From Gammaproteobacteria bacterium (GTDB lineage: Bacteria > Pseudomonadota > Gammaproteobacteria > S012-40), in contig CAKKRP010000067.1 in assembly GCA_919902765.1 (NCBI GenBank), positions 1 to 33,410 of the forward strand: a DNA stretch of 33,410 nt. The letters run 5' to 3'. Shown piece after piece: positions 1 through 33,410 of this stretch. Position numbers and translations under genes: made by a program. Within the stretch, counting starts at the first letter, position 1. Each line of letters opens with the position of its first letter. Under the pieces are notes generated by a model. That model ran no database searches and had not been told where the DNA came from. It worked only from the letters and a program-made list of their open reading frames with translations.

Positions 1-2
1 TC

Positions 3-431
3 GCACCGGTCGACAATGGGATGCGCATCGTACCGGAGGCGCGAGTGCCGAAGATCACAATAAAAAATCGCGGGCCGTCCACAACGGCGGACAAGGCAAA
101 AAACTTTGTACCGGTATTTGCCAGGGAAATTCCAGCACCAACAAAAGATGATCCGAAGCTACGGCAGTGGATGCGCAAGGGGGATATCATCAATTCCAAT
201 AATCATGTGGTCATTGTGCTGGAGCCGCAGCTTGGAAAAACACCGTTTACTAAGCGGCAATTTAGGGTTGTGAATGCCTGGGGCGAGAATTTTAAAATTA
301 ACGATAAAGGCAAAAAGAACGACGAGCCTACCGAGCTGTTAAGAAGGTGTCGAGTGATGGACTTTTATGAATGGGGCGTGGGTATTGGCGTCGGTGCCAA
401 ACTTGGAAAACCCTATATTTGGAGAACCTGA
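3..431 (+). CDS. 5'-truncated protein, possible NlpC/P60- or CHAP-like peptidase C-terminus
   Basis: The frame is open from base 3, so the gene very probably starts outside the window; the first in-frame ATG at 21 is unlikely to be the real start. About 142 codons are visible. I do not recognise the family firmly. The segment GDIINSNNHVVIVLE followed by a short loop and VVNAWGENF resembles the His-containing beta hairpin of NlpC/P60 or CHAP cysteine peptidases, where a Gly-Asp turn precedes the catalytic His. The Cys-bearing half would lie upstream, out of view, so this cannot be confirmed. The C-terminus is basic and aromatic (KLGKPYIWRT). The stop codon TGA overlaps the ATG of the next gene by one base, so the two are coupled. 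By inference it is a wall-active enzyme; the call is tentative. Confidence 0.5.
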   Translation, partial: APVDNGMRIVPEARVPKITIKNRGPSTTADKAKNFVPVFAREIPAPTKDDPKLRQWMRKGDIINSNNHVVIVLEPQLGKTPFTKRQFRVVNAWGENFKINDKGKKNDEPTELLRRCRVMDFYEWGVGIGVGAKLGKPYIWRT

Positions 432-1615
432 TGACCTTGCTTAGCCTTAATAAATTTGCAATGCTATTGACACTACCGTTCACGCTTGGCACCCTTTTCG
501 AGACAAATGCTATGGCAGAAGAAACACTTTATCTACCTGCGAAGAAAATATTTTCAATTTCGTATAACAATATTCAGTTAGTCGATGCTGATAAATTTGA
601 CAATATGGCGTTCTTGTACGAACGCGCTATTGTGCTAGATCATCCTTCTGGCGTGTGGATTGGGGGGAAATCGGTTGAGAATAAGCGCTACCTCATACGT
701 CGGTTCGATCTCACCGGTGCCAAACCGCAAGACTTCGATATAGCGACAACATTCAAGCAGGAACCCTCATACATCCGAAGCATGTCGTCGCGGCACCTTG
801 AAAATGGTAACGCACTTAACATTTTAGTCACCACCAAAGATACAGATGGTGTCGTCAGGCGCGCAAATTACTTTGTTGATAAGGCGAATTTGAGTATCCT
901 ATGGCAGGGTAATTACGACGAACTCTACGGTCTTTTTGTATTTAACAACGGAAACGTTTTATATGATGTCCAAGAAAAAATCCTATACAACGCAGACAAA
1001 AGCAAAGAGATTGGGAAAATACCCGACAAGCTATTTTTACAAAAGGCCGATGGGAAAACACAAACGCCGGTTGGCATCCCTGAATATACGCCAAACTTTG
1101 TAAAACTAAAAAACCACGTCATCTTCGATCTTAGCGACTATGTGCAAATCGTGGATGAAACCGGACAGGTAAAAAATATCCCTGGAAAGATGATCGCAGG
1201 TGGTTCGCCTTCGCTTTCCGATGTCGCTACCAGCCATGGCAATTACTTTTGCACGATGCCGTCAAATAAGGCCAAAGAAGCCACCAAACATGATGGTAAA
1301 CGCACCACCGTAACGCGCCCCCGCTCGCTCAACATGTACTATTATGACGAGGCTGCGGGAAAAATCTACAACCTCGGCGACACCAGTGCCATTGCGCCTT
1401 ACATCAAAATCTCTGAAGGCGAGAACGATATCGACGAAACGCGTTATCAAGGCGATGTCGCTGTGGTCACCGAAACCGGCGACTATTACGAAGTCCAATG
1501 GGACAAAGTCGGCATCAACGTCTACCACTCAGTCGCCAATCAATCCGTGTTGAAAAAGCGCATGGAACAGGCGATCAGCGACGACAAGAATTTTGTGCAT
1601 TTGCAAAAGAAATGA
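431..1615 (+). CDS. secreted protein of unknown function
   Basis: The protein has 394 residues. The ORF track starts at 371, but the ATG at 431 is better: GGAGA lies a few bases upstream, it overlaps the previous stop (TGATG), and the protein then opens with a Sec-type signal peptide (hydrophobic AMLLTLPFTLGTLF, plausible cleavage after NAMA near residue 29). The mature part has repeated aromatic and Gly-containing strands with polar turns (for example VWIGGKSVENKRYLIRRFDL), suggesting an all-beta, perhaps propeller-like fold; this is an impression, not a family match. Base composition is more A/T-rich than in the core genes to the right. Coupling to the upstream possible peptidase suggests a functional pair, such as enzyme and periplasmic inhibitor or immunity protein, but nothing in the sequence proves it. 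Confidence 0.65.
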   Translation: MTLLSLNKFAMLLTLPFTLGTLFETNAMAEETLYLPAKKIFSISYNNIQLVDADKFDNMAFLYERAIVLDHPSGVWIGGKSVENKRYLIRRFDLTGAKPQDFDIATTFKQEPSYIRSMSSRHLENGNALNILVTTKDTDGVVRRANYFVDKANLSILWQGNYDELYGLFVFNNGNVLYDVQEKILYNADKSKEIGKIPDKLFLQKADGKTQTPVGIPEYTPNFVKLKNHVIFDLSDYVQIVDETGQVKNIPGKMIAGGSPSLSDVATSHGNYFCTMPSNKAKEATKHDGKRTTVTRPRSLNMYYYDEAAGKIYNLGDTSAIAPYIKISEGENDIDETRYQGDVAVVTETGDYYEVQWDKVGINVYHSVANQSVLKKRMEQAISDDKNFVHLQKK

Positions 1616-1626
1616 TTCTAGTGGTA

Positions 1627-1653
1627 GGGTGGATAAGCGCAGCGCATCCACCC
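1627..1653. repeat. REP-like palindrome
   Basis: GGGTGGAT and ATCCACCC form a perfect 8-bp stem around AAGCGCAGCGC, which can itself pair GCGC with GCGC. This GGGTGGAT-AAGCGCAGCGC-ATCCACCC pattern is familiar to me as a dispersed intergenic palindrome in proteobacterial genomes. Only one full copy is seen here. There is no T tract directly after it, so it is not a classical terminator, although it may protect the 3' end of the upstream transcript. Confidence 0.6.
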
Positions 1654-1877
1654 ATGGTTGGTGTTGATGCCAGTTATGATGCAGGGCGCAGATAATATTT
1701 CTACACCCCCCCCCTTTTGAAAAAAAAAAGATTTGTTGCACTTTCCTCGACTATCGCTTACGCACGCATCCACCATTTTCAAATGGAGGCTATTTTGTGC
1801 GCAGCGCGTACCCCAATTTTCCGGCTTTTTATGTATGGCAACGGCATAAGTCGTGGCCACTGTCACGGTTGCTCCCA

Positions 1878-1906
1878 TTGACCGACTGTATCCGTTAGGC
1901 TACACT
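1878..1906 (+). promoter_or_regulatory. sigma70-type promoter of the toxin-antitoxin operon
   Basis: TTGACC (1878-1883) and TACACT (1901-1906) are separated by exactly 17 bases. A start of transcription about 7 bases after the -10 falls at or next to the A of the toxin ATG (1913). No Shine-Dalgarno sequence precedes that ATG, which fits a leaderless transcript. The palindrome TTGAA-TGG-TTCAA (1909-1921) spans the start codon and is a candidate operator for the antitoxin. Confidence 0.5.
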
Positions 1907-1912
1907 TCTTGA

Positions 1913-2203
1913 ATGGTTCAAATTCGCAAAACCGAGGTCTATGCCCAGTGGTTGGATAACTTACGCGATTTCCGTGCGAGAGCACGCGTGCTGGCCAGGG
2001 TCGAACGGCTGGCCAACGGGAATCCAGGCGATGTGAGGCCTGTGGGCGAGGGCGTATCCGAAATGCGAATTGACTATGGTCCCGGATATCGGGTGTATTT
2101 CAAGAAACAAGGGCGAGAGGTCGTCATTCTTCTGGCGGGCGGCGACAAGCAAAGCCAGGCCGACGACATCAAAAACGCCTTGCGCCTAGCGCGCAATTTG
2201 TAG
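1913..2203 (+). CDS. RelE/ParE-superfamily (HigB-like) toxin
   Basis: The 96-residue protein matches the short addiction-module killer family within the RelE/ParE superfamily, whose members are usually mRNA interferases acting at the ribosome. Visible family features are the basic N-terminal helix region (WLDNLRDFRARARVLARVERLANGN), the central GVSEMRIDYGPGYRVYFKK strand pair, and the C-terminal VVILLAGGDKQSQADDI with its conserved GGDK turn. Length is typical. The antitoxin gene follows 6-9 bases downstream in the toxin-first order of higBA modules. The ATG lacks a Shine-Dalgarno sequence and lies at the predicted transcription start. The fold assignment is secure; the exact subfamily and cutting specificity are not visible. 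Confidence 0.88.
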   Translation: MVQIRKTEVYAQWLDNLRDFRARARVLARVERLANGNPGDVRPVGEGVSEMRIDYGPGYRVYFKKQGREVVILLAGGDKQSQADDIKNALRLARNL

Positions 2204-2209
2204 GAGCAC

Positions 2210-2521
2210 ATGATGGCCAAGACCCACACCACACGTTACGACGTTACCGAACATCTGCGCACGCCGGAAGAAATGGCCGCTTATCTAGAGGCCTGCCTAG
2301 AGGAAGCCAATGGCGACGCCGCTTTTATCGCTAAGGCCTTGGGTGACATCGCGCGTGCCAAAGGTATGACCCAAGTGGCACGCGACGCTGGTTTGTCCCG
2401 TGAAAGCCTTTACAAAGCCCTGTCTGGCGACCGCAGCCCCGACTTCGACACCATACTCAAAGTGGTCGCGGCCCTGGGCATCAAATGGCGTTTTACAATC
2501 GATCTACCACCCGCTGCTTAA
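2210..2521 (+). CDS. HigA-like addiction-module antitoxin (HTH)
   Basis: A 103-residue antitoxin of the family that pairs with short RelE-type killers. The N-terminal part (TRYDVTEHLRTPEEMAAYLEACLEE) would wrap the toxin. The C-terminal half is a Cro/C1-like helix-turn-helix (MTQVARDAGLSRESLYKALSG followed by PDFDTILKVVAALGI) that should bind the operon operator. Two ATGs are adjacent (2210 and 2213); AGGAG at 2202-2206 is better spaced for the second (6 bases against 3), so the true protein may be one residue shorter. The toxin stop lies inside the Shine-Dalgarno region, implying coupled translation. Autorepression through the palindrome at the toxin start codon is an inference. Confidence 0.88.
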   Translation: MMAKTHTTRYDVTEHLRTPEEMAAYLEACLEEANGDAAFIAKALGDIARAKGMTQVARDAGLSRESLYKALSGDRSPDFDTILKVVAALGIKWRFTIDLPPAA

Positions 2522-2559
2522 AATGTTAGTGGCGTTATACTTTTTTAAATTTGCTGATC

Positions 2560-3222
2560 TCATCCCCACTTCCCCAACCAATCCATCAACTCCATAGGTT
2601 GCGTGATCAACGCGTCCGCTCCCCATGCCATCGGTTGATCTTGGGTGCCTATATAACCAAATAAAGCGACGACGGTGCGCATACCCGCTGCACGACCGGC
2701 GATGATGTCGCGTTCGGCGTCGCCGACGTAGATGCAATGCGCAGCATCGCTGCCGCTTTCTGTGCAGGCGTATAACATCGGTTCGGGATGCGGTTTGGCC
2801 TTAGCGGTGGTGTCGCTGCTGACGATGGTGGCGGCGCGCTTCGTCAAGTTCAACGCATTCATCAACGGGTTGGTTAACCAACCGGGTTTGTTGGTGACGA
2901 CGCCCCATTTAAAACCGGAACTTTCTAAGGTGACGAGCAGCTCTTCCATGCCGGGAAATAAGGTGGTCATGCGCGCGATATTTTCGAGATAGACCTGCAA
3001 TAATTGCTGACGGATGGTTTCATAATCGGGATGTTCGGGTGTGTAACCAAAACCAAGTTCGATTAAGGCGCGGCCGCCGTGCGACACTACCGGGCGTATC
3101 GCATCGAAGGACAACGGTGCGCGACCATGCAATTCCAGCGTGCGATTTAATGCGTAGGCCAAATCAGGTGCGGTGTCGGCGAGCGTGCCATCGAGATCGA
3201 ATAATACCGTTGTAATGCTCAC
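2560..3222 (-). CDS. mupP: HAD-family phosphatase, MupP/Gph-like
   Basis: 220 residues from a GTG start at 3222, which overlaps the ubiG stop as GTGA. The longer track ORF merely reads through ubiG in another frame. HAD motif I is [11 protein letters not shown] near the N-terminus, motif II is WGVVTNKP, motif III lies around AKPHPEP and motif IV is YVGDAERDI. The cap region and the C-terminal signature [15 protein letters not shown] resemble Pseudomonas MupP, the N-acetylmuramate-6-phosphate phosphatase of peptidoglycan recycling, encoded in the same place next to ubiG. Automatic pipelines often call such proteins phosphoglycolate phosphatase (gph). The HAD assignment is sure; the substrate is inferred from synteny and motif likeness. 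Confidence 0.85.
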
Positions 3223-3929
3223 GCCATTGCCCCGCTGCGCGCGCAGCATAGATAATTGACATCGAGGTCGCGCCCCAACGCATAGTGTCGGGTCAGCGGG
3301 TGGTAGACGACGCCTTGCAGTTCTGATAAACCCATATCGGCGTCGCGTATCCATTTTTCCAGCTCGGAAGGGCGAATAAATTTTTTGTAATCGTGAGTGC
3401 CTTTGGGCAGCATGTGCAAGATATATTCGGCCCCTACGATGGCCAATAGATAGGCCTTGGCGGTGCGATTGAGTGTGGAGAAAAATACCCATCCGCCAGG
3501 CTTGACCAAGCGCGCGCAGGCCTGCACGATGGACGCAGGATCGGGCACGTGTTCAAGCATTTCCATGCAGGTCACCACGTCGAATTGGCCTGCATGTCGA
3601 GCGGCAAACGCCTCCGCCGTAGAGCGTTGATAATCGACCGTGAGTTGGCTTTCCAGTAAATGCAGTTTGGCGACTTCAAGCGCGGCGGCGGCCACGTCTA
3701 TGCCGGTGACCAGCGCGCCACAGCGCGCCATGGCCTCGGTCAATAATCCGCCTCCGCAACCGATATCGAGGACGCGTTTTCCGGCAAGTTTCGCCTGTTG
3801 ATCGATATAGGCGACGCGCAGCGGATTGATATCGTGCAACGGTTTAAATTCACTCTGCGCATCCCACCAACGCGAGGCGACGCTATCGAATTTATTGACT
3901 TCATGGGGATCAATATTTTGCGTATGCAT
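3219..3929 (-). CDS. ubiG: ubiquinone biosynthesis O-methyltransferase UbiG
   Basis: Class I SAM methyltransferase that performs both O-methylations of the ubiquinone ring. With the ATG at 3929 the protein has 236 residues, the usual UbiG size; the ORF track adds 21 residues that lie inside mtaD and look non-native. The N-terminus carries the family segment [14 protein letters not shown], then [12 protein letters not shown] motif I is [13 protein letters not shown] (about residues 53-65), and [13 protein letters not shown] is the post-motif. FSTLNRT and the insert [19 protein letters not shown], typical of membrane-associated UbiG, follow. The start is one base after the mtaD stop and the stop overlaps the HAD phosphatase start, giving a tight three-gene operon. 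Confidence 0.95.
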
Positions 3930-3930
3930 G

Positions 3931-5250
3931 TCAATGGCCTTTAATGCGTTGTTGCCAATCCGTGGTTTTGGCGATGACGTCCTGTTCATCAAGGGTCAAC
4001 AAACGGCGCGCTTTCATCAAGTGTTTTCCATGCACCCACACATCGGTGACTTGATCGCGTGCGGCGGCATATACCAATTGCGATATGGGATGATAAACCG
4101 GTAGCGTTTCGATGCGTTGCATATCGATGGCGATGATATCGGCGGATTTTCCGGGTTTCAATGAGCCGATTAGATGATCCAATCCCAAGGCCTTGGCACC
4201 GTTCAACGTGGCCATACGCAGTACCGTATGTGCCGGCACCGTCGATGCGTCTTGCGTGGCGACTTTCGCCAATAACGTTGCGCTGCGCATTTCGCCGAAC
4301 ATGTCGAGATCGTTATTGCTGGAGGCCCCATCTGTACCCAATGCGACATTGATTCCTGCCGCTAGTAACGCCGACACCGGACATATCCCCGAGGCAAGTT
4401 TCATATTGGATTCCGGGCAATGCAATACGTGCGTGCCGGTGTCCGCGACCAGTTTTATTTCGTGCGCGGACAATTGCGTCATGTGTACGGCCAAAAAACG
4501 CGGCGATAATAATTCGAGGCGATGCAGGCGTTCAAGCGGATGTACCGCATGATGCTGCAAACTTTGATCGAGTTCGTCGGCGGTTTCATGTACGTGCATG
4601 TGGATGGGCATATCCAATTCATCGGCGAGCACGCGGATGCGTTTTAAAGGCGCGTCGGAAACCGTATAAGGGGCATGCGGGGCGAGCGCGGTAGTGATCA
4701 ACGGATGGCTGCGGTAGTGATCGCGCAAATTCAACCCCTTGTCGATATATTCTTGCGGATTACCGGCCCAGGCGGTCGGAAAATCGATAATCACCAGGCC
4801 TATGCAGGCGCGTATACCCGTTTCTCTAAACGCGCGTGCGGCGGCGTCGGGGAAAAAATACATGTCGTTCACACAGGTCGTGCCACTACGCAACATCTCG
4901 GCGATGGCCAGGCGCGTGCCGTCGTAAACGAATTCTTCGTTGACCCATTTGGTTTCCGCAGGCCAAATGTGATTTTGCAACCACGCCATCAAGGGCATGT
5001 CGTCGGCAATGCCACGCAACAGGGTCATGGCCGCGTGGGTGTGGGCGGTGACAAAACCAGGGCAGATAACATGGTGCGGGAACGCTTGCGCGCGCGGTGC
5101 CTGATATTTTTTCTGTGCCTCGGTGGTGGGCAATATATCGACGATCATTCCGTCGCGTATAGCGATGCTATGCAGGTGTAATACCGTGTTATCCGGTTCG
5201 ATGGGGATGATCCAACCGGCGTGGAGCAGGGTGTCTACCGAGATAGTCAC
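3931..5250 (-). CDS. mtaD: 5-methylthioadenosine/S-adenosylhomocysteine deaminase (TRZ/ATZ amidohydrolase)
   Basis: 439-residue cytosolic metal-dependent amidohydrolase. The metal ligand motif HTH is at residues 70-72 ([16 protein letters not shown]), a second ligand region is [10 protein letters not shown], a third is LAVHMTQLS, and the C-terminal Asp is in [31 protein letters not shown] is typical of the MTA/SAH deaminase branch. It starts at GTG 5250 with AGGAT upstream. In Pseudomonas the orthologue in this position deaminates methylthioadenosine to methylthioinosine, and the divergent neighbour here is mtnA, which fits methionine salvage. The first gene of the mtaD-ubiG-HAD operon. A generic TRZ/ATZ hydrolase annotation is possible, but context favours MtaD. 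Confidence 0.9.
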
Positions 5251-5284
5251 GGAAAGCGATCCTATGCGGCTGAAAGAAGGCCTC

Positions 5285-5290
5285 AGTATA
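5285..5290 (-). promoter_or_regulatory. candidate -10 element for mtaD operon
   Basis: On the minus strand TATACT lies about 35 bases upstream of the mtaD GTG. A -35 match at the expected spacing is poor, so this is a weak call. The whole 138-base divergent region 5251-5388 must hold promoters for both mtaD and mtnA. Confidence 0.3.
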
Positions 5291-5358
5291 CCCGATTGAG
5301 CGGGGTGGGGCGTGATTTAGGATAGGTTTCCCCGCTTTCTCCCGCGCCCGGTTTCGGC

Positions 5359-5364
5359 TATGAT
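5359..5364 (+). promoter_or_regulatory. candidate -10 element for mtnA-ppnP
   Basis: TATGAT lies 24 bases before the mtnA ATG. The 17-base-spaced -35 (TTTCTC) is weak. An alternative is TTGAGC (5296-5301) with TAGGAT (5318-5323) at 16-base spacing. No riboswitch fold fits between these and the short leader. Confidence 0.3.
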
Positions 5365-5388
5365 GACGCCTCAAAACAGAGGTGGACA

Positions 5389-6429
5389 ATGAGCTTCGAT
5401 ACCATACGTGCCGTAGAATGGACTGATCACGGACTAAAGCTACTTGATCAACGCTTATTACCTCATCATCACGAGGTGATTACCTATACCGACGCCGGTG
5501 ACGTGGCGCTTGCGATCACAGAAATGGTGGTGCGCGGCGCGCCCGCCATCGGGATTACTGCGGCATATGCCGTGGTATTAGCGGCGCGCCGTCGTTATGC
5601 GCGTTCTCCGCGTTCGTGGAAGGTGGATATCCAGCAAGACATGGAACGCTTGGCCCATGCGCGCCCGACAGCAGTAAATTTGAACTGGGCGTTGGCGCGT
5701 ATGCAGCGCCTAATAGATAGTCTCTGGGAGGCCCCTGAGACTGCGCTACTGGCCGAAGCGAAGCGCATCCATGCCGAAGATATCGCGGCGAATCGGCGTA
5801 TGGGCGAGTTTGGGGCCAAATTGATCGGTGCAGGCCAGGCGGTGATTACGCATTGCAATACCGGCTCGCTGGCGACCGGGGGGCACGGCACGGCGCTAGG
5901 CGTGATACGCAGCGCGTGGACCCAGGGGCGGATTACCGGCGTGTTCGCCGATGAGACCCGTCCCTGGTTACAAGGCGCGCGCCTGACCGCATGGGAACTT
6001 GTCCAAGATCGCATCCCCGTGACCTTGATGGCGGATGGCGCGGCGGCCCATCGTATGAAACAAGGCGATATAGGCTGGGTGATCGTGGGTGCGGATCGCA
6101 TCACCGCCAACGGCGATGCCGCGAATAAGATCGGGACTTATCAATTGGCCATCGCGGCGCGTTTTCATGGCGTAAAATTCATGGTCGTCGCGCCGTCATC
6201 AACGGTCGATATGGCCATCGCCAACGGTGCGGATATCCCGATTGAAATGCGCGCCCCCGAAGAGGTGTTATCGTTAAACGGTCACCGCGTGGCCGCGATG
6301 GGGGCCGAGGCCTGGAATCCCGCATTCGATGTGACACCGGCGACCTTGATCGACGCGATCGTGACCGAGCGCGGGGCGATTTTGCAGCCGAATGCCGAGC
6401 GTATGCGTAAATTAATGAATCAATCTTAA
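5389..6429 (+). CDS. mtnA: S-methyl-5-thioribose-1-phosphate isomerase
   Basis: 346 residues, standard length for MtnA of the eIF2B-like superfamily. It converts methylthioribose-1-phosphate to methylthioribulose-1-phosphate in methionine salvage. The family hallmarks are present: [14 protein letters not shown] near residues 49-62, the catalytic Cys156 in [37 protein letters not shown], and the catalytic Asp236 in [18 protein letters not shown], then [10 protein letters not shown] good GAGGTGG Shine-Dalgarno precedes the ATG. It is divergent from mtaD, which feeds the same pathway, and is followed after 13 bases by ppnP. No enolase-phosphatase or dioxygenase of the later salvage steps is in the window. 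Confidence 0.97.
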
Positions 6430-6442
6430 TTTGGGGTGGGTT

Positions 6443-6724
6443 ATGTTTAAAGTGAATGAATATTTCGCGGGCAAGGTAAAGTCCTTAGGTTTTAATATGC
6501 ACGCTGGCCCGGCGACCATCGGTGTGATGGCCAAAGGCGAGTATGAATTCGGCACATCGCAAAAAGAGATAATTACGCTGATTACCGGCGCGATGTCGAT
6601 TCAATTGCCGGGCGCCAAGGACTGGAAAAAAATTCGTGTCAATGAAAGTTTTGAAGTCGCTGCGCACCAGAAATTTTTGGTGCAAATTGACGAAGATTCT
6701 TCATACTTGTGCCTTTATCGTTAA
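6443..6724 (+). CDS. ppnP: pyrimidine/purine nucleoside phosphorylase PpnP
   Basis: 93 residues from the ATG at 6443; the track start at 6431 is a TTG inside the GGGGTGG ribosome-binding region. The sequence aligns along its length with E. coli PpnP (formerly YaiE, DUF1255): NEYFAGKVKSLGF at the start, TIGVMAKGEYEFGT, the short cupin strand region LITGAMSIQLPGAKDW, and the closing SSYLCLYR. PpnP is a small cupin that phosphorolyses many nucleosides to a base and ribose-1-phosphate. Position directly behind mtnA and opposite mtaD is suggestive, because methylthioinosine phosphorolysis is the step needed between them; that link is an inference. Confidence 0.93.
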   Translation: MFKVNEYFAGKVKSLGFNMHAGPATIGVMAKGEYEFGTSQKEIITLITGAMSIQLPGAKDWKKIRVNESFEVAAHQKFLVQIDEDSSYLCLYR

Positions 6725-6737
6725 CGCAATCGCGATA

Positions 6738-7655
6738 TTATAATGGATAGGCCGCGCGCGCGTAGCAGGGGTTTTTAGCCGCGCAGCTCGCCTCCCGATA
6801 TTGCGGGTGGATGTGCGGCGCGAAAGATTCTAAAGCCCCGCCAGCAGGATAGTCGAATTCTATGTGTACGCAGGTATTGGTCGCGACTTGGATGGGACTG
6901 GTCAGCGGTACAATCAAATATTGGTTAAACCAATCGACGGTGCGATTTTCCGCTTCCACCACTGCCAAGACGTTTTTAGTGATGATGCGTAGGGCGTTAA
7001 ACTCACCGGATTGGGTGATGGCCAGTGCGCCGTTAAATCCGCATTGCAATGGATAGGGATCGCGGTAACTATGGAGTTGATAGACCTGCGGTTCACCCAA
7101 CGGTATGCTGCGCGGTTGCGCGGACAAAGGGTCTTGAAACACATAGCCGGGGGCATAAAAGCCCATATAATCGAAATCGTGTTGGATCGGTTGTATCGCT
7201 TGAATAAACGCCTCGGGTAAAAAAACCGGCAAACTGCCAAAGCGCGCGGCATAGCGACGTTTGAAATCGTCGATGACGGGCAATTGTTTTTCGCGCAGCA
7301 TCCCGACGTGGAGCATTTCGCAGATCACCACATCCACCGGTTCCGGCGGTAAATACTGCATGGCGTCGGCCTCTACGATCTCGATGCGTTCGGAGTGCGG
7401 GTTGAGTTCCAGGATGCGGCGTGCCTCGCGCACCAGTGCGGCATTGTGTTCTACACACCACACCTGGGTGGCGATATGCGCGGCGAAATAGGACATGACG
7501 CCCGTGCCACCCCCTAAATCCAGCACCCGCCCGCCGGGTGGAACGACCCGTATTATGGCCTCTGCAAAGGCCTGCATACGCGCCTCATCCTGTAGCATAT
7601 GGTAATGGTAATGCACCGGGATATATTGGCCTAGCTCGTGGGTGGCGTCAGACAT
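6738..7655 (-). CDS. class I SAM-dependent methyltransferase, PRMT-like
   Basis: 305 residues from the ATG at 7655; a GTG at 7700 would add 15 residues and neither start has a strong Shine-Dalgarno. SAM motif I is RVLDLGGGTGVMSYFAA, motif II ends in VWCVEHN, and VDVVICEMLHVGML sits where protein arginine methyltransferases carry their double-E loop. A beta-rich C-terminal half follows (for example VYQLHSYRDPYP, THVHIEFDYPAGG-like strands near the end), as in PRMT-fold enzymes. This suggests a methyltransferase acting on a protein or small molecule; the substrate is unknown. It converges on ppnP with a 13-base gap and is not obviously part of an operon. Possible alternatives are a generic 50S-L11-type or small-molecule methyltransferase. 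Confidence 0.8.
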   Translation of the reverse strand: MSDATHELGQYIPVHYHYHMLQDEARMQAFAEAIIRVVPPGGRVLDLGGGTGVMSYFAAHIATQVWCVEHNAALVREARRILELNPHSERIEIVEADAMQYLPPEPVDVVICEMLHVGMLREKQLPVIDDFKRRYAARFGSLPVFLPEAFIQAIQPIQHDFDYMGFYAPGYVFQDPLSAQPRSIPLGEPQVYQLHSYRDPYPLQCGFNGALAITQSGEFNALRIITKNVLAVVEAENRTVDWFNQYLIVPLTSPIQVATNTCVHIEFDYPAGGALESFAPHIHPQYREASCAAKNPCYARAAYPL

Positions 7656-7784
7656 GGGCGTGTGCTCTACGTTATGAAGGGTTGAATCGGGAGAATGCAC
7701 CTCTTGTGCCTGCCGGCCGCTTCCCTGATCACTAAGTCCCTGTTTTCCTTCCTGTGCGTAGGTGCATAAAAGGTGTCTATGTGT

Positions 7785-7790
7785 TAGTAT
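7785..7790 (+). promoter_or_regulatory. candidate gyrA promoter (extended -10)
   Basis: TGT-TAGTAT gives an extended -10 (TGn plus hexamer at 7785-7790), about 75 bases before the gyrA ATG. The -35 region is poor, as is common with extended -10 promoters. The gap 7656-7864 contains no other clear element. Confidence 0.35.
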
Positions 7791-7864
7791 TGGATGCCTT
7801 TTACGAACGGCTTTTGGGGCTGCGATCTTGGGTCGTAGCGCGGCTTTAACTCATTGAAAGAATT

Positions 7865-10408
7865 ATGGAAACTTTTGCCAAAGAAGTCCTTCCCATAAAC
7901 ATCGAAGACGAGATGCGTCAGTCGTACATGGAGTACGCCATGAGCGTCATCGTCGGCCGCGCGCTGCCGGATGCGCGTGATGGTCTCAAACCTGTGCATC
8001 GCCGCGTCTTGTACGCGATGAGCGAACTCGGTAATGACTGGAACAAGCCCTATAAGAAATCAGCGCGTGTCGTCGGTGATGTGATCGGTAAATACCACCC
8101 GCACGGCGATGTCGCGGTTTACGATACGATAGTGCGCATGGCCCAGTCGTTTTCGCTGCGCTACATGCTCGTCGATGGGCAAGGCAACTTCGGTTCGATA
8201 GACGGTGACGCCCCTGCGGCGATGCGTTATACCGAAGTGCGCATGTCTAAAATCGCACACGATTTACTCCAGGATCTCGACAAAGAAACCGTCGATTTCG
8301 TCTTCAATTACGACGAATCGGAACGTGAACCTACTGTTTTGCCGTCGCGTGTGCCCAATTTATTGATCAACGGGACGACAGGTATAGCGGTCGGTATCGC
8401 CACCAATATTCCGCCGCATAATTTGGTCGAGGTCGTCAACGCCTGCGTGGCCTTGATCGACGATCCGAGCTTGGATATCAACGAATTAATGAAATATGTG
8501 CTGGGGCCGGATTTTCCCACTGCGGGAATAATCAATGGCGCGGCGGGCATACGCGAGGCCTATCGTACCGGGCGTGGGCGTATTTATGTGCGCGCGCGCG
8601 CACACATCGAGGGCGAAGATGGCAGCAAACAAACCATCATCGTCACCGAGTTGCCTTATCAGGTCAACAAGGCGCGCTTGATCGAGCGTATCGCCGAATT
8701 AGTCAAAGAAAAGAAACTTGAAGGCATCTCCGAATTACGCGATGAATCCGATAAAGACGGGTTGCGCGTGGTGATAGAATTGCGTCGCAACGAAGTCGCG
8801 GAAGTCGTGTTGAATAATCTGTATTCGCAGACGCAAATGCAGAATGTGTTTGGCATTAACATGGTCGCCTTGGTGGATGGTCAGCCGCGTTGTCTCAATT
8901 TGAAAGAATTGATCGATGCATTCCTACGCCATCGCCGCGAAGTGGTGACCAGACGCACCATATTTGAATTGCGCAAGGCCAGGGATCGTGCGCATATATT
9001 GGAAGGTTTAGCGGTCGCATTGGCGAATATCGACCCGATTATCGCGTTGATTAAGGCGTCGCCGAATCCTGCGCAAGCCAAGAGCGCGATGCTCGCCCAA
9101 GCATGGGCGCCCGGCATCGTCGTGAATATGTTGGAACGCGCCGGCGCGCAATTGTCGCGTCCCGAAGAATTGGGTCCGGATTTTGGATTAGTCGAGGGTC
9201 AATATCGTCTTTCGGAAGTGCAGGCGCAAGCGATTTTAGATATGCGTTTGCATCGCTTGACCGGTTTGGAACAAGACAAGATCATTACAGAATACAAAGA
9301 AATCCTGACGCAAATTGAAGAATTGTTGAAAATATTGAGCAATCCTGCGGAATTGTTGCGTGTTATACGCGAAGAATTGATCCATATTCGCGACGAATAC
9401 GGTGACAAACGGCGTACGGAAATCATCACCACCGAGCAGGATTTATCGACGGAAGATCTGATCACGCCGGAAGATGTGGTGGTCACGTTATCCCATGCGG
9501 GTTACGCCAAGGCGCAACCGGTGGCGACGTATGGCGCGCAACGCCGTGGCGGCAAGGGCAAGACCGCGACCACCACGCGCGACGAAGATTTTGTCGATAA
9601 ATTATTTATCGCCAATACGCACGATACCATCTTGTGTTTCTCCAGTGTCGGCAAAGTATATTGGTTGAAAGTGTATGAATTGCCGCAGGCCAGCCGCATC
9701 GCACGCGGCAAACCGATGGTCAATTTATTGCCCCTGGAACAAGGCGAACGCATCAACGCGGTGCTGCCGGTCAAGGCCTTCGATGCGGATAAATATGTAT
9801 TTTTCGCGACCGCGCATGGCACGGTCAAAAAGACTTCATTAGAAGATTTTTCGCGGCCGCGCTCCTCCGGCATCATCGCAATTGAACTCAAGGATGGCGA
9901 TAAATTGGTCGGCGTTGATATCACCGATGGTAAACGCGATGTCATGTTGTGTACCAGCGGCGGCAAGGCCGTGCGTTTCAATGAAGAAGAAGTGCGCGCC
10001 ATGGGCCGCACAGCGGCGGGCGTGCGCGGTGTCAAACTGCCCGATGCGCAAGAAGTCATCGCATTGATCATTATCAATCCGGGCGAGGTGCTGACGGCGA
10101 CCGCAAACGGATATGGCAAGCGTACCTCGGTAGAAGACTACCCCGTGCATGGCCGTGGCGGTCAAGGGGTGATATCCATACAAACGACGGATAGAAATGG
10201 CACTGTGGTCGCCGCCAAATTGGTGCGCGAAGAAGATGAAATCATGTTGATCACCAATGGCGGTACCTTGGTGCGCACACGCGTCGCGGAGGTTTCGTCC
10301 TTGGGTCGTAACACCCAAGGCGTGCGCTTAATCAGCTTGGCCGATGACGAACGCTTAGTGGGCATGGAGCGCGTAGAAGACGTCGCGGGTGACGAAGAAA
10401 CCGAGTAG
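7865..10408 (+). CDS. gyrA: DNA gyrase subunit A
   Basis: 847 residues, slightly shorter than E. coli GyrA (875). The breakage-reunion domain begins [19 protein letters not shown]. The catalytic Tyr122 lies in AAMRYTE with the same numbering as E. coli. The quinolone-determining region reads [14 protein letters not shown]: Val at position 83 where E. coli has Ser, with Asp87 kept. The C-terminal beta-pinwheel starts with the GyrA box QRRGGKG near residue 560, which marks gyrase over topoisomerase IV. The acidic C-terminus (DVAGDEETE) is short. It forms the A2B2 supercoiling enzyme with GyrB, which is not in the window. serC follows 25 bases later, so read-through into the amino-acid genes is likely, as in Pseudomonas. 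Confidence 0.98.
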
Positions 10409-10433
10409 ATTTTTGTTTTGTGGAGTGAGGACA

Positions 10434-11516
10434 ATGACGCGAGTTTATAATTTTAGTTCGGGTCCGGCGATGTTGCCGGAGGAAGTGTTGCAAATCGCCC
10501 GTGAAGAAATGGCCGATTGGCGTGGCAGCGGCATGTCGGTGATGGAAATGAGTCATCGCGGCAAGGAATTTATCTCCATCGCGGAAAAGGCCGAGGCCGA
10601 TTTGCGCGAGGTGCTGGGCATCCCGAACAATTATAAAGTGTTATTTTTGCAAGGCGGCGCGTCCAGTCAATTCGCGATGGTGCCGATGAACTTATTGCGC
10701 GGCAAGCGCAAGGCGGATTATATCAACACCGGTAGTTGGTCTAAAAAGGCCATTGAAGAGGCCAAGCGTTATTGCGAGGTGAATATCGCCGCCTCCAGTA
10801 AAGATACCAATTTCACCCATGTGCCGCCGCAAGCGCAGTGGAAATTGGCGACGGATGCGGCCTATGTGCATTACTGCCCGAATGAAACCATAGGCGGCGT
10901 TGAATTTCATTGGCTACCGCAGACCGGCGATATACCCTTGGTGGCCGACATGTCGTCTACGTTGTTGTCGCGGCCAGTGGATGTCAGCAAATTCGGCGTC
11001 ATCTACGCAGGTGCGCAAAAAAATATCGGCCCTGCGGGTTTAACCCTCGCCATCGTGCGCGAAGATCTGGTCGGTGATGTGCTGCCCGGTACGCCTACGA
11101 TGTTTGACTATAAAATACACGCCACCGATGCGTCGATGTATAACACACCGGCGACCTATAGTTGGTATATCGCAGGGCTGGTGTTCGACTGGTTGAAGAA
11201 AATCGGCGGTCTGGCCAAGATGGCGGAAATCAATAAACGCAAAGCCGAAAAATTATATGCGGCCATCGACAACTCAAGTTTTTATCACAGCAATGTGGCC
11301 AAGGACAGTCGTTCGTGGATGAATATTCCGTTTACGCTCGCCACGCCCGAGTTGGATGACGCGTTTCTGAAAGAGGCGAAGAAAGAAGGGCTGACGACAC
11401 TGAAAGGTCATCGTTCGGTGGGAGGGATGCGGGCCAGCATCTACAATGCGATGCCAGAGGCGGGCGTGGATAAATTAGTGCAATTTATGGCCGAATTTGC
11501 CCGCCGCAACGCCTGA
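10434..11516 (+). CDS. serC: phosphoserine aminotransferase
   Basis: 360 residues. The true start is the ATG at 10434 with GTGAGG upstream; the track ORF begins inside gyrA. The N-terminus VYNFSSGPAMLPEEVL is diagnostic of SerC. FLQGGASSQFAMVPMNLL binds the PLP phosphate, and the Schiff-base Lys196 is in VIYAGAQKNIGPAG. The C-terminal GHRSVGGMRASIYNAMP is also conserved. It transaminates 3-phosphohydroxypyruvate in serine synthesis and the analogous step in pyridoxine synthesis. It lies between gyrA and serA, the enzyme acting just before it. Confidence 0.98.
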   Translation: MTRVYNFSSGPAMLPEEVLQIAREEMADWRGSGMSVMEMSHRGKEFISIAEKAEADLREVLGIPNNYKVLFLQGGASSQFAMVPMNLLRGKRKADYINTGSWSKKAIEEAKRYCEVNIAASSKDTNFTHVPPQAQWKLATDAAYVHYCPNETIGGVEFHWLPQTGDIPLVADMSSTLLSRPVDVSKFGVIYAGAQKNIGPAGLTLAIVREDLVGDVLPGTPTMFDYKIHATDASMYNTPATYSWYIAGLVFDWLKKIGGLAKMAEINKRKAEKLYAAIDNSSFYHSNVAKDSRSWMNIPFTLATPELDDAFLKEAKKEGLTTLKGHRSVGGMRASIYNAMPEAGVDKLVQFMAEFARRNA

Positions 11517-11529
11517 CGAGGATAACGAA

Positions 11530-12693
11530 GTGTATAAAATTCAAACCTTGAACAATATTTCGGTGCGTGGCTTAGAACGTTTTGCGCGTGACCGCTATGA
11601 GCTTGCGTCGGAAATTCCCAGTCCGCACGCGATTATGCTGCGTTCGTTCAATATGCATGATATGGATATTCCCGCTAGCGTGCTTGCGGTTGGGCGTGCC
11701 GGTGCGGGCGTCAATAATATTCCAGTCGATAAGCTCAGCGCACGCGGGGCGCCGGTGTTTAATGCGCCGGGCGCCAATGCCAATGCGGTGAAGGAATTAG
11801 TAATCGCCGGTATGTTGATGGCGGCGCGTAATTTGTTGCCGGCGTGGGATTTTGCGCGCCGAGCGGAAGGCGATGATGCAAGCATCGACAAAACCGTTGA
11901 AAAGGGTAAAAAAGACTACGCGGGGTTTGAAATCGCGGGGCGTACCTTGGGCGTCATCGGCTTGGGCGCCATCGGGCGTTTAGTGGCCAACACGGCCATC
12001 GATTTAGACATGAAAGTGGTCGGATTCGATCCCGGTCTGACGGTGCAAGGCGCGTGGAAATTGTCCAGCGCGGTGGCGCAGGCGCATAGTGTGGATGAAT
12101 TATTCAGCCGCGTCGATTTTATTTCCATACATGTGCCGCTGACCGATGGCACGCGCAAATTGGTCAATACCGAGCGCTTGCGCTTGATGCGTAAAGGCGG
12201 TGTGGTGCTTAATTTCGCACGTGGCGGCATCGTTGACGACGTTGCCGTATGCAAATCCATAGAAGCCGGGCATTTGTATGCGTATGTGTGCGATTTCCCC
12301 TCTAATGCGCTAAAAAACAATAGTCGTGTGATCGCGCTTCCGCATTTAGGCGCGTCTACTGAAGAAGCGGAAGACAATTGCGCCGTGATGGTGGCCGATC
12401 AATTGCGCGATTATCTGGAAAACGGCAATATCGTAAACGCGGTGAATTTTCCCGAGGTGGCGATGCCGCGTAGCGAAGGGTTTCGCGTCGCCATTGCCAA
12501 TCGCAATGTGCCGAATATGGTCGGACAAATCTCCACCAAACTCGCGACCGCAGGGTGCAATATTATCGATATGTTGAATAAATCCAAGGGGGATTTGGCC
12601 TATACCTTGGTCGATGTCAATCAACCATTGAACGAAACATTGTTAAAAGATTTGCGTGGCATAGACGGGGTCTTGGCGGTGCGAGTGTGTTAG
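11530..12693 (+). CDS. serA: D-3-phosphoglycerate dehydrogenase
   Basis: 387 residues from GTG 11530, with GAGG about 8 bases upstream. The Rossmann motif is LGVIGLGAIGRLVAN, the NAD-binding region continues to FISIHVPLTDGTRKLVN, and the catalytic His is in LPHLGASTEEAEDN. A C-terminal ACT domain is visible (VPNMVGQISTKLATAGCNIIDMLN then AYTLVDVN), so serine feedback is possible. This is the short ACT form, lacking the extra allosteric domain of long SerA proteins. It makes the substrate of SerC, encoded directly upstream. In the Pseudomonas supraoperon serC is followed by pheA without serA, so this insertion is a local difference. Confidence 0.94.
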   Translation: MYKIQTLNNISVRGLERFARDRYELASEIPSPHAIMLRSFNMHDMDIPASVLAVGRAGAGVNNIPVDKLSARGAPVFNAPGANANAVKELVIAGMLMAARNLLPAWDFARRAEGDDASIDKTVEKGKKDYAGFEIAGRTLGVIGLGAIGRLVANTAIDLDMKVVGFDPGLTVQGAWKLSSAVAQAHSVDELFSRVDFISIHVPLTDGTRKLVNTERLRLMRKGGVVLNFARGGIVDDVAVCKSIEAGHLYAYVCDFPSNALKNNSRVIALPHLGASTEEAEDNCAVMVADQLRDYLENGNIVNAVNFPEVAMPRSEGFRVAIANRNVPNMVGQISTKLATAGCNIIDMLNKSKGDLAYTLVDVNQPLNETLLKDLRGIDGVLAVRVC

Positions 12694-12702
12694 TGAACAA
12701 TT

Positions 12703-13791
12703 ATGTCAGACACCGAGCAACTACGCGATATTCGTAATAAAATTGACGCCATTGATGAGCAAATACAAACGCTCATCAATGCACGCGCTACGTGTGCAAT
12801 GCAAGTTGCCAAGATTAAACGCAACGCGCAACAGGTAGATAATTTCTATCGTCCCGAGCGCGAGGCTGACGTATTGCTGCGGGTGATGGCGCGCAATAAA
12901 GGCGGCGTATTGGGCGATGAGACGATGGCGCGTTTGTTTCGCGAAATCATGTCGGAGTGTTTGGCCTTAGAACAACGCTTGAATATCGCATATCTTGGCC
13001 CTATAGGCACGTTTACGCAGGCGGCGGCGATTAAACATTTTGGGCATGCGGTGCAGACGGTGGCGGTAGGCAGTATCGCGGAAGTATTCCGTGAAGTGGA
13101 AGGCGGAGTCGCGCGGTTCGGCGTGGTTCCCGTCGAAAATTCTACTGAGGGCGTGGTCAATCATACATTAGATACGTTTATCGCGTCGCCGTTGAAGATT
13201 TGCGGCGAAGTGGAGTTACGCATTCATCAGCATTTGATGGCCAAGCAAACGGATAAGTCGCGGGTCAAGCGACTTTATTCACATCAGCAATCCTTGGCGC
13301 AATGTCGTGAATGGTTAAATGAACATCTGCCTATGGCGGAGATCGTTACCGTCAGCAGTAATGCCGAAGCGGCGCGCCGCGCCGCGCTGGAAGCCGATGC
13401 CGCCGCGATCGCCGGAGAGCAAGCGGCGGAGATCTATGGTTTGAATTTATTAGAACGCAATATTGAAGACGAGCCGGACAATACGACGCGCTTTTTGGTG
13501 GTGGGTCGCTATGATACCGCGCCTACAGGGCGCGACAAGACCTCTATTTTGGTGTCGGTGCGCAATAAAACCGGCGCGTTACACCGCGTGCTTGAACCGC
13601 TGGTGCGCCATGGGGTGAGTATGTCGCGCATCGAGTCGCGGCCGTCACGTCGCGGGATGTGGGATTATGTTTTTTTCATCGATTTAGAAGGTCATCAACA
13701 CGATGCACCGGTCAGCCAAGCGCTGGCAGCGCTAGAGCAAGAGGCGGCCATGCTCAAACGCCTGGGCTCTTATCCACGTGCGGTACTGTGA
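12703..13791 (+). CDS. pheA: bifunctional chorismate mutase/prephenate dehydratase
   Basis: 362 residues in three parts. An AroQ-type chorismate mutase helix bundle comes first (LRDIRNKIDAIDEQIQTLIN, about residues 6-90). The prephenate dehydratase domain runs from IAYLGPIGTFTQAAA through VENSTEGVVNHTLDTF to DEPDNTTRFLVVG. The last is an ACT regulatory domain (GALHRVLEPLVRHGVSMSRIESRPS) with the phenylalanine-sensing ESRP motif. It turns chorismate into phenylpyruvate and is probably inhibited by phenylalanine. The start is 9 bases after the serA stop, with only a weak Shine-Dalgarno, hinting at coupling. Confidence 0.97.
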   Translation: MSDTEQLRDIRNKIDAIDEQIQTLINARATCAMQVAKIKRNAQQVDNFYRPEREADVLLRVMARNKGGVLGDETMARLFREIMSECLALEQRLNIAYLGPIGTFTQAAAIKHFGHAVQTVAVGSIAEVFREVEGGVARFGVVPVENSTEGVVNHTLDTFIASPLKICGEVELRIHQHLMAKQTDKSRVKRLYSHQQSLAQCREWLNEHLPMAEIVTVSSNAEAARRAALEADAAAIAGEQAAEIYGLNLLERNIEDEPDNTTRFLVVGRYDTAPTGRDKTSILVSVRNKTGALHRVLEPLVRHGVSMSRIESRPSRRGMWDYVFFIDLEGHQHDAPVSQALAALEQEAAMLKRLGSYPRAVL

Positions 13792-13803
13792 CCGGAGTTA
13801 AGC

Positions 13804-14925
13804 ATGCCTCAGAGTTCTGATAGTTTGGATTCCTTATTCAGTCGCGCCGTGCCTGGCGTGCAGAAATTATTACCGTATCCACCGGGCAAACCAATTAGCG
13901 AATTACAACGCGAACTGGGCATACACGATATCGTTAAAATGGCCTCTAATGAAAATCCGTTGGGGCCCAGCCCAAAGGCGTTGCAGGCCATGCGCGCAAC
14001 GATGGATGATCTCGCCTTATATCCGGACGGGAGTGCGTTTACGTTAAAAAAGGCCTTGTCACGACATCTCAACGTCGCCACGTCTCAGCTTACTATTGGC
14101 AATGGGTCTAGCGAGGTGTTGGAAATTTTAGTGCGCGCGTTTGTGTTGCCCGGCGATGAAATAGTTTTTTCGCAATATGCGTTTGCGATGTACCCCATAC
14201 TCGCCCAAGCGGCCAATGCGCGCGCCGTTGTGGTGCCCGCGAAAGATTGGGGGCATGATCTTGCGGCGATGCGCGACGTTATTACGCCTAAAACAAAAAT
14301 TGTGATCGTCGCAAACCCCAACAATCCAACGGGCACCTGGATACGCGGGGCGGCGCTGGAGTCCTTTATTCGCAGTGTGCCGCGTGATGTCATCGTCGTC
14401 GTGGACGAGGCCTACAACGAATTTGTGCAAGCAGCCGAATTTGTCAGCGCGGTGACATGGTTGAATCAATTCGCAAATTTGCTGGTGATGCGCACGTTTT
14501 CCAAGGTATATGGCATAGCCGGTATACGCGTAGGATACGGTGTTGCCGGCGATGTCATTACGGATTTGCTGAACCGCGTACGCCAACCGTTCAACGTTAA
14601 TAGTTTGGCGTTGGCGGCGGCGGAGGCGGCGCTGGGCGACCAGGAATTCGTGCAGCGCAGCACCGAAAATAATCGTCTGGGCTTGCAGCAATTTGTGCAA
14701 GGATTCCAGACGCTAGGTTTGTCCTTTATTCCAAGCGTCGCCAATTTTATCGCGGTAGACGTGGGGCGGCCCGCAATGCCAGTGTATAATTCGATGCTAA
14801 GGCAAGGTGTTATTGTACGTCCGGTGGCGAATTATCACATGCCCAATCATCTGCGTATAACGACCGGTTTGCCGGAACACAATGCGCGTTGTTTGGCGGC
14901 GCTTACGCAGGCCTTGGCAAACTGA
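13804..14925 (+). CDS. hisC: histidinol-phosphate/aromatic aminotransferase (HisC2 type)
   Basis: 373-residue class I/II PLP aminotransferase. Typical HisC segments are VKMASNENPLGPSPKAL, YPDGSAFTLKKAL, NPNNPTGTW and the PLP Lys234 in MRTFSKVYGIAGIRVGYG. GGAG lies upstream of the ATG. No other his genes are nearby; instead it sits between pheA and tyrA, as hisC2 does in Pseudomonas. Its main job is thus probably transamination in Phe/Tyr synthesis, with histidinol-phosphate as a shared or secondary substrate. That role is inferred from context. Confidence 0.92.
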   Translation: MPQSSDSLDSLFSRAVPGVQKLLPYPPGKPISELQRELGIHDIVKMASNENPLGPSPKALQAMRATMDDLALYPDGSAFTLKKALSRHLNVATSQLTIGNGSSEVLEILVRAFVLPGDEIVFSQYAFAMYPILAQAANARAVVVPAKDWGHDLAAMRDVITPKTKIVIVANPNNPTGTWIRGAALESFIRSVPRDVIVVVDEAYNEFVQAAEFVSAVTWLNQFANLLVMRTFSKVYGIAGIRVGYGVAGDVITDLLNRVRQPFNVNSLALAAAEAALGDQEFVQRSTENNRLGLQQFVQGFQTLGLSFIPSVANFIAVDVGRPAMPVYNSMLRQGVIVRPVANYHMPNHLRITTGLPEHNARCLAALTQALAN

Positions 14926-14927
14926 AT

Positions 14928-15794
14928 ATGTGGCAACGCGTAGTCATTATAGGCGTAGGCCTCATTGGCGGATCCATTGCGCGCGCCATCAAAAAGAACG
15001 CTTTGTCGCGTGTCGTGATCGGTTGCGGGCGTGATAAAGAACAACTGCAACTCGCGCAAGATCTTGGCGTGATAGACGCATTTGATCAGGAGATTGCACA
15101 CGCAGTGCGTGCGGCGGATTTAGTGATCATCGCCGTCCCGGTGGGGGTGATGCCGGCGGTTTTTAGCGCGCTCGCAACCGTCAAAGATTTACACGCCGTG
15201 ATCACCGATGTAGGTAGCGTCAAAGGGAGTGTTTTGGCGGCCGCGCAAGCGGCGTTTGGCGCCTTACCGCCGCGTTTTGTCGCCGGCCATCCCATTGCCG
15301 GAACGGAAAAAAGCGGTGTTGAAGCCTCGTTCGCAGATTTATTTGTCAATCGTTGTGCGATCTTGACGCCGACCGCGCAGACGGATCCACAGGCCTTAAT
15401 GGCGGTTGCCAAGCTATGGCGAGATTTAGGCGCCGAGGTCGTGGAGATGGAAGCAACCCATCACGATGAGGTCTTGGCCGCCACCAGTCATTTACCGCAT
15501 GTATTGGCCTATACCTTGGTCGATACCTTAGCCAAAATGGATGAACGGCGCGAGATATTTCGTTTTGCAGCGGGCGGATTTCGCGATTTTACACGCATCG
15601 CCTCCAGCGATCCGACCATGTGGCGTGACATCTGTATCGCCAATAGAGAAGCGATAATCGCGATGATAGAACGCTACCAAGAAGAGCTTGAAACCTTGAA
15701 AAATAATATCGCACGCAGTGCGCAAGCAGACATTGAACAACAATTCACGCGCGCCAAACAAGCGCGTGATCGATTTATGAAAAATTTCATTTGA
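14928..15794 (+). CDS. tyrA: prephenate dehydrogenase
   Basis: 288 residues from ATG 14928, two bases after the hisC stop; the track extension to 14889 lies within hisC. An N-terminal Rossmann fold (VVIIGVGLIGGSIARAIKK) is followed by VVIGCGRDKEQL at the end of strand two. The catalytic region contains HPIAGTEKSGVEAS, ATSHLPHVLAY and FRDFTRIASSDPTMW. It makes 4-hydroxyphenylpyruvate (or arogenate to tyrosine; the specificity is not visible) for tyrosine. In Pseudomonas this protein is fused to AroA; here the two are separate, 24 bases apart. No chorismate mutase or ACT domain is attached. Confidence 0.95.
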   Translation: MWQRVVIIGVGLIGGSIARAIKKNALSRVVIGCGRDKEQLQLAQDLGVIDAFDQEIAHAVRAADLVIIAVPVGVMPAVFSALATVKDLHAVITDVGSVKGSVLAAAQAAFGALPPRFVAGHPIAGTEKSGVEASFADLFVNRCAILTPTAQTDPQALMAVAKLWRDLGAEVVEMEATHHDEVLAATSHLPHVLAYTLVDTLAKMDERREIFRFAAGGFRDFTRIASSDPTMWRDICIANREAIIAMIERYQEELETLKNNIARSAQADIEQQFTRAKQARDRFMKNFI

Positions 15795-15818
15795 TAAAGT
15801 AGATTACAGAGCAAACCT

Positions 15819-17138
15819 ATGAGCAACGAATCCATTACCTACCTTGTGCAACCTGGCGGCAGTTTGCGGGGCAGTGTGCGTGTGGCCGGTGATAAATCCA
15901 TATCGCATCGCGCCATGATGCTGGGCGCGCTCGCCGAGGGCATCACCGAGGTCACGGGATTTTTAGAGGGTGCCGACAGTTTGGCCACACTGGCCGCTTT
16001 TCGCGCCATGGGCGTCAATATAGAAGGCCCTAACGACGGTCGCGTGCGCATCCACGGCGTCGGCCTGCGCGGCCTCAAACAGGCGCACGGCGACCTCGAT
16101 CTTGGCAATTCCGGGACTTCAATGCGGCTGATGAGCGGCCTATTGGCGGGGCAGGCGTTTGATTCGCGCCTGATTGGTGACAATTCTTTGTCGCGTCGCC
16201 CCATGCAACGCGTCACTGATCCGTTGGCAAAAATGGGTGCGCGTATAGATGCTTCGGGTAGCGGTACCGCTCCATTGCGGGTGCATGGCGGGCAAAAATT
16301 GCGCGCCATAGACTATGCGATGCCCATGGCCTCGGCCCAGGTAAAATCCTGTTTGCTCCTCGCGGGTCTGTACGCCGAAGGGCGTACCTGTGTGACGGAG
16401 CCCGCCGTGACACGCGATCATACCGAACGTATGCTGCAGGCCTTCGGCTATCCTATCGAACGCCAAGGTGGCACGGTGTGTGTGACGGGCGGGGCGCAAC
16501 TGACCGCGACGCGCATCGATGTCCCGGCCGATATTTCTTCAGCCGCGTTTTTCATGGTCGGGGCGAGCATCGCCGAAGATGCCGAGGTCGTCTTGACGCA
16601 TGTGGGCGTCAATCCAACCCGTACCGGCGTGATAGATATATTGAAGCTGATGGGGGCGGATATACGCCTCGAAAATGAGCGCGTGGCGGGGGGCGAGCCT
16701 GTGGCGGACATACGCGTGTGTGCAGCACCTTTGCATGGCATAGACATTCCGCTCGCATTGGTACCGTTGGCCATCGACGAATTTCCGGCGATTTTTGTCG
16801 CCGCCGCCTGCGCCAAAGGGCGCACCGTGTTGCGTGGTGCGGACGAATTGCGCGTCAAGGAAAGTGATCGTATCCAAGTGATGGCCGACGGATTAAAGGC
16901 CTTAGGGATTGTTGCCGAGCCGACGCGCGATGGGATGATTATCGAAGGCGGCAAACTTGGGCGTGGCTTGATCGATAGCCACGGCGACCATCGTATCGCC
17001 ATGGCGTTTACGATGGCGGCGTTGCGCGCCTCCGGGCCTATCGAAATCTTAGATTGCGCCAATGTTGCGACATCATTCCCCGATTTTGTGACGCTCGCCG
17101 AGGGCGCAGGCCTCAAAATGCGTGCTAGCGAGGGCTAA
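15819..17138 (+). CDS. aroA: 3-phosphoshikimate 1-carboxyvinyltransferase (EPSP synthase)
   Basis: 439 residues, standard EPSP synthase length. The PEP-binding start reads VAGDKSISHRAMMLGALAEG, then LDLGNSGTSMRLMSG, NSLSRRPMQRVTDPL, MASAQVKSCLLLAGL, TRDHTERMLQAFG and ELRVKESDR near the end. The pattern (GNSGTSMRL instead of GNAGTAMRPL, plus DHTERML) is closer to the Bacillus/Agrobacterium CP4 group than to E. coli AroA, but it keeps the Gly that CP4 replaces with Ala. It supplies chorismate for the PheA and TyrA genes upstream. The cmk start follows three bases after the stop. Confidence 0.97.
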   Translation: MSNESITYLVQPGGSLRGSVRVAGDKSISHRAMMLGALAEGITEVTGFLEGADSLATLAAFRAMGVNIEGPNDGRVRIHGVGLRGLKQAHGDLDLGNSGTSMRLMSGLLAGQAFDSRLIGDNSLSRRPMQRVTDPLAKMGARIDASGSGTAPLRVHGGQKLRAIDYAMPMASAQVKSCLLLAGLYAEGRTCVTEPAVTRDHTERMLQAFGYPIERQGGTVCVTGGAQLTATRIDVPADISSAAFFMVGASIAEDAEVVLTHVGVNPTRTGVIDILKLMGADIRLENERVAGGEPVADIRVCAAPLHGIDIPLALVPLAIDEFPAIFVAAACAKGRTVLRGADELRVKESDRIQVMADGLKALGIVAEPTRDGMIIEGGKLGRGLIDSHGDHRIAMAFTMAALRASGPIEILDCANVATSFPDFVTLAEGAGLKMRASEG

Positions 17139-17141
17139 TAC

Positions 17142-17825
17142 ATGATTAATCCGCCTATCCTGACCATCGATGGCCCCGGCGGCTCCGGTAAGGGGACGGT
17201 CGGCAGGCGGGTGGCCCACGCGCTGGAATGGCACTTTCTCGACAGTGGGGCCTTGTATCGCTTGTTGGCCCTGGCCGCGATCAATCATGGCATCGAATTG
17301 GTCGATGCGACCCGCTTAGTGCCTTTGGCCACCCGTCTCGATGTCCGCTTTATCGCCACCGGGGGCGAAGAGGACGGCATGATATTGCTGGAAAGTCATG
17401 ATGTTACAGAAGCGATACGCACCGAAACCATGGGCAACGCCGCCTCGATTGTAGCGAGCAACGGCCCGGTGCGGGCGGCCTTATTGGAGCGTCAGCGCGC
17501 GTTTTGCCTTGCCCCCGGTTTGGTGGCGGATGGGCGCGATATGGGCACGGTGGTCTTTCCACAGGCCTTGGTCAAGGTATTTATTACCGCCAGCGCCCAA
17601 GTGCGCGCACAACGACGTTATAAACAGTTGAAAGAGAAAGGGCTTGATGTTAATCTAGCCGCCGTTTTGGCCGATATCGAGGCGCGTGATGAGCGCGACC
17701 GTACTCGGCCCGTGGCCCCGTTGATACCGGCTGCGGACGCGGTGATCATCGACACCTCGTTGATGACCATCGCTCAAGTGGTGCGCGAAGTCTTAGATAT
17801 CGTCGCGGCACGGGTATCGCAATGA
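17142..17825 (+). CDS. cmk: cytidylate kinase
   Basis: 227 residues. The P-loop is at residues 10-19 (DGPGGSGKGT), followed by LDSGALYRLLALAA, the CMP-binding VADGRDMGTVVFP, and the lid region RYKQLKEKG...RDERDRTRP. It phosphorylates CMP and dCMP. The cmk-rpsA order is conserved over most gammaproteobacteria, but here an intrinsic terminator lies between the two. It is the last gene of the tightly spaced supraoperon. Confidence 0.97.
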   Translation: MINPPILTIDGPGGSGKGTVGRRVAHALEWHFLDSGALYRLLALAAINHGIELVDATRLVPLATRLDVRFIATGGEEDGMILLESHDVTEAIRTETMGNAASIVASNGPVRAALLERQRAFCLAPGLVADGRDMGTVVFPQALVKVFITASAQVRAQRRYKQLKEKGLDVNLAAVLADIEARDERDRTRPVAPLIPAADAVIIDTSLMTIAQVVREVLDIVAARVSQ

Positions 17826-17852
17826 GTAAGTTGTGAGTAATATCGGGTATCT

Positions 17853-17882
17853 GCCTGGGGAGGGTCTCCGGGCGGGTTTTTT
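17853..17882 (+). terminator. intrinsic terminator between cmk and rpsA
   Basis: GCCTGGGG (17853-17860) pairs with CTCCGGGC (17866-17873) over 8 bp with two G-T wobbles and a 5-base loop. GGG and a run of six T follow (17877-17882). It ends the serC-cmk transcript or partially attenuates it before rpsA. Confidence 0.65.
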
Positions 17883-17887
17883 ATTAT

Positions 17888-17934
17888 CTTAACCCGTACC
17901 CTCACCGGTGCGGAGCATAAACCGTATGGTTAAG
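17888..17934 (+). promoter_or_regulatory. structured rpsA leader enclosing the Shine-Dalgarno region
   Basis: CTTAACC (17888-17894) pairs with GGTTAAG (17928-17934), and GTAC (17896-17899) continues with GTAT (17924-17927) after a bulged C. Inside is the palindrome CACCGGTG (17903-17910). The only purine-rich ribosome-binding candidate (TAAGG) is partly in this stem, and the rpsA ATG is 11 bases later. Gammaproteobacterial S1 is known to repress its own translation through a folded leader without a strong Shine-Dalgarno. A possible -10 (TATTAT, 17882-17887) overlaps the terminator tail. Confidence 0.5.
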
Positions 17935-17945
17935 GCTGGAAATCA

Positions 17946-19625
17946 ATGACTGAAAGTTTTGCCCAATTGTTCGAGGAAAGTTTATCCACCAGTAAAATGC
18001 GCCCGGGTTCTATCGTTAAGGGTGTGGTGATCGAAGTGCTCGATAATTTCGTGGTGGTGCATGCCGGATTCAAATCTGAAGGCGTCATCCCCAGGGAACA
18101 ATTCCTCGATGAGCGGGGAAATTTAGAAGTCAGCGTAGGCGACGAAGTTGAAGTCGCATTAGATATGTTAGAAGACGGTTCGGGTGAAACCCGTCTGTCC
18201 CGCGAAAAGGCCAAACGCGCCCAATCGTGGATACGCTTGGAAGAAGCCTTCGAAAAAGGTCAAACGGTCAAAGGCCTCATCTCGGACAAGGTCAAGGGCG
18301 GTTTCACCGTCGATATCGGCGATGTGCGCGCCTTCTTGCCCGGTTCCTTGGTCGATGTGCGCCCGGTGCGCGACACCACCTATCTGGAAGGCAAAGAACT
18401 CGAATTCAAAGTTATCAAGATCGACCGTCGTCGCAATAACGTGGTGGTCTCACGGCGTGCCGTGGTGGAAGCGGAAAGCAGCGCCGAGCGCGATTCCCTG
18501 CTGCAAAATCTGCAAGAAGGTCAAACCGTTAAAGGCGTGGTCAAGAACCTCACCGATTATGGTGCGTTCGTGGATTTAGGCGGTGTGGACGGCTTATTGC
18601 ATATCACCGACATGGCGTGGAAACGCGTCAAGCATCCCAACGAAGTCGTTAATATCGGTGACGAAATCACCGTCAAAGTATTGAAATTCGACCGCGAACG
18701 TAATCGCGTGTCGTTAGGGTTGAAACAACTGGGCGACGATCCGTGGGTCGATATCGCACGCCGTTACCCGGTGGGTACGCGGATGTCCGGTAAAGTGACC
18801 AATATCGCGGACTACGGTTGTTTCGTCGAGATCGAGCCGGGCGTTGAAGGCTTGGTACACGTCTCCGAAATGGATTGGACGAACAAGAACATCCATCCGA
18901 CCAAGGTCGTGCAAGTCGGTGACGACGCCGAGGTCATGGTGTTGGATATCGACGGTGAACGCCGCCGTATATCGCTGGGCATCAAACAATGCCAAGCCAA
19001 TCCGTGGGAAGATTTTGGTCAGAAAAACAACAAGGGCGACAAAATTGTCGGCAAGATCAAATCTATCACTGATTTTGGCATATTCATTGGATTAGAAGGC
19101 GGTATCGACGGTTTGGTGCATTTGTCGGATATTTCGTGGAACGAGACCGGCGAAGAAGCGATACGCAAATACAAGAAAGGCGACGAGGTTGAAACCACAA
19201 TCCTGGTCATCGATCCGGAACGTGAACGCATTTCGTTGGGCATTAAGCAGTTAGAAAAAGACCCGTTTGCGCACTTTATGGCGGAGCATGAAAAAGGCGG
19301 TATCGTGACGGGGGTGGTGCGTACCGTAGATGCCAAGGGCGCGATAGTCGATTTGGGCGATGGCGTAGAGGGTTATTTGAAGGCCTCTGAAATCTCCCGT
19401 GAGCGCGTGGAAGATGCGCGTTTGGCAGTCAAGGAAGGGGCCACGGTCGAGGCCAAATTTGTTGGCGTAGATCGTAAAAATCGTGTTATAAATCTGTCAG
19501 TTAAGGCTAAAGATTCACAGGAAGAGGCCGAAGCAATACAAGACTACAGTAGTCGTGGTCAAGGACCTGCAACGACGACGTTGGGTGACCTGCTCAAACA
19601 GAAGATGGAGAGCAAGGCCGAATAA
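17946..19625 (+). CDS. rpsA: 30S ribosomal protein S1
   Basis: 559 residues with six S1 (OB-fold) repeats, as in E. coli S1 (557). Repeats start around [96 protein letters not shown] and [20 protein letters not shown]. The N-terminus ([11 protein letters not shown]) is the ribosome-docking segment that binds S2. It unfolds mRNA at translation initiation. A strong terminator follows it, and the leader appears structured for autogenous control. Confidence 0.98.
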
Positions 19626-19644
19626 GCCAACGTTACCCGAAGCC

Positions 19645-19684
19645 AAAAAGGGCGTCGCGCAGGAACCTGTGGGCGCCCTTTTTT
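19645..19684 (+). terminator. intrinsic terminator after rpsA
   Basis: AAAAAGGGCG (19645-19654) pairs with CGCCCTTTTTT (19674-19684), with an inner CAGG/CCTG mini-hairpin in the loop. The A and T tracts on both sides make it strong on the plus strand and possibly active in both directions. Confidence 0.85.
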
Positions 19685-19694
19685 ATGCATGGGC

Positions 19695-19724
19695 TTGCTA
19701 AATCTGCTAAGCTAACTGTATGAT
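19695..19724 (+). promoter_or_regulatory. ihfB promoter candidate
   Basis: TTGCTA (19695-19700) and TATGAT (19719-19724) at 18-base spacing, right after the rpsA terminator. The start would give a leader of about 50 bases. The leader contains the perfect palindrome ATGATTAATCAT (19743-19754), a possible operator. Confidence 0.5.
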
Positions 19725-19780
19725 TTGAGTACATGTTTTGGCATGATTAATCATTCTTATGGAACGGCATAGGTGACGCG

Positions 19781-20128
19781 ATGGACAAAGAAACGCTACT
19801 ACACGAAAATTCTATTACTAAATCAGAATTAATTGATTTATTGTCGCGCAAACAAACGGCATTGGCGTTTCGCGATGTCGAGATGGCTGTCAAAACCATG
19901 ATCGAACAAATGACACAGGCCCTCGCCGCAGGGGAACGCATCGAGATACGCGGCTTTGGCAGCTTTTCGTTGCATTTTCGTCCACCGAGGGTCGGTCGCA
20001 ATCCGAAAACGGGCGAGTCGGTGTCGCTCACGGGTAAATACGTCCCGCACTTTAAACCAGGGAAAGAAATGCGAGAAAAGGTGAACGAGGCGGTAAATTC
20101 CCCCAAACGACCCGCCAACGCAGCCTAA
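19781..20128 (+). CDS. ihfB: integration host factor subunit beta
   Basis: 115 residues, longer than the usual 94. The canonical protein begins near [11 protein letters not shown] at residue 12, so there is an 11-residue N-terminal extension ([11 protein letters not shown]), plus a longer Lys/Pro/Ala tail (SPKRPANAA). AGGTGA precedes the ATG at 19781 and no better start lies near the canonical position, so the extension appears real. Diagnostic IHF-beta sequence is [29 protein letters not shown], with the DNA-intercalating Pro in GRNPKTG, and [15 protein letters not shown]. It pairs with IHF-alpha to bend DNA. The gene lies downstream of rpsA as in many gammaproteobacteria. Confidence 0.96.
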
Positions 20129-20405
20129 GGTGACGTTGCAGAGCGTGTGTCACCGAGACACTGCCGCCTAGGCGGTTGCGTGCCTAGGGAGGCAACCAGT
20201 GATGTAACATAGTTTCATGCAGACGTTTTAGGTTTATAATTATTAAACGGCTTTACACACTTTTTCTTACTGCTGATGGCACATCGGCGCAATTCGCAGT
20301 AGGGGCGTAATTTATAATACGTTTTACTTGCAGTTGTCCTCACTGTGGTACATAGTCCAAAATTGGCATTCAGGATACTATCACTGCATATTATTGAGGG
20401 GGCGC
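20129..20405. other. AT-rich, structured gap between ihfB and lapA
   Basis: 277 bases without a convincing gene. The left part is GC-rich and palindromic (20147-20201). The right part is AT-rich and has two perfect TATAAT boxes (20235-20240 and 20313-20318) without good -35 partners, and TTGGCA (20363-20368) with CATATT (20387-20392) just before lapA. Promoters for lapA-lapB-pyrF are expected here. Confidence 0.5.
20159..20201. repeat. branched inverted repeat downstream of ihfB
   Basis: Outer arms CACTG (20159-20163) and CAGTG (20197-20201) enclose the perfect palindrome CCGCCTAGGCGG and the hairpin GGTTGC...GCAACC (20174-20179/20192-20197), which share bases and so are alternatives. A competing hairpin GTGTC-accga-GACAC (20147-20161) overlaps the left arm. 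No T tract follows, so it is not a simple terminator. Confidence 0.5.
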
Positions 20406-20699
20406 GTGAAAACACTGATCACTATAGTGTTGTTGCTGGCGGTTGTTGCAGTCCTCGCTTTTGCGGTTATCAATTCACATAACGTCACCATCAATTATTA
20501 CGTCGGCGCGTTGCAATTGCCTTTGGCGTTGTTGTTGGTGATTACGCTGACGACAGGATTTATTTTAGGTATCGCGGCCATGTCCTTGCGTCTACTGCAT
20601 GCGCAATGGGAACTCGCGCGCTTGCGCAAACAAGTCCGGCAATTGGAAAATAATGCAGGGGCCAATGCGGCCGCTATTCCAGCGGGCGATGAGGGATGA
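20406..20699 (+). CDS. lapA: LapA-family inner-membrane protein
   Basis: 97 residues from GTG 20406, with TGAGGGGG just upstream; the track start at 20328 has no ribosome-binding site. Two transmembrane helices are visible (LITIVLLLAVVAVLAFAVI and LPLALLLVITLTTGFILGIAAM) joined by NSHNVTINYYVGAL, the classic LapA/YciS pattern. A cytoplasmic coiled-coil tail (QWELARLRKQVRQLENN) follows. LapA works with LapB in controlling lipopolysaccharide synthesis. The gene is three bases upstream of lapB and near pyrF, the same order as in E. coli. Confidence 0.92.
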   Translation: MKTLITIVLLLAVVAVLAFAVINSHNVTINYYVGALQLPLALLLVITLTTGFILGIAAMSLRLLHAQWELARLRKQVRQLENNAGANAAAIPAGDEG

Positions 20700-20702
20700 G
20701 GG

Positions 20703-21875
20703 ATGTTTGATCAATTAGGATGGTTGCTGGTTCCCGTCGTCGCCGCCTCCGGCTGGTGGTGGGCGCGGCGCAATCTCCCGGCCGCGCGATCATCAGGCGC
20801 ACGCTGGGATGTGCATTATTTTGAAGGCCTCAATTACCTGTTAAATGAAGAACAAGACAAGGCCGTCGAAGTATTCATTAAAATGTTGGAAGTGAATAAC
20901 GATACGGTAGAAATCCATTTGGCGCTGGGCCATCTGTTTCGACGCCGAGGCGAGGTGGATCGCGCCATACGCTTACACCAGAATTTATCTGTACGGCCTC
21001 ATCTCAACGCCCAACAACGCGATCACGCCGTCTTTGAACTGGCGCAAGACTATTTGAGCGCGGGTTTGCTGGATCGCGCCGAAAAATTATTTGTCGAGCT
21101 AAAAGACTCACGCTATTGCGGTGCGCAGGCCTTAGGTTGTTTAGTCGATGTGTATGAACGAGAGCGCGAGTGGGGTGCGGCGATAGTTGCGGCGCGCGAG
21201 TGGGAACGCGCCAGTGGTGTGCGTCGGCGCGGCTTGATCGCGCAACATTTGTGCGAGTTGTCAGACGAGGCGCGCGCCTCCGGAGATTTAGCGTCGGCGC
21301 TACACTCGGCGCGCCAGGCCTTGCGTGAAAACAAATCTTCAGTGCGCGCGAGTTTATTAATAGGCGATATCGAGCAAACGCTGGGGCAACCGCAACGCGC
21401 GATCAGGGCGTATTTGCGCATCGAAAAGCAAAACGCGGGCTTTATAGGCGAGGCGATCGACCCATTAATGACGTGCTGGACGGGCATCGGCGAGCTCGAT
21501 AGCGCGCATCGTTTTTTATTGCATTTATATGAGCGCTACGGCAATTACCAGGCGCTGTTGGCGATCACGCGGTTCTTCGAGCAGCGTCATGGCGAGGCGC
21601 AAGTGCGGAAAATGTTGGTCGATCGTTTGTACGCGCAACCATCGGTCATGGGTATGCAACGTTTAGTTGAATTATTAATGCGCCACAAAAACTCTGCTAG
21701 CGAAGATTTGTCGCTCGTCAAACAACTTCTAGAGCGCTTGGCGGAGGAATCCATCGCCTATGTGTGCAGTCATTGCGGGTTTGGTGGCAAAAATCTATTT
21801 TGGCAGTGCCCCGGTTGTCGCAATTGGGACAGCATACAGCCGCGCTGGGCGTTTCAAACAGCCAAAGGGGTGTAG
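20703..21875 (+). CDS. lapB: lipopolysaccharide assembly protein LapB
   Basis: 390 residues, the usual LapB length. A short N-terminal membrane anchor (LGWLLVPVVAASGWWWARR) is followed by a long TPR solenoid (YFEGLNYLLNEEQDKAVEVFIKML, LGHLFRRRGEVDRAIRLHQNL and later repeats). The end is a rubredoxin-like zinc knuckle with Cys355, 358, 369 and 372 (CSHCGF and CPGCRNW). In E. coli LapB hands LpxC to the FtsH protease and so sets LPS levels. A GAGGG ribosome-binding site overlaps the end of lapA, and pyrF begins 3 bases after the stop, so this is one operon. Confidence 0.96.
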   Translation: MFDQLGWLLVPVVAASGWWWARRNLPAARSSGARWDVHYFEGLNYLLNEEQDKAVEVFIKMLEVNNDTVEIHLALGHLFRRRGEVDRAIRLHQNLSVRPHLNAQQRDHAVFELAQDYLSAGLLDRAEKLFVELKDSRYCGAQALGCLVDVYEREREWGAAIVAAREWERASGVRRRGLIAQHLCELSDEARASGDLASALHSARQALRENKSSVRASLLIGDIEQTLGQPQRAIRAYLRIEKQNAGFIGEAIDPLMTCWTGIGELDSAHRFLLHLYERYGNYQALLAITRFFEQRHGEAQVRKMLVDRLYAQPSVMGMQRLVELLMRHKNSASEDLSLVKQLLERLAEESIAYVCSHCGFGGKNLFWQCPGCRNWDSIQPRWAFQTAKGV

Positions 21876-21878
21876 CGG

Positions 21879-22598
21879 GTGAGCACAGAGGTTGATGCGG
21901 GTAGCGGGCCGCGTGTAATAGTTGCGCTGGATTACGACAACGCCGATCAAGCGCGTGTCTTCGCGCGGCGCGTACGGCCGGAACTCTGTCGTTTGAAAGT
22001 AGGTAAAGAATTGTTTACGCGCGGTGGTCCGCGTGTCGTACAAGAACTGATGGCCGCCGGATATGATGTATTCTTAGATCTTAAATTCCACGATATCCCT
22101 ACTACGGTTGCGCGGGCCTGTCGTGCTGCGGCAGACCTCGGCGTGTGGATGGTCAATGTGCATGCCAGTGGCGGCAGCGCCATGTTGTATGCGGCGCGCG
22201 AGGCCCTGGCGGCGGTCGCGCGCCCCCCGTTGTTGCTTGCGGTAACAATCTTGACCAGCTTGTCGGCCGAAGAATTACGGGCGATCGGTTTTGCGGGCAG
22301 CTTGGAAAGCAATGTCCAACGTTTAGCCAATCTAGCGCGTGAAGCCGGCCTGGATGGCGTGGTGTGTTCTGCCCACGAAGCGGCGATGTTGCAACGCTTG
22401 TGGGGCACGCGCGCGTGTTTGGTGACGCCTGGTATCCGCCCCGCAGGGAGTGTGCAGAACGATCAGACACGCATTATGACGCCGCGCGAGGCGCTCAAGG
22501 CAGGTGCAAGTTACTTGGTCATTGGCCGACCCATTACCGGCGCGGCGGATCCGTTGGCGGTATTGTCTACGATAAATGCCGAAATTTCGGCCCTTTAA
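21879..22598 (+). CDS. pyrF: orotidine 5'-phosphate decarboxylase
   Basis: 239 residues, GTG start three bases after lapB. The TIM-barrel active site DLKFHDIP gives Asp67, Lys69 and Asp72, the catalytic charge network. [23 protein letters not shown] and the phosphate loop VTPGIRP are all present. It makes UMP, the last step of pyrimidine synthesis. lapA-lapB-pyrF is a conserved gammaproteobacterial order. The first 8 or so residues before PRVIVALD are extra and could be absent if a later start were used, but none is better. Confidence 0.97.
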
Positions 22599-22649
22599 TG
22601 GGTGATTGTTGAAAATTAGAGTGTCGATGCGACGTTGTGCCGGTAACTA

Positions 22650-24179
22650 ATGAAACGGATTATAAAACGTATCCCGTGGGCGCATCGCTGTTTGTCGTTA
22701 CATCTTGTCATATGCTCATCTTCGTGCGTTGCGGAAGACCTTGTTGCGCAGCCAAATGTGCAGCAAGTTCAACATCGCATTACCTTCAGCTATGACCACA
22801 CCACACTGCCACACGCTGAAACAATGGGGTTGTTGGGCACGGCGTACCTCGTTCAACCGTTAAAAAATTTTTCTACCGGGTTGGGGATATACAGCGCCGT
22901 GGTAGGCAGGCGCGGAGGCTTTTTTACCGGGGGAATCGAGTCCGAAATACAGTCTCCGCTGTGGCGCGCGTGGGCATGGCGGGCCGGGCTGTTTATGGGC
23001 GGCGGTGGCGGTGGGGCCGCACCACAAGGCGGAGGCTTGATGATGCGTCCACACGTGGGTTTGGCCTATCGCAATCAGGCGGTGCAATATGGGCTAAGTT
23101 GGTCGCGCGTGTGGTTTCCAAACGGCGAAATCGACAGTACGCAACTCTCGCTCAGCGGTGCGTGGCAATATGTAGATGTGTGGCGGGCAGGTTGGTTATT
23201 TGCGGCGGAGAAAAATAATGTGCCCTCCAGCGTCACCACACAGCGTCGCCAATTGGCGATGCAACATCAATGGTATTTCGCGCCCTCGGCAACATATCGA
23301 CGCGCGCGCGCGACCGACGCTCGCGCTACGCCGCCCATAGAGTTGATCGGCGTACGTTGGCGGGTGGATGACAATGCACCTTGGATTTATGAGTGGCAGG
23401 CCTTAGGCGCGTGGGGTGGTGGTGCCGACGGGTATGCGGAAATAGCCGGAGGTATAGGCGCAAAAACATCCATGAGTGCATGGGGTGAAGGCTATGTATT
23501 ATTGTCGGCAGGTGCGGCGGGCGGCGGTGGCGTCGATACGGCGGGTGGTGGGATTGTCCGCACCGCCGTCGGTGGAAATCTTGGCGGACGCCACTTACGT
23601 CTATTTGCCGAAGGCGGGTATCTCAGCTCCATAGAAGGCCACTACGCGGCGTATACGGCGGCCATGGGGCTGGGATATGTTTATGGCACACCTGTCGCCA
23701 TGAGCACGCCCGTCGCTTGGCAGGCATTGCGCGTACGTCCCGCTATGCAGCGATATTATATTGATCCGCGTGCCACCACACCTGTTGCGCGAACAGTCGA
23801 TTTGGTCGCCTTAAAATTGGACTGGTTTTTAACCTCGGAGTGGTATCTGAGCGGGTGGTCATCGGCGGCATTCGACGGCGGCGTGGGCGGCTATGCCACG
23901 GGCTTAATGGGTGCGGGGTGGTGTGCGTATGGTGGCGCTAACTTGTCGATAACGGGCGAGTTAGCGTTGGGTGCTGCGGGCGGGGGCGGAATGGCGGTGG
24001 GCGCGGGCGCGGTGCTGCAACCGATGCTAAATATGTATTATCGCCTTGATCGGAGTTGGGACGCGACCTTGGGTGCCGGTCGTTTGCAGCCCGTGGCCGG
24101 TGAGTTCGCGGCGTGGGTGTTTGACTTAGGCGTTGCGTTGCGCTTTTCATCCCCACGCGCGCCGTTGATGGCGGACTAA
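22650..24179 (+). CDS. Gly-rich, probably outer-membrane protein of unknown function
   Basis: 509 residues; I do not recognise the family. The N-terminus is basic then hydrophobic (CLSLHLVICSSSCVA), compatible with a Sec signal peptide cut near VA-ED; a lipobox is not convincing. The mature part alternates aromatic strands with Gly/Ala turns, for example FMGGGGGGAAPQGGG, LLSAGAAGGGGVDTAGGG and ALGAAGGGGMAVGAG. It ends in FDLGVALRF shortly before the C-terminus, like a last beta-barrel strand, though followed by 8 more residues. The recurring G-A-A-G-G-G-G motif at about residues 290 and 440 may be a duplicated unit. It lies 51 bases after pyrF and upstream of the polysaccharide export operon, so an envelope role is likely. 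There is no strong Shine-Dalgarno. Confidence 0.7.
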   Translation: MKRIIKRIPWAHRCLSLHLVICSSSCVAEDLVAQPNVQQVQHRITFSYDHTTLPHAETMGLLGTAYLVQPLKNFSTGLGIYSAVVGRRGGFFTGGIESEIQSPLWRAWAWRAGLFMGGGGGGAAPQGGGLMMRPHVGLAYRNQAVQYGLSWSRVWFPNGEIDSTQLSLSGAWQYVDVWRAGWLFAAEKNNVPSSVTTQRRQLAMQHQWYFAPSATYRRARATDARATPPIELIGVRWRVDDNAPWIYEWQALGAWGGGADGYAEIAGGIGAKTSMSAWGEGYVLLSAGAAGGGGVDTAGGGIVRTAVGGNLGGRHLRLFAEGGYLSSIEGHYAAYTAAMGLGYVYGTPVAMSTPVAWQALRVRPAMQRYYIDPRATTPVARTVDLVALKLDWFLTSEWYLSGWSSAAFDGGVGGYATGLMGAGWCAYGGANLSITGELALGAAGGGGMAVGAGAVLQPMLNMYYRLDRSWDATLGAGRLQPVAGEFAAWVFDLGVALRFSSPRAPLMAD

Positions 24180-24338
24180 TGGCCGTAAGTAAGTGGCGTC
24201 GCGCTGGAGTTTAGCAAGGTTTCCGGGCATAATGCGCTGGATGTATAGGTGTGATTTTTGTGAGTGGCAGAATGGCGGTAGCGAGTTGTTGCGTGTAAAA
24301 ACCGCACACGGTTTTAGACCTTAGTGTTAGGAGTCGGA
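24180..24338. promoter_or_regulatory. leader region of the polysaccharide export operon
   Basis: 159 bases. CATAAT (24228-24233) is a possible -10 with a poor -35. AAAACCG (24298-24304) and CGGTTTT (24309-24315) form a perfect 7-bp hairpin with a CACA loop, 23 bases before the GTG start. It resembles a small terminator or attenuator whose T run is inside the stem. Confidence 0.4.
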
Positions 24339-27137
24339 GTGGTTACGCTGGAGAGGAAATTTTTTTTGCGTATATTATTGAGCGTAAGTTTGCTTGGCTT
24401 GATATTTACCGCGCGCGCCGCAGATATACCGTTGCCGCCCGGATTATCGCCGGAACAAATCGGCGCGGCGCGTGATTTATTGCAAGGAAAAAGCGTTGCG
24501 GGTTTAAAGCGCTTGACGACGCGGCATGGTCAGGGCGCGCAAAACGCCGGTACGTCCACGCAAAAAACCGATGAAAATACCCAAAAACGTCGCAAATCGG
24601 CGCAATCAGAGGCCGCGTCCCCCGGTGTAACTACGCCACTTCCGCCACCCAAGGTCAAAGGCAACGAGAGTCTCATCGTGGTGTTCGAGGCAATCAAAGA
24701 CGATGAAAAATCGCCCAAAAATATTTCGCGCGACGCTGCCAAATCTACACTCCTAGAGACGCAACGCATCCCGGAGCGCGGCGTCTATCAACTCGATATG
24801 CAGGGCATCTTGCACTTGCCCAATGCCCCGGCGATCAATCTCAAAGGCTTGACCGAAGAAGAAATTTTAGAACGGTTGTCAGTAGAGCCATTGCTTGCAG
24901 GTGTGGATATCTTGGTCAAGTTATTGATCATAGAACCGGTAGATATCGAAGGGCTCAAACCGTTTGGTTACGAATTGTTTGAAAGCGAACGCGCCGATTT
25001 TACACCGGCGGGCGATATCCCGGTGCCCGGCGATTATGTGATCGGCCCGGGGGATACGGTGCGGTTGCAAACCTATGGCAAAATGAACGAGGAATATGAA
25101 TTAGAAGTCACCCGCGATGGCACCCTGCCATTCCCGAATGTGGGTTCAATTCCGGTGGCCGGATTGCGGTTTAAAGAAATGAAAGACCTGTTGCAACGCC
25201 GCGTGGAAAAACAATTCATAGGCATCAATATCAATGTTTCAATGGGTACGTTGCGCAGCATGCGCGTATTTGTATTGGGGGAGGTGAAATATCCGGGTTC
25301 TTATACCGTGAGTTCGCTGGCGACCATGACCCACGCCTTATACGCCAGCGGCGGCGTGAAAGAGATCGGCTCGTTGCGCAACTTACAATTAAAACGCAAT
25401 GGCGCGGTCATCGGCACATTGGACGCATATGACTTATTGTTGAAAGGCGATACCAGCAAAGATTTGCGTTTGCAAGCGGGCGACGCCGTGTTTGTGCCCC
25501 CTGTCGGGCCTACCGTCAGTGTCCTCGGCGAGGTGCGACGCCCGGCGATTTATGAATTAAAAGGCGATAATAATATCGCTGCGGTCATCGACACCGCCGG
25601 CGGCCTGACACCCATTGCCAATGCCAGCGGCGTACAAATCGAACGCATAGACAGCACGCGCGTGAAATCGACGACGGATATAGATTTCAATAATACGCTA
25701 CAACGTACCGCCAAATTACAATCGGGCGACGTGATACGCGTGTATAAAGTATCGACGACCTTGGAAAATGCGGTGGTGTTGACCGGTCATGTGCAACGCC
25801 CCGGAAAATATGCATGGCAGGAAGGGATACGCATTAGCGATATTATAAGTACATTAAACGATCTCAAACGCGATGCGGATCCCAGTGTGGTGTTTATAAA
25901 ACGCGTCAATAATGTCAATCAAGAAATAGAGCGCGTGGTGCAAGTAGATCTAAGCGCCATATGGCGGCAACCCAAAGGGGCGACGGATCTGGTATTGCGG
26001 CCGTTGGATGAGCTATTTGTATTGGCGAATAATGACGAGCGTTCCATCGTCCTGGAGCCCTTGTTGGAGCGCTTAAAGCACGAAACCGCGCAAAACAAAC
26101 TTGCCAAGATCGTCAGAATCGGCGGTGACGTGCATTCACCGGGCGAATATCCGTTGGTGGAAGGAATGAAAATCAGCGGCTTAGTGCGGGCGGCAGGCCG
26201 ACTGAAAGAATCCGCCTATGATGTGACGGGAGAAATCACGCGCTTGGAAAGTGTCGAGGGTCAGCGTCGCGATGTGCGGCATGTGGCGATCGACTTGAGC
26301 GCAGTCTTGCAAGGCAGCGCCAAGGCGGATACTGAGCTAAAACCCTACGACTTTTTAGTTATTAAGCGCTTGCCGTTGTGGTCGAAAGAACAGCAAGTGG
26401 AAATCAAAGGCGAGGTGCTGTTTCCAGGAAAATATCCGATACGGCGTGGTGAGCGCATGTCGAATCTAATCGTGCGCGCGGGTGGATTGACTAACGAGGC
26501 CTATTTGGAAGGCGCGGTCTTTATGCGCGACGAACTGCAAAAACGCGAACAGCAGCGCTTTAACGAAATGGCGGCGTTTTTAGAATTACAGGTGTCTAAA
26601 CTCGCGGTGCAATTCAGTGGCGAGCCTAATCAAAGCCGTTCGGCCGATTCGGTTTCGATGGCGCAACAACTGGCGCAACAGTTGCGCAACACGCGCGCGG
26701 CGGGTCGCGTGGTCATAGATTTGCCTGCGGTGTTAAAAAATCCGGGCGATCATGATTTAGACATCGTGCTCAAAAATGGCGATACGTTATTTCTCCCTGG
26801 CAAGATGCAAGAGGTTTCGGTGATGGGCGAGGTATTTTTTGCGACCTCGCACTTATACAAAGAAAATTTGTCGCATGACGATTATATCGGTATGAGCGGC
26901 GGTGTTACGCAATTGGCGGATGCCTCGCGTACCTATATCGTGCGCGCCAATGGTGCGGTCATTGCCGGTAAAAAGGGTTGGTTTAGTTTTGGCGCTAATA
27001 TTGCGCCTGGAGACACCATTATCGTCCCGTTGGAGCCGGACAGAGTGCGGCCTATGACCTTGGTCACGGGTGTGTCGCAAATCTTGTATCAACTCGGCGT
27101 GGCGGCGGCGGCGTGGAAGACCGTCGGCTTGTTTTAG
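24339..27137 (+). CDS. large multi-SLBB polysaccharide export protein (Wza-like)
   Basis: 932 residues from GTG 24339, 5 bases after GGAG; the track GTG at 24324 overlaps that site. A signal peptide (FFLRILLSVSLLGLIFTARA) lacks a lipobox Cys, unlike Wza. A low-complexity, Lys/Gln-rich linker follows. The polysaccharide export domain begins near DIPVPGDYVIGPGDTVRLQTYG (about residue 228) and six SLBB-like units start near residues 312, 395, 482, 595, 690 and 829 (GEVKYPGSY, GEVRRPAIY, GHVQRPGKY, GDVHSPGEY, GEVLFPGKY, GEVFFATSH). A helical insert lies between the fifth and sixth. The C-terminal hydrophobic stretch TLVTGVSQILYQLGVAAAAW could be the outer-membrane helix. It should form the periplasmic/outer-membrane channel and work with the Wzz protein 9 bases downstream. 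Confidence 0.9.
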   Translation: MVTLERKFFLRILLSVSLLGLIFTARAADIPLPPGLSPEQIGAARDLLQGKSVAGLKRLTTRHGQGAQNAGTSTQKTDENTQKRRKSAQSEAASPGVTTPLPPPKVKGNESLIVVFEAIKDDEKSPKNISRDAAKSTLLETQRIPERGVYQLDMQGILHLPNAPAINLKGLTEEEILERLSVEPLLAGVDILVKLLIIEPVDIEGLKPFGYELFESERADFTPAGDIPVPGDYVIGPGDTVRLQTYGKMNEEYELEVTRDGTLPFPNVGSIPVAGLRFKEMKDLLQRRVEKQFIGININVSMGTLRSMRVFVLGEVKYPGSYTVSSLATMTHALYASGGVKEIGSLRNLQLKRNGAVIGTLDAYDLLLKGDTSKDLRLQAGDAVFVPPVGPTVSVLGEVRRPAIYELKGDNNIAAVIDTAGGLTPIANASGVQIERIDSTRVKSTTDIDFNNTLQRTAKLQSGDVIRVYKVSTTLENAVVLTGHVQRPGKYAWQEGIRISDIISTLNDLKRDADPSVVFIKRVNNVNQEIERVVQVDLSAIWRQPKGATDLVLRPLDELFVLANNDERSIVLEPLLERLKHETAQNKLAKIVRIGGDVHSPGEYPLVEGMKISGLVRAAGRLKESAYDVTGEITRLESVEGQRRDVRHVAIDLSAVLQGSAKADTELKPYDFLVIKRLPLWSKEQQVEIKGEVLFPGKYPIRRGERMSNLIVRAGGLTNEAYLEGAVFMRDELQKREQQRFNEMAAFLELQVSKLAVQFSGEPNQSRSADSVSMAQQLAQQLRNTRAAGRVVIDLPAVLKNPGDHDLDIVLKNGDTLFLPGKMQEVSVMGEVFFATSHLYKENLSHDDYIGMSGGVTQLADASRTYIVRANGAVIAGKKGWFSFGANIAPGDTIIVPLEPDRVRPMTLVTGVSQILYQLGVAAAAWKTVGLF

Positions 27138-27146
27138 GATGAGAAT

Positions 27147-28094
27147 ATGAAAACTAAACCTACCGAACAGGCTGTCTTGCCCGCTGGTCCCGTGTATTAT
27201 TTGCAACAGGGTGAGCCGCCGCCGCAAGAGGACGACGAAATAAATTTATTGGATTTGTGGCGCGTGCTGGTCGATGCGAAGTGGTTGATCGCGGCGTTGA
27301 CCCTGATCTCAAGCGCCGTTGCGGTGTATATGGCATTGACCACGCCGGCGGTGTTTCGCGCCGATGCGATATTGGCGCCCGCCGACCAAGATCCCAAAGG
27401 CGGCATGATGTCATCTTTGGCCGGACAGTTCGGCGGTTTGGCGTCTTTGGCGGGCCTAGATCTCGGCAGAGGCGGTGCCAACAAATCTGAAGAAATTATC
27501 GCGGTGGCAACTTCCAGACAATTCACTGAGGCCTATATCAAGGAAAAAAATTTGCTGCCGGTGTTGTTTGGTGAACGCTGGAATAAAGCCAGCGGACAAT
27601 GGATAGGCGAAAAACCTCCTACAATGAATGACGCCTACGAACTATTCAATAAAAGCATACGCAAAATCGTTACTGACAAAAAGACCGGGTTGACGACACT
27701 GAGTATAGAATGGACCGACCCCAAACTCGCCGCCGAATGGGCCAACGAATTGGTGGTGCGCATCAACGCCAATCAGAAACAAGAGGCCATACGCGAGGCC
27801 AAGCAAAGTATTGCCTATTTAGAACGTCAATTAAATGAGACCAGTAATGTCGAAATGCGTCAAATCATTTATCGGGTGATTGAAACGCAGACACAACGCA
27901 TTATGTTGGCCAATGTGCGTGACCAATTCGCCTTCAAGGTGATAGACCCCGCAGTCGTGCCGGAACGCAAGATCAAACCCAAGCGCGCGTTGATGGGCGT
28001 ATTGGGCTTCACGATCGGTGTGATGTTAGGCATATTTGCGGCGTTTTTCCGCGCGTTTTTGCATAAACAACGTGCGTTGGCGGAGGCGAGATGA
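27147..28094 (+). CDS. Wzz-type chain-length determinant / polysaccharide co-polymerase
   Basis: 315 residues. Wzz N-terminal domain with EINLLDLWRVLVDAKWLIAALTLISSAVAVYMALTTP holding TM1, then a periplasmic alpha/beta domain with a Gly-rich loop (GQFGGLASLAGLDLGRGG) and helix-rich part (KQSIAYLERQLNETSNVEM). The Pro-rich motif PAVVPERKIKPKRALMGVLGF leads into TM2. No C-terminal tyrosine kinase domain is attached, so it resembles O-antigen/ECA or kinase-less co-polymerases, which set polymer length in the inner membrane. It sits in operon between the SLBB protein and the GDP-mannose enzyme, overlapping the latter by ATGA. Which polymer is made is not visible. Confidence 0.93.
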   Translation: MKTKPTEQAVLPAGPVYYLQQGEPPPQEDDEINLLDLWRVLVDAKWLIAALTLISSAVAVYMALTTPAVFRADAILAPADQDPKGGMMSSLAGQFGGLASLAGLDLGRGGANKSEEIIAVATSRQFTEAYIKEKNLLPVLFGERWNKASGQWIGEKPPTMNDAYELFNKSIRKIVTDKKTGLTTLSIEWTDPKLAAEWANELVVRINANQKQEAIREAKQSIAYLERQLNETSNVEMRQIIYRVIETQTQRIMLANVRDQFAFKVIDPAVVPERKIKPKRALMGVLGFTIGVMLGIFAAFFRAFLHKQRALAEAR

Positions 28095-29569
28095 GCGTGG
28101 AGTTGGTGCCGGTAATACTCTCGGGTGGCGCGGGGACCCGTTTATGGCCGGCGTCGCGCGAGCAGCATCCTAAACAATTATTGGCGATGCTGGGCGATCG
28201 TACTATGATCCAACAAACTGCCATGCGGTTGGATGGCTTGGCACAACAACTTGGCGGGGTGAGCTTGCGCGCGCCGCTCGTAATTTGCAACGAGGCGCAT
28301 CGTTTTATCGTTGCCGAGCAATTGCGCCAGGCGCATATCAAACCCGAACGTATCGTGCTCGAACCGGTCGGGCGCAATACCGCGCCCGCAATGACCGTGG
28401 CCGCGCAATTGTCCTGTGTTGAGGGACGCGATCCGTTGTTATTGATTATGCCCGCCGATCATGTCATCGAAGACGAGAAAAAATTTCATGGTGCGATAGC
28501 GGCGGCATGTGCGTTGGCGCAGCAATCTTTTATCGTCACTTTTGGCGTGGTGCCGCATCGTGCCGAGACCGGCTACGGATACATTAAAAAGGCGCGCACG
28601 TTAGACACGCACAGCGGCGCGGCGGAGGTCGCCTCTTTTGTCGAAAAACCCGATGTCGCCACGGCGCAATTGTATGTCGGTTCCGGGGATTATTTATGGA
28701 ACAGCGGTATGTTTTTATGTCGCGCCTCGGTGTGGTTACAAGCCGCTAACATGTTTCGTCATGACATCGCAGAGGCCTGCGCGCAAGCAATTGCAGACGG
28801 CCGCGCGGATATGGATTTTTTTCGGTTGGCGCATAATGCGTTTGAGGCCTGCCCGATGGATTCAATAGACTACGCGGTGATGGAACCCTTGACGCGTCCG
28901 CATGCGGGTGCGGTGCAGGCCGGTGTCGTGCCCTTGGATGCCGGTTGGTCGGATGTCGGTTCTTGGGACAGTCTGTGGGAAGTGCATGACAAAGATGCAC
29001 AGGGTAATGCAATGCGTGGAGATGTGCGCGCGTTGGATTGCCGTAACAGTTTGATGATCGCCGAACATCGTTATGTCGCGGCGATAGGTCTAGAAAATAT
29101 TGTGGTTGTGGAGACCGCCGATGCGGTGTTGGTAGCGCATAGAGAGAGGGCGCAGGATGTTAAGGCCATCGTCGCCGGGCTAAAAAAAGAACAGCGTACC
29201 GAGGCCTTGACCCACCGCAAGGTGTATCGTCCGTGGGGTGCCTACGAGGGTATCGACCTCGGCAATCGATTTCAAGTAAAACGCATCACGGTCAATCCCG
29301 GTGCGAGTTTGTCGTTGCAAATGCATCATCATCGTGCCGAGCATTGGATCGTCGTGCATGGCACGGCGCGCGTGACGCGTGGCGATGAAGAATTTTTCTT
29401 GACCGAAAATCAATCCACCTACATTCCGCTGGGCGTGGTGCATCGTTTGGCTAATCCAGGCACTATCCCGCTGGAAATCATAGAAGTCCAATCCGGGGCC
29501 TATTTGGGTGAGGACGACATCGTGCGTTTTCAGGACAATTACGGCCGAAGGTCGGTAGATGGAGCATGA
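28091..29569 (+). CDS. bifunctional mannose-1-phosphate guanylyltransferase/mannose-6-phosphate isomerase
   Basis: 492 residues, type II enzyme (AlgA/ManC/XanB/CpsB family). The nucleotidyltransferase motif is ILSGGAGTRLWPASRE (about residues 9-24). LEPVGRNTAPA, MPADHVI, FVEKPD, YLWNSGMFL and DAGWSDVGSWDSLWE follow. The C-terminal cupin isomerase part (from RPWGAYEGIDLG) has the metal site QMHHHRAEHWIVVHGTA and ends in DDIVRFQDNYGR. It gives GDP-mannose, a precursor for alginate-like, O-antigen or colanic-acid-type polymers. ATGA overlap with the wzz-like gene shows an operon. The symbol is left empty because algA, manC and cpsB are used by different polymer pathways. Confidence 0.95.
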   Translation: MSVELVPVILSGGAGTRLWPASREQHPKQLLAMLGDRTMIQQTAMRLDGLAQQLGGVSLRAPLVICNEAHRFIVAEQLRQAHIKPERIVLEPVGRNTAPAMTVAAQLSCVEGRDPLLLIMPADHVIEDEKKFHGAIAAACALAQQSFIVTFGVVPHRAETGYGYIKKARTLDTHSGAAEVASFVEKPDVATAQLYVGSGDYLWNSGMFLCRASVWLQAANMFRHDIAEACAQAIADGRADMDFFRLAHNAFEACPMDSIDYAVMEPLTRPHAGAVQAGVVPLDAGWSDVGSWDSLWEVHDKDAQGNAMRGDVRALDCRNSLMIAEHRYVAAIGLENIVVVETADAVLVAHRERAQDVKAIVAGLKKEQRTEALTHRKVYRPWGAYEGIDLGNRFQVKRITVNPGASLSLQMHHHRAEHWIVVHGTARVTRGDEEFFLTENQSTYIPLGVVHRLANPGTIPLEIIEVQSGAYLGEDDIVRFQDNYGRRSVDGA

Positions 29570-29571
29570 CA

Positions 29572-29588
29572 ATTGTATATATTACAAT
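29572..29588. repeat. perfect inverted repeat between GDP-mannose gene and lepA
   Basis: ATTGTA and TACAAT flank TATAT, starting 3 bases after the stop codon. It is AT-rich and symmetrical, like an operator, and has no T-tract terminator character. Confidence 0.5.
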
Positions 29589-29623
29589 AGGTTAATGCTG
29601 TTTTGCAAGTAATTTATGCGCCA

Positions 29624-29666
29624 GGCCAAGGGCGTCCAAGGAATGCAATAGATGACGCCGCTGGCC
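29624..29666. repeat. GC-rich hairpin upstream of lepA
   Basis: GGCC-aag-GGCGTC (29624-29636) pairs with GACGCC-gct-GGCC (29654-29666) across a symmetrical 3-base internal loop, 80 bases before lepA. There is no T run. The rest of the gap 29570-29745 shows no clear promoter; TTGCCC at 29680 is a weak -35. Confidence 0.45.
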
Positions 29667-29745
29667 GAATAGAGTATCCTTGCCCGCGCTGGGTGTGTAC
29701 CGCCATTCAGAGGCCAAATGCGGCCCTTGGCAGGAGTAGTAAGAC

Positions 29746-31551
29746 GTGACCGATTTACAACATATACGCAATTTTTCCATCATCGCACACATCGATCACG
29801 GGAAATCCACTCTAGCGGATCGCCTGATCGAAATATGCGGTGGTTTAACGGCGCGTGAAATGGAAGCGCAAGTGCTCGATTCCATGGATATCGAACGCGA
29901 ACGCGGCATTACCATCAAGGCGCAAAGCGTGACGTTAAACTACACCGCGCGCAATGGTGAAGTGTATCAACTTAATTTCATCGATACGCCGGGTCATGTG
30001 GATTTTTCCTATGAAGTTTCGCGCTCATTGGCGGCGTGCGAAGGCGCATTGTTAGTCGTGGATGCCTCGCAGGGCGTTGAAGCGCAGAGCGTCGCCAACT
30101 GTTATACCGCATTAGAGCAAGGACTGGAAGTCTTGCCGGTCTTGAATAAAATCGATTTGCCCTCCGCCGACCCCGATCGAGTCGTCAAAGAAATTGAAGA
30201 AATTATCGGTGTAGACGCCCATGATGCCGTGCAGGTGAGCGCGAAAACAGGCGTCAACGTGCTGGATCTGTTGGAAGAAATTACCAAAAAAATACCGTGT
30301 CCTAAGGGTGATGCGCAGGCGCCGTTGCAGGCCTTGATTATAGATTCATGGTTCGATAATTATTTAGGCGTGGTGTCATTAGTACGCATCATGAACGGCA
30401 GTTTGTCGCCTAAACAAAAAATCAAGGTCATGTCCACCGGACGTACCTACGGTGTAGACAAAGTAGGAGTATTCACGCCTAAGCGCCAGGAAACCGCAAT
30501 ACTCAGCGCCGGTGAAGTGGGTTATGTCGTGTCGGGAATTAAAGAAGTCAACGGCGCGCCGGTGGGCGACACCTTGACGCTGGCCGATCGTCCGGCGGCG
30601 GCGGCCTTGCCCGGTTTTAAGCCGATACAGCCACGCGTATTTGCCGGCATCTTTCCGGTCAATGCCGAACAATACGAAGATTTACGCGATGCCTTGGCGA
30701 AATTGCGGCTGAATGACGCGGCGTTATTCTATGAACCCGAGAATTCGCAGGCGTTGGGATTGGGTTTTCGTTGCGGGTTTTTAGGTACGTTGCACATGGA
30801 AATCGTGCAGGAACGCTTAGAACGCGAATACGATCTTGATCTCGTGACTTCTGCGCCCACCGTTATCTATGAAGTGCTTACTAAAGGCGGCGAGGTGTTA
30901 AAAGTAGACAACCCCGCCGCGCTGCCGGACATGAGCAAGATTGATGAAATCCGCGAACCCATTATTTCGGCGAATATCATTACGCCGCAAGAGCATCTTG
31001 GGAATGTGATGAGCCTGTGTATAGAAAAACGCGGCTCCCAGAAAAAAATGCTTTATGCGGGGAACCAGGTGACGTTGAATTATGAGTTGCCCATGAGCGA
31101 AGTCGTATTGGATTTTTTTGATCGGTTGAAGTCCGTGAGTCGCGGTTACGCCTCCATGGATTATAGTTTTCTGCGCTTTCAAGCGGCGGAAGTCGTGAAG
31201 CTGGATGTGTTGATCAATAACGAAAAAGTCGATGCGCTGTCCTTGATTGTACACAAAGATCAAGCGTATCAACGGGGTCGTGAATTAGTCGAAAAATTAC
31301 AAGAGTTGATCCCGAGGCAAATGTATGAGGTCGCCATACAGGCCGCGATAGGCGCGCATGTCGTCGCGCGTTCAACGGTTAAGGCCTTGCGCAAAAACGT
31401 CTTGGCCAAATGTTATGGCGGCGATGCGACGCGCAAGCGCAAGTTGTTGGAAAAACAAAAAGCGGGAAAAAAACGCATGAAGCAAGTCGGCACCGTGGAA
31501 ATTCCGCAAGAGGCTTTTTTAGCGGTATTGCAAATGAGTAAAAAACAGTAA
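29746..31551 (+). CDS. lepA: translation elongation factor 4 (LepA)
   Basis: 601 residues, typical EF4 length. GTG start with CAGGAG upstream. GTPase motifs are [15 protein letters not shown] (G1), [10 protein letters not shown] (G2), DTPGHVDF (G3), NKIDLP (G4) and VSAKTG (G5). EF-G-like domains II, III and V follow, then the LepA-specific C-terminal domain ([25 protein letters not shown]). It acts on the ribosome in translation and assembly. lepB starts 19 bases downstream; lepA-lepB-rnc is the common proteobacterial cluster. Confidence 0.98.
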
Positions 31552-31570
31552 CACTGACACTGAGGCGGCA

Positions 31571-32401
31571 ATGAATTTTGATTTTGCAACGATATTGGCC
31601 ATCGCGACCGCGATCACTGGGTTGATCTGGGCGTTTGATGCGTGGAGGCTGGCGCCAAAACGGCGTGCAGCGACGGAGACGTTAACTTCCCGCAGCGGCG
31701 AACCCGTGAATGAGGATCACCTCCGGGCCGCGCAAAAAGAACCTGTGATTGTCGAGTATGCCAAGTCTTTTTTTCCAGTGATATTGGCGGTTTTGTTATT
31801 GCGCGGCTTTCTGGTGGAACCTTTTCGCATTCCGTCCGGCTCGATGATACCGACGCTGTTGGTCGGCGATTTTATCTTGGTGAATAAATATGCGTATGGT
31901 TTGCGCTTGCCTGTGACCAATACTAAAATATTTGAATTAGGCGCGCCGCAACGTGGCGATGTGGTGGTGTTTCGTTACCCGCTGGATCCATCCATAGATT
32001 ATATCAAGCGCGTTATCGGATTGCCTGGCGACCTCATCGAATATCGCGATAAAACTATATTTGTTAACGGGAACCCGGTCAAGTATGACCGCATAGGCCA
32101 ATATCACAGCGAAGCCAGCGGTTTGCCGCTGCCCCAGATCGATGAATATATGGAACATCTTGACAATGTAGATCACCGTATTTTACTCGATGCAAATCGC
32201 TCCGGTTTAGAGGTGCGGTTCCGCGTACCGGAAGGGCGTTATTTTATGATGGGTGACAATCGCGACAACAGCAATGACAGTCGCTTTTGGGGGACGGTAC
32301 CGGAACAAAATCTTGTCGGTCGCGCCTTTATGGTGTGGATGCATTGGGACATGGGCAAGGATGGAATTTTATGGCGTCGTATCGGCAATACTATACATTA
32401 A
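31571..32401 (+). CDS. lepB: signal peptidase I
   Basis: 276 residues. Two N-terminal membrane segments are visible (ATILAIATAITGLIWAFDAW and SFFPVILAVLLLRGFL), typical for the gammaproteobacterial form. The catalytic dyad is Ser91 in PSGSMIPTLLVGD and Lys146 in DYIKRVIGLPGD; MMGDNRDNSNDSRFWG is the third conserved box. It removes signal peptides of secreted proteins at the outer face of the inner membrane. GAGGCGG precedes the ATG. The last 31 bases overlap the DUF4845 gene. Confidence 0.97.
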   Translation: MNFDFATILAIATAITGLIWAFDAWRLAPKRRAATETLTSRSGEPVNEDHLRAAQKEPVIVEYAKSFFPVILAVLLLRGFLVEPFRIPSGSMIPTLLVGDFILVNKYAYGLRLPVTNTKIFELGAPQRGDVVVFRYPLDPSIDYIKRVIGLPGDLIEYRDKTIFVNGNPVKYDRIGQYHSEASGLPLPQIDEYMEHLDNVDHRILLDANRSGLEVRFRVPEGRYFMMGDNRDNSNDSRFWGTVPEQNLVGRAFMVWMHWDMGKDGILWRRIGNTIH

Positions 32402-32763
32402 AACACGCGCAACACGGGTTGACGCTGTTGGGGTTGATCGCCACATTGGCGATATTCAGCGTTATTTTGCTCTTTGCAATGAAATTATTTCCGATATATT
32501 TTGAAAGCTACGAAGTGACTAAGACCTTGGAGTCATTGCATTCGGATACCAAGCTTAATCTTCGGTCCGCGCCGGAGCTGTTGGCGGTCTTACAGAAAAG
32601 ACTGAACATCAACGACGTATCCCATGTGGGTAAAGATCAGATTACGATTAAGTATACGGAACGGAGTGCGACCGTACGGGTGATATACGAAGTGCGTAAA
32701 CATTTTTTTGGGAATATAGATTTTGTCGCCTCATTCGACAAGCAAACCGTAATACCGTTGTAA
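32371..32763 (+). CDS. DUF4845 single-pass membrane protein
   Basis: 130 residues from ATG 32371, preceded by AAGGA; the track start at 32287 lies deep in lepB with no support. The N-terminus resembles a type IV prepilin (QHGLTLLGLIATLAIFSVILLFAMKLFP) but has Gly where pilins have the conserved Glu5, so it is probably only a signal-anchor helix. A small alpha/beta domain follows. A DUF4845 gene between lepB and rnc is also known in Pseudomonas; its function is unknown. It overlaps lepB by 31 bases and ends one base before rnc, implying coupled translation. Confidence 0.88.
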   Translation: MASYRQYYTLKHAQHGLTLLGLIATLAIFSVILLFAMKLFPIYFESYEVTKTLESLHSDTKLNLRSAPELLAVLQKRLNINDVSHVGKDQITIKYTERSATVRVIYEVRKHFFGNIDFVASFDKQTVIPL

Positions 32764-32764
32764 C

Positions 32765-33410
32765 GTGACGCTCAACAACTTACAAAAGGCCTTAGGTTAT
32801 CGATTCCAACAGGCCGACGCGTTGGAACTGGCCCTAACCCATCGCAGCTCTTCCAGCTATCATAACGAGCGCTTGGAATTTCTAGGCGATAGCGTTTTGA
32901 ATTTTGTGATCACAGACGCGCTTTATGAACAATTTGCGACGGCCACGGAGGGCGAGCTCAGTCGCTTGCGCGCGCGCTTGGTGAAGCGTGAAACCTTGGC
33001 CGAATTGGCGCGGACGTTGGAACTTGGCGACTTGATGCGTTTAGGCGGCGGTGAACTCAAAAGCGGCGGCTTTAGGCGCGACTCGATATTGGCGGACGGC
33101 ATGGAGGCGTTACTCGGGGCGATTTATAAAGACGGTGGCATCGATGCGGTGCGGCCGGTCATTAAAGCGCTCTACGCGCAGCGTTTAGCGCAAATCGACC
33201 TCACTCAGCCGATGAAGGATCCCAAGACGCTGGTGCAGGAATATTTGCAAGCCCGAGGGCATAGCGTGCCCGAATACACCGTCGTTGAAGTGAAAGGTGA
33301 AGTGCATGATCAACATTTTACCGTCGAGTGTCACATTGTTGCATTGGATATTAAAACATTAGGATTAGGTACTAGCCGTCGCCGTGCGGAACAACATGCT
33401 GCCGAACAGG
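32765..33410 (+). CDS. rnc: ribonuclease III (3' end cut by the window)
   Basis: The frame opens at GTG 32765, one base after the DUF4845 stop, and stays open to the window end (215 codons), which is why it is absent from the ORF track. The catalytic signature is NERLEFLGDSVLNFV; the second acidic pair is in DSILADGMEALLGAIY. The double-stranded RNA-binding domain begins around DPKTLVQEYLQARGH and runs to SRRRAEQHAAEQ. Only about 10-15 residues should be missing. It processes rRNA precursors and structured mRNAs. The start depends on coupling, since no clear Shine-Dalgarno is seen. Confidence 0.96.
   Translation, partial: MTLNNLQKALGYRFQQADALELALTHRSSSSYHNERLEFLGDSVLNFVITDALYEQFATATEGELSRLRARLVKRETLAELARTLELGDLMRLGGGELKSGGFRRDSILADGMEALLGAIYKDGGIDAVRPVIKALYAQRLAQIDLTQPMKDPKTLVQEYLQARGHSVPEYTVVEVKGEVHDQHFTVECHIVALDIKTLGLGTSRRRAEQHAAEQ

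Follow-up and report, generated by a model that had tools for sequence, protein, structure and literature searches.

Does the left end of this contig encode a peptidoglycan-hydrolase effector together with the periplasmic immunity protein that guards its owner? The window that we analyzed spans bases 1 to 33,410 of contig C67 (45,378 bases), which belongs to a 3.3-Mb draft genome of 157 contigs. It opens inside a gene, ORF A, whose 3' part (142 codons and a stop; positions 3 to 431, plus strand) is followed on the same strand by ORF B (431 to 1615), which encodes an exported protein of 394 amino acids. The assembly cuts ORF A short, as an earlier note on this DNA had proposed: the frame is open from base 3, and base 1 of the window is base 1 of the contig. 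By codon usage both frames score as coding, ORF A at -0.05 bits per codon (at most -0.39 in the other five frames) and ORF B at +0.06 (at most -0.40 in the other five). The TGA of ORF A (429 to 431) and the ATG of ORF B (431 to 433) have one base in common (TGATG), and a Shine-Dalgarno-like GGAGA lies ahead of ORF B at 421 to 425 (plus strand), so that the one-base overlap described earlier was confirmed. Tight coupling of two genes, with a ribosome site ahead of the second, is one of the features by which effector-immunity pairs are recognized.

A second such feature is a signal peptide on the partner of an effector that acts in the periplasm. The product of ORF B begins with a Sec-type signal peptide, MTLLSLNKFAMLLTLPFTLGTLFETNAMA^EE, where the hydrophobicity of the protein is greatest, with cleavage predicted after AMA (431 to 517, plus strand; from sequence reading and hydropathy). 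This bore out the earlier call of a signal peptide, and the accompanying statement that the protein cannot be assigned to a known family also held, as ORF B gave only chance-level matches in the libraries searched. Its sequence contains no internal repeats above those of shuffles. A single-sequence AlphaFold model of ORF B reached a pLDDT of 36 and was composed mostly of strands. When this model was submitted to Foldseek, the top entries were mostly beta-propellers, none of them significant (E of at least 2.4e-3, TM about 0.15), and a low-confidence all-beta model may draw propellers regardless.

The fragment of ORF A carries the motif GDIINSNNHVVIV (180 to 218, plus strand), in which the candidate catalytic His is fragment residue 68 (204 to 206), and then FRVVNAWG, a second predicted strand that ends in Asn. 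We take these two elements to be the His hairpin and the next strand of papain-like wall hydrolases. They are like NlpC/P60 (PF00877) and CHAP (PF05257) proteins in having a putative GD[IV]x...HVxIV hairpin and then a predicted strand ending in Asn, and unlike them in that neither profile detected A in a search of the entire genome that admitted matches up to E=10. The GDIINSNNHVVIV pattern occurred once among 300 ORFs of at least 100 amino acids in the sequence examined and in none of 20,000 shuffled versions of A, counts that speak to rarity rather than function because the pattern was composed after the motif was seen. ORF A had no match among PDB sequences, nor in Pfam, NCBIfam, PHROGs or PADLOC, a weak test with about half of the domain missing.

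Two checks that the earlier note had suggested gave little. Extension to the left, which might have supplied the Cys-bearing half or a VgrG, PAAR or MIX domain, ended with the contig: no other contig of the assembly overlaps the left end of C67, and the 5' half of ORF A is absent. Structure prediction produced no usable model, the one for ORF A (mean pLDDT 32) being as uninformative as that for ORF B. The remaining 142 residues of A hold no Cys N-terminal to His68, no type VI secretion (T6SS) delivery domain is visible in the fragment, whose 5' part is missing, and none of the window ORFs that we read is a T6SS gene. What stands of the proposed NlpC/P60- or CHAP-like His hairpin is the motif, present once, and not the family, which no profile supports; all of the direct evidence that A may be a papain-like hydrolase lies in that motif. 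The peptidase assignment is unproved, half a domain being too little to decide it.

The explanation that we favor, and to which we give an even chance, is that A represents the C-terminal portion of an antibacterial T6SS effector, a peptidoglycan hydrolase of papain-like (NlpC/P60 or CHAP) type, and that B is its periplasmic immunity protein. The absent 5' half of A would supply the catalytic Cys, His68 would be catalytic, and Asn91 (273 to 275, plus strand) would be the likely third, polar residue. The T6SS would inject A into the periplasm of competing cells, where A would cut peptidoglycan through its Cys-His papain-like site. B would be translated from the message of A through the TGATG overlap and exported by Sec to the owner's periplasm, where it would bind the hydrolase and block the active site, protecting the cell against the shots of its siblings. 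The fold of A, its enzyme activity, its delivery and its binding by B are what we infer; the interpretation as a whole is plausible, and it is better backed by the genome than the window alone could show.

The genome carries T6SS genes. Genes for TssJ, TssK, TssL, TssM, TssA, TssB and TssC are found on contig C144, and genes for VgrG, PAAR and DcrB on contig C129, where a gene with a metallophosphoesterase domain comes next. A PAAR search of the genome returned matches only on C129 and C105. By our reading, the genome has, in addition to the T6SS genes, a phage-tail-like cluster of the extracellular contractile injection type on C105 (L020), including genes for tube, hub, PAAR and baseplate.

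Likely wall-directed effectors of the T6SS are encoded in an island on a further contig, C143 (C143:14602-19833; L015:2602-7833). One is a protein with a Tlde1 domain (PF10908, E=3.3e-9, over the Pfam cut-off); a membrane protein gene lies downstream of it. Another, of 899 amino acids, has a weak C-terminal match to GH46 (E=8e-4, below the cut-off) and an N-terminal part that reads like an M23 peptidase, and the end of its gene is overlapped by the start of a gene for an exported protein. These two genes are a second likely pair of wall hydrolase and partner in this genome. Interleaved with the effector island are genes for two long lipoprotein-like repeat proteins, 35% identical to each other (L015:3-2582 and L015:7838-11080). 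No T6SS structural gene was found among the ORFs read on C143.

The same contig also holds what is left of a paralogue of A. An 83-base piece on the minus strand at C143:8228-8309 is 82% identical to window positions 273 to 355 (E=6e-15), and thus spans the 3' part of the gene from Asn91 to past Cys116 (348 to 350, plus strand), which is kept. The piece is a frameshifted remnant, with NAYGENFQITDKGGK in one frame and KKPNELLRRCRV in another, and it begins directly after the stop of a gene for an exported protein. Ahead of that gene is a 63-codon piece like the C-terminus of Tlde1 (weak, E=0.09), which looks internally deleted. In a model developed for Vibrio cholerae, a newly arriving effector-immunity module takes the place of a previous effector, whose 3' end stays behind (PMC5361080), and a remnant directly 3' of an exported-protein gene is the trace that such a displacement would be expected to leave. 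C143 is like the T6SS immunity arrays of that species (PMC5361080) in that an exported, immunity-type gene is followed at once by the 3' end of an older effector. It differs from them in that no B-like immunity gene follows the remnant and the contig ORFs that we read include no T6SS structural gene. That an A-like remnant lies with likely wall-directed effectors offers the best independent indication that A belongs to this group. The earlier idea of an effector and its immunity protein thus gained the backing of the T6SS genes, of the C143 island with its Tlde1 protein and likely pair, and of the remnant, and it did so without profile support for the peptidase part.

The C143 island also bears on the alternative that the two genes are an effector-immunity pair in which A is a toxin of another type, or travels by another route, such as extracellular contractile injection or on a polymorphic carrier of the Rhs type; the His motif would then be fortuitous. 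The lack of any profile match to A would suit such a toxin, as the phage-tail-like injection genes on C105 would suit such a route. That the partner is exported suggests a target in the periplasm, however, and the remaining likely effectors of the island are wall-directed, and we consider this alternative unlikely.

Relatives of the two genes are few. ORF A had none among the genomes searched from its order (13), class (369) and phylum (399). Scans of about 85,000 genomes and of IMG/VR for sequence patterns were negative, as was a tblastn search of phages and plasmids. A match in the genome G214 was set aside, as it has an internal stop and the long ORFs of that region read as unrelated genes. 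Eight other genomes matched A at E of 0.01 to 0.05, which is no more than chance over 399 genomes; on close inspection of the matches in L040 and L033, one proved antisense to a metabolic gene and the other internal to an unrelated lipoprotein gene. For ORF B the same searches yielded one relative, a 49-residue piece at a contig start in G001, a genome of the same genus, that is 84% identical to its C-terminal 49 amino acids. Across these 49 codons, position 1 shows 5 changes, position 2 shows 4 and position 3 shows 13, and this excess at third positions is the pattern expected of a protein under selection.

The G001 piece adjoins a GGDEF/EAL gene rather than gph. From position 2582 on, the window has a 75% match in the gph region of G001, and neither the A/B pair nor the toxin-antitoxin genes that follow it in the window adjoin gph there. 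With the B piece and gph apart in G001, the pair would occupy different sites in two related genomes, a comparison made between contigs that are broken in both. Base composition also sets the pair apart. The GC content is 49% in ORF A, 45% in ORF B and about 46% for the two together, against 53.6% for the remaining sequence (standard deviation 2.4% in 1.6-kb windows). The toxin-antitoxin pair is itself 57% GC, so the odd composition that the earlier note ascribed to the region applies to A and B and does not extend to that pair. The proposal that the region was acquired is partly upheld, by this difference in GC and by the pair not lying beside gph in a genome of the same genus. A and B are near-orphans of atypical GC, as would suit an accessory pair with rapid turnover.

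This distribution is at odds with the possibility that the locus is no weapon and that A is a house enzyme, a periplasmic or secreted amidase or peptidase that its exported partner activates, anchors or regulates. Operons that join an enzyme-like protein to an exported partner are, as is generally known, also common for ordinary cell-wall enzymes, and the layout alone would suit one. Yet ORF A is absent from all 12 other genomes of the order and B occurs in only one, as a C-terminal piece, and the displaced, decayed tail of A on C143 sits in an effector island. We regard a house enzyme as rather improbable.

Comparison with characterized systems returns us to the favored reading, that of a papain-like T6SS effector with its immunity protein. 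Coupled genes with the exported partner downstream are the layout of Tae/Tai pairs (PMC3695027), and delivery, wall cutting and blocking by the immunity protein are established for Tae4/Tai4 and Tse1/Tsi1 (PMC3695027, PMC3391265). For A and B the analysis shows the layout, the signal peptide, the motif and the genomic surroundings. Tse1 is an NlpC/P60 effector, and its immunity protein, Tsi1, forms a partial beta-propeller (PMC3391265); the model of B is mostly beta at very low confidence, with nonsignificant propeller matches. The A/B pair is like Tse1/Tsi1 (Tae1/Tai1) and other Tae/Tai pairs in its two-gene layout, its exported partner and a putative His hairpin of papain-like type. It differs from them in that no sequence or profile similarity of A or B to Tae/Tai proteins was found, and in that neither a catalytic Cys nor a delivery part is seen in A, the 5' half being absent. 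Known Tai proteins are also much smaller than the 394 amino acids of B. The arrangement of the A/B pair is well known, and both of its sequences are new.

A different set of relatives comes into question if the core of A is permuted. A would then be a lipid-attacking effector of the permuted NlpC/P60 kind (YiiX/TseH/Tox-Act1-like), with His68 first and Cys116 as the nucleophile, the core perhaps complete in the fragment and B again the immunity protein. His does precede Cys in the fragment, the C143 remnant retains Cys116, and T6SS effectors of the NlpC/P60 type with this order exist, namely Tox-Act1 (H43/C151) and TseH (PMC12994826). A is unlike these two in its short spacing, however, with 48 residues between His and Cys against 108 in Tox-Act1, and it has no match to their family or to anything else in Pfam; the RVMDFYEW after Cys116 also seems to us unlike the helix start that usually bears a permuted nucleophile. 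These differences make a permuted core quite improbable. A further alternative is that the effector gene is dead and survives in the window as a 3' end beside a retained, orphan immunity gene. This would agree with the displaced, frameshifted 3' end on C143 and with a contig that begins within A, but it is very improbable given that A keeps an open frame through 142 codons and that its codon usage is coding-like.

A broader claim would be that A and B represent a new family of papain-like cell-wall effectors with a large, complete beta-propeller as immunity protein, confined to a single genus of uncultured Gammaproteobacteria in which it has spread to more than one chromosomal site, displacement leaving effector tails behind. 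We put this forward as doubtful. The favored reading, if true, would add an unrecognized family to the T6SS cell-wall toxins of an uncultured gammaproteobacterial group, and it would suggest that the Vibrio-type displacement that builds immunity arrays leaves effector tails in other lineages too. The A/B pair leaves the general understanding of such systems unchanged.

The neighboring toxin-antitoxin pair (1913 to 2521), which lies outside the A/B pair, proved to be real. Its first gene (1913 to 2203, plus strand) encodes a RelE/ParE-type, Gp49-like toxin of the HI1419 family (TIGR02683, 133.9 bits, E=1.9e-39; PF05973), and its second (2210 to 2521, plus strand) the cognate helix-turn-helix antitoxin of the HI1420 family (TIGR02684, 120.9 bits, E=1.9e-35; PF21716). 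Both TIGR matches are over the cut-off, and by these profiles the pair is an ordinary one of the HI1419/HI1420 type. Directly 3' of ORF B, at 1620 to 1668, is a REP-like palindromic intergenic repeat, GGGTGGAT-AAGCGCAGCGC-ATCCACCC (in general form GGGTGGAT-N11-ATCCACCC), which recurs at two further sites in the genome and at several in G001.
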